Below the pieces are notes generated by a model. It was not told where the DNA came from, did no database searches, and worked only from the letters and a program-made list of their open reading frames with translations. A stretch of 64,000 bases of DNA from Bacteroidales bacterium (GTDB lineage Bacteria > Bacteroidota > Bacteroidia > Bacteroidales > UBA932): positions 1 to 64,000 of the forward strand of contig JAGCJX010000012.1 in NCBI GenBank assembly GCA_017647795.1. Direction: 5' to 3'. Below are positions 1-64,000 of the stretch, in pieces (the first letter of the stretch is position 1; the number at the start of each line of letters is the position of its first letter). Position numbers and translations under genes: made by a program.

Positions 1-249
1 ATACCTTACATCCGTAAATAGCGGACAGAATTCAATCTCAGAATGAATTCCTGCTCCCAACCCCACATATAAACCATTACCAAAAGAGTAACCATGAGAG
101 GTCGTCGCTTCTGCTACGATTCCAGGATTCCACATCCCGCCGACAGACACATTCCCCGCATACCCTTTTTCAAACACACGATGTTGTTGCGCGAATGCCG
201 CCGCAGACATCAGCATACAGCAAGCCAATAAACAAAAAATCTTTTTCAT
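1..249 (-). CDS. Exported protein, N-terminal part only (possible outer-membrane beta-barrel)
   Basis: The reading frame runs from an ATG at 249 off the left edge, giving 83 codons without a stop. The first ~20 residues (MKKIFCLLACCMLMSAAAFA, then QQ) are a clear signal peptide with an AFA-Q cleavage site. The mature part is rich in Gly, Tyr and Val with alternating polar and hydrophobic residues (for example YSFGNGLYVGLGAGIHSEIE), as in small outer-membrane barrels. The family cannot be named from this fragment. It lies on the same strand downstream of the 41-residue peptide gene (66 bp away) and may be co-transcribed with it. Confidence 0.7.
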   Translation of the reverse strand, partial: MKKIFCLLACCMLMSAAAFAQQHRVFEKGYAGNVSVGGMWNPGIVAEATTSHGYSFGNGLYVGLGAGIHSEIEFCPLFTDVRY

Positions 250-314
250 AACATTTCTTTTTAAAGTGAATAACTCCGTTTACGGAAATAAAAAATTAAT
301 TTGAATTTCTTCTC

Positions 315-440
315 TTACTTCTCCTCAATCGGAACATAAATAACCTCGTCTGAGGCTGCGATTGGTTGGGTTGCTGATTTTGCAATTTGATGAAAGAATA
401 GGCAGATTATTGCCCCGAAAAGAAGAGTGATTTTTTTCAT
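315..440 (-). CDS. Small exported peptide (41 aa)
   Basis: A short frame from ATG at 440 to TAA at 315. It begins MKKITLLFGAIICLFFHQIA, a typical signal peptide, and continues with about 20 residues ending in DEVIYVPIEEK. A TAAATTTG -7 box lies at 464-471 (minus), and two direct repeats sit just upstream of it. I do not recognise a family. Small exported peptides next to TPR/HTH membrane regulators do occur in Bacteroidota, so the peptide may be a target or ligand of the regulator encoded upstream; that is inference. Support comes from the signal peptide, the promoter position and the lack of any competing frame. Confidence 0.6.
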   Translation of the reverse strand: MKKITLLFGAIICLFFHQIAKSATQPIAASDEVIYVPIEEK

Positions 441-463
441 AAGATTGGGTAGTTTGTTGCCAT

Positions 464-471
464 CAAATTTA
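464..471 (-). promoter_or_regulatory. -7 box TAAATTTG for the 41-aa peptide gene
   Basis: The minus strand reads TAAATTTG, matching the Bacteroidota TAnnTTTG element, 23 bp before the ATG at 440. No TTG is present at the usual -33 distance. The position is instead occupied by the proximal repeat at 491-500, which suggests activator-dependent transcription. Confidence 0.55.
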
Positions 472-490
472 CCCAATAATCCGCAAAAGC

Positions 491-520
491 GGTCTTACAG
501 AACGCAATTTGACCTTACAA
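491..520 (-). promoter_or_regulatory. Direct repeat pair, candidate activator-binding site
   Basis: On the plus strand GGTCTTACAG (491-500) and GACCTTACAA (511-520) are direct repeats of GRYCTTACAR with starts exactly 20 bp apart, about two helical turns. On the minus strand they read CTGTAAGACC and TTGTAAGGTC. The proximal copy ends 19 bp upstream of the -7 box at 464-471. A third copy, GATCTTACAA, is at 597-606 inside the terminator stem. That the neighbouring HTH regulator binds here is inference. Confidence 0.45.
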
Positions 521-580
521 ATCACTCTTTCTTTGATTTTTTATCTTCTTGATTATCCGGTACTTAAAGAAAACAAAAGA

Positions 581-612
581 CCCCCTTTGTAAATTTGATC
601 TTACAAAGGGGG
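581..612 (-). terminator. Rho-independent terminator after the TPR/HTH regulator
   Basis: A perfect 12-bp stem (581-592 with 601-612, CCCCCTTTGTAA) and an 8-nt loop. On the minus strand it is followed by a T-rich tract (TCTTTTGTTTTC). It lies 24 bp past the regulator stop codon. Confidence 0.8.
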
Positions 613-636
613 CTTTTCTTCTGACAAGTCCTGTTT

Positions 637-2256
637 TCAACGCAAATATCGCAGGTATTTTGACTTCGAAGAACTTGACAGGCTCTCAATCTTTTTGATG
701 ATTCTCGATTTACGCGTATAAATACTGGCTGTACTCAGATTCGTTATACAACTTATGATTCGGGTATCTAACTTGATTACGAAAAAGCAAATCAGCAATA
801 CTTCCTGATCTGTCAGATCTACTTCGGAACGCATATCTCGAATCAGATTATCCAAATCTTGATCCAGAATGGTCGCCAATCGACCTTCCTCTTCAATCCC
901 AGAAAACAACTCAGTAATCTTTTGCATCATCAATTCATGATGCAACGATGTCTCTAGACCTGATCGGCTGTACAAGAAGTACAAATCATTGACAACTTTG
1001 AATTTTTCCCGATACAGATCTACAAATTTATCCTCCAACTCATTCTGGGAGGATTCCATTCGTGAATTCGCATAACGCAAAGTACTCAACATGTTCTCAT
1101 ACGATTCCTGCTGAATACGCTTCCGATGCAGTAGATGACGATAAATCGCTACACTCACAACAAGCAGCATAAGAAAGAGTAACAGGAAGACATATTGCTG
1201 ACGCTCTTTTAACTTCAACTGATGCTGATGCTGCTGAGAATGGTATTCCGAAACAATTCGAAGCGTCGACTGCGATAATACTTGTTCAAAATAGCGGTTC
1301 TGTTTCTCTGCCAACGCCTGTAAGTACAAGACCTGTTTCGCTTCGTCCCCTTCCAACAGGGCTATCCGATACCCCCCCCAATAGTCGGAGTCTGGGCGAT
1401 CGTATAGTGAGAGAAGGTAGTTGGAAGTTTCTGTGTCACCCAACATTCGATAGGCATAGGCCAAGCGACCTGCATCATCCCGATCTATCCGATAATCATA
1501 CTTCATGATGAGAGTGTCATACAAGGATATGCTCTTTCTCGCATCCGGAACAGGCTTTATAAGGTTGTTTAAGGCATAGTTGACATAATAATCCTGAACT
1601 ACGTACTTGTGCATCTGGTGAACGGGTAAAGACTCATATACTGAGTCTGCTTGAGACCACAAGTCTATTGACTGATAATACTTCGCCTTATCTATCAAGG
1701 CGATATGATACTGCAAAGTATCCTCTGCTAACAAAAATTCTTGAATTCCCAGTTCCAGGCATCGGTTTTCCTCCTCACTACAATAGTGCATATCATAGAT
1801 GTGACGCATCGCCATGTATACCAAACCATTCATTCGGTGATCCTCAACATCTGACATCCAGGTTTCCGATTCTAGAAAACTCAACAGTGCTCGTTCATCT
1901 TCTCCAGCATTTTGATACACCCGACCCTGATAATAATATGCCTTCATCTTCTCATCCGCTGTCCCGTGCCGGCTGTAGTAGGCTACTGCGGGTGCAATCA
2001 GAGAATCCGACGTGAGATCGATGTAGTTCTTGTCCAGGGCCATGGATTTGAGCAAGGCATAATGCGCCCGATCACGACGACGGTGAAGATCCTCAACATC
2101 CATCGAATCCAACACCCGCAAGGCTCGTTCCGGCTCCGCATTCAGGTACGTTTCCACCGCCAACAACTCCTGACGGATCCGATCGGACTGACAAGAAACA
2201 AAACACAACAACAGGAGCGGAAGGAGCGCAAATCGGATGAGAACAGTTTTTTTCAT
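637..2256 (-). CDS. Membrane-bound TPR / helix-turn-helix regulator (539 aa)
   Basis: Starting at ATG 2256 the protein opens with a lipoprotein-like signal (LLLCFVSCQSD) and a helical TPR-type region of about 300 residues, including the familiar opening YLNAEPERALRVLDSMD. A single transmembrane segment follows at about residues 352-374 (FLLLFLMLLVVSVAIY). Then come a coiled-coil stretch and a C-terminal helix-turn-helix-like region (TDQEVLLICFF ... STASIYTRKSRIIKKI). This is the layout of Bacteroidota one-component membrane regulators with an external TPR sensor and a cytoplasmic DNA-binding end. A longer in-frame extension exists upstream but runs through the terminator at 2291-2320, so the internal ATG followed by a signal peptide is preferred. 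Base composition is AT-richer than the genes beyond 2343. The likely target is the small peptide gene downstream. Confidence 0.8.
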   Translation of the reverse strand: MKKTVLIRFALLPLLLLCFVSCQSDRIRQELLAVETYLNAEPERALRVLDSMDVEDLHRRRDRAHYALLKSMALDKNYIDLTSDSLIAPAVAYYSRHGTADEKMKAYYYQGRVYQNAGEDERALLSFLESETWMSDVEDHRMNGLVYMAMRHIYDMHYCSEEENRCLELGIQEFLLAEDTLQYHIALIDKAKYYQSIDLWSQADSVYESLPVHQMHKYVVQDYYVNYALNNLIKPVPDARKSISLYDTLIMKYDYRIDRDDAGRLAYAYRMLGDTETSNYLLSLYDRPDSDYWGGYRIALLEGDEAKQVLYLQALAEKQNRYFEQVLSQSTLRIVSEYHSQQHQHQLKLKERQQYVFLLLFLMLLVVSVAIYRHLLHRKRIQQESYENMLSTLRYANSRMESSQNELEDKFVDLYREKFKVVNDLYFLYSRSGLETSLHHELMMQKITELFSGIEEEGRLATILDQDLDNLIRDMRSEVDLTDQEVLLICFFVIKLDTRIISCITNLSTASIYTRKSRIIKKIESLSSSSKSKYLRYLR

Positions 2257-2290
2257 GACAACGAAATTAGGAAAAATTCTCCAAAATAAA

Positions 2291-2320
2291 ACCCGGAGCA
2301 AGTTACAACTCTCTCCGGGT
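2291..2320 (-). terminator. Terminator after the Gate-domain membrane protein
   Basis: Stem ACCCGGAG (2291-2298) with CTCCGGGT (2313-2320). On the minus strand the hairpin is followed by TTTATTTTGG. It sits 22 bp past the stop codon at 2343. Confidence 0.75.
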
Positions 2321-2342
2321 TCTGCGTATGGGGATTGGATAT

Positions 2343-3476
2343 TTAGAAAATCAAATTGATCAGAACAAATGACCAGTGTGCAACGATACCGGCAACCAAT
2401 CCGCCGATGGTGTGTGCTACAATGGCGTTTGAGGTCAGTTTTCGGTATCCCAATGAGTCCAGCATGGCCGTATGGGTGCTCAGGTAACCACTCCAGCACA
2501 TACCCATGGCAGTAAATACGGCAATGGCGTTGCCATCAATCAGGCCGGCTGTCTGGAATTTGGGAACCAGACCCAAGGCTGCTCCTACAGCTCCCAAGGA
2601 AGTAATCGGGAACGCTACCAGTTCCGGGTTGGTGAAACCGAAGAGCCATTCAAAAACGAAGTTGATTTTGGAGGCCAGGAGGGGCAAAAGACCTACACCT
2701 TGGTAGGCGCTACCATCGTAACCGTTTTCTCCGGCACCGAAGGTCAGCATCATGACCACGGATGAAATGATCAGAACGCCCGGAATGATGGCCAAGCCCA
2801 GTTCAACCCCAGTTTTACCACCGTCCAACAGGGAGTTTAGTACGCGGAGGAACGTGTTCCCTTCTGTTTTGAAGGAGATTTGTTGTTCATCACCACCTTG
2901 GATCTCGTCATCCAATTCGGGATAGTGTTTCAGCAGGGAGCGTTGCATCAGGCGGGTTGAAACGATGCTGCCGGCAAAGGATCCGATCAGACCGATGAGT
3001 GCTGCAGAGGCGTATCCCCGGCCAGCCATGAATACCAGAACAACAAGACCCATACCGAAAGCAGTGCCAAAGTTGGTCAAGGAGATCAGTTGGTATTTTT
3101 TGAAGTAGTGGCTGAAGTTGGAATCTTTAGAGAGGCTGATGATGGCCGGGTTGTCCGAAAGGAAGGTCATCACGCCGCCCAGGGCTGCTACGCCGGGCAG
3201 GTTGTACAGGGGTTTCATCAACGGACGCAACAGGACTTCCAGTAGACGCACGACACCAAATTCAACAAATAATTTGGACAGCGCTCCGGTGAGGACTGTG
3301 ATACCCATCAAGTAGAATACGGTGTTCAGCAAGAGGTCGTGCGATGTGTTCATCAAGGTGTTCATCATGTTGGGAACTCCCATGACATGTCCCATACCTC
3401 CGAAGAAGGCAAAAAAGACCAAAAGGAAGATGCCTGCTTCCAGGCGACGCTTGGTCAGAAATTTCATTTTTTTCAT
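2343..3476 (-). CDS. Nucleoside-recognition (Gate) domain inner-membrane protein, CD0519/CD1768-like
   Basis: A 377-residue polytopic membrane protein with roughly ten hydrophobic segments. The conserved core around FLSDNPAIISLSKDSNF and the loop LTNFGTAFGMGLVVLVFMAG resembles the nucleoside-recognition/Gate family, in particular the CD0519/CD1768-type membrane proteins. Such proteins are thought to move small solutes, but the substrate is not known to me. The gene lies 18 bp downstream of the porin gene on the same strand, so the pair is probably one transcript serving outer- and inner-membrane passage of the same compound. The start MKKMKFLTKRR is preceded closely by the porin stop. Family assignment is moderately sure; transport specificity is unknown. 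Confidence 0.7.
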   Translation of the reverse strand: MKKMKFLTKRRLEAGIFLLVFFAFFGGMGHVMGVPNMMNTLMNTSHDLLLNTVFYLMGITVLTGALSKLFVEFGVVRLLEVLLRPLMKPLYNLPGVAALGGVMTFLSDNPAIISLSKDSNFSHYFKKYQLISLTNFGTAFGMGLVVLVFMAGRGYASAALIGLIGSFAGSIVSTRLMQRSLLKHYPELDDEIQGGDEQQISFKTEGNTFLRVLNSLLDGGKTGVELGLAIIPGVLIISSVVMMLTFGAGENGYDGSAYQGVGLLPLLASKINFVFEWLFGFTNPELVAFPITSLGAVGAALGLVPKFQTAGLIDGNAIAVFTAMGMCWSGYLSTHTAMLDSLGYRKLTSNAIVAHTIGGLVAGIVAHWSFVLINLIF

Positions 3477-3494
3477 AAGTTATCGATGAGTTGG

Positions 3495-4511
3495 TTATTT
3501 CTTGAGGACGTTCATTTGCCAGCGGATCCCTACGTTGAGTGAAACTGGTTGCGGATCATTGTTGTTGGTGTATACGTAGGCGTGTACACGCAAGGTCTTT
3601 TTCATTGCTTTGATGGGGAAGAGTTCGATACCCCCACCGAAGTAGGCATATTCAACTCCCGGAACGACGTAACGGTCGAAGACCATGGCCGGGGGCGTGT
3701 TCGGGTTTTGAACGTTGTTCTGGTCGTATCCACCTTTGATGAAGACGCGTGCCTGTTCGGTAATGTCGTACGTCATGCGGCTGATGATCGAGTAGTCTCC
3801 AAAGAGGTTGTCTTGTTGCGCGGAGGCGCGGAGCATATAGTCCAGTTCCCAGCAGAAGTTGCCACTTTGGAATTGGTTACCCAAGGCCAGGTAGTGGATA
3901 AAATCAGAATCCTGGTACTCAATGGCGTTGTAGGAGTAAATAGTCTTGAACTTTCCGAAGTTTCCGTACCAGATCAGGTTGTACGCAAAACAGTTGTTCA
4001 GTGCAGTCGTGGCGAACGGGGAGTTGGTAACTTGCCCGATCAGGGTGTGGCGGCCGTTGGGAGAGGTATAGCCCAGGGAGACTCCCAATTGGAAGGGGTT
4101 TACGTTGTTCCAGAAGTCAGACCAGAAGTATACGTCAATGGGAGCCTGGTCGTACTCGTAGCCTCCGATGAGAACAACTTGCTTACCTGCAGAAATGTTC
4201 CAGTTGTTGTTGATGCGATAGGTCAGGTAAGCCCAGTCGGTTGCTCCAAAAAACGAGGTAGGGGTACCGTTGTCCTTGTACAACCGTTGACGGAGACTGT
4301 AGGAGAACCGGTCATCAATCTTGCCGTCGATCAGAAGTTTGAAATATTTGCCGGTAAATCCGGTTTCTACGTTTTCAAAATCATAGGTGTTGAACACCCC
4401 GTCTGCACGCAGGTCGAAGCGGATGGCGAGGGTGGAATCGCTGTCCTGGCTGGCGGCAAAGGCCGAGGCCATCAGGCACATGAAAATCCAAAGAAGAAGA
4501 TGCTTTTTCAT
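3495..4511 (-). CDS. Porin of the phosphate-selective porin O/P type (338 aa)
   Basis: The signal peptide MKKHLLLWIFMCLMASAFA is followed by a beta-barrel-rich sequence with many alternating aromatic and polar strands. Features typical of the porin O/P superfamily are the early FDLRADG strand, GKYFKLLIDGKIDDRFSYSL, and AGKQVVLIGGYEYDQAP. It ends in a short strand (LNVGIRWQMNVLKK). It would form a passive channel in the outer membrane. It is the first gene of a probable two-gene operon with the Gate-domain protein. A -7 box is found at 4520-4527. Superfamily assignment is good; the permeant is not deducible, and phosphate selectivity should not be assumed. Confidence 0.8.
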   Translation of the reverse strand: MKKHLLLWIFMCLMASAFAASQDSDSTLAIRFDLRADGVFNTYDFENVETGFTGKYFKLLIDGKIDDRFSYSLRQRLYKDNGTPTSFFGATDWAYLTYRINNNWNISAGKQVVLIGGYEYDQAPIDVYFWSDFWNNVNPFQLGVSLGYTSPNGRHTLIGQVTNSPFATTALNNCFAYNLIWYGNFGKFKTIYSYNAIEYQDSDFIHYLALGNQFQSGNFCWELDYMLRASAQQDNLFGDYSIISRMTYDITEQARVFIKGGYDQNNVQNPNTPPAMVFDRYVVPGVEYAYFGGGIELFPIKAMKKTLRVHAYVYTNNNDPQPVSLNVGIRWQMNVLKK

Positions 4512-4519
4512 ATAAAAAA

Positions 4520-4527
4520 CAAAGGTA
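4520..4527 (-). promoter_or_regulatory. -7 box TACCTTTG of the porin operon
   Basis: The minus strand reads TACCTTTG followed by only 8 nt before the ATG at 4511, so the transcript would have almost no leader. No convincing -33 TTG is seen. Confidence 0.5.
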
Positions 4528-4559
4528 TAAAAAAGTTTGGGTCGGTGGTGTGATCCGGC

Positions 4560-5375
4560 TTATTTCCTAAAGATTCCGAACATCGTCGATCCGCTGCCAC
4601 TCATGGCCGCGTAGACAGCCCCCTGTTCGTATAGCTCTTGTTTGATTCGGGCCAATTCGGGGAAGTTGGCAAATACGGTCTTCTCAAAATCGTTTTCCAA
4701 CAAGTCTTTCCATTGCTCAATGGGTAGGCGCAGGATGTCTCGCAAGTCCATTTCTCCCTCGGGCTTGGGGGTGCCGAAAGCCCGGCGGGGGGTAATGCCA
4801 CGGTAGGCAACCGGGGTGGAAACGTGGATGCCCGGGGTAACCAGTCGGATTTCGTATGCATCTGCGTTGAGTACCTGGGTGAGTACATCGGAGCAGAAGG
4901 GTTGGAGTTCGTCTCCCTTGCCTTCTCCGTACATCGGTTGGTTGAGGACAAAGAACGGACAGTCGCTGCCCAGGCGTCCGGCATATTCCATCAGTTGTTC
5001 CTCGGAGAGGTTGAGTTGGAAGAGTCGGTTGAGTCCCATCAGGGTGAAAGCACCATCTGCAGAGCCGCCACCCATCCCAGCACCGATGGGGATGTTCTTG
5101 TACAGGTGGATGTCCACCGGGGGAAGTTTGTAGTCGGACTCCAGGAGTCGGAAAGCACGCACGCAGATTTCATTTTCCTGGTTGTTGTCGGGCAGGTCGT
5201 AGGGGCGTCCGTAGGACTGGAAAGAGAAGTGGTCGCTTTCCGTGATTTCCAGGATGTCTTGCAGTCCCATAAAAGGAACAAAGACGGTTTCCAAATTATG
5301 GAAGCCGTCTGGTCTCTTTTCGGTAACCCGCAGACCAAGGTTGAGTTTGGCGTTAGGGTATAGAATGATGTTCAT
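4560..5375 (-). CDS. ispE: 4-diphosphocytidyl-2-C-methyl-D-erythritol kinase
   Basis: GHMP-family kinase that phosphorylates CDP-methylerythritol in the non-mevalonate isoprenoid pathway. The start MNIILYPNAKLNLGLRV at 5375 gives 271 aa, the usual family size, and matches the normal N-terminal PAKLNL motif. An upstream in-frame ATG would overlap the nrdJ stop and add 15 unrelated residues. The ATP-binding loop IPIGAGMGGGSAD and the C-terminal AAMSGSGSTMFGIF glycine motif are intact. The gene starts 22 bp after nrdJ and is probably co-transcribed with it. Confidence 0.93.
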   Translation of the reverse strand: MNIILYPNAKLNLGLRVTEKRPDGFHNLETVFVPFMGLQDILEITESDHFSFQSYGRPYDLPDNNQENEICVRAFRLLESDYKLPPVDIHLYKNIPIGAGMGGGSADGAFTLMGLNRLFQLNLSEEQLMEYAGRLGSDCPFFVLNQPMYGEGKGDELQPFCSDVLTQVLNADAYEIRLVTPGIHVSTPVAYRGITPRRAFGTPKPEGEMDLRDILRLPIEQWKDLLENDFEKTVFANFPELARIKQELYEQGAVYAAMSGSGSTMFGIFRK

Positions 5376-5397
5376 GAGTTCTTGTGTTGGGGGTGCA

Positions 5398-7917
5398 TCA
5401 ACCGCATTTTCCGTGGCCACAGTCTTGGCAAATCAAGCAACCTTCCTGGTAGATGAGGTTGGATGAGTCACATTTGACGCATTTTTGGCCGGATTCATCG
5501 CGGGTTCCGTTGGGGATGTATTGTTTCAAGGCGCGTTCTACCCCGTTTTTCCAAGAGTTGATGCTGGCGTTGTCCAGATCCAATCCTTTGATGATGTTGA
5601 GGATGTCGATGATCGGAACGTTGTGGCGCATGACGCCGGAAATGAATTTCGCATAGTTCCAGAACTCTTTGTCAAACATGTGGGAGATACCACCGGACAC
5701 ACCCGGATAACCGTAGCAGTCTTTGTAGTGGAAGTCGTAACGGGTTACGCCTTTTTCGTCCGTTTCTTTCACGATCCAACCTTTGACGATGGATTTGGGG
5801 ATGGAGCGGGTGTCTTCATCCAACAGACCGGTAAAGATTTCGTAGGGTTTTCCGTTCAATTTGCCGACCAAAGCGATCCATTGTTGAGCACCGTTCTTGA
5901 AGCGGATCACGTCAGCTTCCAACGATTTCGGACGTTTTTTGGGTTTGATGATGTTTTCACCACCTTCTTTGGAGGATACCAGCACACCGGTGCGGGATCC
6001 ATCACGGTAAACGGTGATCCCTTTGCAGCCACATTCCCAAGCGGTGCGATACACCTCTGCGACCATGTCTTCGCTGATGTCGCGCGGCAGGTTGACGGTT
6101 ACGCTGATGGAGTGGTCCACCCATTTTTGCATTTGACCTTGCATCTTCACTTTGGCAACCCAGTCAATGTCGTTGGAGGTTGCTTTGTGGTAGGGGGATT
6201 TGGCTACCAAGGCTTGGATTTGTTCTTCGTTCCAGGTCTTGACCTCGTCCGGGTTGTAACCGGCAACCTTGCACCAGGTCAAGAAGTGGTGGTGGAATAC
6301 AAAATATTCTTCGAAGCAGTCGCCGTTTTCGTCTTTGAATGCGATGACTGCATTGCGGTCGTTGGGGTTGACTTTTCTTCTGCGTTTGTAGAACGGCAAG
6401 AAGACCGGTTCGATACCGGAGGTGGTTTGGGTCATCAAGCTGGTGGTTCCGGTCGGAGCGATGGTCAGCATGGAGATGTTACGACGTCCTTTTTCTACCA
6501 TTTCTGCATACAACGCCGGGTCACATTCGCGAATGCGGCTGATCATCGGGTTGTTTTCTTCGCGTTTGCTGTCGTAGATCGGGAATGCTCCACGCTCACC
6601 TGCCATGATGACAGAAGAACGGTAAGCTGCTACAGCCAAGGTTTGTTGCACTTCCACAGCGATGGCAATGGCCTCATCGGAGCCATAGGTGTAGCCCAAT
6701 GCGGCCAGCATGTCTCCTTCACCGGTAATGCCCAAACCGGTACGGCGTCCACCCAAGGATTTTTTCTTGATCTTTTCCCACAATTCCACTTCGGTGCGTT
6801 TTACGTCTTCGCTTTCCGGGTCGGATTGTACTTTGTTCAAGATGGCCTCGATTTTTTCCATTTCAAGGTCAATCAAGTCGTCCATCAGGCGCATGGCTTT
6901 GATGACGTGTTGCTTGAACAATTCGTAGTTGAATTTGGCTTCCGGAGTGAACGGATTTTCAACGTACGAATAGAGGTTCATCGCGATCAGACGGCAAGAG
7001 TCGTAGGGGCACAACGGAATTTCTCCGCAGGGGTTGGTGCTGACGGTCCGGTATCCGAGGTCTGCATAGCAATCCGGCACAGATTCGCGCAGGATGGTGT
7101 CCCAAAACAGCACACCCGGTTCTGCCGACTTCCAGGCATTGTGGATGATTTTTTTCCACAAAGCCGTCGCGTTGATTTCTTTGGTGTATTTCGGTTCGTT
7201 GGAATACACCGGGTATTGTTGGATGTAGGGTTCTCCATTCAGGGCGCAACGCATAAAGTCATCGTCGACTTTCACAGAAACATTGGCACCGGTGACCTTT
7301 CCTTTTTCCATCTTGGCATCAATGAAGGCCTCGGAATCGGGGTGTTTGATGGATACAGACAACATCAGGGCACCACGACGGCCGTCTTGAGCCACCTCGC
7401 GGGTTGAGTTGGAGTAACGTTCCATAAAGGGCACGATCCCGGTTGACGTCAAGGCACTGTTGAGCACCGGACTGCCGGTCGGACGGATGTGGGACAAGTC
7501 GTGACCTACCCCTCCGCGGCGTTTCATCAACTGTACTTGTTCTTCGTCGATTTTCAGGATACCGCCGTAAGAATCTGCAGGCTTGTCGTGGCCGATGACA
7601 AAACAGTTCGACAACGATGCCACTTGGTTTTCGTTGCCAATACCGCACATCGGACCGCCTTGCGGAATGACGTACTTGAAGTCTTTGAGCAAATTGTAGA
7701 TTTCGTCTGCACTCATCGGATTCGGGTAGTTGGCCTCGATCCGAGCAAATTCATCTGCAAGTCGGTGGTGCATGTCTTCCGGAGATGCCTCGTAAAGGTT
7801 CCCGAAAGAGTCTTTCATAGCATACTTGTTGATCCAGACAGAGGCGGCCAATTCGTCTCCGCGGAAATACTTCCGGCTGGCATCAAGGGCTTCTTCAAAG
7901 GAATAGGTTTTCTTCAT
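5398..7917 (-). CDS. nrdJ: Adenosylcobalamin-dependent (class II) ribonucleotide reductase
   Basis: Reduces ribonucleotides to deoxyribonucleotides using adenosylcobalamin as radical source, independent of oxygen. The 839-aa protein carries the barrel signatures SLSNCFVIGH, RRGGVGHDLS, NPCGEIPLCPYDSCR and TGTTSLMTQTTSGIEPVF. It ends in a four-cysteine zinc-ribbon-like tail (CVKC ... CLICQDCGHGKCG) found in many class II enzymes. The start MKKTYSFEEALDASRKYF at 7917 is chosen over an ATG nine codons upstream that has no similarity to the family start. No cobalamin riboswitch is evident in the 96 bp between it and sufD. Confidence 0.94.
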   Translation of the reverse strand: MKKTYSFEEALDASRKYFRGDELAASVWINKYAMKDSFGNLYEASPEDMHHRLADEFARIEANYPNPMSADEIYNLLKDFKYVIPQGGPMCGIGNENQVASLSNCFVIGHDKPADSYGGILKIDEEQVQLMKRRGGVGHDLSHIRPTGSPVLNSALTSTGIVPFMERYSNSTREVAQDGRRGALMLSVSIKHPDSEAFIDAKMEKGKVTGANVSVKVDDDFMRCALNGEPYIQQYPVYSNEPKYTKEINATALWKKIIHNAWKSAEPGVLFWDTILRESVPDCYADLGYRTVSTNPCGEIPLCPYDSCRLIAMNLYSYVENPFTPEAKFNYELFKQHVIKAMRLMDDLIDLEMEKIEAILNKVQSDPESEDVKRTEVELWEKIKKKSLGGRRTGLGITGEGDMLAALGYTYGSDEAIAIAVEVQQTLAVAAYRSSVIMAGERGAFPIYDSKREENNPMISRIRECDPALYAEMVEKGRRNISMLTIAPTGTTSLMTQTTSGIEPVFLPFYKRRRKVNPNDRNAVIAFKDENGDCFEEYFVFHHHFLTWCKVAGYNPDEVKTWNEEQIQALVAKSPYHKATSNDIDWVAKVKMQGQMQKWVDHSISVTVNLPRDISEDMVAEVYRTAWECGCKGITVYRDGSRTGVLVSSKEGGENIIKPKKRPKSLEADVIRFKNGAQQWIALVGKLNGKPYEIFTGLLDEDTRSIPKSIVKGWIVKETDEKGVTRYDFHYKDCYGYPGVSGGISHMFDKEFWNYAKFISGVMRHNVPIIDILNIIKGLDLDNASINSWKNGVERALKQYIPNGTRDESGQKCVKCDSSNLIYQEGCLICQDCGHGKCG

Positions 7918-8013
7918 GATCTTTTTTGTGGAAATGGCTTGCAAGGTAAGACAAAATCCATATCCAAAAAAATAAAATCAGAAGAAGTTATCAACATCAA
8001 AAAGAAGGGTTTG

Positions 8014-8991
8014 TCAGCAACCGCCACGGAGACGCTTCTCGACCATTTCCATCATGCGTTCCCGTAAAATTTCGTTCGGGATTTTCTCAAGAACGGCGTA
8101 GGCAAAGGCCAGTTGTTGGAGCAACTCGGCTTCTTTTTTCGGGATACCCCGTGAACGCAAGTAGAACAGTTCCTCCGGTTGGAGACGACCGACAGTGGCT
8201 CCGTGTGAGCACTTTACATCATCCGCATAGATCTCCAGTTGGGGATCGGTGTGGATGCGGGCTTGTTGGGAGAGCAGCAGGTTGTGGTTGGCCTGGAAGG
8301 CGTCGGTGCGTTGTGCGTCCGGTACCACCGTAATCTTCCCTGAGAAGTGTCCAACGGCCTCGTCGTCCAAAATTCCTTTGAAAAGTTGGCTGCTTTGGCA
8401 GTCCGGGACGTGGTGGAAGAGACGCAGGTGGTTGGCGATCCGTTGTTGGCCATCGGCCAGGTAGAGGCCGCTCAAGTCGCAGTTGGCGTGTTCCCCTTGA
8501 AGGTTGACTTCGATGTTGTTTTCAATGGAGGCTCCGTGCAAGGAGAGGAAGACCATTTTGAGCTGGCTGCCGGCTGCCTGGTTCACCACAAAACGGGTCT
8601 TGTGGGTGGCTTCGTTGTGCTCGTGTTGCATCACGATGATTTCCGCCTGGGCGTTGGCTTCCAATTGGATCGAAACGGTTTCCTGCGTTGAGACCGGACC
8701 TTGGGTAAAGGCGTGAGCACAGCAAAGCAGGCGGCCGAATGTGTTTTCTCCGAAGAACAACTCGTTGGAATAGGTGAGTTCGTTCGGTCCTTCATCGCTG
8801 CGGACAGCAATGACTTGCAGCAATTCTTCCATCACCTGGCCTTTTTGCAGGCGGAAGGAGAAGGACTTGCCGGTTTCTTGGACCAAACCGTCCACCAAAA
8901 ACAGCTGGCGGCTGTTTTCCAGCGGGACCCGGCAGTTGAACCGAGGGCGGTTCGGGGTGCCGGAGGCTAAGGTGTAGAGGTCGTTCATCAT
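8014..8991 (-). CDS. sufD: Fe-S cluster assembly protein SufD, short form
   Basis: Partner of SufB and SufC in the SufBC2D scaffold that builds Fe-S clusters in the cytoplasm. The C-terminal SUF core is intact, including DDVKCSHGATVGRL and FYLRSRGIPKKEAE, which carries the conserved histidine. At 325 residues it is about 100 residues shorter than common SufD proteins: the usual N-terminal helical region is missing and the beta-helix core begins almost at once. The start overlaps the sufC stop (ATGA, 8988-8991), so translation is coupled. A second ATG follows directly and could be used instead. No sufS or sufU lies alongside. Confidence 0.88.
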   Translation of the reverse strand: MMNDLYTLASGTPNRPRFNCRVPLENSRQLFLVDGLVQETGKSFSFRLQKGQVMEELLQVIAVRSDEGPNELTYSNELFFGENTFGRLLCCAHAFTQGPVSTQETVSIQLEANAQAEIIVMQHEHNEATHKTRFVVNQAAGSQLKMVFLSLHGASIENNIEVNLQGEHANCDLSGLYLADGQQRIANHLRLFHHVPDCQSSQLFKGILDDEAVGHFSGKITVVPDAQRTDAFQANHNLLLSQQARIHTDPQLEIYADDVKCSHGATVGRLQPEELFYLRSRGIPKKEAELLQQLAFAYAVLEKIPNEILRERMMEMVEKRLRGGC

Positions 8992-9734
8992 AGTTCTTTG
9001 ATCAGCCAGTCGTATCCACGTTGTTCAACTTCCAATGCCAGTTCTTTGCCGGCGGTCTTGATGATGCGGCCTTTGTACAGGATGTGTACCACGTCCGGAA
9101 CGATGTAGTCCAGCAAGCGTTGGTAGTGGGTGATGACCAAGGTTGCATTGTCCGGTCGTTTGAGGCGGTTTACACCCGTAGCGACGATGCGCAAGGCATC
9201 CACATCCAGCCCGCTATCGGTTTCGTCCAAAATGGCCAATTTGGGTTCCAACATAGCCATTTGGAAGATCTCGTTGCGCTTCTTTTCGCCGCCGGAGAAA
9301 CCGACGTTTACGCCACGGGAGGAGAAAGCCGGGTCCATTTCCACAATTTCCATCTTTTGCCGCATGAGCTTCAGGAACTCGGCTGCGGTGATGGGGGGAA
9401 GGCCTTGGTATTTGCGGTGTTCGTTCAACGCCGTTTTCATAAAATTGACGTTGGTGACACCCGGGATTTCGGTCGGGTATTGGAAACCGAGGAAGATGCC
9501 TCTCCACGATCTTTCTTCTGGAGAAAGGGCCAGGAGGTCTTCGTCTTGGTAGCGTACTTCGCCGGAGGTTACCGTGAAGGTGTCCTTGCCTGCGAGGACA
9601 GCGGACAAAGTACTTTTGCCCGATCCGTTCGGGCCCATGATGGCGTGAACTTCACCGGGACGAACGGTCAAGTTGATTCCTTTGAGGATTTCCTTATCGC
9701 CTATAGATGCGTGCAGGTCGTTGATTCGTAACAT
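8988..9734 (-). CDS. sufC: Fe-S cluster assembly ATPase SufC
   Basis: ABC-type ATPase of 248 aa that powers the SufBC2D complex. Walker A is MGPNGSGKST, the signature is GFSGGEKKRNEI, and Walker B is LAILDETDSGLD. The Q-loop region has FQYPTEIPGV, typical of SufC. The gene lies 10 bp downstream of sufB and overlaps sufD by 4 bp, so the three form one operon read on the minus strand. Confidence 0.96.
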   Translation of the reverse strand: MLRINDLHASIGDKEILKGINLTVRPGEVHAIMGPNGSGKSTLSAVLAGKDTFTVTSGEVRYQDEDLLALSPEERSWRGIFLGFQYPTEIPGVTNVNFMKTALNEHRKYQGLPPITAAEFLKLMRQKMEIVEMDPAFSSRGVNVGFSGGEKKRNEIFQMAMLEPKLAILDETDSGLDVDALRIVATGVNRLKRPDNATLVITHYQRLLDYIVPDVVHILYKGRIIKTAGKELALEVEQRGYDWLIKEL

Positions 9735-9744
9735 AATGTATGGT

Positions 9745-11181
9745 TTATCCTACGCTTCCTTCGAGGGAAACTTGCAGGAGTTTTTGTGCTTCGACAGCAA
9801 ATTCCATCGGAAGCTGGTTGATGACTTCTTTTGCATAGCCGTTGACAATCAGGCCAACAGCATTCTCTTCGGAGATGCCCCGTTGCCGGCAGTAGAACAG
9901 TTGTTCATCGCTGATTTTTGAGGTCGTTGCCTCGTGTTCAATGACCGCAGAGGGATTGTCACTTTGGATGAACGGGAAGGTGTGTGCTCCGCAGCGGTCG
10001 CCCAGCAACAGGGAGTCGCATTGGGAGTAGTTGCGAGCGTTTTCGGCGTTTTTGGAGACACGAACCAAGCCGCGGTAGCTGTTTTCGCTACGGCCGGCCG
10101 AGATCCCTTTGCTGATGATGCGGCTACGGGTGTTTTTGCCCAAGTGGATCATCTTGGTACCGGTATCGGCCTGTTGGTGGTGGTTGGTCACGGCTACCGA
10201 GTAAAATTCGGACACCGAATTGTCTCCACGCAGGATGGTGCTCGGGTATTTCCAGGTAATTGCCGATCCGGTTTCTACTTGTGTCCAGAACAGACGGCTG
10301 TTGTTGCCTTTGCAAATACCCCGTTTGGTCACAAAGTTGAAGATACCGCCCCGACCTTCGCTATCGCCCGGGTACCAGTTCTGAACGGTGGAATATTTTA
10401 CTTCTGCATCGGCCAGTACCACAATTTCCACAACCGCGGCGTGCAATTGGTTTTCGTCGCGTTGGGGAGCGGTACAGCCTTCCAGGTAGCTGACGTAAGA
10501 ACCTTCGTCGGCTACGATCAGGGTCCGTTCAAATTGGCCGGTACCCCGGGCGTTGATGCGGAAGTAGCTGGAGAGCTCCATCGGACAACGGACGCCTTTG
10601 GGAATGTAGCAGAAGGAACCGTCGCTGAAGACGGCCGAGTTCAAAGCTGAAAAGAAATTGTCTCCGACCGGAACGACCGAAGCCAAATATTTGCGGACCA
10701 GTTCCGGATAATCGCGGACAGCTTCGGAGAAAGAGCAGAAGATGATGCCTTTCTCAGCCAGGGATTCCCGGAAGGTAGTTTTAACAGAAACAGAGTCGAA
10801 GACCGCATCGACGGCCATGCCGGAAAGAGCTTTGCGTTCGTCGAGGGGAATGCCCAGTTTGTCGAACGTTTTCATCAGTTCCGGATCAATCTCGCCTTCG
10901 GTTTTCGGCTGTTTGGGAGCAGCGAAATAAATGATGTCCTGGTAGTCGATTTCGGGAATGCGCAGGTGAGCCCAGTTCGGCATTTTCATCTTTTGCCATT
11001 TACGGAAGGCTTCCAGACGGAATTCGAGCAACCATTCCGGCTCCTGTTTGCGTTCGGAGATCATCCGCACAATCTCTTCGTTCAACCCCTTGGGAAAGAA
11101 CTCTTGGGAGACTTGTGTTTCAAAGCCGTGCCGGTATTCGCTGTTGGTAATATCGTGTAGTAATTCGTTTGCTGGATTCAT
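9745..11181 (-). CDS. sufB: Fe-S cluster assembly scaffold SufB
   Basis: 478-aa main scaffold of the SUF system and first gene of sufBCD. Conserved blocks include [55 protein letters not shown] and [14 protein letters not shown], which holds the conserved cysteine used in cluster assembly. The C-terminal [20 protein letters not shown] is canonical. The start [16 protein letters not shown] fits the family. A -7 box at 11199-11206 (minus) leaves a leader of about a dozen bases and faces the promoter of the ThiL-like gene. Confidence 0.96.
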
Positions 11182-11198
11182 AATTCAAAATAAACGCA

Positions 11199-11226
11199 CA
11201 AATTTACACTAAATTTACTAATTTTG
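11199..11226. promoter_or_regulatory. Divergent -7 boxes for sufBCD and the ThiL-like gene
   Basis: The minus-strand box TAAATTTG (11199-11206) serves sufB. The plus-strand box TAATTTTG (11219-11226) lies 14 bp before the ThiL-like ATG. The two are only 12 bp apart, so polymerase binding on one strand should interfere with the other. Confidence 0.5.
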
Positions 11227-11240
11227 TAAAAAATTCAATA

Positions 11241-12230
11241 ATGAGTACACAAATTTCTGAGATAGGACGCTCGGCGACCCTGGAGCGCCTCTTTGCATCC
11301 ACAACTTACAAAAACGAAACCAGTTGGATCCAACCGGCACGTGGTGTTTCTTCACAGGCACACCGCTTCTACATGGAAGGCGTTGATTTTGACCTGACTT
11401 ACACGCCTTTGCGACACTTGGGCTACAAGCTGGTTTTGGGCGTTTTGGGAGAATTGTATGCCAAATCCCTTCAGCCGGAACGGGTATCTGTCCTCTTGGC
11501 TTTGTCCAACCGCTTTTCTTACGAACACGTGGAAACCTTGTGGCAAGGTATGGTGGCTGCGATGACCGAACACAAGATTGCTTCGGTGGGGTTGGAACTT
11601 TTGCCTTCTGTCAACGGTTTGTGTGTCAGCATGACGGCAACCGGCGTGCAGAAACGCATTGTTTTGGAGCGTCGTATGCCTTTGCAATCCAAGGATTTGT
11701 TGGTGTTGTCCGGACACTTGGGATCGGCCTACATGGGCTTGCATGTGTTGGAGCGGGAGAAGGTGGCGTTCGAAGCAAGCGGGTCCCAAAAGCAACCCGA
11801 CCTGAATGCCTACAAAGGGGTGTTGGCCGATTACCTCAGCCCGGAGATCAAGGCCGATTTGTTGTCGCGTCTGATCAAACAGGGCATTGTTCCTTCTGCC
11901 GGTGAGTTTATTACCAGGGGTTTGGCGTATTCGGCCCTCGAATTACAAAAAAGATCGGGTCTCGGTGTTAAAATTTACATCAATCGGATTCCGATCTCTG
12001 CGCAAACCTTCCAAGTCTGTGAGGAATTGGACATTGATGCGGTGACCGCAGCGATGAACGGAGGAGATGACTACAAATTCCTGTTTGTCATTCCCAACGG
12101 CCAGTACGACATTTTGCACAAGGAGTTTCCGGATCTTGAAGTGGTGGGACATTTGGCCCAACCGGAAGTCGGGGCCGTGTTGGTTACCCCCGAAAACGTG
12201 GAGATTCCCATCCAAGCCCCGAACTATTAG
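11241..12230 (+). CDS. ThiL/AIR-synthase-fold protein with degenerate active site (329 aa)
   Basis: The chain follows thiamine-monophosphate kinase closely in several places: EGVDFDLTYTPLRHLGYK, VLLALSNRFS, HLGSAYMGLHVLEREK and NGGDDYKFLF. Compared from memory with Bacteroidota ThiL, nearly every ATP/Mg aspartate motif is gone. GDDAAV is replaced by a segment without acidic residues; TTD before the EGVDFDL block is lost; the SD of NLSDIYAMNA becomes VLGELYAKSL; VGGDTT becomes VGLELL; TGDLGAAY becomes SGHLGSAY; and DISDGLA becomes ITRGLAY. The frame is open over the whole family length, so this is not a simple pseudogene. A non-catalytic paralogue with a binding or regulatory role is the likeliest reading. 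A true thiL may lie elsewhere. It is divergent from sufBCD. Confidence 0.75.
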   Translation: MSTQISEIGRSATLERLFASTTYKNETSWIQPARGVSSQAHRFYMEGVDFDLTYTPLRHLGYKLVLGVLGELYAKSLQPERVSVLLALSNRFSYEHVETLWQGMVAAMTEHKIASVGLELLPSVNGLCVSMTATGVQKRIVLERRMPLQSKDLLVLSGHLGSAYMGLHVLEREKVAFEASGSQKQPDLNAYKGVLADYLSPEIKADLLSRLIKQGIVPSAGEFITRGLAYSALELQKRSGLGVKIYINRIPISAQTFQVCEELDIDAVTAAMNGGDDYKFLFVIPNGQYDILHKEFPDLEVVGHLAQPEVGAVLVTPENVEIPIQAPNY

Positions 12231-12264
12231 GAAGCGGATTCGCCGCTCGTCATCGGTTGGTTAC

Positions 12265-15200
12265 CTATTGGAAGCTGACCTTGTGACGTATCTTATACGG
12301 CAGGTTTTCTGTCGCCAGGAATTCCAGCAACTCCAACGTCGGAGTAACGCGGAACTTGCGGGAGATGAATTCCACTGCCAAGTCGTTATGTCGGTCCGTG
12401 ACGTACAGCGTCAGGGCCGATTTTCCTTTGCTCTTGCGCAAGGTCTTGAGCAGGTTCTTCCGGAATTCCGGGGTGATGCATTCCACCGGTAATTTGACCA
12501 AAATCTCTTTGACGAAGGTTTCTTTCGTGTTGTTCAACAGACACATGGCGTCGATCTGCATCCGGCATCCGGCATCTTCCTCTTCCTTGTTTTGCAGGAA
12601 GACCGCTTTGATGAGCAACATCGTGCCTTCTTTCAGGAAGGGCATGAAGCGTTCGTAGTTTTTGCCGAAGAAGCTCATTTCCATGCTGCCGGAGAAATCT
12701 TCCAGGGTGATGGAGCCGAAGGGCCGGTTGTTCTTGGTCATTCCTTGGCGGAAGGCACTGACCATGCCGCCAAAGATGAATTCTTTTTTGTGGAAGTTGC
12801 GGTCCGATTCTGCTTCTTTTCGAATCTCGGCCATTTGGGCCACGGTGGTCGAAGCAAAATGGTCCAGTTCAAAACGGAAGTCATCCAGCGGGTGTGCGGA
12901 TAGGTACATACCGACCAGTTCCTTTTCCCGGCGCAGACTTTCCATGCGGTCGATTTGCGGCAGGGACGGCAGCGGCGGTTGGGCAATCTCGATGGAATCC
13001 ACACCGCCGAAGAGGGAGTTTTCCAAGGAGTTGATGCTGCGTTGATAAATACCGGCATAGCGGGTGAGTACCTCGGAAAAGACCTCGTTGCCACAGGGAG
13101 CAAACAAGGTGCCCCGGTTCACACCTTCGAACGAGTCGAAAGCACCGGCCTCAGCCAGGTTTTCCCACATTTTACGGCCCAGGATGGAGGACGGGACGCG
13201 TTCCGCCAAGTCGTGGAGGCTGCGGAAAGGACCGTTGGTTTCCCGTTCCTGGATGATGGATTGGATGATGGCCGCTCCAACACCCTTGATGCCTCCGAGG
13301 CCGAAGCGGATTTTCCCCTCTTTGTTCACCGTGAAGTTGGTGAAACTTTCGTTGATATCAGGACCCAGTACATCCAAGTGTTGGCGACGGCAGTCGGACA
13401 TGAACTTGGTGAGCTCTTCCATGTTGTTGAGGTTTTTACTCAACGTTGCGGCCATGAACTCAGCCGGGTAGTGGGCTTTCAGGTAACCGGTTTGATAACC
13501 GACCCAAGCATAACAGGTCGCGTGGGATTTGTTGAAGGCATATTGGGCAAAGGCCTTCCAGTCGTTCCAGATTTTCTCGAGGACGGGTTCGGGGTGGCCG
13601 TTTTTGATGCCGCCTTCGAAGAAGAGTTCGCGCAGTTCGGCCATCACCGAGAGCTGTTTCTTACCCATCGCCTTCCGCAGTTTGTCCGCTTGGCCTTTGG
13701 TAAAGCCGGCGAGCTTTTGGGAGAGCAACATGACCTGCTCCTGGTAAACGGTGACGCCGTAGGTGTCGTGGAGGTATTCCTCCATGTCGGGCAAGTCGTA
13801 TTCAATGGCCTTGATGCCGTGTTTCCGGGCAACAAAGTCCGGAATGTAGTCCATCGGACCCGGACGGTACAAGGCGTTCATCGCGATCAGGTCCTCAAAG
13901 CGGGTGGGCTGCAGTTCGCGCAACCATTTCTGCATCCCGTCGGACTCGAACTGGAAGATGGCCACGGTATCACCGCGTCCGAAAAGTTCGTAGGTCTTGG
14001 TATCGTCCAGCGGAATGTGGTCGATGTCCACCACTTCGCCACGGGACTGTCTGATGTTGGCCAGGGCCTCTTTGATGATGGACAGGGTTCGCAGTCCCAA
14101 AAAGTCCATCTTCAACAGACCGACCGATTCGATGAGGCTACCCTCGTATTGGGATACCAGGATGTCGGCCCCGGAGTCTTTGTCCTTGGCGGTGCTGATG
14201 GGGATGTAGTTGGTCAGGTCTTCCCGGCCGATGATCAAGGCGCAGGCATGCACTCCGGTGTTGCGGACGTTGCCTTCCAATTTTTCTGCGTAGATGAGGG
14301 TATCACGGGCGTTGGCGTCTTCGGAGTTCATGGCTTCGATGAATTCCGGGACGTGTTTGATGCAGAGTCCGATGGTCGGGTTGACGTCTTTCTTCTCTTT
14401 CTTCTTGATCTTCTTGGTCGGGTCGTTGGGATCTTCTACCTCCACTTCTTTTTCGACGGTGATGGCTTTCGGCACGGCTTTGGCCAGTTTGTCTGCGGTC
14501 TGCAAGGGGAGGTTCTGGATGCGGGCCACATCCCGGATCACACTCTTGGTACCCATCGTGCCGAAAGTGACCACGTGGGAAATGTGGTCTTTTCCGTATT
14601 TGTCTTCCACGTACTTGAATACCTTGTACCGGCCATCGTCGTCGAAGTCCACGTCGATATCGGGCATGGAGATCCGGTCCGGGTTCAAGAAACGCTCGAA
14701 CAGCAAGTCGTATTTGATGGGGTCAATGTCGGTGATGGTCAAGCAGTAGGCAACTGCAGAACCGGCGGCAGATCCCCGGCCGGGACCGACGGAGACGCCC
14801 ATGTTTCGGGCTGCGATGATGAAGTCCTGGACGATGAGGAAGTAGTCCGGGAAACCCATGCGTTTGATGGTGGCCAATTCGAAGTCCAGACGCTCGGTAT
14901 GGACCTCGGTGAGTTCGCCGTAACGTTTCTTGGCCCCTTCGTACGTAAGGTACCGCAGGTAATCGTCGGAATCCGTAAACTCAGCCGGGATTTCGAAGTG
15001 CGGCATGATGGGTTTGGAGTCCAGGCTGTACACCTCAACTTTGTCGGCAATCTCCAGGGTATTGGTTAGGGTCTCCGGGTGGTCGGCAAAGAGCTCTGCC
15101 ATCTCCTCGGGGCTCTTCAGGTATTCTTCCTGGGTGTAACGCAGCCGGTCCGGACTGTCGAACGGCTTGTTGGTAATCAGGCAGATAAGGCGGTCGTGTG

Positions 15201-15879
15201 CGGGACCGTCCGACTGCTGTACAAAGTGTACGTCGTTGGTGGCGATGACTTTGATGCCGTATTTCTCGCCCAAGCGGAAGATGCCTTCGTTGACTTTTTC
15301 TTGTTTCTCAAAGGTTGAGGTGCCCACCTCCGGGAGTTTGGACTTGTGCCGCATGACTTCCAGGTAGAAGTCATCCCCGAACAGGTTGTGGTACCATTCG
15401 GTCAGGCGGCAGGCTTCCTCCCAATTGTCGTTCATCAAGGCTTGAGGAATCTCTCCCCCCAGGCAGGCGCACGAGCAAATGAGGTCTTCGTGGTATTGTT
15501 CCAGCAATTCGTGGTCGATCCGCGGGTAATAGTAAAACCCTTCGACATAACCTTTGGATACCAGCTTGATGAGGTTGTGGTACCCGTTGAGGTTCTTGGC
15601 CAGCAGGATCAAGTGGAAGGAACTGCGTTCTTCCCGGCCTTTGCGTTCGGTCCGGCTGCCGTTGGCGACATAGACCTCACAGCCGACGATCGGTTTGATG
15701 TCGGGGAACTTGCTGGAAGCGACGTTTAGAAACTCCTTGACGCCGAACATGTTGCCGTGGTCTGTGATGGCCAGGGCCGGCATGTTCAGGCGTTGGGCTT
15801 CTGCGAAAAGTTTCGGTATGGCGGATGCCCCGTCAAGGACGGAGTATTGCGTGTGAACATGGAGATGGACGAAGGACAT
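12265..15879 (-). CDS. dnaE: DNA polymerase III subunit alpha
   Basis: Replicative polymerase catalytic subunit, 1204 aa. The N-terminal PHP domain begins FVHLHVHTQYSVLDGAS. The palm carries the catalytic aspartates in MPDIDVDFDDDGR and the GPGRGSAAGSAVAY block. A tandem helix-hairpin-helix (GGIKGVGAAII) and an OB-fold near the C terminus (FGGMVSAFRQ ... FGSITLEDFSG) follow in the usual order. A short charged insertion (KEVEVEDPNDPTKKIKKKEK) lies in the polymerase domain. The gene starts 4 bp after gpmI stops, so it is translated from the same minus-strand message. Confidence 0.96.
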   Translation of the reverse strand: MSFVHLHVHTQYSVLDGASAIPKLFAEAQRLNMPALAITDHGNMFGVKEFLNVASSKFPDIKPIVGCEVYVANGSRTERKGREERSSFHLILLAKNLNGYHNLIKLVSKGYVEGFYYYPRIDHELLEQYHEDLICSCACLGGEIPQALMNDNWEEACRLTEWYHNLFGDDFYLEVMRHKSKLPEVGTSTFEKQEKVNEGIFRLGEKYGIKVIATNDVHFVQQSDGPAHDRLICLITNKPFDSPDRLRYTQEEYLKSPEEMAELFADHPETLTNTLEIADKVEVYSLDSKPIMPHFEIPAEFTDSDDYLRYLTYEGAKKRYGELTEVHTERLDFELATIKRMGFPDYFLIVQDFIIAARNMGVSVGPGRGSAAGSAVAYCLTITDIDPIKYDLLFERFLNPDRISMPDIDVDFDDDGRYKVFKYVEDKYGKDHISHVVTFGTMGTKSVIRDVARIQNLPLQTADKLAKAVPKAITVEKEVEVEDPNDPTKKIKKKEKKDVNPTIGLCIKHVPEFIEAMNSEDANARDTLIYAEKLEGNVRNTGVHACALIIGREDLTNYIPISTAKDKDSGADILVSQYEGSLIESVGLLKMDFLGLRTLSIIKEALANIRQSRGEVVDIDHIPLDDTKTYELFGRGDTVAIFQFESDGMQKWLRELQPTRFEDLIAMNALYRPGPMDYIPDFVARKHGIKAIEYDLPDMEEYLHDTYGVTVYQEQVMLLSQKLAGFTKGQADKLRKAMGKKQLSVMAELRELFFEGGIKNGHPEPVLEKIWNDWKAFAQYAFNKSHATCYAWVGYQTGYLKAHYPAEFMAATLSKNLNNMEELTKFMSDCRRQHLDVLGPDINESFTNFTVNKEGKIRFGLGGIKGVGAAIIQSIIQERETNGPFRSLHDLAERVPSSILGRKMWENLAEAGAFDSFEGVNRGTLFAPCGNEVFSEVLTRYAGIYQRSINSLENSLFGGVDSIEIAQPPLPSLPQIDRMESLRREKELVGMYLSAHPLDDFRFELDHFASTTVAQMAEIRKEAESDRNFHKKEFIFGGMVSAFRQGMTKNNRPFGSITLEDFSGSMEMSFFGKNYERFMPFLKEGTMLLIKAVFLQNKEEEDAGCRMQIDAMCLLNNTKETFVKEILVKLPVECITPEFRKNLLKTLRKSKGKSALTLYVTDRHNDLAVEFISRKFRVTPTLELLEFLATENLPYKIRHKVSFQ

Positions 15880-15883
15880 AGGC

Positions 15884-17401
15884 TTACACTAACGGTTCTC
15901 CGGTCATTTCTTCCGGTTGGGCAATGCCCATCAATTTGAGAATCGTCGGTGCGATGTCCGCCAATTTACCATCTTTTACTGCTTTGATTTCGTCGTCCAC
16001 TACGATGAACGGAACGGGGTTCAAGGAGTGAGCGGTGTTCGGGGTGCCGTCCGGGTTGACTGCGTAATCTGCGTTACCGTGGTCTGCGGTAATCAGGACG
16101 GTGTAGCCGTTGCGGCGGGCAGCGGTCACAACTTCTTCCACACAATTGTCTACGGTGGTAACGGCGGTGCGGATGGCTTCGTACACACCGGTGTGGCCGA
16201 CCATGTCTCCGTTGGCGAAGTTCAAGATGACCAGGTCTTGTTCTTGTTTGTCCAACTCAGCCACCAAGGCTTTTGCTACTTCGGGAGCCGACATTTCGGG
16301 TTGCAAGTCGTAGGTTGCCACTTTCGGAGAGTTGATCAGGATGCGGGATTCGCCCGGGAAGGCTGCTTCGCGTCCGCCGGAGAAGAAGAAGGTCACGTGT
16401 GCATATTTTTCAGTTTCGGCGATGCGCAATTGTTTTTTGCCAGCATCAGAAACGGCTTCGCCCAAGGTCTTTTGTACGTTGTCCTTGTCGAAGAGGATGT
16501 GCAGACCGGTGAATTTGTCGTCGTACGGGGTCAAGCAGCAATAGTAGAGCGGCAAGGTATGCATGCCAGCTTCCGGCATATCTGCTTGGGTGAGTACGTG
16601 GGTGAGTTCGCGGGCACGGTCGTTGCGGAAATTGTAGAAGATGATGGCATCGTCCGCTTGGATGGTGGCAATGGGTTGGCCATCAGCGGTGCGGGCACTC
16701 ATCGGTTTGATGAATTCGTCGGTGATGCCTTCGTCGTATGATTTTTGAACAGCAGCTACCGGGTCGGTGAAGGGTTCGCCTTCGGCTTGGGTCAGCAGGT
16801 CGTATGCCAATTTGACGCGGTCCCAACGTTTGTCGCGGTCCATGGCGTAGTAACGGCCCACGATGGAGACAATTTTGCCAGTGGTTGCTTTGCATTTTTC
16901 TTGGAGTTCGGCGATGAAGCCTTTTCCGCTTTTCGGGTCGCAGTCACGACCGTCCATGAAGCAGTGTACATAGACTTTTTCCAAACCTTCTTGGGCGGCT
17001 ACGGCCAGGAATTCGTACAGGTGTTCCAAAGAACTGTGCACGCCACCGTGGGAGGTCAGACCCATCAGGTGCAAGGCTTTGCCAGAGGTTTTAACGTATT
17101 CGTAAACGGCTTTGATTTCCGGATTTTCAAGGAGGCGGTGTTCGCGGCAGGCGCGGTTCACTTTCACCAAGTCTTGGTAAACGACACGACCGGCACCGAG
17201 GTTGAGGTGACCTACTTCGGAGTTACCCATCTGTCCATCGGGCAAACCTACGTCTTCGCCGCAGGCCATCAATTGGGAAACCGGGTATTGGGCGCGCAAT
17301 GCGTCAATGTGCGGAGCCCCTTGGGTGAATATTACGTTGGATTGGTCGCGATTGCCTTCGCCCCATCCGTCCAAAATCATCAATAATACCTTTTTGTTCA
17401 T
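15884..17401 (-). CDS. gpmI: 2,3-bisphosphoglycerate-independent phosphoglycerate mutase
   Basis: Glycolytic/gluconeogenic enzyme interconverting 3- and 2-phosphoglycerate, 505 aa. Metal ligands are visible in [11 protein letters not shown], and the phospho-serine is in [27 protein letters not shown] and [12 protein letters not shown] complete the alkaline-phosphatase-type metal site. The gene lies upstream of dnaE on the minus strand and is divergent from rnr. A -7 box on the minus strand is at 17472-17479. Confidence 0.96.
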
Positions 17402-17420
17402 TTTTATTGGAATTTTAATA

Positions 17421-17479
17421 TTGTATTCGGGTTTCTGGTGTTACCTTTGTCGGAGTTCAACAAAGAACGTGCAAAATTA
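17421..17479. promoter_or_regulatory. Divergent promoters of gpmI-dnaE and rnr
   Basis: Plus strand: TTG at 17421-17423, an 18-bp gap, then TACCTTTG at 17442-17449, a good Bacteroidota promoter for rnr. Minus strand: TAATTTTG at 17472-17479 for gpmI. Confidence 0.6.
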
Positions 17480-17489
17480 CACAAAAAAT

Positions 17490-19514
17490 ATGAGCCGTAA
17501 ATCAAACCACAAAAGACTTTCAAAAAAAGACAGAAAATCTGGGAAGAAAGAAAAGAAAGAGAAGAAACCTTTTGTCCGTGAGGAGTTTGAGGGAATTGTT
17601 CGGATGACCCGGGAGGGCTTTGCCTTCATCGAAACGCCAGATTCTGAGGTAGATATTTTCGTGCCGGCAGTGCGGTTGCGGGGTGCGCTGAACAACGACC
17701 GTGTGCGGGTGGTTACGACAGCGGCTCGTCAGCGTCCCATGCCCGGAAGCCGTCAGCGTGTGTTGCGCAAGGAAGGCCGTGTTGTGGAGGTGTTGGAACG
17801 CTCCAAACGTCCGCACATCGCTCTGTTGCAGGTGACCAAACGGGAAGTCTGGGCCATTGTGGAAAGCCGCTCCATGCCCTACGACATCCGGATCAACATG
17901 ACTCCGGCCGAGGCCCGTCCGTTGCACGGGATGAAGGTGGCCGTCCTGGTGGAAAGCTGGCCTTACGGCGTACCGGCTCCCCTGGGTAAGATTGTCGATG
18001 TCTTGGGAGCTCCCGGTGCCAACGATACGGAAATGCATGCGATCCTGGCAGAATACTCCTTGCCTTACCGCTTTGAACCGGAGATTGAGGCCCTGGCAGA
18101 GGCCATTCCGACCACAATTACAGCCGAGGAAATTGCCCGTCGTCGGGATTTTCGCCAAGTGCCGACGTTGACCATCGACCCGACCGATGCCAAGGATTTT
18201 GACGATGCCATCTCGGTGCGACGTTTGGACAACGGCCATTTGGAAATTGGGGTTCACATTGCAGACGTGACCCATTATGTGACACCCGGTACAGCGTTGG
18301 ATCAGGTGGCGTATGAACGGGCGACTTCGGTCTATCTGGTGGACCGGACGGTTCCGATGTTGCCGGAAAAACTTTCGAACAACCTTTGTTCTTTGCGGCC
18401 CAACGAGGAAAAACTCTGTTTCTCCGTCGTCTTTGAAATGACCGATCGTGGTCGTTTGGTGGACAAATGGGTGGGACGGACGGTGATCTGTTCCGACCTT
18501 CGTCTGGACTACGATGGGGCACAAGCCTTGATTGAAGGAGCCGAAGGTCCAATGCAGGAAGAGGTGCTGTTGTTGCACCGCCTGGCTTCCATCTTGCGCA
18601 AGAAACGTTTCGAGGCCGGTGCCATCGCCTTTGAGCGGCCGGAAATGAAGGTACAAGTGGACGAAGAAGGTCGTCCGGTGGCTGTCTACCAAAAAATCAG
18701 CAAGGAGGCCAACTGGCTCATCGAAGAATTCATGTTGTTGGCCAACCGTTGCGTAGCCGAACAAATTGGAAAAGCCCGGAAGAAACGGACGTTCGTTTAC
18801 CGAATCCACGAAAATCCGAATCCGGAAAAGGTGGATGCCCTGCGTCGTTTTGCCAAACTTTTTGGCCACAACCTCAAGGAGGCTACGGGCAAAGGCATCT
18901 CTACGGCCATCAACGGCCTGCTGTCAGATGTGAAAGGCTGTCCCGAGCGGGGCGCCATCGAGATTCTGGCCCTGCGATCCATGGCCCGGGCGAAGTATTC
19001 GACCGAAAACGTGGGTCACTATGGTTTGGCCTTTGATTATTACACACACTTTACCTCACCGATCCGTCGTTATCCCGATATGATGGTCCACCGCCTGTTG
19101 GCCTTGTACCTGGACGGGGCTGATTCGCAAGACCAGGCAACATACGAGGCTGCATGTGTCCATGCCTCTCAGCGTGAGCAGATTGCCATGGATGCCGAAC
19201 GTGCCAGCATCAAGTACAAGTTGGTGGAATTCATGCAGGACAAAGTGGGTCAGGTGTTCGAAGGGAACATCTCTGGCCTGACCGATTGGGGCATGTATGT
19301 GGAGATCGATCCGACCAAGGTCGAAGGCATGGTGCCGTTGCGTGAAATTCGCGGCGACTTCTACGAATTCGATGAAGAAACCTACAGCCTGGTGGGCAAA
19401 GGAACCGGCCGACGCTATTTGTTGGGGGATCGGGTAAAGATTCGGGTGGTACGTGCTTCGATGGAGCAGAAACTCATCGATTACGAATTGATTGAGGAAC
19501 CTATAGCTGACTAG
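17490..19514 (+). CDS. rnr: Ribonuclease R (RNase II/RNB family exoribonuclease)
   Basis: 3'-to-5' exoribonuclease for structured RNA, 674 aa. The start MSRKSNHKRLSKKDRKSGKK at 17490 follows the promoter; a longer upstream frame covers the promoter and gpmI and is rejected. A basic N-terminal tail leads into cold-shock/OB domains (EGIVRMTREGFAFIE). Then come the RNB catalytic domain with TIDPTDAKDFDDAISV (metal aspartates) and SPIRRYPDMMVHRLL, and a C-terminal S1 domain (GNISGLTDWGMYVEI). The last 14 bp overlap the 3' end of the convergent GH3 gene. Confidence 0.94.
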   Translation: MSRKSNHKRLSKKDRKSGKKEKKEKKPFVREEFEGIVRMTREGFAFIETPDSEVDIFVPAVRLRGALNNDRVRVVTTAARQRPMPGSRQRVLRKEGRVVEVLERSKRPHIALLQVTKREVWAIVESRSMPYDIRINMTPAEARPLHGMKVAVLVESWPYGVPAPLGKIVDVLGAPGANDTEMHAILAEYSLPYRFEPEIEALAEAIPTTITAEEIARRRDFRQVPTLTIDPTDAKDFDDAISVRRLDNGHLEIGVHIADVTHYVTPGTALDQVAYERATSVYLVDRTVPMLPEKLSNNLCSLRPNEEKLCFSVVFEMTDRGRLVDKWVGRTVICSDLRLDYDGAQALIEGAEGPMQEEVLLLHRLASILRKKRFEAGAIAFERPEMKVQVDEEGRPVAVYQKISKEANWLIEEFMLLANRCVAEQIGKARKKRTFVYRIHENPNPEKVDALRRFAKLFGHNLKEATGKGISTAINGLLSDVKGCPERGAIEILALRSMARAKYSTENVGHYGLAFDYYTHFTSPIRRYPDMMVHRLLALYLDGADSQDQATYEAACVHASQREQIAMDAERASIKYKLVEFMQDKVGQVFEGNISGLTDWGMYVEIDPTKVEGMVPLREIRGDFYEFDEETYSLVGKGTGRRYLLGDRVKIRVVRASMEQKLIDYELIEEPIAD

Positions 19515-21042
19515 CCACTTCTTTCAACGCTTCTACAAATTTACGTTCCGGAAACAGGCGGGGAACTTTGTTCTGACCTCCTGTTTTACCGCGTTGTTCC
19601 ATCCAGCGGTAGAAGGTACCTTTTGGAACGCAGGTCAGTTTCAAGGCATTCATTGTGCCTTTGCGTTTGGCCTCATAATCTGAGTTTTGTTCACAAAGAG
19701 CCTGGTCCAGTTGGCCGGCAAAGGCCTCCAGGTCTTCATCTTCCGGCAATTGTTCGAATTCCACGACCCATTCGTGTCCTCCTTTCCCTTGTTTGTCCAA
19801 AGGCATCGGTGCTACCGAATATTCTGACACGACGGCTCCTGTGGTCTGGCAGGTCTGGCTGAGGGCCTTTTCTGTATTTCCAATCATCAGTTCCTCCCCA
19901 AACAAGTTGATGAACAACTGGGTCCGTCCGGTGATGATGAGTTTGTGGGGATGGGTGTTTACAAACCGGACACAGTCTCCGATGAGGTAACGCCACAAGC
20001 CACTGTCGGTGGAGATGACCAGGGCGTACGATTGGCCGGTAACCACAGCTTCCAGCGGAAGGACATGGCTCAAATCTCCCTGCAGGACGGCTTCGACCTT
20101 GTCTTGCGGGATGAACTCGTAAAATACTCCGTTGTCCAAAGCCAGGCGCATGCCAGGGTCTCCGAATTCATCCTGGAAGGCAAAATAGCCTTCGGAGGCG
20201 TTGTAATTTTCCACATAGTGCATCCGGTCGCTGGGAATCAACCGGCGGAACTGTTCGCGGTAGGGCTCAAAATGGGTGCCTCCGTGCATGAAGAGTTCCA
20301 GGTTGGGCCAGATATCCAAAAGGTTGTTGGCGTGGTTGTATTCCATAACCTGGTTCAACAGTATCAGGTTCCACGAAGGAACACCGGCAAAGTTGGTGAC
20401 ATTCTGTTGGGAACATTCCTTGCAGATCCGTGCTATCTTTTCTTCAAAGTTGCCGATCAAGGCGGTTGCCCGTCCCGGGGTCCGTGTAATTTCAATGGGA
20501 GCCGGTGAATTTTTTAGCAGGATGGCGGAAAGGTCTCCGCTGAAACTTTGGGTCTTTCCTGTCTCGGTAAGGGGATTCGGGGTTACACTGCCTCCCAAGG
20601 TCAGGGACTTGCCGAGGAACATCTTGCTGTCGGGGTTGTTGCGCAGGTAGGTGGCCACCATGGCCTGGAAGCCCCGGTAGTGACAGTGTTTGAGGTTGTG
20701 GGAGGTGATGGGAATGAATTTGCTTCTGTCGGAGCTGGTGCCACTGGATTTGGCAAACCAATGCACTCGTTCATCCCAAAGGACATAGTCTTCCCCGGCC
20801 CGTAGGCGGTCGATGTAGGGTTGGATGTCGTTGTACTCCCGCACCGGCACGTTGCGACGGAAAGTCTCGTAGGTCGTGTCTTTTGTCAGGCTATGCTCCT
20901 TCCCGAATTGGGTTTCTGCCACGTGTTGCATCAGCATCCGGAAGGTCCTCTGTTGGGAGGCTTCAAAGGCTTGGCCGCTGGCTTCGATTTGTCGGAGCAA
21001 GGGCCGGAAGTAGGTTTGGAGGATGCGATGAATGGTATTCAT
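19501..21042 (-). CDS. GH3 (auxin-responsive promoter) family protein, acyl-adenylate/amide synthetase type
   Basis: 513-aa bacterial member of the GH3 family. In plants these enzymes adenylate an acyl acid and join it to an amino acid; the bacterial substrates are not known to me. The nucleotide-binding motif is AKSSGTSSDRSKFIPIT, followed by family blocks NASEGYFAFQDE and LWRYLIGDCVRF. Its start overlaps recO by 4 bp (21039-21042), so it is the second gene of a recO-GH3 unit. Its end overlaps rnr by 14 bp. Confidence 0.88.
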   Translation of the reverse strand: MNTIHRILQTYFRPLLRQIEASGQAFEASQQRTFRMLMQHVAETQFGKEHSLTKDTTYETFRRNVPVREYNDIQPYIDRLRAGEDYVLWDERVHWFAKSSGTSSDRSKFIPITSHNLKHCHYRGFQAMVATYLRNNPDSKMFLGKSLTLGGSVTPNPLTETGKTQSFSGDLSAILLKNSPAPIEITRTPGRATALIGNFEEKIARICKECSQQNVTNFAGVPSWNLILLNQVMEYNHANNLLDIWPNLELFMHGGTHFEPYREQFRRLIPSDRMHYVENYNASEGYFAFQDEFGDPGMRLALDNGVFYEFIPQDKVEAVLQGDLSHVLPLEAVVTGQSYALVISTDSGLWRYLIGDCVRFVNTHPHKLIITGRTQLFINLFGEELMIGNTEKALSQTCQTTGAVVSEYSVAPMPLDKQGKGGHEWVVEFEQLPEDEDLEAFAGQLDQALCEQNSDYEAKRKGTMNALKLTCVPKGTFYRWMEQRGKTGGQNKVPRLFPERKFVEALKEVASQL

Positions 21043-21761
21043 GGGTGCAACACTTGGGATAAAACGTCCAGGGATTTGATTTCAAAGTCGCTGTCCGTAT
21101 GGTAACGGAGGTAGCGTAGCATGGCACGGCAAAAATCGTTCCGTTTTTCGCTGGAGAGCGGTCGGGTTAGCACTTCTCCGATTTCCAAGCGTAGCAAGTC
21201 AGACAATAGTTCCGAGCAAAAGGGGGAAAACCAGCTTTCATCAGCCCAGGTCGGTTGCCGTTCAAAGCGAGCGGTCGGGATGTGGAAGCAGTTCCGTTCC
21301 GGACTGTGGTCGTTTTGGGGCAGGAAGCCCAGTTGGGATGCGTAACCCACGAGGAACCACAGGTGGAAATTGGCGCAGTAGCGGTCTTCCAGGGACTCCA
21401 GCATGCGGATGGCATACACCAGAAAACGGTACAGTTCGCTGTCGGGGGAGGATTCCCGTAAGGTGCGGTAGAGCAATTCTCCGACAAAAAGGCAGAGGGT
21501 GCTTTTGAGGAAGTTGGCCCTGAGGGTGGGGAGGGGAAACGCTTGTGCAAATTCCTGCACCGATAGCAACGATCCTTTGTTGGTTCTTGGAGATATGGTT
21601 ACGTCCAGGACACTCAACGAGTGGATGACGCGCAGGTCGCTGCGAGTGCTACGCGAGCGGCCGGCACCCCGAAGGAGCAAACCGGTGCGTCCGTGCATTT
21701 CGCTGTACACGTGTACGATGAGGCTGCTGTCGCCGTATTTGGTGGAGTGCAGGACAATCAT
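21039..21761 (-). CDS. recO: DNA repair protein RecO
   Basis: 240-aa mediator that helps load RecA on SSB-coated DNA in the RecFOR pathway. An N-terminal OB-fold (IVLHSTKYGDSSLIVHVYSE, GRTGLLLRGAGR) is followed by an all-helical domain (ELLYRTLRESSPDSELYRFL). The zinc-finger cysteines of some RecO proteins are not seen, as in many Bacteroidota. The stop overlaps the GH3 start, and rdgB lies 6 bp upstream, making a tight rdgB-recO-GH3 run. Confidence 0.9.
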   Translation of the reverse strand: MIVLHSTKYGDSSLIVHVYSEMHGRTGLLLRGAGRSRSTRSDLRVIHSLSVLDVTISPRTNKGSLLSVQEFAQAFPLPTLRANFLKSTLCLFVGELLYRTLRESSPDSELYRFLVYAIRMLESLEDRYCANFHLWFLVGYASQLGFLPQNDHSPERNCFHIPTARFERQPTWADESWFSPFCSELLSDLLRLEIGEVLTRPLSSEKRNDFCRAMLRYLRYHTDSDFEIKSLDVLSQVLHP

Positions 21762-21767
21762 GGAGGG

Positions 21768-22373
21768 CTAACGAGTCTGTTGTTGGAGCCAGTCGGCCAT
21801 TTGGCGCATGGCGCGGCCCCGGTGGGAGATGCGGTTCTTTTCTTCAGCGCTGAGTTCCGAGAAGTTGGCGGTGTAGCCTTCCGGACGGAAAATCGGATCG
21901 TAGCCGAAACCGCCGTTCCCGCTGGCAGACAGGGTGATTTCTCCTTCAGAAGTGCCGTTGAAAACGTGACATTCTTCATTCAGAATCAGGGCAATGGAAC
22001 AACGGAAGCGGGCGGTGCGCAACGCACGTCCTTGGGCGTCGTGGACGGGAACTTCGCGCAGGTCGTCCAACAGTTTGTTCAGGTTGTCGGCATCGTTCTT
22101 CTGCGGTCCGGCATACCGGGCCGAGAAAACACCGGGAGCCCCGTGCAGGGCGTCCACTTCCAGACCGGAGTCGTCAGCAAAACAGGGAAGGCCGAAACGG
22201 TCCCACAAGTAGCGGGCTTTTTGTTCGGCATTGGCCTCGAAGGTGTTGCCGTCTTCGGGGATGTCTTCGTGACAGCCGAGGTCTTTGGGGCTGACCAATT
22301 CAAATTCCGGTCCCAAGATGGCTTGGGCCTCACTGAGTTTGTGGCGGTTGCCGGTGGCAAAAATGATTTTCAT
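21768..22373 (-). CDS. rdgB: XTP/dITP diphosphatase (HAM1/RdgB family)
   Basis: House-cleaning pyrophosphatase that removes dITP, XTP and other non-canonical purine nucleotides, 201 aa. Family signatures: IIFATGNRHKLSEAQ at the N terminus, CFADDSGLEVDALHGAPGVF, FGYDPIF and SHRGRAM. First gene of the rdgB-recO-GH3 run, with a TAACTTTG -7 box at 22394-22401 on the minus strand. Confidence 0.95.
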   Translation of the reverse strand: MKIIFATGNRHKLSEAQAILGPEFELVSPKDLGCHEDIPEDGNTFEANAEQKARYLWDRFGLPCFADDSGLEVDALHGAPGVFSARYAGPQKNDADNLNKLLDDLREVPVHDAQGRALRTARFRCSIALILNEECHVFNGTSEGEITLSASGNGGFGYDPIFRPEGYTANFSELSAEEKNRISHRGRAMRQMADWLQQQTR

Positions 22374-22393
22374 ACGTGGTCTGATTGTTGCAG

Positions 22394-22418
22394 CAAAGTT
22401 ATGAAAAGATTAAATTTG
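22394..22418. promoter_or_regulatory. Divergent -7 boxes of rdgB and the S41 protease gene
   Basis: TAACTTTG on the minus strand (22394-22401) and TAAATTTG on the plus strand (22411-22418), separated by 9 bp in a 70-bp intergenic region. Confidence 0.55.
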
Positions 22419-22443
22419 CAAGTAAAAAGATTAAGAGAATAGG

Positions 22444-24096
22444 ATGAAGAATCGATTTTTGGGATGGACCTTAGGCTTGACCCTGGCATTCTCTGGTGCC
22501 GTTTCGCTTTGGGGACAGTCGGCGGCTTTCAAAGCGGGCCAATCGTTGGATTTGCAGGCAGCTATTCTGCGGGCCTTGCAGCAAGAATACGTGGACGAAC
22601 TCAGTCTGGATTCCCTGGTGATGAAGGGCGTGAATGCGATGTTGTCCAGCCTGGACCCTTATACCATTTATTTGCCGGAAGAAGAGGAGGAGAACATTGA
22701 GAAGATGACAACCGGCAACTATGGTGGCGTAGGCGCCATCATTCGGAAAGTTCCGGACGGAGGAGTGATGATTGTAGAACCCTATGACGGTTCTCCGGCC
22801 ATCAAGGCGGGTTTGCAGCCCGGAGACATCCTCCTGGAAGTGGATGGTGTCTCTACCCTTTCGATGACGGTGAGTGACTGTAGCTCGCGGATGCGGGGAC
22901 AACCGGGTACAGACCTGGAAATGTTGGTCAGGAAGACCCGCAGCGGTGATACGGTCAAAGTCAAACTGGTCCGTGAGATTGTTCACGTCTCCGGGATGAT
23001 TTATGCCGGTGTGCTTCGGGACAGCATTGCCTATGTCCAATTGTCAGAATTTACGCGCGGTGGCGCACAAGAGGTCCGTGGAGCCTTGGAAAGAATGCAA
23101 CAAGACCACGACATCAAACGGGTGGTGTTGGATTTGCGGGGCAACGGAGGTGGCCTCTTGGTGGAAGCCGTTGACTTGGTGTCGTTGTTTGTGCCCCAAG
23201 GGACCCACGTGTTGTACACCCAAGGTCGTACACCGGAAACCCGACGTGACTCGTATACGGAAATGGAACCTTGGAACACGGACATTCCCCTCATGGTCCT
23301 GATCAACTCGTCTTCGGCTTCCTCTTCGGAGATTGTGGCGGGAGCCTTGCAGGATTTGGATCGGGCGGTCATTGCCGGCAACCGTTCTTATGGAAAAGGT
23401 TTGGTGCAGTCCATCCGTGGTTTGGGGTACGATGCCTCGTTGAAACTGACGGTGGGCAAGTATTATACTCCCAGTGGCCGTTGTGTACAGGCCATTGATT
23501 ACAGTGCCCGTGCCAAGGACGGCTCGTTGCAAAAGACCCCGGATTCCCTCCGCCAGTCGTTCAAGACCCGTTCGGGTCGTCTGGTGTACGACGGGGGTGG
23601 CATTACGCCGGATTTGGAGGTGAAGCCCGAATATTACACCCGTCCGCTGATGGCCTTGGTGTACAGCGGTATCTTGGAAGACTATGCCATCCGTTATTAT
23701 GCGCAACACGAACAAGTGCCGGCCCCGGCAGCTTTGCGGTTGACGGATGCCGAATACGAAGACTTTGTGACCTATGCGGCTGAACAGACCTTTGATCACC
23801 GTACCGAAGCGGCGGTGGAAATGGATCGTCTGATTGAGGTGGCCAAAGAAGAAGGTACTTATGAAGCGGGAGCTGCTGCTTTTGATGCCTTGAAACAAGC
23901 CTTGGACCAGGACAAAACGACGTATTTGATGAGTCAGAAAAACATCATCAAGTCTTTGTTGGAACGCGAAATCGCCGTGGTGTACTACTTCCAGGCAGGA
24001 GGGGCAGAACGCGGCCTGGCCGATGACCGTCAGTTGTTTGAGGCCATCGACCGTTGGGACGAAGTGAAATTGGTCCCGGAGGTTACGCTTCCGTAA
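22444..24096 (+). CDS. S41-family C-terminal processing peptidase (CtpA/Tsp-like)
   Basis: 550-aa periplasmic serine protease. A signal peptide (up to LWGQSAAF) is followed by an S41 N-terminal helical part, then a PDZ domain at about residues 85-165 (GGVGAIIRKVPDGGVMIVEP, IKAGLQPGDILLEVDGV). The catalytic core has LDLRGNGGGLL, the nucleophile region INSSSASSSEI and the general base lysine in RSYGKGLVQ. It likely trims or degrades envelope proteins. Its last 14 bp overlap the convergent U32 gene. Confidence 0.92.
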   Translation: MKNRFLGWTLGLTLAFSGAVSLWGQSAAFKAGQSLDLQAAILRALQQEYVDELSLDSLVMKGVNAMLSSLDPYTIYLPEEEEENIEKMTTGNYGGVGAIIRKVPDGGVMIVEPYDGSPAIKAGLQPGDILLEVDGVSTLSMTVSDCSSRMRGQPGTDLEMLVRKTRSGDTVKVKLVREIVHVSGMIYAGVLRDSIAYVQLSEFTRGGAQEVRGALERMQQDHDIKRVVLDLRGNGGGLLVEAVDLVSLFVPQGTHVLYTQGRTPETRRDSYTEMEPWNTDIPLMVLINSSSASSSEIVAGALQDLDRAVIAGNRSYGKGLVQSIRGLGYDASLKLTVGKYYTPSGRCVQAIDYSARAKDGSLQKTPDSLRQSFKTRSGRLVYDGGGITPDLEVKPEYYTRPLMALVYSGILEDYAIRYYAQHEQVPAPAALRLTDAEYEDFVTYAAEQTFDHRTEAAVEMDRLIEVAKEEGTYEAGAAAFDALKQALDQDKTTYLMSQKNIIKSLLEREIAVVYYFQAGGAERGLADDRQLFEAIDRWDEVKLVPEVTLP

Positions 24097-25318
24097 TCAG
24101 GAAAACTTTATCAGAGCGACGCAATTTGCGCGGGAAGGGAATGGAGCAAACCGTTCCCTTTTCTGCTTTTTCTACGGGCTCCAGGGCTACGCGGATTTCC
24201 GGAACTGTCAGTTCCTCCACGCCGGTAGTCGGACCGATGATGAGGATTTGGTCGCCAACGGCAATGCTGCCGGTTTCCACCGTGACTTCTGCAACACCGA
24301 GGTTGGAGAAGTAGTTGGTGATGCGGCCCACGTAGGTTTTCTTTTGGGTGGCTTTGTTGCCATAGACTTCGGACCATTGTCCCAGACGGGCACCTTGGTA
24401 GTAACCGTCCCAGAAGCCCCGGTTGAAGACTTTGGACAGTTCTGTTTTCAGGGATTGGGCCAGTTCAGGGGTGAAGCTGCCATCGACCGTAGCTTGAGCG
24501 CCTTTTTTGTAAGCGGCTACGACAGTTTTGACGTATTCGGCGGAGCGGGCCCGGCCTTCAATTTTGAAGACGGAAACCCCAGCTTCGAGAATTTTGTCAA
24601 TGAATTCAATGGTACACAGGTCTTTGGGAGACATGATGTATTTGTTGTCCACCTCCAGTTTCATGCCGGTTTCCAGGTCGGTGACTTCGTATCCACGGCG
24701 GCAGAGTTGGAAGCACGAACCGCGGTTTGCAGAAGCATTGTATTCGTGCAGACTCAAATAACATTTGCCGGAGATGGCCATGCACAAGGCTCCGTGGCAG
24801 AACATCTCAATTTCCACGGGTCGGCCAGACGGACCGGTAATGCCTTCGCGGTCAATGGTGTCTTTGATGGCACGGACCTGCTGGAGGTTCAGTTCGCGGG
24901 CCAGGACGATGACATCGGCCCATTGCGCGTAGAAACGCAGACTTTCTGCATTGGAAATGGACAACTGGGTGGAAATGTGGACTTCCAACCCAATCTTGCG
25001 GGCATAGACGATGGCTGCGGTATCGGAAGCGATGACGGCTGAGACGCCGGCTGCTGCTGCAATGTCCAAGGTTTGGTAGGCTTGTTGCAGGTCTTCGTCG
25101 TAGAGCGTGATGTTGAGGGTCAGGTAGGTCTTGACACCGTGTTCCCGGCAGAGGGCTACGATTTTCGGCAGGTCCTCGCGGGTGAAGTTGTTGGCTGAGT
25201 GAGAACGCATGTTGAGGTTCTCAATGCCAAAATATACGGAGTCAGCGCCTCCTTGGATGGCCGCCATCAGGCATTCGAAGTTGCCGGCCGGGGCCATGAT
25301 TTCAAACGTACGTTTCAT
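24083..25318 (-). CDS. Peptidase U32 family protein, probable tRNA/rRNA hydroxylation enzyme (TrhP-like)
   Basis: 411 aa. Although named as peptidases, members such as TrhP and RlhA take part in prephenate-dependent hydroxylation of tRNA or rRNA. The N-terminal signature IMAPAGNFECLMAAIQGGAD is present, and so is the conserved cysteine cluster in EMFCHGALCMAISGKCYLS ... GSCFQLCRRGY, which in this family binds an Fe-S cluster. A C-terminal beta-barrel-like part (VGDQILIIGPTTGVEE) follows. The single-chain size fits the TrhP group. The gene starts 3 bp downstream of the polyprenyl synthase gene, in one minus-strand unit. Confidence 0.85.
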   Translation of the reverse strand: MKRTFEIMAPAGNFECLMAAIQGGADSVYFGIENLNMRSHSANNFTREDLPKIVALCREHGVKTYLTLNITLYDEDLQQAYQTLDIAAAAGVSAVIASDTAAIVYARKIGLEVHISTQLSISNAESLRFYAQWADVIVLARELNLQQVRAIKDTIDREGITGPSGRPVEIEMFCHGALCMAISGKCYLSLHEYNASANRGSCFQLCRRGYEVTDLETGMKLEVDNKYIMSPKDLCTIEFIDKILEAGVSVFKIEGRARSAEYVKTVVAAYKKGAQATVDGSFTPELAQSLKTELSKVFNRGFWDGYYQGARLGQWSEVYGNKATQKKTYVGRITNYFSNLGVAEVTVETGSIAVGDQILIIGPTTGVEELTVPEIRVALEPVEKAEKGTVCSIPFPRKLRRSDKVFLITEA

Positions 25319-25321
25319 CGT

Positions 25322-26299
25322 CTATTTTTCTCTTTTGATGAGGTTTTGTGCAAATTGGTCCAGAAGTTTGATCTGGTCGGTGTTCAGTTCGGCTTCTTGC
25401 AGGGCTGCCATCGCAGAATCGTAATAGTGAACAATGGCCTCGCGTGCATTTGTGTGGATGTTCAGTTTCCGGTACATCGCCAGCATGCGTTCGATTTTCT
25501 CTGCGGCGTTTGCTTCGCCCAAGGCCATGATTTTTTCAATTTCCTGGCGGTCTTCCGGACTGGCAATCCGGAGGGACTCGATGAGCAACCAGCTTTTTTT
25601 GTTGTTGGTGATATCGCCTCCGATGTTTTTGCCGAAGGTTTTCGGATCCCCGAAACTGTCGAGGTAGTCGTCTGTGATTTGGAAGGCCAGTCCCAAGTCA
25701 TACCCCCAACGGTAGAGTGCATCCGCAGTTTGGGCATCGCAGCCGGCAATCAGGGCTCCCATTTTGGCAGAGCAAGCCAGGAGCACTGCCGTTTTCAAGG
25801 CAATCATTTGGGTGTATTCCTCGATGCTGATGATGGGCAGGTCTTCGAAGTTCATGTCGTATTGCTGGCCTTCACAGACTTGGGCGGCCGTGCGGTTGAA
25901 CAAGGCCAATACTTGGGGCAGGCAGTCTTTCGGAGCAGCGGCCAGGTATTCGTAAGCCTTGATGGACATCACGTCCCCGGAGAGGATGGCGATGTTGTCG
26001 CACCATTTTTTGTGCACGGTGAGGTGGCCGCGACGGCGGTCGGCCTTGTCCATGATGTCATCGTGGATCAAGGTGAAGGCATGGAAAATCTCCAGGGCCA
26101 TGGCCGGACGGAGGATGTGTTCGTCAAACCGGTCTGCAAACAGGTTGTAGCAGGTCAGGCACAACTTCGGACGGATCCGCTTCCCTCCGATGGAGAAGAT
26201 GTAGTGGATGGGGTCGTACAATTCCTTCGGTTCGTTCCGTAAGTCCACGGTAGCCACGGTCTTTTCGGTCAAAGCGGAGATTTCTGCAAATGTCAGCAT
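25322..26299 (-). CDS. Polyprenyl (isoprenyl) diphosphate synthase
   Basis: 325-aa trans-prenyltransferase that condenses IPP with allylic diphosphates. First aspartate-rich motif: LIHDDIMDKADRRRG; second: QITDDYLDSFGD. SIGGKRIRPKLCL near the N terminus binds IPP. Chain length of the product (C15, C20 or longer) cannot be set from sequence by eye. It uses precursors from the same pathway as ispE in this window. TAACTTTG at 26332-26339 (minus) is the likely -7 box. Confidence 0.92.
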   Translation of the reverse strand: MLTFAEISALTEKTVATVDLRNEPKELYDPIHYIFSIGGKRIRPKLCLTCYNLFADRFDEHILRPAMALEIFHAFTLIHDDIMDKADRRRGHLTVHKKWCDNIAILSGDVMSIKAYEYLAAAPKDCLPQVLALFNRTAAQVCEGQQYDMNFEDLPIISIEEYTQMIALKTAVLLACSAKMGALIAGCDAQTADALYRWGYDLGLAFQITDDYLDSFGDPKTFGKNIGGDITNNKKSWLLIESLRIASPEDRQEIEKIMALGEANAAEKIERMLAMYRKLNIHTNAREAIVHYYDSAMAALQEAELNTDQIKLLDQFAQNLIKREK

Positions 26300-26331
26300 G
26301 GTTTTCGTTTGGGTTAAAGCGTAAAACTCCG

Positions 26332-26359
26332 CAAAGTTAGTATAAATTCCGTACTTTTG
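26332..26359. promoter_or_regulatory. Divergent -7 boxes of the polyprenyl synthase gene and rsgA
   Basis: Minus strand TAACTTTG (26332-26339). Plus strand TACTTTTG (26352-26359), which ends only 5 nt before the GTG start of rsgA, predicting a leaderless rsgA message. Confidence 0.55.
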
Positions 26360-26364
26360 CGTCC

Positions 26365-27288
26365 GTGGAAAATGTAAAACAAAGGACGGCCGTTGTCGTC
26401 AAACATACGGGTAGTCACTACCTGCTCTCGGAGTTACCTGCCTGGGCTCCGTTCACTGCTGTTGTACGAGGAAAACTGCGGATGCAGGACAGTCGGACCA
26501 CCAATCCGGTGGCCGTGGGTGACCGGGTTGTGGTGGAAGGAGAAGTCATTCGGGAAGTGTTGCCGCGGACCAATTGTGTGGTGCGCAAGTCCACCAACCT
26601 GTCGCGCCAAAGCCATGTCATCGCAGCCAACGTCGATGTGGCCGTACTCGTGGTGACAATCGCCTACCCGGAGACCAAGTGGCCGTTCATCGACCGCTTC
26701 CTGGTAACTTGTGAGGCCTACAAGGTTCCGGTCTGCATTGTGTTGAACAAAATTGACTTGTACGGAGAGACCCACCGTCCGTTGGTGGATTATTTCCGGG
26801 AAGTGTACGAAGGGGCCGGTTATCCCGTAATGGAAACATCGGCGGAAACAGGGGCCGGTGTGGAGGAATTGCGGGCCTTGTGCCGGGATCGTGTGGCGCT
26901 GTTTTCCGGCGTGTCCGGCGTCGGCAAGTCGTCGTTGATCCGGGCTTTGGATCCAAACCTGGATCTGCGTGTGGGTGAGATCTCCTCGGCCCACCTGCAA
27001 GGCAAACACACCACGACGTTCTACGAAATGCATCCCATTGCCAGCGGTGGTTTCTTGATTGATACGCCGGGTATTCGTGGATTCGGTTTGGTGGATGTGG
27101 ACAAAGAAGAAATTTCCACCTACTTCCCGGAGATGCTTCGGGTGATGGACGATTGCCGTTTCAAGCCTTGTACCCATACCCACGACCCGGGTTGTGCCGT
27201 CAAAGCGGCTGTGGACGAAGGTCTCATCGCCGGCGAACGGTACGATGCCTACCTGGGAATGTTGGAAGACGAAGAAAAATACCGTTAA
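26365..27288 (+). CDS. rsgA: Ribosome small-subunit-dependent GTPase RsgA
   Basis: Circularly permuted GTPase for late 30S maturation, 307 aa. An N-terminal OB domain is followed by G4 (VLNKIDLYGE) preceding G1 (FSGVSGVGKSSLIRAL) and G3 (DTPGIRGF). The C-terminal zinc-binding motif is CRFKPCTHTHDPGC. The start is a GTG at 26365; there is no ATG nearby in frame and the next Met is about 37 residues in, after the OB domain has begun. The -7 box lies 5 nt upstream, so no ribosome binding site can be present. It is followed after 16 bp by the MATE gene. Confidence 0.93.
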   Translation: MENVKQRTAVVVKHTGSHYLLSELPAWAPFTAVVRGKLRMQDSRTTNPVAVGDRVVVEGEVIREVLPRTNCVVRKSTNLSRQSHVIAANVDVAVLVVTIAYPETKWPFIDRFLVTCEAYKVPVCIVLNKIDLYGETHRPLVDYFREVYEGAGYPVMETSAETGAGVEELRALCRDRVALFSGVSGVGKSSLIRALDPNLDLRVGEISSAHLQGKHTTTFYEMHPIASGGFLIDTPGIRGFGLVDVDKEEISTYFPEMLRVMDDCRFKPCTHTHDPGCAVKAAVDEGLIAGERYDAYLGMLEDEEKYR

Positions 27289-27304
27289 CCCCTCCTGACG
27301 AATC

Positions 27305-28606
27305 ATGAACCGTCGCATTTTGAAACTGGCTGTGCCGAGCATCCTGGCCAATATCACCGTCCCGTTGGTGGGCATGGTGGATTTGGCGGTAGCCGGCCGT
27401 TTGGGCAGTGTTGCTGCCATTGGCGCCATTGCGATCGGTTCGATGCTGTTTGACCTGCTGTACTGGAACATGGGCTTTTTGCGCATCGGGACAGGAGGAA
27501 TCACGGCACAGGCTTATGGCCGCCGTGACTTGCAAGGAACGGTGACCGCCTTTACACAAGGGCTGGCGACGGCCTTGGGTGTGGCCCTCTTCATTTGGTT
27601 GATCCAATACTTCTTTGTGGAGGCTGCCTTCTTCTTTTTGGATACTTCTCCAGAGGTTGCCTCGTTGGCCCGCAACTACTTCTATGTTCGGATTTGGGCG
27701 GCTCCGGCAACCTTGAGCCTGTATGTCTTTAAGGGTTGGTTCATTGGTATGCAGAATACCGTCAGTCCCATGGCTGTGGACATTACTGTCAATGTGGTCA
27801 ACCTCGTAGCAAGTTGGGTCCTGGCTTTGTACACCCCGCTCGGCATGGTTGGGGTGGCTTTGGGGACCGTGATTGCCCAATATTCGGGCCTGGCCCTGGC
27901 TTCGGGCCTCTTCCTGCGCTATTACCGCAAACTCTTGCGCTATTTTTCCTGGCGGCGGGACGTTCGCCTGCGTGATATGCGGCGTTATTTTGTGTTGAAC
28001 GGCAACCTCTTCCTGCGTTCGCTGTGTATGCTGGCCGTTTATACCGGCTTTACAGCCCTCTCGGCCCGTTTCGGGGATACCTTGTTGGCCGTAGGATCCA
28101 TCGTGATGAAACTCCTGATGTTTTATTCTTACTTCTTGGACGGCTTTGCCTATGCCGGGGAAGCTTTGGCCGGGAAGTACATCGGAGCCCGGGACAAAGC
28201 TTCTTTGTCGAAGGCGGTCCGTCTGCTGTTTGTGTGGAGTCTGGTCATCGGTATTTTCTCAACCTTCGTTTACGGTTGGGGTGGCCGGGCGATGTTGGGC
28301 TGGGTGGCCGACAACGAAGCCGTGGTCCAAGCCGCAGAGCCTTTCTTGATTTGGCTTCTGCTGATGCCTCTGTTGAGTTCCGCTGCATTTATGTGGGACG
28401 GAATCTTCATTGGGGCGACCGCAGCCACCGCCATCCGGAACAGCATGGTTTGGTCGGTGGTGGCCTTCTTTGGGGTATTTTTCGCGGTTGAGGGGCTTGT
28501 GGGTTCGCAGGCCTTGTTCCTGGCGTATGCGGCACACTTGCTGGCCCGGGCTATTTACCTGACTGCGACGGCCCGACGTGAAATTTTTATTAGGCCTTTT
28601 GCATAA
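27305..28606 (+). CDS. MATE-family multidrug/toxin efflux transporter
   Basis: 433-aa inner-membrane protein with about twelve hydrophobic segments in two similar halves. It begins MNRRILKLAVPSILANITVP with the MATE-typical VGMVDLAVAGRLGS. NorM/DinF-like members expel cationic drugs or metabolites using Na+ or H+; the substrate here is unknown. It lies 16 bp after rsgA on the same strand and is probably co-transcribed. Confidence 0.9.
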   Translation: MNRRILKLAVPSILANITVPLVGMVDLAVAGRLGSVAAIGAIAIGSMLFDLLYWNMGFLRIGTGGITAQAYGRRDLQGTVTAFTQGLATALGVALFIWLIQYFFVEAAFFFLDTSPEVASLARNYFYVRIWAAPATLSLYVFKGWFIGMQNTVSPMAVDITVNVVNLVASWVLALYTPLGMVGVALGTVIAQYSGLALASGLFLRYYRKLLRYFSWRRDVRLRDMRRYFVLNGNLFLRSLCMLAVYTGFTALSARFGDTLLAVGSIVMKLLMFYSYFLDGFAYAGEALAGKYIGARDKASLSKAVRLLFVWSLVIGIFSTFVYGWGGRAMLGWVADNEAVVQAAEPFLIWLLLMPLLSSAAFMWDGIFIGATAATAIRNSMVWSVVAFFGVFFAVEGLVGSQALFLAYAAHLLARAIYLTATARREIFIRPFA

Positions 28607-28613
28607 AATTTTG

Positions 28614-28621
28614 TAAGTTTG
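28614..28621 (+). promoter_or_regulatory. -7 box TAAGTTTG of fbp
   Basis: TAAGTTTG lies 26 bp before the fbp ATG and just after the MATE stop codon. No TTG is found at the preferred -33 spacing, so the call rests on the -7 match and position. Confidence 0.45.
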
Positions 28622-28647
28622 TCTGTCAACTACGAATTGTATTACAG

Positions 28648-30606
28648 ATGAACAAAGACCTTAAATACTTGCAGTTGCTGGCGAAGAAATTTCCGTCCAT
28701 TCAGGCCGCCAGTACCGAAATCATCAACTTGGAAGCCATCATGAACCTGCCCAAGGGCACGGAGCACTTTGTAACCGACCTTCACGGGGAGTACGAAGCG
28801 TTTCAACACGTGTTGCGAAATGCTTCGGGGGTGATTCGTCGCAAAGTGGACGAAATCTTTGGACACAACATGCGCGAAGCTGAGAAACGGGATTTCTGTA
28901 CCTTGATTTATTACCCGGCTGAAAAACTGAAACGTGTGAAGCAGCAGGAGAGTGATTTGGAGGGCTGGTACAAAATGACGCTGTTGCGTTTGGTGGAGGT
29001 CTGCTCCTATTGTTCTTCCAAATACACCCGATCGAAGGTACAAAAGGCCTTGCCCGAGACATATACCTATATTATTCAGGAGTTGATGTACGAAATTCAC
29101 GGCGACCGGAACAAACAGGAATACACGGATGCCATCATCAATTCCATCGTACAGACGGGGCGGGCCGACAATTTCATCATTGCAATCTCCAACCTCATCC
29201 AACGCCTGACCATTGATTCCCTGCACATCATTGGGGACATCTACGACCGGGGTCCGGGGGCTCACAACATCATGGACACCGTGTGCAATTACCACAACGT
29301 GGATATCCAATGGGGAAACCACGACTTGGTGTGGATGGGAGCCGCTTCGGGAAGTGCAGCCTGCATGGCCAACGTTTTGCGGATGAGCCTGCGCTACGCC
29401 AACCTGGAGACGTTGGAGGATGGCTACGGCATCAACCTGCTGCCGTTGGCAACGTTTGCTATGGAAGTCTATGAGCACGACCCTTGTACTATTTTCATGC
29501 CCAAATCGGTGGAAGATCCGACCATTACCCCCAATCAGATCCGTCTGATTGCCCAGATGCACAAGGCGATTTCGGTCATCCAGTTCAAACTGGAAGGGGA
29601 AATCATCCGTCGTCGTCCGGACTTTGAGATGGACGACCGTCTGTTGTTGAACCAGATTGATTACGAAAAAGGAACGATCCGCATCGGTGGCGTTGATTAC
29701 CCGTTGAAAGACCGTCATTTTCCGACCATTGATCCGACAGATCCTTACCGCCTGACGGCAGCTGAGTCCCTGGTGGTGGACAAACTGATGCACAGCTTTG
29801 AGTTGAGTACGAAAATGGAGAAACACATGCGTTGTCTCTACTCCAAAGGGGCGTTGTACCTGGTCCGCAATGGAAACCTTCTGTACCACGGCTCCGTGCC
29901 TTTGAACGAAGACGGAACGCTGGCAGAGGTGACCGTAAACGGAAGGAAGTATGCCGGCAAGGCGTTGTTTGACCAGGTGGACCAGCTGGTGCGCATCGCG
30001 TACTTTGAAAACAAGGACATGGAGCTGAAGCAATATGCACAGGACTTTGTCTGGTACCTCTGGTGCGGTCCCTATTCTCCTCCGTTTGACAAACGTAAGA
30101 TGGCGACCTTTGAACGCTACTACCTCGATGCACCCGAACCGAAAAAAGAAGAGAAGGGTTACTACTATACCTTGAAGGGAAAGCGTGAGATTTGTGAAAT
30201 GATTCTGCACGAATTCGGAATTGATGCAGAGTATGGCCACATCATCAACGGTCACATCCCTGTTAAAACCATCAAGGGAGAAAGTCCGATCAAAGCCGGT
30301 GGCAAACTCATGGTGATCGACGGGGGATTCTCAAAAGCTTACCAATCCGAAACCGGTATTGCGGGCTATACCTTGATCTTCAACTCGTACGGTCTGCACT
30401 TGGTGCAACACCAACCTTTCATTTCCCGGCAAAAGGCCATCGAGGATGGTTTGGACATCATTTCATCCAACCACGTCGTGGACATGGCAAGCAAACGGAT
30501 GTACGTCCGGGATACGGATACCGGACGAGAGTTGGCAGAACAGATTTCTGACTTGAAAGAATTGTTGAAAGCTTACCGCGGAGGTTTGATCCGGGAAGAA
30601 GCTTAG
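28648..30606 (+). CDS. fbp: Fructose-1,6-bisphosphatase, class III
   Basis: 652-aa gluconeogenic phosphatase of the class III type found in Firmicutes and Bacteroidota, with a metallophosphoesterase core. Metal-binding motifs are VTDLHGEYEAF, IIGDIYDRGPGAHNIM and WGNHDLVWMGAASG. The C-terminal part has INGHIPVKTIKGESPIKAGG. The ATG follows a TAAGTTTG promoter element. The stop codon overlaps that of the convergent ctlX gene by 4 bp. Confidence 0.95.
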   Translation: MNKDLKYLQLLAKKFPSIQAASTEIINLEAIMNLPKGTEHFVTDLHGEYEAFQHVLRNASGVIRRKVDEIFGHNMREAEKRDFCTLIYYPAEKLKRVKQQESDLEGWYKMTLLRLVEVCSYCSSKYTRSKVQKALPETYTYIIQELMYEIHGDRNKQEYTDAIINSIVQTGRADNFIIAISNLIQRLTIDSLHIIGDIYDRGPGAHNIMDTVCNYHNVDIQWGNHDLVWMGAASGSAACMANVLRMSLRYANLETLEDGYGINLLPLATFAMEVYEHDPCTIFMPKSVEDPTITPNQIRLIAQMHKAISVIQFKLEGEIIRRRPDFEMDDRLLLNQIDYEKGTIRIGGVDYPLKDRHFPTIDPTDPYRLTAAESLVVDKLMHSFELSTKMEKHMRCLYSKGALYLVRNGNLLYHGSVPLNEDGTLAEVTVNGRKYAGKALFDQVDQLVRIAYFENKDMELKQYAQDFVWYLWCGPYSPPFDKRKMATFERYYLDAPEPKKEEKGYYYTLKGKREICEMILHEFGIDAEYGHIINGHIPVKTIKGESPIKAGGKLMVIDGGFSKAYQSETGIAGYTLIFNSYGLHLVQHQPFISRQKAIEDGLDIISSNHVVDMASKRMYVRDTDTGRELAEQISDLKELLKAYRGGLIREEA

Positions 30607-31511
30607 AAGATTTCAGCAATCATACAGCGAACAGAACCGCCTCCATTTTTCTCGATGTGATCGATTCGGGGAACAATGAGGCGGTGTTCTTTTTGCAACA
30701 GGGCCAATTGTTCCGGACGAAGGCTTTGGTAGGCTGTGGCTGAGAGTACCCAACAACGTTCGCCTTGGTCGTTGGTCAGTTCCATCATGTTGCCGGCATA
30801 GCAATGTACTTGTTCCAAGGAAATGTCCAGGATCTGGCGACCGCTGCGTTCGAGCGATTCACAGAGGCGTTGTCGTTCTTGCGGATCGCGGATGGAGTCC
30901 AGACAGACGATGGCCAGGTCTGTGCCGACCGACATCATGACGTTGGTGTGGTAAATTTGGGTGCCGTTTCCGTCCACCGAAGTGAAGAGGTGGTAGGTGT
31001 AACCCAGGCGTTCAGCAAACTCTTGAAGCAGTGTCTCGTGGGTACGCGGTGATCGGCAGGCATAAGCGATGCGGTGAATGCGGTCCAGAACCATACTGCC
31101 CGTTCCTTCCAAGAAGCGTCCTTGTTCTTCGCCCGGGGTCAGGTCGATGGTTTGCCGGTAGTTGGCAAAGCCCTCTTGGATGGCTTGGATGAAATGAGGC
31201 TTGCGCTCCTGGCGACGGTTGGGGGCAAAGAGCGGGAAGATGACAAAGTTGCCGTCTGCGTGGGTGGTGAACCAGTTGTTCGGGAAGATCGAGTCCGGGG
31301 TGTGGGGTTCTGGAGTGTCCTGGGCCACAATCACACGGATGCCGTTGGCACGGAGCAGGTCTACATACGCATTGAATTCGGCCAATGCGTTGTCCTGTGC
31401 AATTTGGTTGTCTTCTTGGGTCTGGAACACGTTGTTGCTGGCCGTTTGCGGGTTGAAGCCGAAACGGACCGGCTGTATCATGAAGACGGTAGAGGTTGTC
31501 TGTTGGTTCAT
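30603..31511 (-). CDS. ctlX: Citrulline utilization hydrolase CtlX-type (arginine deiminase-related)
   Basis: 302-aa member of the guanidino-group modifying superfamily. The start MNQQTTSTVFMIQPVRFGFN at 31511 is preferred; the upstream frame lies within rocD. IFPNNWFTTHADG, the acid LEGTGSMVLDR and HTNVMMSVG are in family order. The nucleophilic cysteine near the end is Cys296 in GGGSVRCM. CtlX proteins have been linked to citrulline breakdown in Bacteroidota. It lies 10 bp downstream of rocD in the same operon, which supports a role in arginine/citrulline to ornithine to glutamate catabolism. Confidence 0.88.
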   Translation of the reverse strand: MNQQTTSTVFMIQPVRFGFNPQTASNNVFQTQEDNQIAQDNALAEFNAYVDLLRANGIRVIVAQDTPEPHTPDSIFPNNWFTTHADGNFVIFPLFAPNRRQERKPHFIQAIQEGFANYRQTIDLTPGEEQGRFLEGTGSMVLDRIHRIAYACRSPRTHETLLQEFAERLGYTYHLFTSVDGNGTQIYHTNVMMSVGTDLAIVCLDSIRDPQERQRLCESLERSGRQILDISLEQVHCYAGNMMELTNDQGERCWVLSATAYQSLRPEQLALLQKEHRLIVPRIDHIEKNGGGSVRCMIAEIF

Positions 31512-31521
31512 AATGGTTGTT

Positions 31522-32748
31522 TTACAATTCTTCAAAGGCTTCGAAAATGATGCGGATGGCTTCGCGCAATTCGGTCTCGTTGATGACCAAGGGCGGTGCA
31601 AACCGGATGATGTGACGGTGGGTGGGTTTGGCCAGCAATCCCTTTTCCGCCATCTTCAGGCAGATGTCCCAGGCTTCTTTGCCGTCGTGCGGTTCGGTGA
31701 CGATGGCGTTGAGCAGGCCTTTACCCCGTACGTATTTGAAGAAGGGAGATTTGATTTTGGCTATTTCTTCCCGGAAGATCTTTCCGAGACGTTCTGCATT
31801 TTCGGTCAATTTTTCATCCCGGACCACTTCCAGGGCTGCGACGGCCACGCGGGCTGCCAGGGGGAAGCCACCAAAGGTGGATCCGTGCTCACCCGGTCGG
31901 ATGGTCAGCATGATGTCGTCGTCCGCCAGGACGGCAGAGACGGGGAGGGTGCCTCCGGACAGGGCTTTGCCCAAGATTACGATGTCCGGACGAACGCCTT
32001 CGTGGTCGCAGCAGAGCATACGGCCGGTACGGGCGATGCCCGTTTGTACTTCGTCAGCCACGAACAGGACGTTGTGTTGTTTGCACAAGTCGTAGCAGGC
32101 TTTCAGGTAACCGTCGTCCGGAACGAATACGCCCGCTTCCCCTTGGATGGGTTCTGCCAGGAAGGCAGCAACACGGTCTCCGTGGCGTTCAAGTACCTCT
32201 TGCAAGGCAGCCGGGTCGTTGTAAGGAATGACCTCGAAGCCCGGCGTGAAGGGTCCGTAGTTGGAGTAGCTGTCAGGATCGGTAGAAATTGAAACGATGG
32301 AAATGGTCCGGCCGTGGAAGTTGCCACGGCAAGCCACGATGATGGCTTGGTTTTCCGGAATGCCTTTGCGCACATAACCCCAGCGGCGGGCCAATTTCAG
32401 CGCGGTCTCAACGGCTTCGGCACCGGAATTCATCGGAAGCAATTTGTCGTAACCGAAGAAACGGGTGGCAAATTCTTCGTAGGGACCAAGACAGTCGTTG
32501 TGGAAAGCGCGCGAGGTCAGGCAGAGGTTTTGCGCTTGGTCGCACAAGGCTTTTACGATTTTGGGGTGGCAGTGACCTTGGTTGACCGCAGAGTAAGCGG
32601 ACAGAAAGTCGAAGTAACGTTTGCCATCCACATCCCACACATAAATGCCTTGTCCTCTGGATAAGACGACGGGCATCGGGTGGTAGTTGTGCGCTCCATA
32701 TTGCTCCTCTTGGGCGATGTAGCGTTGTGCATTGGGCGTGATTTCCAT
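31522..32748 (-). CDS. rocD: Ornithine-oxo-acid aminotransferase
   Basis: 408-aa class III PLP-dependent aminotransferase that converts ornithine and 2-oxoglutarate to glutamate semialdehyde and glutamate. Key blocks are [32 protein letters not shown] and the PLP lysine in [16 protein letters not shown]. It is close to known ornithine aminotransferases over the whole length. First gene of rocD-ctlX, with TATATTTG (32771-32778, minus) as -7 box and a leader of ~22 bp. It is divergent from the YfcC-type carrier. Confidence 0.94.
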
Positions 32749-32770
32749 AAGCGATTTCTTTTATGACTAG

Positions 32771-32807
32771 CAAATATAAATAATCTTATGGAATTTGGTT
32801 ACTTTTG
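32771..32807. promoter_or_regulatory. Divergent -7 boxes of rocD-ctlX and the YfcC carrier
   Basis: Minus strand TATATTTG (32771-32778) and plus strand TACTTTTG (32800-32807). The plus box is followed after exactly 5 nt by the GTG at 32813, as at rsgA. A shared regulator between the two transcripts is possible but no operator is evident. Confidence 0.55.
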
Positions 32808-32812
32808 CCCTC

Positions 32813-34396
32813 GTGAAAGCAAAAAAGAAATTCGAATTCCCGAATACATACGTCATTGTATTCTTCCTGATCGTCTTGGCCGCCGTGGCGACCTGGTTTG
32901 TTCCCGGTGGTGAATTTTATAAAACCGAGGAGGGGCTTACGGCCTTTCGTTCAGTCCCTAGCGAGCCACAAACCTGGCAGGTCTTTACGACCTTGTTCGA
33001 AGGATTTACCAGCCAGGCTGGAATCATTGTCTTTATCCTGGTCATTGGGGGCGCCTTTTGGATTGTCAACGGTTGCAAGGCGGTTGATGTGGGCATCTTT
33101 GCCTTCCTAAATGCATCCAAACGGCTGGAGGCCTATCCGCTGCTTCGGAAGGTCGGTGTCCACAACCTGATTCTGATCTTGATCATGATCTTGTTCAGCC
33201 TCTTTGGGGCGGTCTTTGGTATGAGTGAGGAGACCATTGCCTTTGTCGTGGTCCTCGTGCCGTTGGCCATTTCCATGGGGTATGATTCCATTGTGGGTGT
33301 GTGTTTGGTTTATGTGGCAGCCCACGTGGGTTTTGCGGGAGCCTTTTTGAATCCTTTTACCATCGGCATTGCGCAAGGCATGGCCGATCTGCCTTTGTTC
33401 TCGGGAATGGGCTACCGCCTGGTTTGTTGGGCGGTACTGACGGCCCTGACCATTGCGGTGGTGCTGGTGTATGCGGCCCGCATCAAGCGTCGCCCCGAGT
33501 TGTCGCCGATGTATGAGCTGGATGCTTCCTGGCGGAAAGAGCACGGGGATGCCCAAGAAAAGATCCCTTATTTTACCAACCGTTCGGCCTGGGTGTCGTT
33601 TGCCTTGGTGTGGGTGGCTTCCTTGGTATTTGCGTTTGCTTATGGTTCGGGATGCGAATTGACCTTTGGTAACAATCCGATTCCGGCCCCCTACCTTTTG
33701 TGGGTTCTCTCCGGGCTTTTTGCCTTGGTTTCTGTGGTGGCCCTACGCAAATCGGTCCATTTCTATATTCTGGGCTTGCTCGGCTTTACCATCGTGTACC
33801 TGGTGGTCGGTGTTTCGGCCTATGGTTGGTATATCGGAGAGATCTCGGCCCTCTTCTTGGGCTTGGCCTTGGCGGCTGGCGTGGCGGCGGGCTATTCGGC
33901 CAACAAAATTGTCCAGGAGTTTCTGGCGGGGGCCAAGGATATCCTTTCGGCGGCTGTCATCGTAGGTTTGGCTGCTGGTATTGTCGGTATCCTGAAACAG
34001 GGGATGGTCATTGATACGATGCTGTATGCATTGGCTTCCAGTCTGGGAGAGGCCGGCAAGGTGGCTTCCTTGTCAATGATGTACGGTATTCAGACCCTCA
34101 TCAACCTCTTCATTACTTCGGCTTCGGCCAAGGCGGCCATCACGATGCCCATCATGGCACCGTTTGCCGATATGATTGACCTGTCCCGTCAGGCGACGGT
34201 GTTGGCCTTCCAGTTTGGCGATGGGTTTACCAACATGATTACACCGACTTCCGGTGTGCTGATCGCCGTCCTCGGTCTGGCCCGGATTCCTTATGCGAAA
34301 TGGGTGAAGTGGGTGTGGAAGTTCATCCTCTTCCTGATTCTGGTTGGTTTTCTGCTCTTGTTGCCGACGATCTTTTTCTCGCTCGAAGGTTTTTAG
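32813..34396 (+). CDS. YfcC-family basic amino acid / C4-dicarboxylate-type carrier
   Basis: 527-aa polytopic membrane protein of the YfcC/DcuC-like group, with about a dozen transmembrane segments. It opens KKKFEFPNTYVIVFFLIVLA, and a polar loop ATWFVPGGEFYKTEEG follows the first segment, as is typical of YfcC. FGMSEETIAFVVVLVPLAIS and LFITSASAKAAITMPIMAPF are conserved core motifs. Close relatives include putative arginine/ornithine exchangers. Its place opposite rocD-ctlX supports import of arginine or citrulline, or exchange with ornithine. A GTG at 32813 is taken as start; a TTG six codons earlier would place the start inside the promoter. Confidence 0.82.
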   Translation: MKAKKKFEFPNTYVIVFFLIVLAAVATWFVPGGEFYKTEEGLTAFRSVPSEPQTWQVFTTLFEGFTSQAGIIVFILVIGGAFWIVNGCKAVDVGIFAFLNASKRLEAYPLLRKVGVHNLILILIMILFSLFGAVFGMSEETIAFVVVLVPLAISMGYDSIVGVCLVYVAAHVGFAGAFLNPFTIGIAQGMADLPLFSGMGYRLVCWAVLTALTIAVVLVYAARIKRRPELSPMYELDASWRKEHGDAQEKIPYFTNRSAWVSFALVWVASLVFAFAYGSGCELTFGNNPIPAPYLLWVLSGLFALVSVVALRKSVHFYILGLLGFTIVYLVVGVSAYGWYIGEISALFLGLALAAGVAAGYSANKIVQEFLAGAKDILSAAVIVGLAAGIVGILKQGMVIDTMLYALASSLGEAGKVASLSMMYGIQTLINLFITSASAKAAITMPIMAPFADMIDLSRQATVLAFQFGDGFTNMITPTSGVLIAVLGLARIPYAKWVKWVWKFILFLILVGFLLLLPTIFFSLEGF

Positions 34397-34411
34397 ATTT
34401 TTATCATTTTT

Positions 34412-34435
34412 GGGTCCTTTCGGGACCCTTTTTGT
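34412..34435 (+). terminator. Terminator after the YfcC carrier gene
   Basis: Stem GGGTCC (34412-34417) with GGACCC (34423-34428) and a TTTCG loop, followed by TTTTTGTT. It isolates the ribosomal operon downstream. Confidence 0.85.
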
Positions 34436-34488
34436 TGGCCGTTCGAACCGCGTACATTCCTGAAATTGATGAAATTCTGAAGGAAATG

Positions 34489-34539
34489 TTGAAAGTTTGG
34501 GAAAAATATGTATCTTTGCAGCCCGTTAATTTTGACGGG
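34489..34539 (+). promoter_or_regulatory. Promoter and leader hairpin of the rpsL operon
   Basis: TTG (34489-34491), a 19-bp gap and TATCTTTG (34511-34518) form a textbook Bacteroidota promoter. Right after it CCCGT (34522-34526) can pair with ACGGG (34535-34539), so the transcript would begin at or within a small hairpin. Whether this stabilises the message or takes part in autoregulation is not known. Confidence 0.75.
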
Positions 34540-34569
34540 GTAGTATAAAGTTAAGAATAACAACTATTT

Positions 34570-34959
34570 ATGCCTACAATTCAACAATTAGTTCGCAAAG
34601 GACGCGAGGTGATCGTAGAGAAAAGTAAATCTCGCGCGTTGGATGCTTGTCCTCAAAGACGTGGTGTTTGTGTACGTGTTTACACAACCACTCCGAAGAA
34701 ACCTAACTCAGCTATGCGTAAAGTAGCTCGTGTTCGGTTAACTAACCAAAAAGAGGTCAACGCATACATTCCCGGCGAAGGACACAACTTGCAAGAACAC
34801 AGCATCGTATTGGTGCGTGGTGGTCGTGTAAAAGACCTTCCCGGTGTACGTTACCACATCCTTAGAGGCGCATTGGACACCGCAGGCGTAGAAGGACGTA
34901 CTCAAAGCCGTTCTCTCTATGGTGCGAAGAGACCCAAAAAAACCGCCGCTAAGAAGTAA
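34570..34959 (+). CDS. rpsL: 30S ribosomal protein S12
   Basis: 129 aa, the usual length. It begins [15 protein letters not shown] and has the decoding-site loop [18 protein letters not shown], with unchanged lysines at the streptomycin-sensitive position, and [14 protein letters not shown]. First gene of the rpsL-rpsG-fusA-rpsJ operon. Codon use differs from the neighbouring housekeeping genes, as expected for a highly expressed gene. Confidence 0.98.
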
Positions 34960-34999
34960 TCAATTCATTATTTAATTATTTAAGTAAGTTTTTACAGAA

Positions 35000-35476
35000 A
35001 TGAGAAAATCGAAGCCTAAAAAGAGGATTCTACTTCCTGATCCCAAATTTCACGAAGTGGCTGTGACTCAATTCGTGAACAATCTGATGTTGCAGGGGAA
35101 GAAGAGTATCGCGTATGCTATTTTTTACGATGCCATTGACATGGTAGGCGAGAAGATGAAAGATTCTGACAAGGCTCCTCTCGACATTTGGAAGAAAGCA
35201 CTTGAAAACGTAACCCCCCAAGTTGAGGTGAAAAGCCGTCGCGTGGGTGGTGCAAACTTCCAAGTTCCTACCGAGGTGCGTCCTGAAAGAAAAGTTTCAT
35301 TGGCAATGAAAAACATGATACTTTTTGCTCGCAAACGTTCTGGTCACTCTATGGCCGAAAAACTCTCGGCGGAAATCATTGCTGCCTACAACAACGAAGG
35401 TGCTGCATTCAAGAGAAAAGAAGACATGCACCGTATGGCTGAAGCTAACAAAGCATTTGCACATTTTCGTTTTTAA
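35000..35476 (+). CDS. rpsG: 30S ribosomal protein S7
   Basis: 158 aa, normal length for the family. It binds the 3' major domain of 16S rRNA and starts head assembly. Recognisable blocks are [36 protein letters not shown] and [20 protein letters not shown]-type C terminus. Second gene of the operon, 40 bp after rpsL and 14 bp before fusA. Confidence 0.98.
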
Positions 35477-35490
35477 TTAGACAATAAGCA

Positions 35491-37608
35491 ATGGCGAGAG
35501 ATTTAAAATATACTAGAAATATCGGTATCATGGCGCACATCGATGCCGGTAAGACCACTACCTCTGAACGTATTCTGTTCTACACCGGTAAAACTCATAA
35601 ACTCGGTGAAGTACACGAAGGTGCTGCTACCATGGACTGGATGGTTCAAGAACAAGAACGTGGTATTACCATTACATCTGCTGCCACTACCGCTTTCTGG
35701 AAATACAACGGCAAAGATTACCAAATCAACTTGATCGACACTCCAGGCCACGTTGACTTTACCGTAGAGGTAGAGCGTTCATTGCGTGTATTGGATGGTA
35801 CTGTTGCTACTTTCTGTGCAGTAGGTCGCGTTCAACCTCAATCAGAAACCGTATGGCGTCAAGCTGACAAATACGGTGTTCCGAAAATCGCTTATGTGAA
35901 CAAAATGGACCGCGTAGGTGCGGACTTTTTGGCTGTAATCGATGAGATGCGTGAAAAACTCGGTGCAAACGCAGTTCCGCTTTGCTTGCCGATCGGTGCA
36001 GAAGACAAGTTTGCTGGTATCGTTGACTTGATTTCCAACCGCGCTATTATCTACAACCAAGACAGCAAAGAGTTGGTTAACTACACTTATGCTGAGGTTC
36101 CTGCTGAAATGCAAGCTGACGTAGAAGAATGGAGAGGTAAGTTGGTTGAAGCTGCTGCTGAATACAACGACGAACTCCTCGAAAAATTCTTCGAAGATCC
36201 GGATTCTATCACTGAAGAAGAATTGATCGACGCTTTGCGTAAAGCAACCATTGATATGGCGATCGTTCCCGTATGTTGTGGTTCATCTTTCAAGAACAAA
36301 GGTGTTCAATTCTTGTTGGACGCTGTAATGCGCTTCTTGCCTTCACCCCTCGATAAAGGTGAAATCAAAGGTACAAACCCGACTACCAACAACGAAGAAA
36401 CTCGTAAGTTTGATTCTAAAGAGCCGTTCTGCGCATTGGTATTTAAGATTGCAACTGACCCCTTCGTAGGTCGTTTGGCTTTCTTGCGTGCTTACTCTGG
36501 ACGTTTGGATGCAGGTTCTTACATCCTCAACACCCGTTCCGGTAAGAAAGAACGTGTAGCTCGTTTGTATCAAATGCACTCCAATAAACAAAACCCGATC
36601 GAATTTGTAGAAGCTGGTGATATCTGCGCTGCAGTAGGTTTCAAAGAACTCCGCACCGGTGACACCATCTGCGTGGAAACAAACCCGATCGTGCTTGAAT
36701 CCATGACTTTCCCGGATCCGGTGATCGGCTTGGCTGTTGAACCGAAGACCCAAAAAGACTTGGATAAATTGGGTATTGCGTTGGGCAAATTGGCCGAAGA
36801 AGACCCCACCTTCACCGTACGTTCAGACCACGAAACCGGTCAAACCGTTATCAGCGGTATGGGTGAGCTTCACTTGGACATCATCGTTGACCGCCTCCGT
36901 CGCGAGTTCGGCGTTGAAATCAACCAAGGTGCTCCGCAAGTTAACTACAAGGAAGCTATCACTTCTACAGTTCAACACCGTGAAGTCTTCAAGAAACAAT
37001 CCGGTGGTCGCGGTAAATTCGCGGACATCATTGTGGAAATCGGCCCGGCTGATGAAGGCGTTGTTGGTTTGCAATTTGTGGATGAAGTGAAAGGTGGTAA
37101 CATTCCTCGTGAGTACATTCCTTCTGTTGAAAAAGGTTTCAAATCTGCTATGGCCAATGGTGTTCTCGCAGGTTACGAAGTTACCGCAATGAAGGTTGTC
37201 CTCAAAGACGGTTCATTCCACCCTGTCGATTCAGACTCCTTGTCTTTCGAAATCTGTGCTCGTCAAGCATTCCGTCACGCGCTTCCCAAAGCAGCTCCTG
37301 TTTTGATGGAACCCATCATGTCTCTCGAAGTGGTTACTCCGGAAGATTACATGGGTGATGTGATCGGTGACTTGAACAAACGCCGCGGACAAATTACCAA
37401 CATGGACTCCAAAGGCAACGCACGTATCGTGAAAGCAAAAGTTCCGCTTGCAGAACAATTCGGTTATGTAACCATCCTCCGTACCATTACCTCCGGTCGT
37501 GCGACCAGTACCATGGAATTCGCACACTATGCTGAACTTCCGTCAAACTTGGCGAAAGAAGTTATCGAGAAATCAGGCAACCGGAAGTTGGATGACATGG
37601 ATGAATAA
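35491..37608 (+). CDS. fusA: Elongation factor G
   Basis: 705-aa translocation GTPase. G1 [15 protein letters not shown], switch region [11 protein letters not shown]3 DTPGHVDFT and G4 [11 protein letters not shown] are intact. Domains III-V follow, ending [20 protein letters not shown]. No tuf gene follows, as is usual in Bacteroidota. The gene is strongly codon-biased. Confidence 0.98.
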
Positions 37609-37630
37609 TTGATTAGTAAAAATTGATAAT

Positions 37631-37939
37631 ATGAGCCAAAAAATTAGAATTAAACTGAAATCATACGATCACGCTTTGGTAGACAAGTCTGCTGAAAAGA
37701 TCGTGAAGACAGTAGAGGCTTCTGGCGCAGTTGTAAAAGGTCCCATTCCGCTTCCGACTGACAAGAAAATCTTTACCGTTAACCGCTCAACTTTCGTTAA
37801 CAAGAAATCTCGTGAGCAATTCGAACTGAACTCATACCGTCGTTTGCTGGACATCTACAGCTCTACTCCTAACACCGTAGACGCTTTGATGAAATTGGAA
37901 CTCCCCAGCGGTGTTGACGTGTTGATCAAAGTTTGTTAA
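37631..37939 (+). CDS. rpsJ: 30S ribosomal protein S10
   Basis: 102 aa. It begins [18 protein letters not shown] and ends [13 protein letters not shown], typical of S10. It lies 22 bp after fusA. In most Bacteroidota, as far as I know, rplC and the rest of the S10 cluster follow directly. Here a terminator-like hairpin, a tRNA gene and an unrelated lipoprotein gene come next, so the ribosomal gene string is broken at this point. Confidence 0.97.
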
Positions 37940-37954
37940 GTGTTCTAACTCCAT

Positions 37955-37984
37955 ACCCTGTCTTTGACCTCAAAGGCAGGGTTT
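37955..37984 (+). terminator. Terminator-like hairpin after rpsJ
   Basis: ACCCTGTCTTTG (37955-37966) pairs with CAAAGGCAGGGT (37971-37982) with one G-U pair and a 4-nt loop. Only a short T run follows (TTC), so termination may be partial and the tRNA could be co-transcribed. Confidence 0.65.
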
Positions 37985-37985
37985 C

Positions 37986-38060
37986 GGGCCCATAGCTCAG
38001 TTGGTTAGTAGCACCTGACTCATAATCAGGGGGTCACTGGTTCAAGCCCAGTTGGGCCCA
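37986..38060 (+). tRNA. tRNA with CAT anticodon (Met elongator or lysidine-type Ile)
   Basis: A full cloverleaf folds. Acceptor GGGCCCA (37986-37992) pairs with TGGGCCC (38053-38059). The anticodon stem CCTGA/TCAGG encloses CTCATAA with anticodon CAT at 38021-38023. The T arm is ACTGG-TTCAAGC-CCAGT. The 3' CCA is not encoded. The D arm reads GCTC-AGTTGGTTAG-TAGC, one base longer than the common form and with a weak closing pair. The body resembles Bacteroidota tRNA-Ile(GAT), which favours the isoleucine AUA decoder modified by TilS, but elongator Met cannot be excluded by eye. Confidence 0.9.
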
Positions 38061-38062
38061 CC

Positions 38063-38101
38063 CGAAGCGTGAAAGTCGTATGGCTTTCACGCTTCGTTTT
38101 T
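38063..38101 (+). terminator. Strong terminator after the tRNA
   Basis: A 13-bp perfect stem CGAAGCGTGAAAG (38063-38075) with CTTTCACGCTTCG (38084-38096), an 8-nt loop and a following TTTTT. Confidence 0.9.
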
Positions 38102-38137
38102 GTCCGGATTTTCGTGGAGTTTTTGAAAACAATTGTT

Positions 38138-38145
38138 TAACTTTG
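38138..38145 (+). promoter_or_regulatory. -7 box TAACTTTG of the 1442-aa lipoprotein gene
   Basis: TAACTTTG lies 57 bp before the ATG at 38203, after the tRNA terminator. No good -33 element is evident. Confidence 0.5.
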
Positions 38146-38202
38146 CTAGTTGCAAGGAGACCGTTTTTAGAAAACATATAAGAACCTATAAATAAATCAA
38201 TT

Positions 38203-41200
38203 ATGAACCTAAGAAAAAGATTGCTTTCCGCATTGTTCGGCTTGGCCGTACTGTGCGCATTTTCTGCTTGTCAGAAGAGTGAGGATCCCATTTCTGTCAT
38301 TGACATCACTACCGATGTAACCGAGGCTACGCTTCCGTTGGAAGGTGGCGAGGTGGTTGTCAATGTGACTTCCAACGTAGATTGGATTGTTGAGATGTAT
38401 GTCAACAATGCAAACGAAGGAGAAGATGAAGCTTGGATCCGTGAACGCGTAACTGTTTCTCCGGAAGCAGGTACCGCAAACAGTTTGAACCCGGTGCGCA
38501 TTACCGTAGTTCCCAACGAAGACGGTTATGAACGTGAGTTCGTTGTGAAATTCCGTCCCACCCATGCGGATACTCCGTATGCACCTGTGAAGATTTTCCA
38601 AGCAGGTAGCATCAGCCGTACCACCCTCATTTCTATTGCTGAGGCTCGTCAAATGTATCAAGACAGCGGTGAAGACAAACTGACTGTGGCAGAAGCTGTG
38701 AAGATCCAAGGTATCGTGGTTTCTTCCCGCGAACCGCAAACTGTCAGCGAAGGTAACTTGATGATTCAAGACGGTACTGATCCGCACAGCGGTATCATCA
38801 TCTACTCAAAATCCATCTGGGGTATGTGCAACTTCGGTGACTTGGTGGAAGTTGAGTTGAAGGGTGGTGTGTTGGAAACCTACTACGGTTTGACCCAATA
38901 CAAACCCACCGGTGACGCCCAATTCAAAGTGTTGGAAGAAGGTGCTGCTCCGAGTCCTGAATATGCTGAAATTACCGGTGCTCAATTCATGTCCGGTGAT
39001 TATGAATCCCAATATGTGAAGATCATCGCTGCTCAGGTTATTGACGCAGACTTGGGTAAGACCATGGGTGAAAGTCCGAAGGTTGAAACCGAAGACAAAA
39101 ACACCTTCTTGATGTACTCTCGTAGCAATGCTCCCTGGGCAGAAGACGCAGTTCCCCAAGGTGCTGGTCCGCTCATCGGTCTTTGCAGCAGCTACAGCGC
39201 CGTATGGCAATTGGTGCCTTCGGTTGCTGAAGGTTTTGCTGGCATGACTGGCGAACGTTTCTCTGGTGCTCCCGTGGTGAAAACCGGTGATGCTGCAGAG
39301 GTAACCGGTAGCTCGGCTGTCCTCTCAGGTAGTTATACTTACGCTGGCGAAGAAACCATCGCAGCAGTGGGTATTGCATACAAAGCACAAGGTGCTGAAA
39401 CCTTCGAATTCGTCGACGCTGCAGAAGTAGCCAACGAATTCTCTGTAACCGTGGAAGGTCTTGAAAACGGTACAACTTATGTGTACTATGCTTATGCTAA
39501 GATTGGTGAAGAAGTGTTTGCCGGTTCAGAAAAGAGCTTCTTGGCTTCTGACGAAGTGGTGATCACAACCGTTGCTGAATTGGTTGCTGCATTGCGTGAC
39601 GGTATGGAAAGTGGCGCTTCATTGGCTTCTTTCGGTACTTTGGAAGCTATTGTGGTTGCGGTGAACGGTGAAGGTGGCAACTACAACAACAAAGCCAGCT
39701 TGGTGGATGGCAACGGTGAAGCTTACACCGGTATCGTCTTGTACGATCCTGCTGCTAACGAAATGGTTGTTGGTGACAAGATCCGCCTCAACTTGAGCAA
39801 CGCAATCTATGAAAACTACAACAACTTGCGTGAAATCAAATGCAACGAAGGTGCAAACTACGAAGTGATCAGCTCAGACAACGAGGTGGTAACTCCGGAA
39901 GTGACCATCGCTGAAGCTTTGACCGACGAGTACCAAGCTATGCGCATTACCTTGAAGAACGTGTACAGCGCAGACGAAGCAGGTACAACCTGGTATTCCG
40001 GTACTTCCAGTGCTGCCAACGTGAACTTTACAGATGGCGAAAGCTCCATTCAAGTAAGAACTTCAAAATATGCAACCTGGAAAGATGCTGTTATCGCTAC
40101 TGGAGTGACCGCCAACTTGACAGGTGTTGCAGAGATCTACAAAGAATCGGTACAAATCTACCCGATCAGCGTAGAAGATATCGCTGCCTTCCTTTCTGAT
40201 GAACCTGTTCCTCCGGTGGTGACCACCCTGGCAGCGGAAGAAGTAACCCACAACTCCGCTTTGTTGAAAGCAACCGTGGCTTACGAAGTTATGGAAGACA
40301 TCACAGCGGTTGGTTTTGAATACAAAGTGAATTCTGCAGAAGCTTATGAAACCCAAACCGTAGAACCGGTGGCAGAAGCTTTTGAATTGGCTTTGACCGA
40401 TTTGCAGGAAAGTCAAACTTACGCATTCCGTGCGTTTGCAATCTTGGGAGAAGAAACTTTCTATGGCGAAGAAAAATTCTTCACCTTGGAAGGTGCTCCC
40501 GAAGTGACTTTGACGGCTGCTGAATTGAGCGCAATGTTGTTGACCTTGGAAAACGGTGCTTCCTTGGCAGGTTGCGGTACTTATGTAGAAGGTATCGTAG
40601 TAGCAAACAATGATGAAGAAAACTTGAACAAAGGTTTGAGTATTACCGACGGTACTGGCGAAGCCAATACGGGTGTATATTTTTACGATGCAGCTTTGAA
40701 CGATGGTTTTGCTATCGGTGACCGCGTGAAAGTGACCTTGGCCAATGCAAAATTGACCATCTACAACGGTTTGCGTGAAATTACCTGGTCTGCATACAAC
40801 AACGATATCGAAGTGTTGAGCAGTGGAAACGAATTCGTGACTCCGGTCATCACGGCTGCTGAATTGAACAGCGATGCTTATCAAGGTATGTTGGTAACCC
40901 TCGAAGGTATGACCAGCAACAACCCGGAAGGTACCACTTGGGTGTCTGGCGGAAAGACCACCAACACCAAGTTCGTGGATGCAAACGGTGACGAAATCAT
41001 CGTTCGTACCAGCAGCTATGTGGCTTGGGCAAACGACGTGATCGACAACAATGCAGAAGGTAGCATCACCGGTGTGGCTCAAGTATACAACGGTACTGTA
41101 CAACTCTTCCCGAACAAGGCAGCGCACATTGCCGACTTCAAGAAAGTACTTTCTATGAGCTTGGATAGCTTCAGCGATTTGACTTCTGAAAGTGTTGTGA

Positions 41201-42531
41201 TCAGCGGTGCTTACGAATATACCGGTGAAGCAACTGTAGCAGAAGTGGGCGTGGCTTACCGTATTACCGGTTCTGCTGATGAGTATGTGAAAGTGGCTGC
41301 TGCTGACTTGGCAAACTCATTCGTGGTGGAAGTAACCGGTTTGAGCCCGGAAACTTCTTACGACTTTGTTCCGTACATCGTCCTCGATGGCGAAACTCAA
41401 TACGGTGCTGTGATGGTGGTTGTAACTCCGCAAGCAGAAGAAATCACCTTGACCGTAGCTGAATTGGTGGCTGCCATGAAAGAAATGGAAAGCGGTGCTT
41501 CTTTGGCAACTGTCGGTTCTTATGTAGAAGGTATCGTTGTCGGTACCAATGCAGACGAAAACTTGTACAAAGGTTTGGCAATCGCTGACGGTACGGGTGA
41601 AGCCAATACCGGTATCTTCTTGTACAACTCTACTGAACTTCACAACTTCCAATTGGGAGACAAAGTTCGTGTAAGCTTGTTGGCTTCTACCTTCGATGTG
41701 TACAACGGTATGCGTCAAGTGAAATTCACTGCATACAACAATGAAGTTGAAGTGTTGAGCAGTGGTAATGCAACCGTAACCCCGGAACTCACCGCAGAAC
41801 AATTGTTGTCTGACGAATACCAATCCTTGTATGTGAAGGTGATCGACGTGAAAGCAGTTGCTTCGGCTGTGTCTACCACTTGGTCCGGTAACAAGAAATT
41901 TACCGATGCCAACGGTGCCAACGAATTTACCGTGACTACTTACAAGACCTCTTCTTGGGCTGAAGAATACATTTCCGATCAAACAGGTTACCTCTACGGT
42001 GTTATTTATGGACCGACAACTTTGAAACCGCAAGTACGTGGAGACATCGACGAAGCTTTGTTTGGCGAAGCTCCGGTAGAGGATGAAGGTTCTGTATATG
42101 CAAGTAATTTGGAACTTCCGACCGCGGATAATTCGACCGATTGCTACTACAAGGCAACGGTGATTGTAGACGGCGAATCTTTCTCAGGATTGAAGTTGGG
42201 AAAATCAGAAAAAGGGGGTTCTTATACTTTCTCTTCTTTGCCGGCAACCGGTAATGTGACCTTGTCTTTCTTCGGAGTGGCATGGAAGAACAAACAATGT
42301 GATGTGACTATTACAATTGCTGGTGGTGGAGAAATTGATGGAGCTACTTCGAAAACCATCTCATTGGTTGCAAATGTAGGAGCAACCTCAAACTCGCCCT
42401 ATACTATTACCTTTGGGGAAAGCGATTTCTATACCCTGAACTTAACGGGAGTGACCGAATCTACAACCTTGACGTTCTCGACCACGGACTCAAAACCTAG
42501 AGGAATCTTTACCGGTATCAACGTGAACTAA
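38203..42531 (+). CDS. Giant surface lipoprotein: BACON, four DUF5689/OB-like repeats, three Fn3-like domains, shared C-terminal module (1442 aa)
   Basis: A lipoprotein signal (AVLCAFSACQKSED) is followed by a BACON-like domain (about residues 30-134) and a first DUF5689-type region (about 135-356). Then Fn3-like domains (about 357-450, 668-766, 982-1079) alternate with three more OB/DUF5689-like repeats (about 451-667, 767-981, 1080-1295). The repeats share motifs such as GASLA..G, EGIVV, DGTGEANTG, GD.V.V.L, YNG.R and EVLSSGN. The last ~146 residues (from 1296) are about two-thirds identical, by hand alignment, to the end of the 662-aa lipoprotein at 44869. DUF5689 is OB-fold-like, a fold often used for nucleic acid or sugar binding. 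A role as a surface binding protein is inferred. The gene has its own promoter and terminator. Confidence 0.8.
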   Translation: MNLRKRLLSALFGLAVLCAFSACQKSEDPISVIDITTDVTEATLPLEGGEVVVNVTSNVDWIVEMYVNNANEGEDEAWIRERVTVSPEAGTANSLNPVRITVVPNEDGYEREFVVKFRPTHADTPYAPVKIFQAGSISRTTLISIAEARQMYQDSGEDKLTVAEAVKIQGIVVSSREPQTVSEGNLMIQDGTDPHSGIIIYSKSIWGMCNFGDLVEVELKGGVLETYYGLTQYKPTGDAQFKVLEEGAAPSPEYAEITGAQFMSGDYESQYVKIIAAQVIDADLGKTMGESPKVETEDKNTFLMYSRSNAPWAEDAVPQGAGPLIGLCSSYSAVWQLVPSVAEGFAGMTGERFSGAPVVKTGDAAEVTGSSAVLSGSYTYAGEETIAAVGIAYKAQGAETFEFVDAAEVANEFSVTVEGLENGTTYVYYAYAKIGEEVFAGSEKSFLASDEVVITTVAELVAALRDGMESGASLASFGTLEAIVVAVNGEGGNYNNKASLVDGNGEAYTGIVLYDPAANEMVVGDKIRLNLSNAIYENYNNLREIKCNEGANYEVISSDNEVVTPEVTIAEALTDEYQAMRITLKNVYSADEAGTTWYSGTSSAANVNFTDGESSIQVRTSKYATWKDAVIATGVTANLTGVAEIYKESVQIYPISVEDIAAFLSDEPVPPVVTTLAAEEVTHNSALLKATVAYEVMEDITAVGFEYKVNSAEAYETQTVEPVAEAFELALTDLQESQTYAFRAFAILGEETFYGEEKFFTLEGAPEVTLTAAELSAMLLTLENGASLAGCGTYVEGIVVANNDEENLNKGLSITDGTGEANTGVYFYDAALNDGFAIGDRVKVTLANAKLTIYNGLREITWSAYNNDIEVLSSGNEFVTPVITAAELNSDAYQGMLVTLEGMTSNNPEGTTWVSGGKTTNTKFVDANGDEIIVRTSSYVAWANDVIDNNAEGSITGVAQVYNGTVQLFPNKAAHIADFKKVLSMSLDSFSDLTSESVVISGAYEYTGEATVAEVGVAYRITGSADEYVKVAAADLANSFVVEVTGLSPETSYDFVPYIVLDGETQYGAVMVVVTPQAEEITLTVAELVAAMKEMESGASLATVGSYVEGIVVGTNADENLYKGLAIADGTGEANTGIFLYNSTELHNFQLGDKVRVSLLASTFDVYNGMRQVKFTAYNNEVEVLSSGNATVTPELTAEQLLSDEYQSLYVKVIDVKAVASAVSTTWSGNKKFTDANGANEFTVTTYKTSSWAEEYISDQTGYLYGVIYGPTTLKPQVRGDIDEALFGEAPVEDEGSVYASNLELPTADNSTDCYYKATVIVDGESFSGLKLGKSEKGGSYTFSSLPATGNVTLSFFGVAWKNKQCDVTITIAGGGEIDGATSKTISLVANVGATSNSPYTITFGESDFYTLNLTGVTESTTLTFSTTDSKPRGIFTGINVN
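39555..42087 (+). repeat. Three long coding repeats (OB/DUF5689-like units with Fn3-like spacers)
   Basis: Units at about 39555-40200, 40501-41140 and 41440-42087 encode related ~215-residue domains, separated by ~100-residue Fn3-like units. The last two are closest to each other and share near-identical stretches of DNA, for example GAAGTGTTGAGCAGTGG at about 40809 and 41748. Intragenic recombination could change the number of units. Confidence 0.7.
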
Positions 42532-42560
42532 TTCCTTTAGATAGTTCTGATTAACACTAG

Positions 42561-42593
42561 ACGAGGCTCCATTTTTGGAGCCTCGTTTTTTTG
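42561..42593 (+). terminator. Terminator of the 1442-aa lipoprotein gene
   Basis: ACGAGGCTCC (42561-42570) pairs with GGAGCCTCGT (42577-42586) around ATTTTT, followed by a run of T. Confidence 0.92.
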
Positions 42594-42622
42594 TTTTTTG
42601 CAATAAACTTTTATTAAATTTG
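42591..42622 (+). promoter_or_regulatory. Promoter of the DUF4249 gene group
   Basis: TTG (42591-42593), a 21-bp gap and TAAATTTG (42615-42622), 37 bp before the ATG at 42660. Confidence 0.5.
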
Positions 42623-42659
42623 CAGAAACAGCATGTGTAATTTTAATAATCAGAGTGTT

Positions 42660-42824
42660 ATGAGAAAAATTCTTTTGGTGGCGTTATCTCTTTTTCTGAT
42701 TTCGGCTTGGACCGCTCAGGCTCAATATGGGGTAAAAGTTTCTTATGAGCCGGCAATTTATACAGAGAGCATGAATTTCCCTAAAATCATTCCATCATGC
42801 GCTTTTTCTGTCTTTGTTTATTGA
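42660..42824 (+). CDS. Short exported frame, possibly the remnant of a larger gene (54 aa)
   Basis: It begins MRKILLVALSLFLISAWTAQAQ, a good signal peptide with AQA-Q cleavage, and then encodes only about 32 more residues (YGVKVSYEPAIYTESMNF ...) before a stop. Its end overlaps the DUF4249 start by 28 bp. DUF4249 genes usually follow a TonB-dependent receptor gene, so this could be the 5' stub of a receptor lost by deletion. It could also be a genuine small secreted protein. I see no family match. Confidence 0.45.
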   Translation: MRKILLVALSLFLISAWTAQAQYGVKVSYEPAIYTESMNFPKIIPSCAFSVFVY

Positions 42825-43774
42825 TGTTTTGTACATCCTGTACGGCTATCTTGGATTTGGATCCTCGGGAGCGGTTTATTGTTGTGCAGGGGGCGCTGAT
42901 CAATGAGCCGAAACAGACCATTTTGGTAAATTATTCGGCTTATCTGCATGAGGTTGAGATGATGGAAATTAATCATGCTAACGTAGTGGTGGAGGAGTTG
43001 AATTTGGATGGGGAGGTGGTTGCTGAGTATGAGTTTGAATCTTGTGGCTCAGGCCAGTATGAGGCATACTTTGAACCGAAGTTTGGTCTTCGGTATAATC
43101 TGTCCGTTGAGGTTCCGGGTTATGCAACAGTCTCTGCTTCCACAGTGTATCCAATTCGAGAGAACATTAGAAATTTAACGAAGCAGAATGATAGATATTG
43201 GTTTGAATCCAAGAATGCTCCCTTGTATTTGTGGGTATATGGAGTTGAAATGGATTATCGGAAAGATTCTTTTGTTCCAGTCCAATACATTTATGCAAAT
43301 CCCAAACTAACGGTAGCTGATTATAACGGGCTCGATGTAGAAGTGGAATTTATACAGCATATTGATGTGGATTCTTTTAATGTGTTAGCTATGATTGATG
43401 ATGTTGGCGAGCCTATACATTGGCGTTATGTCCGGTGTGAATTGGGTACGGAATCAAGACCTCATGTAGAGGGAGGGCGTTGGTGGTATGGTATCAATGT
43501 GATTCCCGATTTCGCTCTCCGCGATGACGGCCTTCCGGATCGTTATTCTTACGTGAGCTTTGATTCGGTATCTGCAGAATATGACCGTTATCTGAAAGAG
43601 GTAATCTCCTATGATTTGAAGTTGGACCATTTGCCGATATCGGATTTTGCCAGTTTATATGAGCGCCATGAAATTTATACAAATGTACAGAATGGGACGG
43701 GGATATTTGGGGCTATTTATCGCCAACGGATGAGTCCATTAGTATATTGCTATTATGAAGAGTATAATCAGTAG
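42797..43774 (+). CDS. DUF4249-type lipoprotein (325 aa)
   Basis: The lipoprotein signal MRFFCLCLLMFCTSC is followed by DPRERFIVVQGALINEPKQT, the usual DUF4249 opening with a first beta domain (VVVEELNLDGEVVAEYEF, YNLSVEVPGYATVSASTVYP). It continues with all-beta sequence and a C-terminal part ending IFGAIYRQRMSPLVYCYYEE. DUF4249 proteins are outer-membrane lipoproteins commonly encoded beside TonB-dependent receptors; function is not established. Here no receptor lies immediately upstream. It overlaps the next gene by 20 bp. The DNA is AT-richer than the flanking genes. Confidence 0.78.
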   Translation: MRFFCLCLLMFCTSCTAILDLDPRERFIVVQGALINEPKQTILVNYSAYLHEVEMMEINHANVVVEELNLDGEVVAEYEFESCGSGQYEAYFEPKFGLRYNLSVEVPGYATVSASTVYPIRENIRNLTKQNDRYWFESKNAPLYLWVYGVEMDYRKDSFVPVQYIYANPKLTVADYNGLDVEVEFIQHIDVDSFNVLAMIDDVGEPIHWRYVRCELGTESRPHVEGGRWWYGINVIPDFALRDDGLPDRYSYVSFDSVSAEYDRYLKEVISYDLKLDHLPISDFASLYERHEIYTNVQNGTGIFGAIYRQRMSPLVYCYYEEYNQ

Positions 43775-44765
43775 AGTGTCTGTTCTATTGTTCGGTTTGC
43801 TATTTTTGGCTTTCTCTTGTGAGCAACTACCTCAATTGGATAGTGAAACCGAGCAAGCTAGAAATCCGTTAATAGACTATGTAGAGATTAAGGATATCCG
43901 TGATATTCTGGTGGGGATGGTTCTGGAAGGGACCTATGTTTATCCTGGATTAGTGGATACGGCAGTGGTTGTATCCACGGATATCCAGCTAAATTCTTTG
44001 CCCGATGGGGGCTGGGAGTGCTTCTTGGTTTTTTTCTTGGATGATGGTTTTCATTCTCCGACCCGCGAAATATTGGAGGCAGATTTGATAAAATTTGAAC
44101 CAGAGAGAGAGGTGATGGAGATTTGGTGGAATGGATTGGACTATCCTCTATTAACTCTCCAGACCGTAGATGTTTGTGGATTAGGAGGTCGCGAAAAAGG
44201 CTTGCAGGCAGATTTTGATTTCTCGCGGATATATAGTATGCTTTTTGGGTCTTTCGTGGATCCAATCAGGAATTTGCCGCAGAGCGTTCTGGTAAGTAAA
44301 GAATTGAGTCTTGTGGAGTGGTTGGCGCAAGAGTGGTTAAGCTTTACCTTATTCTCGCCTCAGCTCCCCGCGGGAAACGGGATGGCTATGAGACAAGAAT
44401 GCCGTATTGAACTTTCATTTTATGAAAATCATAGCCGTCCGGGATTTACTTGCCAAGTTAATTCCTATGTGAGAGATTTTTCACAGATTGGGGCTCCTGC
44501 TGAATATTCAAAAACATTTTATTTGCCACATGTGCTTGTCAACGATGAGGAGCAGGAGGTATGGGCCTACGAAACAACGGTTGACAATAAGATTGTTCCT
44601 TATATGCGGATCAAGTATTATAAAGACCTTTCTCGCCTGATTCTTTATTGGACTCCGGGTTCTTACTTTAAGAAAAAATATCAGGGATTGGTGGATCTTC
44701 CTTTGTGCGAGGAGGAGTTGCAGATTATTTTGTCGCAGAAGGTGCTGGAAAAACTCCCTGATTAA
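43755..44765 (+). CDS. Lipoprotein of unknown family (336 aa)
   Basis: The signal ends in a lipobox (FLAFSCEQ). The mature sequence looks mainly beta, with several Trp- and Tyr-rich strands, but I do not recognise it. The gene overlaps DUF4249 by 20 bp, is likely translationally coupled and shares its AT-rich composition, so the two form one unit. It could be a DUF4249-associated partner on the cell surface. No catalytic motif is seen. Confidence 0.7.
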   Translation: MKSIISRVSVLLFGLLFLAFSCEQLPQLDSETEQARNPLIDYVEIKDIRDILVGMVLEGTYVYPGLVDTAVVVSTDIQLNSLPDGGWECFLVFFLDDGFHSPTREILEADLIKFEPEREVMEIWWNGLDYPLLTLQTVDVCGLGGREKGLQADFDFSRIYSMLFGSFVDPIRNLPQSVLVSKELSLVEWLAQEWLSFTLFSPQLPAGNGMAMRQECRIELSFYENHSRPGFTCQVNSYVRDFSQIGAPAEYSKTFYLPHVLVNDEEQEVWAYETTVDNKIVPYMRIKYYKDLSRLILYWTPGSYFKKKYQGLVDLPLCEEELQIILSQKVLEKLPD

Positions 44766-44782
44766 TGTTTTCTCTTGTTTTC

Positions 44783-44813
44783 TTGCTCTTTTTTGATCCT
44801 GTTTTTATCTTTG
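44783..44813 (+). promoter_or_regulatory. Promoter of the putative nucleic-acid scavenging operon
   Basis: TTG (44783-44785), a 20-bp gap and TATCTTTG (44806-44813), a good Bacteroidota promoter. It predicts a leader of about 50 bases before the ATG at 44869. I see no hairpin or riboswitch in the leader. Confidence 0.65.
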
Positions 44814-44868
44814 TGGGTTGCGGGATTTTGTCCTGTGTGAATGAAAAAGGAAATTAAATAAGAGCATT

Positions 44869-46857
44869 ATGAGAAGATGTAAATTATTGGCTTTTATGAT
44901 GATGGCCGTGACCTTGCTGGGTATTGCAAGTTGTATTACGGATCCGGAGTTTAAGCCGGCTGACATTTCTGTTAGCACTACGACGTTGAATTTTTCTGCG
45001 GAAGGCGGTTCTGCAACCATTGAGTTGCTCTCTAACCGCGACTGGAAGCTGGAAGTTGTTGGCGAAGAAGTGACCTGGTTGGCGGTAAGCCGAATCTCGG
45101 CCGAGGCTTCGGAGGCTTCGCATACCATTACCATTAGTACGCTTCCCTTGGATGGTGTGACTCGTCAGGCTACCTTGAATTTTAGAACCGAGACGGTCTA
45201 TGCTTCGGTTCGTGTTACCCAAAAGGGCAATGTTTCATCGGCGGTGACCTCGTTCTCAGATGACTTCGCTTCCATTGAAGAGGCCAATGTGGCCTATACC
45301 GACAAAGGATGGAGTTTCTACTCGTCCGATCCGAGCGATGTGTATTACGGATGGAGAACCGGTTTGTACAATAGCGACAAATACATCCAGATTGCACCGT
45401 ATAGTTCTTCGCAGGACCAAGTCGTGGCTTATGCAACGACCCCTTTGTTGAATGTGCGTGATGCGGCGCAAAAGAACCTGTCTTTCCAAGTGGCCCTGTA
45501 CTACAAAGAAGAGGATGCTTCGAAATTGGAAGTGGTGGCTTCCACCGACTTCGCAGGAGACTATGCGGCGGCTACGTGGACAGTAGTTTACGACGCAACC
45601 TTCCCGGCAGGAGCCTCAATGAATAGTTGGAAGACGCACAACGTGAACCTGGAAGAAACCTACGGAGATGTGGCGGAGGTGTATTTTGCATTCCGTTATA
45701 CCGGTAAGTCCAACACCTATCGTTTGGACAACGTGGTCTTTGGTGATACAGCGGGAACCAACCCCGACAATCCTAATAATCCGGACAATCCTTCTGACAT
45801 TGGGGACAATTGGAAGAATCCGGCTGTCTCGGCCTTTGGTGATGACTTCCAATCCATTCAAACCGGCTACATTTCGTATGTTTCCGATAACTGGACCTTC
45901 TGGTCTTCGGATATGTCGGATATCAACTACCAATTCAAGACCCGCGTCTGGGAAGCTGAAACGGCGGTGGATAAATACTTGGACATTGCCCCCTATGCTT
46001 CCTCTCAGGCACAAGTGACTGCATTTGCCATGCTGCCGAAGATGAACGTGGCAGAGTCGGCTCCGAAGGAACTGAAGTTTGATACGGCTTTGTATTACAA
46101 GGAAGAGGACCAATCGCAGTTTGAAGTGGTGGTATCTTCGGATTTTGCAGGAGATTTTGAAACAGCAACTTGGACGGTTGTGTACGATGCAACCTATCCG
46201 GCAGCTTCGGAAACCAACGTTTGGAAGACCCATACGGTGGACTTTTCGGATTATGCGGCGGCAGACTCATTGTTTGTGGCATTCCGTTATACCGGAAAAT
46301 CGAATACCTACCGTTTGGACAACGTCATCTTCGGTACCCCCGAGCACATGAATGGCGGAAATGAAGGCAATGGAGATGATCCGGGCAATGACAACCCCAG
46401 TGGCGGCGAAGGAAATGGTGTTTACTCCAGCAATCTTGCTTTGCCGACCGCGGATAGTAGTTCTGAGGCGCATTATGCCGTGAAAGTGATTGTGGATGGT
46501 GAGGAATATCCGGCCTTGAAACTAGGTAAATCGGAAGCGGGTGGAACCTATACCGTGGGAAATCTGCCGGCAACCGGAGATGTAACCTTGACCTTCTATG
46601 GTGTGGCTTGGAAAGGAAAATCCTGTGATTTGACCATTGCGGTCAACAACGGTGGACAAATTGATGGAGGAGCCTCCAAAACCCTTTCGTTGGTTCCGAA
46701 CCAGGGGGCGGCCCAAAATACTCCGTTTACGATTACTTTTGGGGACAAAGATTTTTATACGTTGAACTTGACCGGTGTTACCGAAAATACAACGTTGACA
46801 TTCTCTACGCCGAATGCAAAACCTCGTTGTATTCTGACCGGTTTGAACGTGAACTAA
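44869..46857 (+). CDS. Surface lipoprotein: BACON, two choice-of-anchor-J-like domains, shared C-terminal module (662 aa)
   Basis: Lipobox LLGIASCITD, then a BACON domain (about 30-118, STTTLNFSAEGGSATIELLS). Two similar jelly-roll-like domains follow (about 128-296 and 322-489). Both contain ALYYKEED, ATWTVVYDAT and FRYTGKSNTYRLDNV, as in choice-of-anchor-J/DUF5017-like regions that often accompany DUF5689. Acidic Asn/Pro/Gly linkers separate the parts. The C-terminal module (517-662) matches the end of the 1442-aa lipoprotein. It is first in the operon, with 3 bp between its stop and the nuclease start. Probably a surface binding or tethering subunit; ligand unknown. Confidence 0.8.
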   Translation: MRRCKLLAFMMMAVTLLGIASCITDPEFKPADISVSTTTLNFSAEGGSATIELLSNRDWKLEVVGEEVTWLAVSRISAEASEASHTITISTLPLDGVTRQATLNFRTETVYASVRVTQKGNVSSAVTSFSDDFASIEEANVAYTDKGWSFYSSDPSDVYYGWRTGLYNSDKYIQIAPYSSSQDQVVAYATTPLLNVRDAAQKNLSFQVALYYKEEDASKLEVVASTDFAGDYAAATWTVVYDATFPAGASMNSWKTHNVNLEETYGDVAEVYFAFRYTGKSNTYRLDNVVFGDTAGTNPDNPNNPDNPSDIGDNWKNPAVSAFGDDFQSIQTGYISYVSDNWTFWSSDMSDINYQFKTRVWEAETAVDKYLDIAPYASSQAQVTAFAMLPKMNVAESAPKELKFDTALYYKEEDQSQFEVVVSSDFAGDFETATWTVVYDATYPAASETNVWKTHTVDFSDYAAADSLFVAFRYTGKSNTYRLDNVIFGTPEHMNGGNEGNGDDPGNDNPSGGEGNGVYSSNLALPTADSSSEAHYAVKVIVDGEEYPALKLGKSEAGGTYTVGNLPATGDVTLTFYGVAWKGKSCDLTIAVNNGGQIDGGASKTLSLVPNQGAAQNTPFTITFGDKDFYTLNLTGVTENTTLTFSTPNAKPRCILTGLNVN

Positions 46858-46860
46858 TCC

Positions 46861-48072
46861 ATGAGACGTTTTCGTTTTTGTGGGCTCGCTGCATGGGCCA
46901 TGGTCGCCATTTTGCTGCTTCTGAACGCTTGTTCCGAAGAGGGCATTCCCAACCGTATTGTCTTGCAACATGAGACGGTCAGTGCGACCAACTCGGGCCA
47001 ATTCTTTGCCATTGAATCTTCTGAGCGTTGGGAGATTCAGATGGATTATCCCTATGGGGTAGAGCCTTGGTGTACCATCCGACCCTTGGAGGGTGAGGGT
47101 ACCCAACGCGACCTGCAGTTGTACCATACCAAGAATACTTCCGATCAGCCGAGGAAGGTTTTGATTCGTGTTGTGTTTGAGACGGAGGTCCTTTCGGTGA
47201 TTTTTGTTCAGGAGGCTGCGGAAGGAGTGCCTCCGGGTACGGACGATCCGAACGATGATCCGAACGATGATCCGAATGATGACCCGAATGATGACCCGAA
47301 CAACGACGGCTTGGTGTCCGATCCGGTGCAGGCTTGGATGGAATTGCCGCAAGTGGAGGTGGGAACGATGCAAGCCTTTGTGACGCACCGTTTTGAGTCG
47401 AACAATTTTTCTGCACGCAATTACTCCATGCTTTACGATGCCACCAACCGCGTAGCGTTGTGGGTTGCTTATCCCTTGTGCGCGGACTACATGGGCAGTT
47501 CGGGCAGGAGTGACGATTGGGGTTTTGATCCCAAGATTCCGAAGCAGTACCAACCGAACCTGTACCGGGGATTCTCGGGTGGCTTTGACCGGGGACACCA
47601 ACTCCCGTCGGCAGATCGTACTCAGAGCCGATCTTTGAACCGGACAACCTTCTATTTTACCAACATGACACCTCAGCGTGGTGCGTTGAACCAACGGGCT
47701 TGGGCGGACCTGGAAGGTCGGGTACGCGGCTATACATCTTCGTGTGATACGTTGTACGTAGTGACCGGTGCGGTATTGGCCGCCGAGGGTGATGCTTCGC
47801 GGGAGTACGCAAAGGACAACGATGGAAACGATGTGGCGGTTCCCAAGGCCTATTACAAGGTCCTGTTGAAATACAATGTTGCATCCAACCATTATTCGTC
47901 GATTGGCTTCTGGTTTGAACACCGGGAATATGGCAATACGGTCACCATTTCCGAGACCCAGACTGTCCGTGAGATCGAAGAACGTACAGGATTTAACTTT
48001 TTTGCCAACTTGCCGGCTTCAGTTGCCGAGGAAGTGGAAACGGAATACAACCCCGGAGCTTGGGGATTTTAA
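46861..48072 (+). CDS. Secreted DNA/RNA non-specific endonuclease (NucA/Serratia type) with BACON-like N terminus (403 aa)
   Basis: Lipoprotein signal (LLLLNACSEEG), BACON-like domain (about 30-118), a D-P-N-D repeat linker (about 125-148), then the nuclease domain to the end. The catalytic motif is Asp243-Arg-Gly-His246 in FDRGHQLPSADRTQSR. The metal-site asparagine follows in YFTNMTPQRGALNQRAW, with Asn268 and Asn277. The enzyme should cut single- and double-stranded DNA and RNA outside the cell. The intact motif argues for an active nuclease. Third-party inhibitors, immunity proteins or toxin-export domains are absent, so a nutritional role fits better than a toxin role. Confidence 0.93.
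   Translation: MRRFRFCGLAAWAMVAILLLLNACSEEGIPNRIVLQHETVSATNSGQFFAIESSERWEIQMDYPYGVEPWCTIRPLEGEGTQRDLQLYHTKNTSDQPRKVLIRVVFETEVLSVIFVQEAAEGVPPGTDDPNDDPNDDPNDDPNDDPNNDGLVSDPVQAWMELPQVEVGTMQAFVTHRFESNNFSARNYSMLYDATNRVALWVAYPLCADYMGSSGRSDDWGFDPKIPKQYQPNLYRGFSGGFDRGHQLPSADRTQSRSLNRTTFYFTNMTPQRGALNQRAWADLEGRVRGYTSSCDTLYVVTGAVLAAEGDASREYAKDNDGNDVAVPKAYYKVLLKYNVASNHYSSIGFWFEHREYGNTVTISETQTVREIEERTGFNFFANLPASVAEEVETEYNPGAWGF
47245..47304 (+). repeat. 12-bp tandem repeat in the nuclease linker (about 5 copies)
   Basis: Five tandem 12-mers, consensus GATCCGAACGAT, encode Asp-Pro-Asn-Asp. The third and fourth copies differ by synonymous changes and the fifth ends in Asn-Asn. Slippage would lengthen or shorten the linker between BACON and nuclease domains without frameshift. 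Confidence 0.9.
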
Positions 48073-48084
48073 GGAAAGAAGAAG

Positions 48085-49143
48085 ATGAAAATCAATAACA
48101 ACTTGTTACTGGGCCTGATCTGTCTCTTTGCGGCAGTTTCCTTGTCGGCGCAGGACCGGACCTATACGGTGATGTTCTACAACGTCGAAAACCTCTTTGA
48201 CGTGTACAACGATCCCAACGTCCGGGATGATGAATTTACGCCCGAAGGCCCGAAGGAGTGGACCGAAACCAAGTATTGGAAGAAAATTGCAAACACCGCG
48301 GAGGTGTTGCATGCCATCGCGCAAGCCAACCGTCAGTTCCCGGCCATCATTGGTTTGAGTGAAATTGAAAACCGTTTGGTCTTGGATGATTTGGTTTCCG
48401 ACGAACGCCTGGCTTCGGCCAACTATCAGATTGTCCACTACGACTCTCCGGAGGCTCGTGGGGTGGATGTGGCGTTGTTGTACCGTCCAGATCTGTTTGA
48501 GTACGAATGGAGTGATCCCATCCGAACCCGCATCCCCAGCCGTCCGGATTTCAAGACCCGCGACATTCTAGCCGTTTGTGGTCGTATTGAGGGAGAATTG
48601 TTTTGTTTCTTTGTGAACCACTGGTCGTCTCGCCGTGGTGGAGCCCAGTCGTCCGAGTACCTGCGTTGTGGTGGGGCTCAAACTGTGCGGGACTATGCAG
48701 ACTCTTTGCGCCAGGTCCACCCGGAAATCAAGTTGGTGGTGATGGGCGATATGAACGATGATCCGGTGGACAAGAGTATTCTGGAGGTTCTGGGTGGAGC
48801 CGGTGATCCGGAAAACATCCCCGAAGGTGGAATGTTCAACCCGTTCTATGCGTTGTTCCAGGACGGCTATGGCACCTTGGCCTACCAGGATGCCTGGAGT
48901 TTGTACGACAACATCGTGGTCAGCGATAACCTGATGAACTTGGATCAGGAAGGAAGTCTGCGCCTGATGCCCGTGAAGTTGCGCCGTCAGACCTACTACG
49001 CTTCCATCTTCAAACGTTCGTTCCTGATACAACAAAAAGGGCAGTACAAGAACTATCCTTGGCGGACGTACAGCGGGAATGCTTTTTTAGGCGGGTACAG
49101 TGACCACTTGCCTGTTTTCATTACGATTGGAAAAGAAAAATAG
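48085..49143 (+). CDS. Secreted endonuclease/exonuclease/phosphatase (EEP) family enzyme (352 aa)
   Basis: Signal peptide MKINNNLLLGLICLFAAVSLSAQ, then a DNase I-like EEP domain with all key blocks: VMFYNVENLFD, IGLSEIENR (metal Glu), VDVALLYRPDLF, VNHWSSRRGG, VVMGDMNDDPVD and the C-terminal YSDHLPVFI (Asp-His pair). It is predicted to be a periplasmic or secreted phosphodiesterase acting on DNA, RNA fragments or other phosphate esters. It lies 12 bp after the nuclease gene, and its stop is 5 bp before the receptor ATG. Together they could cut and trim extracellular nucleic acid. Confidence 0.9.
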   Translation: MKINNNLLLGLICLFAAVSLSAQDRTYTVMFYNVENLFDVYNDPNVRDDEFTPEGPKEWTETKYWKKIANTAEVLHAIAQANRQFPAIIGLSEIENRLVLDDLVSDERLASANYQIVHYDSPEARGVDVALLYRPDLFEYEWSDPIRTRIPSRPDFKTRDILAVCGRIEGELFCFFVNHWSSRRGGAQSSEYLRCGGAQTVRDYADSLRQVHPEIKLVVMGDMNDDPVDKSILEVLGGAGDPENIPEGGMFNPFYALFQDGYGTLAYQDAWSLYDNIVVSDNLMNLDQEGSLRLMPVKLRRQTYYASIFKRSFLIQQKGQYKNYPWRTYSGNAFLGGYSDHLPVFITIGKEK

Positions 49144-49148
49144 TGCCT

Positions 49149-51884
49149 ATGAAACGTATATTTTCGATAAAACTGATTCTGTTGTTGACTTTGTTGGTGC
49201 CGACGGCTGTGTGGGCCCAAGAAGGGGGAATCCGCGGTATTGTGATCAACCGCGTCACCAAACAACCCATCGCGGATGCGAAGGTATCGGTGGTGACAAC
49301 GGCGGGGGAATTCTTCCGTTATACCGATGCGAACGGTGCATTTGAGTTGGTGGGTATTCCTGACGGCATGCAACACGTGCGCGTGGAAGCTGCCTACTTT
49401 CAGGATACCGACTTGAACGTCAAGGTAGAAGGTTATGTAAAAGACTTGCATCGTATATCCATGGCACCCGACTTGGGGTCTGTGGGTGTGGACGATGCCT
49501 TTGTTGAGTTGGACAGTGAGAACGAAGCCGGCTACGAAGATGTTCCCTCTGTTCTTGCTTCCAGCAAAGATGTCTATGAAAACATCGCCGGCTACAAGTT
49601 CAGCGCAGCCCGTTTCTTGAGCCGCGGTTACGAAAGTGGTACCTCGGATGTGTATTTGAACGGCATCCGTTTGAACGATGCGTTGACAGGCTATACCCCG
49701 CACTCGTTGTGGAGTGGTCTGAACGAGGCAACTCGTGAAAAAGAAGTGGTGACCGGTATGAGTGCGACCGAATATGGAGTCGGTGGGATCAACGGTGTGA
49801 CCAACATCAATGCCTATGCATCTTCGGTGAAGAAAGGTTACCGTTTCAGTTTGTTGACCTCCAGTGGCCAATACCGTTTCCGGGCCATGGCTACCTATGC
49901 CTCCGGAATGATGGACAACGGTTGGGCCTATGCCTTCTCGGTTTCAACCCGTTTGGGGGGTAACGATTACGTCGAAGGCATCTTTTACAATGCCCTGGCA
50001 TACTATGCAGGGGTTGAGAAGAAATTTGACGATGCACACAAGCTTTCGTTGACCTTGCTGGGCTCTCCGAGTCAGCGTGGTGCACAAACGGCAGCGACCC
50101 AAGAGGTCTATGATTTGTTGGGCAACAACTACTACAACCCGAACTGGGGTTATCAAAATGGCAAAGTACGCAACTCCCGGGTGCGTGATTCGCACGAGCC
50201 GTTGTTTGTGTTGAACTACGAATATACGCCGAACCACGATACCAAGTGGGTGCTTGCCCTTTCGTACCGCATGGGTCGCAACGGATACTCCCGTTTGGAC
50301 TGGTACGATGCAGCCGATCCTCGCCCGGATTACTACCGCAACCTGCCGAGCTACTACGATGAAAACCCGACTTTGGCGGCGTGGGTGAAAGACGGTTGGT
50401 TGAGCGATGACAACATCCGCCACATCAATTGGGACCGTTTGTATCAAGTAAACCGCAACAGCGGAGCCCGCTCGAAATACGTTGTGGAAGAATCCCACAC
50501 CGACCAGGATGACTTCAACTTCAACCTCCAGTACAGCCACCGTTTTGCTGCCTGGTTGAAACTCAATGCTGGTTACAATTACCGTTGGAACCGTACCGAA
50601 TACTACAAGATCATCAAGGACTTGTTGGGGGGAGAATACTGGATTGACGTGGACCAGTTTGCCGAACGTGATTACGGTTCCGGTGATCAGATTCAAAATG
50701 ACTTGAACAACCCCGACCGCAAGGTGAAGGTGGGCGACAAATATGGCTATGACTACTATGCCAATGTACGCAACCACCGGGCATGGGTTGTGGCTCAGAC
50801 CAACGTGGGTGCCTTGGAAGCTACCCTGGCAGGGGAAGCCGGTTACCAGACTTTCTGGCGTGACGGTTTGTACCGCAAGGGCCTTTTCCCGGACAACTCT
50901 TATGGTGAGTCAGAAAAATCCAATTTCTTTACCTACACCGCGAAATTGGGATTGAACTACAAATTTGAAGGCAGCAACCGCCTATACGCCAACATCGGTT
51001 ATGTACAGTCGGCACCTTACTTCCAAGAGTCGTTCCTGTCCCCGAGAACCCGGAACAGCCTGGTACCCCACCTGACGACCGAAAAGACCTTCAGTACAGA
51101 TTTGAACTATGCCCTGAAGGTGGGTGAGTTTGCCCTGCGTGCGTCGGTGTTCTACACCACCATCCACGACCAGACGGATTTGATCAGTTTCTATGACGAC
51201 ATCCAACGTGCCTACACCAACTTTGCGATGAGTGGCATCGACCAACGCAACGTAGGGATGGAATTGGGAATGAAAGTGCCGTTGTCGTACGGTCTCTCTC
51301 TTCAAGGAGCTTTGTCTTACGGCAACTACGTCTATACTTCGACGCCTTACGTGACCCAAACCATTGACAACAGCGAAGCCGTGGTTCTGGAGAATGCAAA
51401 GGTGTATTGGGAAGGATACAAAGTACCCAGCACCCCGCAGTTGGCTGCCAACTTGGGATTGAACTACCGTTCGGAACGTTACCTCTTTGCCGGTATCGAT
51501 GTGAGCTACTTTGATGGTATGTATTTGTCCATGAACCCCCTCCGTCGTACGGACTACGCAAACATCGGTTACGACCTCTCGACTCCTGAAGGTTATGCCC
51601 AAATGCGTAAAATGACCGATCAAGAACGTTTGACCCCCGGTTTTGTGGTGAATGCAAACATCGGAAAATCGTGGTACATCCACGGAAAATACAACTTGGG
51701 TGTGAGTGTGGACATAAAGAACATCTTGAACAACACCAACTTCCGCACCGGAGGTTTTGAGCAAATGCGTCTGACAGCCAACAAGGATGCTTCGGGCAAT
51801 ATCTTGAATTACACCGCATTTGACTCCAAGTACTTCTACATGTTCGGTACGACCTACATGGTCAATGTTTATTTCAGATTCTAA
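49149..51884 (+). CDS. TonB-dependent outer-membrane receptor with N-terminal carboxypeptidase-regulatory-like domain (911 aa)
   Basis: Signal peptide MKRIFSIKLILLLTLLVPTA ending VWAQ. A carboxypeptidase-D regulatory-like domain follows (GIRGIVINRVTKQPIADAKV), then a plug (SRGYESGTSDVYLNGIRLND, GINGVTNINAYAS) and a long barrel ending in a C-terminal Phe (YMVNVYFRF). A GTG two codons upstream overlaps the EEP stop; the ATG at 49149 is chosen because it starts the signal peptide. No SusD gene is present, so it is not a classical polysaccharide SusC/D pair. The DUF5689 lipoprotein is the likely surface partner. The imported ligand is inferred from the two nuclease neighbours. Confidence 0.9.
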   Translation: MKRIFSIKLILLLTLLVPTAVWAQEGGIRGIVINRVTKQPIADAKVSVVTTAGEFFRYTDANGAFELVGIPDGMQHVRVEAAYFQDTDLNVKVEGYVKDLHRISMAPDLGSVGVDDAFVELDSENEAGYEDVPSVLASSKDVYENIAGYKFSAARFLSRGYESGTSDVYLNGIRLNDALTGYTPHSLWSGLNEATREKEVVTGMSATEYGVGGINGVTNINAYASSVKKGYRFSLLTSSGQYRFRAMATYASGMMDNGWAYAFSVSTRLGGNDYVEGIFYNALAYYAGVEKKFDDAHKLSLTLLGSPSQRGAQTAATQEVYDLLGNNYYNPNWGYQNGKVRNSRVRDSHEPLFVLNYEYTPNHDTKWVLALSYRMGRNGYSRLDWYDAADPRPDYYRNLPSYYDENPTLAAWVKDGWLSDDNIRHINWDRLYQVNRNSGARSKYVVEESHTDQDDFNFNLQYSHRFAAWLKLNAGYNYRWNRTEYYKIIKDLLGGEYWIDVDQFAERDYGSGDQIQNDLNNPDRKVKVGDKYGYDYYANVRNHRAWVVAQTNVGALEATLAGEAGYQTFWRDGLYRKGLFPDNSYGESEKSNFFTYTAKLGLNYKFEGSNRLYANIGYVQSAPYFQESFLSPRTRNSLVPHLTTEKTFSTDLNYALKVGEFALRASVFYTTIHDQTDLISFYDDIQRAYTNFAMSGIDQRNVGMELGMKVPLSYGLSLQGALSYGNYVYTSTPYVTQTIDNSEAVVLENAKVYWEGYKVPSTPQLAANLGLNYRSERYLFAGIDVSYFDGMYLSMNPLRRTDYANIGYDLSTPEGYAQMRKMTDQERLTPGFVVNANIGKSWYIHGKYNLGVSVDIKNILNNTNFRTGGFEQMRLTANKDASGNILNYTAFDSKYFYMFGTTYMVNVYFRF

Positions 51885-51899
51885 AACAGGAGGATGCTT

Positions 51900-52703
51900 A
51901 TGAAAAGATATGTTACGATGGTTTGTGCAGCCGTGATGATGTTGACGACTGCCTGCCAACAATGGGAAGCCCCGCAGCCGGCAGAACCGGTGGTGATGGA
52001 ACCCACGATGACCATTTCCGAGTTCAAACGTTTGTACACCGGAACCCCGCTGGAAATCTCCGACGAGAACCTTGTGATTACAGGCATCGTGAACAGCAGC
52101 GATGCTTCCGGCAACTTCTACCGTTCTTTCTACATCCAGGATGAGACCGGTGGAATCGAAGTCAAAATCGGGAAAACCGGCCTGTACAATGACTATCCGG
52201 AAGGAATGCGTATTTATATCAAACCCAAATACTTGTGCTTGGGAGCTTACGGTGGAATGGTGCAGTTGGGAGGCGTCTCCACCGAAGAACGCTACGAAAC
52301 CTCTTACATCGATGCCCAGTCCCTCATTGACCGGACGGTTTTCAAAGGAGAGGTGGGAGCCCCCCTTCAGCCTCAAGAAATTGCCACAGCTGCTGAAATC
52401 AACGATGCAATTTTGGGAAAATTAGTAACTTTGAAGGGTGCTAAGTATACCGGAGGCGACAATGGCTTGAAGACTTGGGCCGTGGCCGAAGATACCGAAA
52501 ACGGAATCGAAGCCAACTCGGGCAATCAGAATTTTGATTTGGGTGGCAAAAAGATCGTCGTTCGTAGCAGTGGCTATGCAGATTTTGCTACGCAATCTGT
52601 TCCGGAAATCGGAGCGGTCTGCGACCTGACCGGTATCATGACCAAGTACAACTCGACCTACCAACTGGTCCTGATTGACATTACAGGAGTAACAATTTTA
52701 TAA
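51900..52703 (+). CDS. DUF5689 (OB-fold-like) lipoprotein, putative receptor partner (267 aa)
   Basis: Lipobox MMLTTACQQWE. Residues ~35-150 form a DUF5689 domain: TMTISEFKRLYTGTPLEI, VITGIVNSSDASGNFYRSFYI and QDETGGIEVKIG. A second OB-like half follows (LVTLKGAKYTGGDNG ... LTGIMTKYNSTYQLVLID). The ribosome binding site AGGAGG at 51888-51893 is 6 bp before ATG 51900; a nearer ATG at 51894 abuts it and is unlikely. The gene follows the receptor by 15 bp, in the place usually held by SusD-like lipoproteins. It is related in fold to the four repeats of the 1442-aa protein. Confidence 0.85.
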   Translation: MKRYVTMVCAAVMMLTTACQQWEAPQPAEPVVMEPTMTISEFKRLYTGTPLEISDENLVITGIVNSSDASGNFYRSFYIQDETGGIEVKIGKTGLYNDYPEGMRIYIKPKYLCLGAYGGMVQLGGVSTEERYETSYIDAQSLIDRTVFKGEVGAPLQPQEIATAAEINDAILGKLVTLKGAKYTGGDNGLKTWAVAEDTENGIEANSGNQNFDLGGKKIVVRSSGYADFATQSVPEIGAVCDLTGIMTKYNSTYQLVLIDITGVTIL

Positions 52704-52714
52704 ACAAAAGAGAT

Positions 52715-53371
52715 ATGAAGTTTTTTATTGACACAGCCAACCTCGATCAAATTCGTGAGGCGTATGAAATGGGTGTTTTGGATGGTGTAACCACCAACCC
52801 TTCCTTGATGGCGAAAGAAGGTATCAAAGGTACCGAAAACCAACACAAACACTATGTGGACATCTGCAACATCGTAAACAGTGATGTAAGTGCAGAAGTG
52901 ATTGCTACCGATTTCGAAGGTATGGTTCGCGAAGGTGAAGCATTGGCAGCCTTGAACGAACACATCGTTGTGAAACTCCCTTGTACTGCAGACGGTATCA
53001 AAGCCGTGAAATACTTTGCAGGCAAAGGTATCCGTACCAACTGTACCTTGGTTTTCTCTGTGGGTCAAGCCTTGTTGGCTGCCAAAGCAGGAGCAACCTA
53101 CGTCTCTCCGTTTGTGGGCCGTTTGGACGATGTGTGCCACGACGGTGTTGAATTGATTCGCAAGATCGTTGCTATGTACAACTACTACGGTTATACCACC
53201 GAAGTGTTGGCTGCTTCCATCCGCCACACCATGCACATCATTGATTGCGTAGAAGCAGGAGCTGATGTGGCTACTTGCCCGCTTTCTGCAATCAAAGGCT
53301 TGCTCAACCACCCGCTTACGGATGTGGGATTGAAGAAATTCTTGGAAGATTACAAGAAAGTAAACGGTTAA
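52715..53371 (+). CDS. tal: Transaldolase (small TalC/MipB-type)
   Basis: 218-aa pentose phosphate pathway enzyme exchanging a three-carbon dihydroxyacetone unit. It begins MKFFIDTANLDQIREAYEMG with GVTTNPSLMAKEG. The Schiff-base lysine is Lys87 in VVKLPCTADG. Glu61 and Phe133 occupy the positions that are Gln and Tyr in fructose-6-phosphate aldolase, which points to transaldolase activity. It lies 11 bp after the DUF5689 gene, so read-through from the operon is likely, though its strong codon bias suggests a housekeeping gene that may also have another promoter. A link to pentose from degraded nucleic acid is speculative. Confidence 0.92.
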   Translation: MKFFIDTANLDQIREAYEMGVLDGVTTNPSLMAKEGIKGTENQHKHYVDICNIVNSDVSAEVIATDFEGMVREGEALAALNEHIVVKLPCTADGIKAVKYFAGKGIRTNCTLVFSVGQALLAAKAGATYVSPFVGRLDDVCHDGVELIRKIVAMYNYYGYTTEVLAASIRHTMHIIDCVEAGADVATCPLSAIKGLLNHPLTDVGLKKFLEDYKKVNG

Positions 53372-53395
53372 CCGCTTCCTTCAAGGAATAAACAG

Positions 53396-53444
53396 AGGGG
53401 ATGACGAAAAGTCTTAAAGACAGATTCGCCATCCCCTTTCTTTT
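53396..53444 (+). terminator. Terminator after transaldolase
   Basis: AGGGGATGACGA (53396-53407) pairs with TCGCCATCCCCT (53426-53437) with one mismatch, followed by TTCTTTT. The loop holds a second small hairpin (GTCTTAAAGAC). Confidence 0.8.
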
Positions 53445-53611
53445 ATGCTTTTGTGACCTTGTGAACAAAAAGAGGGTGACTAAATTATACCCAAAATCGA
53501 AGTTACTTTTGACGTTTGATAACTCAAAAGATTCGGGACCTACATTTTGTTTTATATTCTATAAAATCGTGATTATTCAATAAATGTAAATCGAAATGTA
53601 AACAACTGTGA

Positions 53612-53643
53612 TTGGGTCGCCCCATTTAATTTATCTAATTTTG
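53612..53643 (+). promoter_or_regulatory. Promoter of the regulator-efflux gene group
   Basis: TTG (53612-53614), a 21-bp gap and TAATTTTG (53636-53643), 25 bp before the ATG at 53669. Confidence 0.55.
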
Positions 53644-53668
53644 TACAATTGTAAAAGTGTAAGGCAAA

Positions 53669-55597
53669 ATGAAGTTTAGGAGGTCTTCCTACAGAAAAGT
53701 ACTGTTGTCGTTTTTAACGTTCCTGCTGTTGTGTTGGAGCTGTTTTGCCGATGAGAATTCCTTTCAACGAGCGAGGCAGTTGCAACAGGATGGCAGATAC
53801 GATGAGGCGGTGGAGGCATTCAAGCTGTTCTTGATGCGACCTGAGCCTGGGATGAAATTTGTGGGGCAGGAGATCTCCTTGTATGCGGAGGCCTTGATGC
53901 AGATGATGAATACGTTTCAGGCCAAGGGAGAGCCGGAAGCGTGTATAACTGCCTTGCAGGAACTCTTCCAGGCATCCCCGCTCCTACAGCGGGAATGTTT
54001 GCGGGATTACTATTCTGTGCTCGGCTATGCGTTATCACGAACCGAGAAGATGCAGGAAGCAAGGGAAGTAACGAGGAAGGTATTTACGTTGCCATTGCAT
54101 CATCCTACTCCCGAGCGATATTTCCGGGATTATGCCTATGCGGCCGCTGTCTTTTACAGCAGTCCTGCGCATCAGGAGGAGGTGATTGAGTGGTGTGAAG
54201 AGGCCTTGTTGCAGGCCCAATCTTGCGACAAACGCTCTGGAAAACAATGGGTGACCTCGATGTTGGGGTCCCTCTACAAGCGTAGCGGACGACTCAATAA
54301 GGCATTGGATTTGTTTCAGCAGAGCCGCGAAGAGGCCTTGCAGCAAGGTGATGAGTTGGGCGTTCTGAACAGTCTTCACTCACAGATAGATTTGTTCTTG
54401 CATTGGGATGTGCCCGAATATGCCAACTTCTGTGCGAACGAAGCCATTCGGGTAGAGGAAGGCATGACAAAGAAGAATCCCATGGTATCAGCGCAGACCT
54501 ATATCAGCAAGGGCCGGGCCATGTTGCAGTTGGGTGTAATGGATTCGGTTTCTTTCTATGTGCAAAAGGCGCGGAATTTCTGCACTTCCTTGCCGTACAA
54601 TAGTGGTTCTGTGGATGTAGATCTCCTGCATGGAATGTATTTGGCACAGCAAGGGGGAGATTCTTTGCACTTGGGTATTCATGAACTTCAACAGGTAGTT
54701 CACCGAGGAACGGTCCTCAACCGTGCAAAGGCTTATCACCAGTTGGCACAGATTTACTTGAGGAATCACATGGGATATCAGGCAGAAATCATGCTGGACA
54801 GCATGAGTTTCTTATTGAACCAATCCTCTACCCAACTGTATATCCATGTAGATTATCAGCCGATTTTGGAGCATTTCTTTAACAGCGGGAACCACCATCA
54901 GGTGGAACTTTATACCGGGATGATGCTTCTGGAGCAGAAGTCCTTGAAAGAGAAGAGGCTGAATTTTAATTTGGTGGAAGCGATTGTGGAGCAGCAGACC
55001 CGACAGAAGCAACAGGAGTTGCAGATTCTGCAGCTTCAGCGCACCAATCAGCGACTTTGGTTTCTGGTTGTGGCTGCCGCAACGTTTTTCATCCTGGTCT
55101 TGATAGTAATTTTCCTTTTCCATCAAAAAAGGCAGCATAAAATCCAGATGAAGCAGGCCGCTGACAAGTTGGCCTTGTTGGCTGAGAAACTCCATCAGTC
55201 CAATGTTGAAAAGGATTTGATGTCGAAGGAAATCAACGATATTATGAGGGACAAGGATCGGCGGCAGGAATTGGAGACGTTGACTCCTTCCATTCTTTTG
55301 ACGCAGGGCGAATCCAAGTTTCGCCAACGCTTTGAACTCTTGTATCCCCTCTTTCTCCCCCGATTGCGGGAGCAGTTGCCGTCCATTACCCGTCGTGAGG
55401 AGCTGCTTTCCATGCTCATTGTTCTGAAACAGGATAACAAGGAAATCGCAGAATTGTTGGCCATTGCTCCTCGAAGTGTCTTGATGCTCCGTCACCGGTT
55501 CCGCCAAAAATTGGGAATGTCAACGGATCATTCGCTGGAGTATTTTATTGAGACCATTCTGGAGCCCCGCCAACGTTCCGGCGAAGGGGATAAGTAA
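53669..55597 (+). CDS. Membrane-bound TPR / helix-turn-helix regulator of an efflux operon (642 aa)
   Basis: A signal-like N terminus (VLLSFLTFLLLCWSCFAD) is followed by ~430 residues of TPR-type helical repeats (QRARQLQQDGRYDEAVEAFK). A transmembrane segment lies at about residues 464-486 (FLVVAAATFFILVLIVIFLF), then a coiled coil. The C-terminal HTH (LSMLIVLKQDNKEIAELLAI, PRSVLMLRHRFRQKLGMS) resembles LuxR-like DNA-binding ends. The layout matches the regulator at 637-2256. It lies 37 bp upstream of the RND efflux genes on the same strand with no terminator between, so it probably senses an envelope signal and controls that operon. Confidence 0.8.
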   Translation: MKFRRSSYRKVLLSFLTFLLLCWSCFADENSFQRARQLQQDGRYDEAVEAFKLFLMRPEPGMKFVGQEISLYAEALMQMMNTFQAKGEPEACITALQELFQASPLLQRECLRDYYSVLGYALSRTEKMQEAREVTRKVFTLPLHHPTPERYFRDYAYAAAVFYSSPAHQEEVIEWCEEALLQAQSCDKRSGKQWVTSMLGSLYKRSGRLNKALDLFQQSREEALQQGDELGVLNSLHSQIDLFLHWDVPEYANFCANEAIRVEEGMTKKNPMVSAQTYISKGRAMLQLGVMDSVSFYVQKARNFCTSLPYNSGSVDVDLLHGMYLAQQGGDSLHLGIHELQQVVHRGTVLNRAKAYHQLAQIYLRNHMGYQAEIMLDSMSFLLNQSSTQLYIHVDYQPILEHFFNSGNHHQVELYTGMMLLEQKSLKEKRLNFNLVEAIVEQQTRQKQQELQILQLQRTNQRLWFLVVAAATFFILVLIVIFLFHQKRQHKIQMKQAADKLALLAEKLHQSNVEKDLMSKEINDIMRDKDRRQELETLTPSILLTQGESKFRQRFELLYPLFLPRLREQLPSITRREELLSMLIVLKQDNKEIAELLAIAPRSVLMLRHRFRQKLGMSTDHSLEYFIETILEPRQRSGEGDK

Positions 55598-55634
55598 GAA
55601 CACATAAAGAAGAACGTTAATTATAGATAATCTT

Positions 55635-56663
55635 ATGAAAAAGTTGATTTTGGTCGGCCTGGTGTTGATCGCGGTCTCTTGTGGAGGCAATCAGAAGCGG
55701 AAATCCACCCAAAAAGAACCGGTAAATGTCGGAGTATTGACGGTGACTCCCATGAGCTCCCAGTATTATAATGTGTATGTGGGTCAAGTGAAAGCTTCTG
55801 GTACGGCTCTCATTTCAACCAACCATGGTGGTGTCCTGGAGGCCATTCATGTCGGACAAGGCAGCCAAGTGAAGGCTGGTGATGTGCTGGCAGAGGTGAC
55901 CTCCAAGAATGTGCTCGCTTCCTATGAAATCTCCCATGCAACCCTCAGACAAGCCGAAGACGGTTTTGAACGGGTCAAGAAGGTTCATGAGAGCGGTACT
56001 GTAGCGGATGTCAAGATGGTAGAAATCGAGACGCAATTGGCAAAAGCTCGTGCGGCTGCACGATCTTCCGAAGAATCCCTGGAAGAGTGCAAGATCAAGG
56101 CTCCTTTCAACGGAACTGTCAGCAAGGTTCTGGTGGAGCGCGGTGTACATGTAAATCCGGGATCGGCCATTTTGAAACTGGTGGATCTGTCCACCATTGA
56201 GATTGATATTCCTGTTCCCGAAGGGGAGATTGGACAGATTCGGGTGGGTCAGAAGGCCCTCATCGATGTTCCTGCGTTGGGCCTCGTTGGCATTGAAGCG
56301 CAAGTAGCTTCAAAAGGTGTGGTGGCACTCTCTCCTTCCCATACGTATGAATGTATTCTTGTGCCTGAAAAACCGCAGACGGATCTTTTCCCGGGCATGG
56401 TTTGTAAGGTAAGACTGTCGAAGGAGTCAGATTCCTTGCGAATCGGCATCCCTGCCTCGGCTGTTGAGATGGATTCCGAAGGTAGATTTGTATGGACCGT
56501 CAAAGATGGTATCGTCGAAAAAACCTATGTCACCGTGAATGGTTACCAGGAGCGTGGTATCATCGTCTCAGCTGGCTTGGAGCCGGGTGACAAGGTCATC
56601 GTCAAAGGTGGATCCAAAGTCAGCACCGGCATGAAAGTAAATACAGTTGAACAGGCACTCTAA
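55635..56663 (+). CDS. RND efflux periplasmic adaptor (membrane fusion protein)
   Basis: 342-aa lipoprotein (AVSCGGNQ) of the HlyD/AcrA family. The lipoyl halves are GGVLEAIHVGQGSQVKAGDV and KIKAPFNGTVSKVLVERGVH, flanking a short alpha-hairpin, followed by beta-barrel and membrane-proximal domains (GLEPGDKVIVKGGSKVSTG). It joins the inner-membrane pump to the outer-membrane channel encoded next. The gap to the pump gene is 8 bp. Confidence 0.92.
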   Translation: MKKLILVGLVLIAVSCGGNQKRKSTQKEPVNVGVLTVTPMSSQYYNVYVGQVKASGTALISTNHGGVLEAIHVGQGSQVKAGDVLAEVTSKNVLASYEISHATLRQAEDGFERVKKVHESGTVADVKMVEIETQLAKARAAARSSEESLEECKIKAPFNGTVSKVLVERGVHVNPGSAILKLVDLSTIEIDIPVPEGEIGQIRVGQKALIDVPALGLVGIEAQVASKGVVALSPSHTYECILVPEKPQTDLFPGMVCKVRLSKESDSLRIGIPASAVEMDSEGRFVWTVKDGIVEKTYVTVNGYQERGIIVSAGLEPGDKVIVKGGSKVSTGMKVNTVEQAL

Positions 56664-56671
56664 TCAGACTT

Positions 56672-59600
56672 ATGAAAAAGGACAGCAACTTTGTCACAAG
56701 CGCAATCCAACATAGGAGATTGATCTATTTCCTGATTGCCATTATGGTTGCCTTCGGAATCTACAGTCTGTTTGCAATCAATAAAGATGAATTCCCGACC
56801 TTCCAGATCAAGGATGGATTGGTCGTGGGGGTATACCCGGGTGCGAATGCCCAAGAGGTAGAAGAGCAACTTACCAAGCCTTTGGAGGAGATCCTGTTCA
56901 AGTTTGCAGAGGTGAATCGTACCACCTATTCTTATACCCAGGATGGGATCTGCTACATATTTGTCAAACTTCAGTGTCCCGCAAGACTGAAGAATGAAGT
57001 TTGGTCGAAAATCAAACTCAAACTGAATGCCTCCAGAATTTTCCTGCCCTCCGGTGTTCTGACCGTGCAGGTGATGGATGAGTTCAGTGCCGTTTCTTCT
57101 GTTCTGCTTGCCTTGCAGTCCTCGGACAAGAGTTACCGGGAAATGGAAGAGTATGCCAACCAATTGAAGGAAAAACTTTACAACATTCCGGAATTGTCAA
57201 ATGTCAAGGTGTTGGGTACACAGAAAGAGGAGATCGCAGTGAAGATTGACAACGACCGGCTCTCGGCTTATGGTGTCAACTCCACCATGATGACCTTTGA
57301 CTACCAGACGGCCGCCATGCAGACCATCAGCGGTAAGTTCAAGTCAGATTATATCAATGCTCCGATTCACATCGAAGGGAAATTGTCCACCGAAGAGGAA
57401 ATCCGCGATCGGATCGTCTGGTCGGATCCGGAAGGTCACACCCTTCGGTTGAAGGACGTTGCTTCGGTTGAAAGACGATACAAGACTCCGACCTCCTACG
57501 TGGAGTACAATGGGAACAAGGCTCTGGTTATGTCCATTGAGATGCGTTCCGGCAACAACATCGTAACCTTTGGTCAGGAGATTGACAAGGTGGTTGAAGA
57601 ATTTGCCCAAACGCTTCCGGACAGTGTCACCCTTACCAAAATTTCGGACCAGCCGAAGGTGGTCGATACTTCTGTGTGGGCCTTCGTACGGGACCTGGTG
57701 ATTGCGATGATTGTCGTCATACTGGTTATGTTGATCCTTTTCCCGTTGAAATCCGCATTGATAGCCAGTTCCGGTGTTCCGATTTGTACGGCCATTGCCA
57801 TTGCCATCATGTACTTGATGGGGATGGACCTGAATACGGTGACCCTTGCGGCATTGATTGTGGTGCTGGGTATGATTGTGGACGACTCTGTCATTACGAT
57901 GGACGGCTACATGGATAAGATCGGCAAAGGGATGAACCGCCTGGAAGCGGCCAGTTCTAGTATGAAAGAACTGCTGGTTCCGATGTTGCTGTCGACAGCA
58001 TCCATCAGTGCCATGTTCTTCCCGATGTTGGCTATCATGACAGATTATATGGGGGATTTTGTCAGACTCTTCCCCTGGATTATTACCATTGCGCTGGCCG
58101 CATCGCTGGTTTATGCCATTTTTGTGGTTCCTTCTTTGGAGGTCCGATTCATCAAGTCCTCAGACCAGGAGAAGAAATCGAAGTTTGCCATCGTACAGGA
58201 GAAGTTCTTTACAGTCTTGCAGAGAGGTTACGAATCCCTTCAGGCAAAATGCTTCCGTTTCCCGTTGGCAACGATTCTTGTCGGAGTCGGTTCGGTTGTT
58301 CTGGGTGTTTATCTGTTTACCAAAGTCAACATCCAGATGATGCCCATGGCTGTTCGTGACTGTTTTGCAATTGAAGTTTATCTTGATCCGAATGCTACCC
58401 TGAACCAGACCCGTGCTGTGTCGGACTCACTTCAGAAGGTACTCCTGAACGATGAGCGGATTACTTCGGTAACCGCTTTTGTGGGAACCGGAACGCCGAG
58501 ATTCCATGCGACATACGGTCCGAAGATTCCGGGTGAGTACTTTGCTCAAATGATTGTGAATACGGTTGATCCGAAAGCAACCGATGCCGTCATTGAGGAG
58601 TATGAAAAGAAATACGAATACCATTTCCCCGAAGCACAGGTCCGATTCAAGCAGTTGGATTATCAAGGGGTGACCGCTCCTATTATGGTGACGCTTCGAG
58701 GAGGCGAACACGAGCAGATGCGTCCTTTTGCGGATTCCATCAAGGCGTTTATGACGGAAAAAATGCACCGAACCTTGAAGTGGGTGCACAGTGACTATGA
58801 CAAGAGTGTGTCTACGGTATCCGTGGATTTGGATTCTGATGAGGCCTCTCGATTGGGTCTGAACCGCGCACTGTTGTCGTTGTCCATTGCCAAAATCTTG
58901 AACGGTCAGACGGTCGCTTCGTATTGGGAAGGTGACAAGAGTATTCCGATTACGTTCTACAACGATGCCATTTCTGAGGACAAGACCTATGAGGAATTGG
59001 GCAACCAACTGGTGTCAACGCCGATACCGGGGGTTTATGTTCCCTTGAGGCAGGTAGCGGACGTTACTCCTTCTTGGCAACCGATCGGTCTGGCGCACTC
59101 CCACGGGGAACAATCCATCACGGTCTTTGCGGACTTGCAAAGGGGTAACAGCCAACCCAAGTCCATGAAGGAAATCCGGAAGTACATTGACCGTGAGATC
59201 AGACCCAACCTTCCGCCCCATGTGACCATCGATTATGAGGGCCTGACTGCCGTAAACCGGATTGTACTTCCGCAAATCAACCTGGTATTGATCTGTGCTG
59301 CCCTGATTCTGTTCGGATTCCTATTGTATCACTTCAAGAAGATCATCCTGTCGGTACTCACCATTGTCCTCAGTCTCCTTTGTGTATTTGGAGCCGCTTT
59401 CGGTCTTTGGATCTTCGACCTGGACTTCAGCATCACAGCCGTGCTGGGGGTCATCAGTCTGATTGGTATTGTGGTGAGAAACGGTATCCTTATGTACGAG
59501 TATGCTGAGACTTTGCGGTTTGAACAAGGATACAGTGTGAAGGATGCCGCTATGGAATCTGGAAAACGCAGAATGCGTCCTATTTTCCTCACGACCTGTA

Positions 59601-59785
59601 CAACCGCCCTCGGTGTGTTGCCTATGATTTTGAGTAAGGATGCTTTGTGGATGCCCATGGGCGTTGTCATTTGTTTTGGATCGTTGCTTTCCATCGTTCT
59701 GATTGTGGAAATCATGCCCGTATGTTATTGGCTGATATTCCGGAACGAGAAAAACGACACTTTTATGGAAGAATTGGAAAAATGA
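56672..59785 (+). CDS. RND-family efflux pump (AcrB-like inner-membrane permease)
   Basis: 1037 aa, twelve expected transmembrane segments with two large periplasmic loops. The proton-relay aspartate pair is in LGMIVDDSVITMDGY of TM4. TM10 has GIVVRNGILMYEYAE, with Arg where AcrB has Lys940. N-terminal porter sequence: VYPGANAQEVEEQLTKPLEE. Substrates could be drugs, bile salts or lipids; none can be named. Its stop overlaps a possible ATG of the outer-membrane gene (ATGA at 59782-59785). Confidence 0.93.
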   Translation: MKKDSNFVTSAIQHRRLIYFLIAIMVAFGIYSLFAINKDEFPTFQIKDGLVVGVYPGANAQEVEEQLTKPLEEILFKFAEVNRTTYSYTQDGICYIFVKLQCPARLKNEVWSKIKLKLNASRIFLPSGVLTVQVMDEFSAVSSVLLALQSSDKSYREMEEYANQLKEKLYNIPELSNVKVLGTQKEEIAVKIDNDRLSAYGVNSTMMTFDYQTAAMQTISGKFKSDYINAPIHIEGKLSTEEEIRDRIVWSDPEGHTLRLKDVASVERRYKTPTSYVEYNGNKALVMSIEMRSGNNIVTFGQEIDKVVEEFAQTLPDSVTLTKISDQPKVVDTSVWAFVRDLVIAMIVVILVMLILFPLKSALIASSGVPICTAIAIAIMYLMGMDLNTVTLAALIVVLGMIVDDSVITMDGYMDKIGKGMNRLEAASSSMKELLVPMLLSTASISAMFFPMLAIMTDYMGDFVRLFPWIITIALAASLVYAIFVVPSLEVRFIKSSDQEKKSKFAIVQEKFFTVLQRGYESLQAKCFRFPLATILVGVGSVVLGVYLFTKVNIQMMPMAVRDCFAIEVYLDPNATLNQTRAVSDSLQKVLLNDERITSVTAFVGTGTPRFHATYGPKIPGEYFAQMIVNTVDPKATDAVIEEYEKKYEYHFPEAQVRFKQLDYQGVTAPIMVTLRGGEHEQMRPFADSIKAFMTEKMHRTLKWVHSDYDKSVSTVSVDLDSDEASRLGLNRALLSLSIAKILNGQTVASYWEGDKSIPITFYNDAISEDKTYEELGNQLVSTPIPGVYVPLRQVADVTPSWQPIGLAHSHGEQSITVFADLQRGNSQPKSMKEIRKYIDREIRPNLPPHVTIDYEGLTAVNRIVLPQINLVLICAALILFGFLLYHFKKIILSVLTIVLSLLCVFGAAFGLWIFDLDFSITAVLGVISLIGIVVRNGILMYEYAETLRFEQGYSVKDAAMESGKRRMRPIFLTTCTTALGVLPMILSKDALWMPMGVVICFGSLLSIVLIVEIMPVCYWLIFRNEKNDTFMEELEK

Positions 59786-59793
59786 GATGCGAG

Positions 59794-61125
59794 ATGAAAA
59801 AGATAGTATTGATCTGGATGTTTTTGGCAGCGGCTTTGGCCATGTCTGCGCAGGAAGTTCGCTTGAGTCTGCAGGATTGTATCAACCTGTCAGAGACCAA
59901 CAATCCCTATATTAAGAATACTCATTTGGACGTATTGGCGGCACAAGCTCAGAAGAAAGAGGTGTTTGCCGAGTACTTCCCTCGTGTGTCATTCCGTGCG
60001 TTGGGTTTGTGGTCGCAGGACTATTTTATAGACATCGTACTTGGACCGGAATTGGGTGAGTTGGTGAGATCTTCCGAAGCGGTGGGATTTACCCAGTCTG
60101 GGATCCATGCCTCCATCTCCTTGATGCAACCGCTTTATGCAGGTGGAAGAATCCGTACGGGAAACAAACTCGCCAAAGTGGGTATCAAGGCAGCTGAACT
60201 CAAACACGAAGTGAATCTTCGGGAAAAACGCGAGGAGATTGAAAAAATGTATTGGGAGATTGTGGCCCTGGAGGAGAAGCGCAGTACTCTCAAGCACCTT
60301 GAAGAACTCTTGGATACACTCCACAAGGACGTTCTCAGTGGGATGGATGCCGGTGTTATCACCGAATCGGACCAGATGCTGGTGAAAATGAAGCAGAACG
60401 AGCTCAAGAGTGGCAAGATTCAGTTGGAGGGAGGTATCAAACTGCTGAAGATGAATCTCTTCAATACCATTGGAATGGGATACTCATTTGTTGAGGAACT
60501 GGCTGATCCGATGAATCCCTACCTGGACGAGATTGTGTTGTCCGACCGGTTGTCCGCGTTGCTTCCGCCGTCTCATTATTACATTCCGGAGGAGGAATTT
60601 GCGGCAGGAGTGACGGAGACCGAACTCTTGGATGTCATGGTGGAAGCCAAGAAATTGGAAAAGAAACTGGCATTGGGCGAATACCTTCCGTCCGTCGGTG
60701 TCGGAGTCAGCTACGGTTATGCCAATTTTATGAATGATAACTTCAATGCTGTCGGTCTTGCCACCATCAGCATTCCCATTTCCAATTGGGGAAAAGGTTC
60801 GCAACGGTTGAAGAGATTGGATTACCAGATTCAAAAGGCAGCCAATGAAAAAGAACACTTGACTTCCCAACTCGTCTTGCAGGCGCGTCAGCTTTGGTTG
60901 AACCTCAATGTCGCCTGGGAACAGATGAAGGTTGCCGAGGAGAATGTTGCTCTTGCGCAAAAGACGGTTTACAACCAACTGTCCCAATTCAATGCGGGTC
61001 TGGTTCCGTTATCGGACCTGTTGATGAACCAGACCAGTTTGTTTGAAGCAACAGAGAATCTTATCAGTAAGCAGATTGCGTACAGCAATGCCTTGACTGC
61101 ATACAACGGAAGGAAGGCGGAATAA
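59794..61125 (+). CDS. TolC-like outer-membrane efflux channel
   Basis: 443-aa outer-membrane efflux protein. Signal peptide MKKIVLIWMFLAAALAMSAQ, then two repeats of long coiled-coil helices (EVRLSLQDCINLSETNNPYI start; SLMQPLYAGGRIRTGNKLAK; second half VGLATISIPISNWGKGSQRL). An in-frame ATG at 59782 would add four residues and overlap the pump stop by 4 bp; it may be the true coupled start. Last gene of the adaptor-pump-channel operon. Confidence 0.92.
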   Translation: MKKIVLIWMFLAAALAMSAQEVRLSLQDCINLSETNNPYIKNTHLDVLAAQAQKKEVFAEYFPRVSFRALGLWSQDYFIDIVLGPELGELVRSSEAVGFTQSGIHASISLMQPLYAGGRIRTGNKLAKVGIKAAELKHEVNLREKREEIEKMYWEIVALEEKRSTLKHLEELLDTLHKDVLSGMDAGVITESDQMLVKMKQNELKSGKIQLEGGIKLLKMNLFNTIGMGYSFVEELADPMNPYLDEIVLSDRLSALLPPSHYYIPEEEFAAGVTETELLDVMVEAKKLEKKLALGEYLPSVGVGVSYGYANFMNDNFNAVGLATISIPISNWGKGSQRLKRLDYQIQKAANEKEHLTSQLVLQARQLWLNLNVAWEQMKVAEENVALAQKTVYNQLSQFNAGLVPLSDLLMNQTSLFEATENLISKQIAYSNALTAYNGRKAE

Positions 61126-61139
61126 TAGGGGGGACTTGC

Positions 61140-61185
61140 AGCGAATCAGGGTGTTTTTGCATCTATTGTTTGTTATTGATTCGCT
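61140..61185. repeat. Inverted repeat upstream of the 271-aa protein gene
   Basis: AGCGAATCA (61140-61148) and TGATTCGCT (61177-61185) form a 9-bp inverted repeat 28 bp apart, between the efflux operon and the next ATG at 61201. It could be an operator or a weak terminator; a TTAATTT tract follows. Confidence 0.45.
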
Positions 61186-61200
61186 TAATTTATCTTCTAT

Positions 61201-62016
61201 ATGAAAAGATTATTTCTTCTCCTGCTGGTGGTTGGATCCATTGTATTGGTACCACCGGTACATGCCCAACAGGCAGTCATGACAGACTACGATCAGGACA
61301 CCATTACGTATGTCAACAATTCTATGCTGAATGTGCGCAAAGGCCTGCTGTATGCTGGGGGAGGAATCATGGTATCTGGGCTTGCTTCCTCGGCATTCAA
61401 TGGGATTGCCTTGTCACCCTTTGTTGCGGACGTAGATGGTGAGAGTCTGGGATCCCTGCCAGGCCTTTTTTCTCTGCCATTGATTATGGCTCCGGCTGCC
61501 TATGCGCTTCTCTTTGGTGGGTGTGCCGCTTTGATCGGTTCTTTGTTTCCGTCCGACAATCCTCGGTACAATGGTAGCAACTATTACTTGGGGGATCGGA
61601 GTGGTTTTACGGTCATGGTGGATGCGATTCCATTCATAATGACATCGATCAATGTGACTGCCGGTTATCATTTTAATGAGCACTTCTATTTGGGAGGTGG
61701 TATCGGAACTTATCTTCCATTGTTGACTGCGGAGCGCTTTCATCTTGCGCCGCTCGTGGATTTCCGTTATTCCCTTACCGATGAGCGGGTCACTCCTTAC
61801 GTAGGTTTGAATGCGGGAGCCTTGGTAATCACCGAGACCCAGGAATTGCCTGCGGAAACTTATCCGACGGCGGCTTTGTTATTGGGTGCCCGTATTCGCA
61901 GCAACAGTCCCAAAGGCGGTGACTGGTGGGTTGGCGGGTCGGCGGATTTCCTGATGTTTCCCAGTCGGATATTCGGCATTAGCTGGTTGGGCGTTCGCGC
62001 GGCTTATTCGTTTTAG
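61201..62016 (+). CDS. Putative outer-membrane beta-barrel protein of unknown function (271 aa)
   Basis: Signal peptide MKRLFLLLLVVGSIVLVPPV ending HAQQ. The mature protein has two unusually hydrophobic stretches (AGGGIMVSGLASSAFNGIAL and LPGLFSLPLIMAPAAYALL). Then come amphipathic strands typical of a small barrel (VTAGYHFNEHFYLGGGIGTY, VTPYVGLNAGALVI) and a C-terminal Phe (LGVRAAYSF). I do not recognise the family. It follows the efflux operon by 75 bp with an inverted repeat between, so it may be separately expressed. Confidence 0.7.
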   Translation: MKRLFLLLLVVGSIVLVPPVHAQQAVMTDYDQDTITYVNNSMLNVRKGLLYAGGGIMVSGLASSAFNGIALSPFVADVDGESLGSLPGLFSLPLIMAPAAYALLFGGCAALIGSLFPSDNPRYNGSNYYLGDRSGFTVMVDAIPFIMTSINVTAGYHFNEHFYLGGGIGTYLPLLTAERFHLAPLVDFRYSLTDERVTPYVGLNAGALVITETQELPAETYPTAALLLGARIRSNSPKGGDWWVGGSADFLMFPSRIFGISWLGVRAAYSF

Positions 62017-62073
62017 ACTCCTGGCAGCAATTGCTTTAGCTCATCCAGATAAACTGTCGTTATATCCATACAA

Positions 62074-62113
62074 ATACGAAAGAAGGCGACTGAATAAGTC
62101 GCCTTTTTCGTAT
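62074..62113. terminator. Bidirectional terminator between convergent genes
   Basis: A nearly perfect 18-bp inverted repeat (62074-62091 with 62097-62113, one bulged base), core GGCGACT/AGTCGCC. A-rich on the left and T-rich on the right, it can end both the 271-aa gene (plus) and the dipeptidase gene (minus). Confidence 0.88.
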
Positions 62114-62130
62114 GGAATAAGTCCGTCGGA

Positions 62131-63831
62131 TTAGTATTTGATATCCGGAACTTTCAAGGTTTCAGCTGCGTCTTTTGCTACGGCTTCTTTCCACTTTTCG
62201 CTGTATCCGGGTTGGTCCGGGAAAGCAGGGATGCGGTGGGTGTGACCATTGCCCAAGAAAGCACCGTCTTCGCCTTGTTTCTTCACGTTGCCGTCGATGT
62301 ATTTCACAAGGAGGTAGCGATCCAGTTCTCTCCAGGTGTTCATCATGTCGTTCGCACGGTCGGTAGAGTATTGGGTCAAGAAAGCGCGAACGTCACCACC
62401 GTGTTGTTGGATGTACAGGGCTTGTTCGTCAATCTTCGGAAGTTCAGCTTCGCAACCCAATTCATGGGCGGTCGCAGCAGCTTGTACCACGGGAGCTACG
62501 CGGTCGTACATCAGGTATGCAAAATGGGTGACGCGGTTGAAGAGCCAGAAGGCCGCAGTTTCGGAGTATTCAAGCATGTTGCCGTTGCCTACGCGTACGC
62601 ATTCGGGAACTTCGGTGATGGAGGTGTAGATCGGAGTCAGGCAGGAAGTGGCTGCATCATCCACTCCGAACCAAAGGACGCCACCGATTTCATCCGGCAA
62701 CCAAGGGCGGGCTTGGCAGAGAATCCAGAATCCGGTTTGTTGAGTAGCAATGGCACGTTCGTTTACATAGGTTTCACCTTCGTAGGTAAAGTTCATCGGT
62801 CTCCAGCGGTAGGGGTTTTTATGTCCACCGGCTCCGATGTCTTGGGTCATGTCCATCGGGGTGTTTTCGTAGTGGTCGCGCATCACGTCCGCCACTTCTT
62901 TCATGGAAACCTTTTCGGCGGGTTTGATGTACAAGGGCATTTTGTTTTTAACGTTGTACCCCATGGCATAGTCCAAGTATTCTTCTGCTTTTTTGTCGCC
63001 GATCATTCCTTTGCCCAAGATGTTGAAGGCGGACCATACGCGGGCCTCGCAGCCACGTAAAGCACTGAAGTCTGCCGGTGCATAGGCTTCGGTAAAGCTG
63101 AAATCTTCGTCTTTGCCGTCAAAGTAACCCATTTCACGGGCAAATGAAATCACGTCTTTGGAGTACAACCAGTTTTCTTTGTCTTTCAACGGGAATTTGT
63201 GGATGCGGGCGTGGTTGGCGTGAGCGGAGATGTATCCGTCCGGAATACGGGCAGCTACCCATACCGCACCTTTGTTTACGTTTTTGCCCTTGACGATTTT
63301 GGAGCCTTTACCGATCATTTCAAGGATCCATACTTCGTCTTTGTCTGCAATGGAGAAGCTTTCTCCAGAAGAAGCATAACCGTATTCGGCAACCAGTTCG
63401 GTCATGACTTGGATGGCCTCACGAGCGGTCTTGGCACGTTGCAAGGTGATGTAGATGAGGGAACCGTAATCAACGATACCGTTCGGGTCCACCAATTCTT
63501 CACGACCGCCCCAGGTGGTCTCGGTGATCATCAATTGGTGTTCGTTCATGTTTCCGACGGTTTGGTAGGTACGTTCCACTTGCGGGATTTGACCGAGGTA
63601 ACGGCCTGAGTCCCATTCGTAGATGTCCAGCATGGTGCCGCGGGCAAAAACCATGGCCGGTTTGTAATACAATTCTCCGTAGAGCTGGTGAGAGTCAGCA
63701 GAGTAGGTGACCATCACGGAGCCGTCTTTGGAAGCTCCTTTGGTAACCAGCACGTTGCTGCATGCGTCGAGGGGCTGTGCTCCGAAGAGGGCCGCTACGA
63801 GGCAAAATGCGGAAAAAATAAATTTTCTCAT
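62131..63831 (-). CDS. Secreted C69-family dipeptidase
   Basis: 566-aa N-terminal nucleophile hydrolase. The signal peptide ends before DACSNVLVTKGASKDGS; Cys24 in this motif is the expected catalytic nucleophile exposed by processing. Conserved blocks include TYSADSHQLYGELYYKPA, ITETTWGGREELVDPNG and EYGYASSGESFSIADKDEVW. C69 enzymes cleave dipeptides; in gut Bacteroidota they are exported and thought to support peptide use. TATCTTTG at 63885-63892 (minus) is a candidate -7 box. Confidence 0.92.
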   Translation of the reverse strand: MRKFIFSAFCLVAALFGAQPLDACSNVLVTKGASKDGSVMVTYSADSHQLYGELYYKPAMVFARGTMLDIYEWDSGRYLGQIPQVERTYQTVGNMNEHQLMITETTWGGREELVDPNGIVDYGSLIYITLQRAKTAREAIQVMTELVAEYGYASSGESFSIADKDEVWILEMIGKGSKIVKGKNVNKGAVWVAARIPDGYISAHANHARIHKFPLKDKENWLYSKDVISFAREMGYFDGKDEDFSFTEAYAPADFSALRGCEARVWSAFNILGKGMIGDKKAEEYLDYAMGYNVKNKMPLYIKPAEKVSMKEVADVMRDHYENTPMDMTQDIGAGGHKNPYRWRPMNFTYEGETYVNERAIATQQTGFWILCQARPWLPDEIGGVLWFGVDDAATSCLTPIYTSITEVPECVRVGNGNMLEYSETAAFWLFNRVTHFAYLMYDRVAPVVQAAATAHELGCEAELPKIDEQALYIQQHGGDVRAFLTQYSTDRANDMMNTWRELDRYLLVKYIDGNVKKQGEDGAFLGNGHTHRIPAFPDQPGYSEKWKEAVAKDAAETLKVPDIKY

Positions 63832-63884
63832 AAATACGATTGATTATTTGTAATTTTGTCAATAAAATTATCGCTATATCTACA

Positions 63885-63892
63885 CAAAGATA
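63885..63892 (-). promoter_or_regulatory. -7 box TATCTTTG of the C69 dipeptidase gene
   Basis: Minus strand TATCTTTG lies 54 bp before the ATG at 63831. CAA triplets (TTG on the minus strand) lie slightly closer than the usual -33 spacing. Confidence 0.45.
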
Positions 63893-63934
63893 GCAACTAT
63901 TTTTCAACAACCTAACGAATAAAACACGGAACCG

Positions 63935-64000
63935 ATGAAACAACGACTCTTGTATCTGCTCTGTCTGATGGCCGTTTTTGCCTTGAAGGCGGCCCCTTTG
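63935..64000 (+). CDS. Exported protein, N-terminal end only
   Basis: An ATG at 63935 opens a frame to the window edge, MKQRLLYLLCLMAVFALKAA and two more residues, a typical signal peptide. The rest lies outside the window. It is divergent from the dipeptidase gene. Confidence 0.55.
   Translation, partial: MKQRLLYLLCLMAVFALKAAPL

Follow-up and report, generated by a model that had tools for sequence, protein, structure and literature searches.

A catalytically stripped ThiL orthologue kept under purifying selection in gut Bacteroidales

Thiamine-monophosphate (TMP) kinase, ThiL, is regarded as an enzyme with one purpose and as a drug target, and predictions of the vitamin B1 self-sufficiency of gut bacteria rely on its presence. 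The chemistry of the known PurM-fold kinases (ThiL, PurM, SelD and HypE) needs ATP-Mg. Proteins of the PurM superfamily without the parent activity are already known; one is SEPHS1, which is kept beside its active paralogue SEPHS2. Bacteroides thetaiotaomicron, as is typical of Bacteroidetes, has ThiL. The metal ligands of PaThiL are D30, D47, D75 and D211, G28-D29-D30 and S213-D214-G215-L216 are further conserved residues, and G121 and T123 make the ribose and adenine contacts; the aspartate of the GGD motif is not among the four metal ligands named for this enzyme (PMC13254938). B. thetaiotaomicron also has TPK, tnr3 (PMC5613172). A search of the open literature, with most subscription journals outside its scope, found no description of a ThiL pseudoenzyme and nothing usable on the essentiality of thiL in Bacteroides.

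The window, i.e. the whole stretch of 64,000 nucleotides that was analysed (its genome is G000 below), contains a ThiL-like gene, here called pThiL, next to the suf genes. The features of this region are as follows.

8014..8991, minus strand: sufD, assigned by context
8988..9734, minus strand: sufC, assigned by context
9745..11181, minus strand: sufB, divergent neighbour of pThiL, assigned by sequence similarity and operon context
11199..11206, minus strand: TAnnTTTG (-7-like) element towards sufB
11219..11226, plus strand: TAnnTTTG (-7-like) element towards pThiL, its start 20 bp from the sufB element
11241..12230, plus strand: pThiL, catalytically stripped ThiL orthologue, 329 aa
12265..15879, minus strand: dnaE, convergent downstream neighbour, assigned by context

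The best NCBIfam match of pThiL was the thiL model (E 4.9e-32), with a score of 111.2 bits against the curated TIGR01379 cut-off of 184.15, which is thus not reached. The Pfam match was AIRS alone, the N-terminal domain of the superfamily, and the pThiL family profile matched the AaThiL sequence at about 1e-18. An AlphaFold2 model built on an alignment of 68 family members had a mean pLDDT of 93.8, a pTM of 0.91 and 0 segments below 50. Its top PDB match was AbThiL (6mfm_B; Z 30.1, 289 residues, rmsd 2.4 Å), the leading matches were all ThiL, and HypE, PurM and SelD followed; the ThiL fold of pThiL is confidently predicted to be complete. The locus type and the nested position within the Bacteroidales ThiL tree make pThiL orthologous to Bacteroidales ThiL. 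The original prediction of a ThiL-like protein with preserved framework motifs was borne out by the thiL model match and by motif alignment. A phage or mobile origin was rejected, as a PHROGs search gave 0 matches.

The PaThiL sites were mapped by motif alignment onto 26 intact Bacteroidales sequences and 97 stripped sequences. All mapped sites were retained in 26 of 26 intact sequences, except for one Asn in place of G28. The corresponding positions in pThiL are listed below.

11313..11318, plus strand: N25-E26, ungapped counterpart of GDD (Pa D29-D30); other alignments have a deletion here
11364..11366, plus strand: R42, replacing the TTD aspartate (Pa D47, metal ligand); Lys or Arg in 78 of 97 stripped sequences
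11451..11453, plus strand: E71, replacing the SD aspartate (Pa D75, metal ligand); Glu or Asp in 74 of 97
11592..11600, plus strand: L118-E119-L120, replacing G-D-T (Pa G121 and T123 contacts)
11907..11918, plus strand: F223-I-T-R226, replacing D-I-S-D (Pa D211 metal ligand, S213, D214)

Among the 97 stripped sequences the position of Pa G121 was Leu in 93 and that of T123 in 90, the D211 position was Phe in 88, and the D214 position was Arg or Lys in 72. Glu119 of pThiL stands at the position of the GGD aspartate, where Asp or Glu occurred in 90 of the 97 rows. The GDD motif was gapped or unconserved in this set. Between G9 and E46, pThiL lacks 9 residues relative to intact ThiL, and the placement of GDDA depends on the alignment (deleted, or replaced by N25-E26), the motif being absent under either. 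The metal ligands are accordingly absent or represented by E26, R42, E71 and F223, and the adenine and ribose contacts by L118 and L120. An alignment shift hiding the catalytic residues was rejected for TTD, SD, GGDT and DISDG with several alignments. The claim that five ATP/Mg motifs had been replaced without a frameshift stands as far as the motifs are lost and the frame is open, but two of the sites stay acidic (the LSD aspartate is Glu71 and the GGD aspartate Glu119). With residues mapped from PaThiL by alignment, the two leucines appear to fill the adenine pocket of stripped ThiL, and the charge of the metal site may now be balanced internally, K/R42 against E71. pThiL is probably without TMP kinase activity.

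A scan of the collection for the nearest pThiL relatives in species genomes gave 80 loci, almost all of them carrying the label of a Bacteroidales MAG from the gut of an animal and including Cryptobacteroides, Cacconaster, Egerieousia, Equibacterium and Minthomonas; nearly all genomes compared in this work are MAGs. The catalytic residues were stripped and the frames open in 80 of 80 loci, so that no decay of the frame was seen. Purifying selection was evident from the closest pairs of pThiL genes, with dN/dS of 0.03-0.14 at dS of 0.15-2.3. In a maximum-likelihood tree the stripped form was one clade (100/100). Its sister group was the partly degenerate ThiL of G019 and G022, and it branched from within the intact ThiL of its own family, with path supports of 100/98 and 99/98. 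The second ThiL of G000, G001, G006 and G028 formed a separate clade on a long branch. From this topology pThiL is the Bacteroidales ThiL inherited vertically, and the active copy has another origin. In a sample of 160 genomes of the family, no ThiL-like match of any strength was present in G182 and G127, both incomplete drafts, and given these two genomes pThiL may not be indispensable.

The overall explanation that we consider probable is that the vertical thiL turned non-catalytic and that its folded product was kept for another, non-catalytic role. Site loss, predicted fold, selection, vertical descent and replacement of the kinase are the computed parts of this explanation. With TPK able to make TPP, the kinase activity of ThiL would have become dispensable. 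The Mg and adenine sites would have been dismantled and filled (Asp to Arg, Lys or Phe, Gly and Thr to Leu), and the folded protein would have been kept by selection for something other than TMP phosphorylation. We infer dimerisation, a second role and the age of that role: pThiL would form a PurM-fold dimer without catalysis and serve as a scaffold or regulator, with the ThiL surfaces that live and dead Bacteroidales copies have in common (near residues 51-62 and 163-172) as the contact sites for a partner, and this role would predate the loss of catalysis. In the window lineage TPK is missing, and TPP is made by another, intact ThiL, encoded in a salvage operon under riboswitch control.

Gene order makes the Suf machinery a candidate for the partner. 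The gap between sufB and pThiL is 59 bp and holds both opposed TAnnTTTG elements, in agreement with the earlier statement that the promoter is interlocked with that of sufBCD. This pattern occurred 0 times in 100 shuffles of the window. The element pair was present in 29 of 34 divergent relatives at 11-22 bp, against 0.01 expected in shuffles, and the element starts were 19-21 bp apart in most divergent loci. However, 27 such divergent promoters were counted in this genome, compared with a single one in the reversed control. Promoters built this way are hence nothing unusual in these bacteria, even if this one is conserved, and the overlap as something special was rejected. A second overlapping divergent promoter, of the CAAAnnTA-N10-14-TAnnTTTG type, is located at window 26332-26359.

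The orthologues do not always sit opposite sufB, as sufB was divergent and adjacent in only 35 of the 80 loci. Genes of the suf cluster were within 6 kb of pThiL in 51 of the 80, in several orientations, and in some loci pThiL shared their strand and came immediately ahead of sufB or behind sufD. Divergent sufB-thiL also occurred with intact thiL in five other Bacteroidales families; this arrangement is therefore ancestral and older than the pseudoenzyme. dnaE was linked to pThiL in about 30 of 80 loci, and suf linkage was lost in Cryptobacteroides-type genomes. A tie to Fe-S assembly, as originally proposed, is thus suggested by the proximity of sufBCD and weakened by the ancestral arrangement, the dnaE linkage and the Cryptobacteroides-type genomes. 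The proposed tie through ThiC was not supported: ThiC was not found in the window genome, and most relatives also lack it yet keep pThiL.

A Suf function of pThiL is possible. The more specific idea that SufBCD has in pThiL a dedicated accessory protein or regulator, whose expression starts at the divergent promoter common to both, draws on the conserved promoter spacing and the frequent vicinity of sufBCD, same-strand arrangements included, and the retention of pThiL whatever thiamine genes are present argues against a thiamine-specific partner. We regard it as doubtful, since the gene order predates the pseudoenzyme, dnaE is similarly linked, pThiL lies away from suf in many genomes and this genome has many promoters of the kind. 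The loci of ten relatives contained no TPP riboswitch near pThiL at Rfam gathering scores. A PnuC-family transporter gene (TIGR01528, 97 bits) was located between sufB and sufC in L121, L137, L151 and many other relatives; such a gene is inside the suf operon of most relatives with linked suf genes and absent from that of the window. No TPP riboswitch was found near the PnuC-family gene of the suf operon.

The protein might alternatively be a re-tooled enzyme in which the old ATP site is gone and the remodelled pocket supports new catalysis or binding, with the newly fixed D49, W101, E110, D266, T316 and P317 belonging to the new site. A comparison of alignment columns between intact and stripped forms gave 52 fixed and identical columns, 12 with switched fixed states and 32 that had lost conservation. 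Four of the 12 switched columns were gapped columns of the GDDA loop; the other switches, from intact ThiL to pThiL, were H62->D49, S83->G70, Y114->W101, G131->L118, T133->L120, M233->G221, D235->F223 and E288->D276. These eight non-gap positions, several more that are fixed in the stripped clade only, and the strong purifying selection would suit a new site, but pThiL has lost the ATP-Mg site needed by known PurM-fold kinases, and similar pocket filling in independent lineages looks like stabilisation and not like one new site. Re-tooling is, in our judgement, unlikely. The pattern of the columns fits a protein under changed constraint, not one in decay.

The window genome has the second, intact thiL that had been suggested as a check, on another contig and at 328 bits. 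It is part of an operon with a TPP riboswitch, ThiM, a ThiE-TenA fusion, ThiL and ThiD (the salvage operon region, L082, G000:C28:40000-54000, and L210), and similar riboswitch operons were present in the relatives G001, G006 and G028. The same contig also carries a Thi4-like thiazole synthase gene adjoining ThiE- and TenI-like genes (named by eye). The relatives set contained 22 stripped genomes. TPK was matched in 16 of them, all without a second ThiL; the other six (G000, G001, G003, G006, G027 and G028) had a second ThiL but lacked TPK. In G018 the TPK match is split and scores below the cut-off, and in G003 and G027 the second ThiL is partial as judged from its match. With rare exceptions, stripped genomes had one of the two, TPK or a second intact ThiL, and none had both.

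TPK was missing from 24 of the 160 family genomes, four of the 24 being inferred as G187-G190. A second ThiL was present in 20 of these and a vertical intact ThiL in three (G021, G063 and G073). The remaining one, G125 (93% complete, 5% contaminated), had no TPK and no second or intact ThiL. No TPK-positive genome among the 160 had a second ThiL. Because TPK and second ThiL are complementary, stripped ThiL is not relied upon for TPP, G125 aside, and the complementarity argues against TMP kinase activity in pThiL. Genomes in which both ThiE and ThiC are missing, among them the single-contig genomes G012 and G016, also retained stripped ThiL. As it is kept without ThiE and ThiC and without TPK, its retention cannot be put down to thiamine synthesis or to TPK, and a role as partner of TPK, ThiE or the second ThiL is disfavoured, pThiL being kept where each is missing. 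In the stripped genomes of L183-L185 and L187, the TPK gene usually adjoined a large permease-type gene (LptF/LptG-like by eye), usually without an adjoining pnuT-like gene; in G013 (L186) a PnuC-family gene was immediately upstream of TPK.

It is very improbable that pThiL continues to convert TMP to TPP by means of a divergent active site. Such activity could be considered for G011, G030, G007 and G018 (L205, L206, L207 and L208), which have thiamine biosynthesis genes including ThiC and ThiE, so that TMP is made, but no other, intact ThiL. All four nevertheless have a TPK-type match, that of G018 consisting of two weak pieces in one 306-aa frame, and a TMP phosphatase acting before TPK is implied for them. 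Moreover, a second intact ThiL is nearly always present where TPK is missing, and the metal and adenine contacts of pThiL are gone. A decaying pseudogene whose loss is still pending would agree with the missing catalytic residues and with the lower conservation of pThiL compared to SufB from the same loci, but is extremely improbable and was rejected for the clade as a whole on account of the low dN/dS, the open frames, the persistence of the stripped form through a family-wide clade and the confidently predicted complete fold. By the same conservation, dN/dS and predicted fold, together with the second intact thiL and the TPK complementarity, the reading of pThiL as a selected pseudoenzyme, already put forward in the original prediction, is strongly supported at the level of sequence comparison.

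ThiL was above the cut-off in 208 of 218 genomes across the order. Dead but retained ThiL was found elsewhere in G020, in G024 and G026, in 4 of 4 genomes of family f2, and in G369 (family f75), two relatives of which, G242 and G315, have a ThiL that scores as intact. TPK was present in all of these separate lineages. Thr133 (Pa T123) was Leu, Ile or Val in every one of them, and Gly131 (Pa G121) was Leu, Ile, Val or Phe in all but G020. Milder changes occurred in G002 (D55N, D238K) and in G015 and G033 (D55E). Some degenerate ThiL score above the family cut-off, and the loss is therefore not visible from the score by itself. About 15 residues were fixed in live and dead Bacteroidales ThiL and absent from xenologous ThiL and AaThiL; their groups around window residues 51-62 and 163-172 are candidate contact surfaces.

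The case for an older second role is built mainly on repeated retention after catalytic loss. That this role is older than the loss of catalysis is plausible, with chances about even; the separate dead lineages could also have been repurposed one by one rather than exposing one old role. For the wider proposal that Bacteroidales ThiL has an ancestral kinase-independent function, possibly in Fe-S assembly, which the dead copies expose, we would put the chances somewhat below even. If it is true, dead copies reveal a hidden role of a textbook vitamin enzyme. The recurrence of dead ThiL in TPK-positive lineages makes a second role genetically testable in B. thetaiotaomicron. Annotation-based vitamin predictions could err for a gut family whose ThiL almost certainly makes no TPP.

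Compared with known systems, pThiL shares fold and descent with ThiL (TIGR01379; AbThiL 5cm7/6mfm, PaThiL 8yku, AaThiL 3c9t). It differs from the active enzyme by the absence of all the motifs GDD, TTD, SD, GGDT and DISDG, by replaced metal ligands and adenine contacts, and by its score under the curated family cut-off. TPK (TIGR01378; tnr3 in B. thetaiotaomicron), which supplies TPP in most pThiL genomes, is unrelated to pThiL and only a functional replacement. Animal selenophosphate synthetase 1 (SEPHS1; 3fd5/3fd6, 9hjt) is, like pThiL, a PurM-fold relative of an ATP enzyme, and according to a PDB entry title it is a subunit of the Zincore complex. SEPHS1 comes from the SelD branch and pThiL from the ThiL branch, and crystals of SEPHS1 bind ADP or AMPCP (entry titles), whereas the nucleotide contacts of pThiL have been lost.
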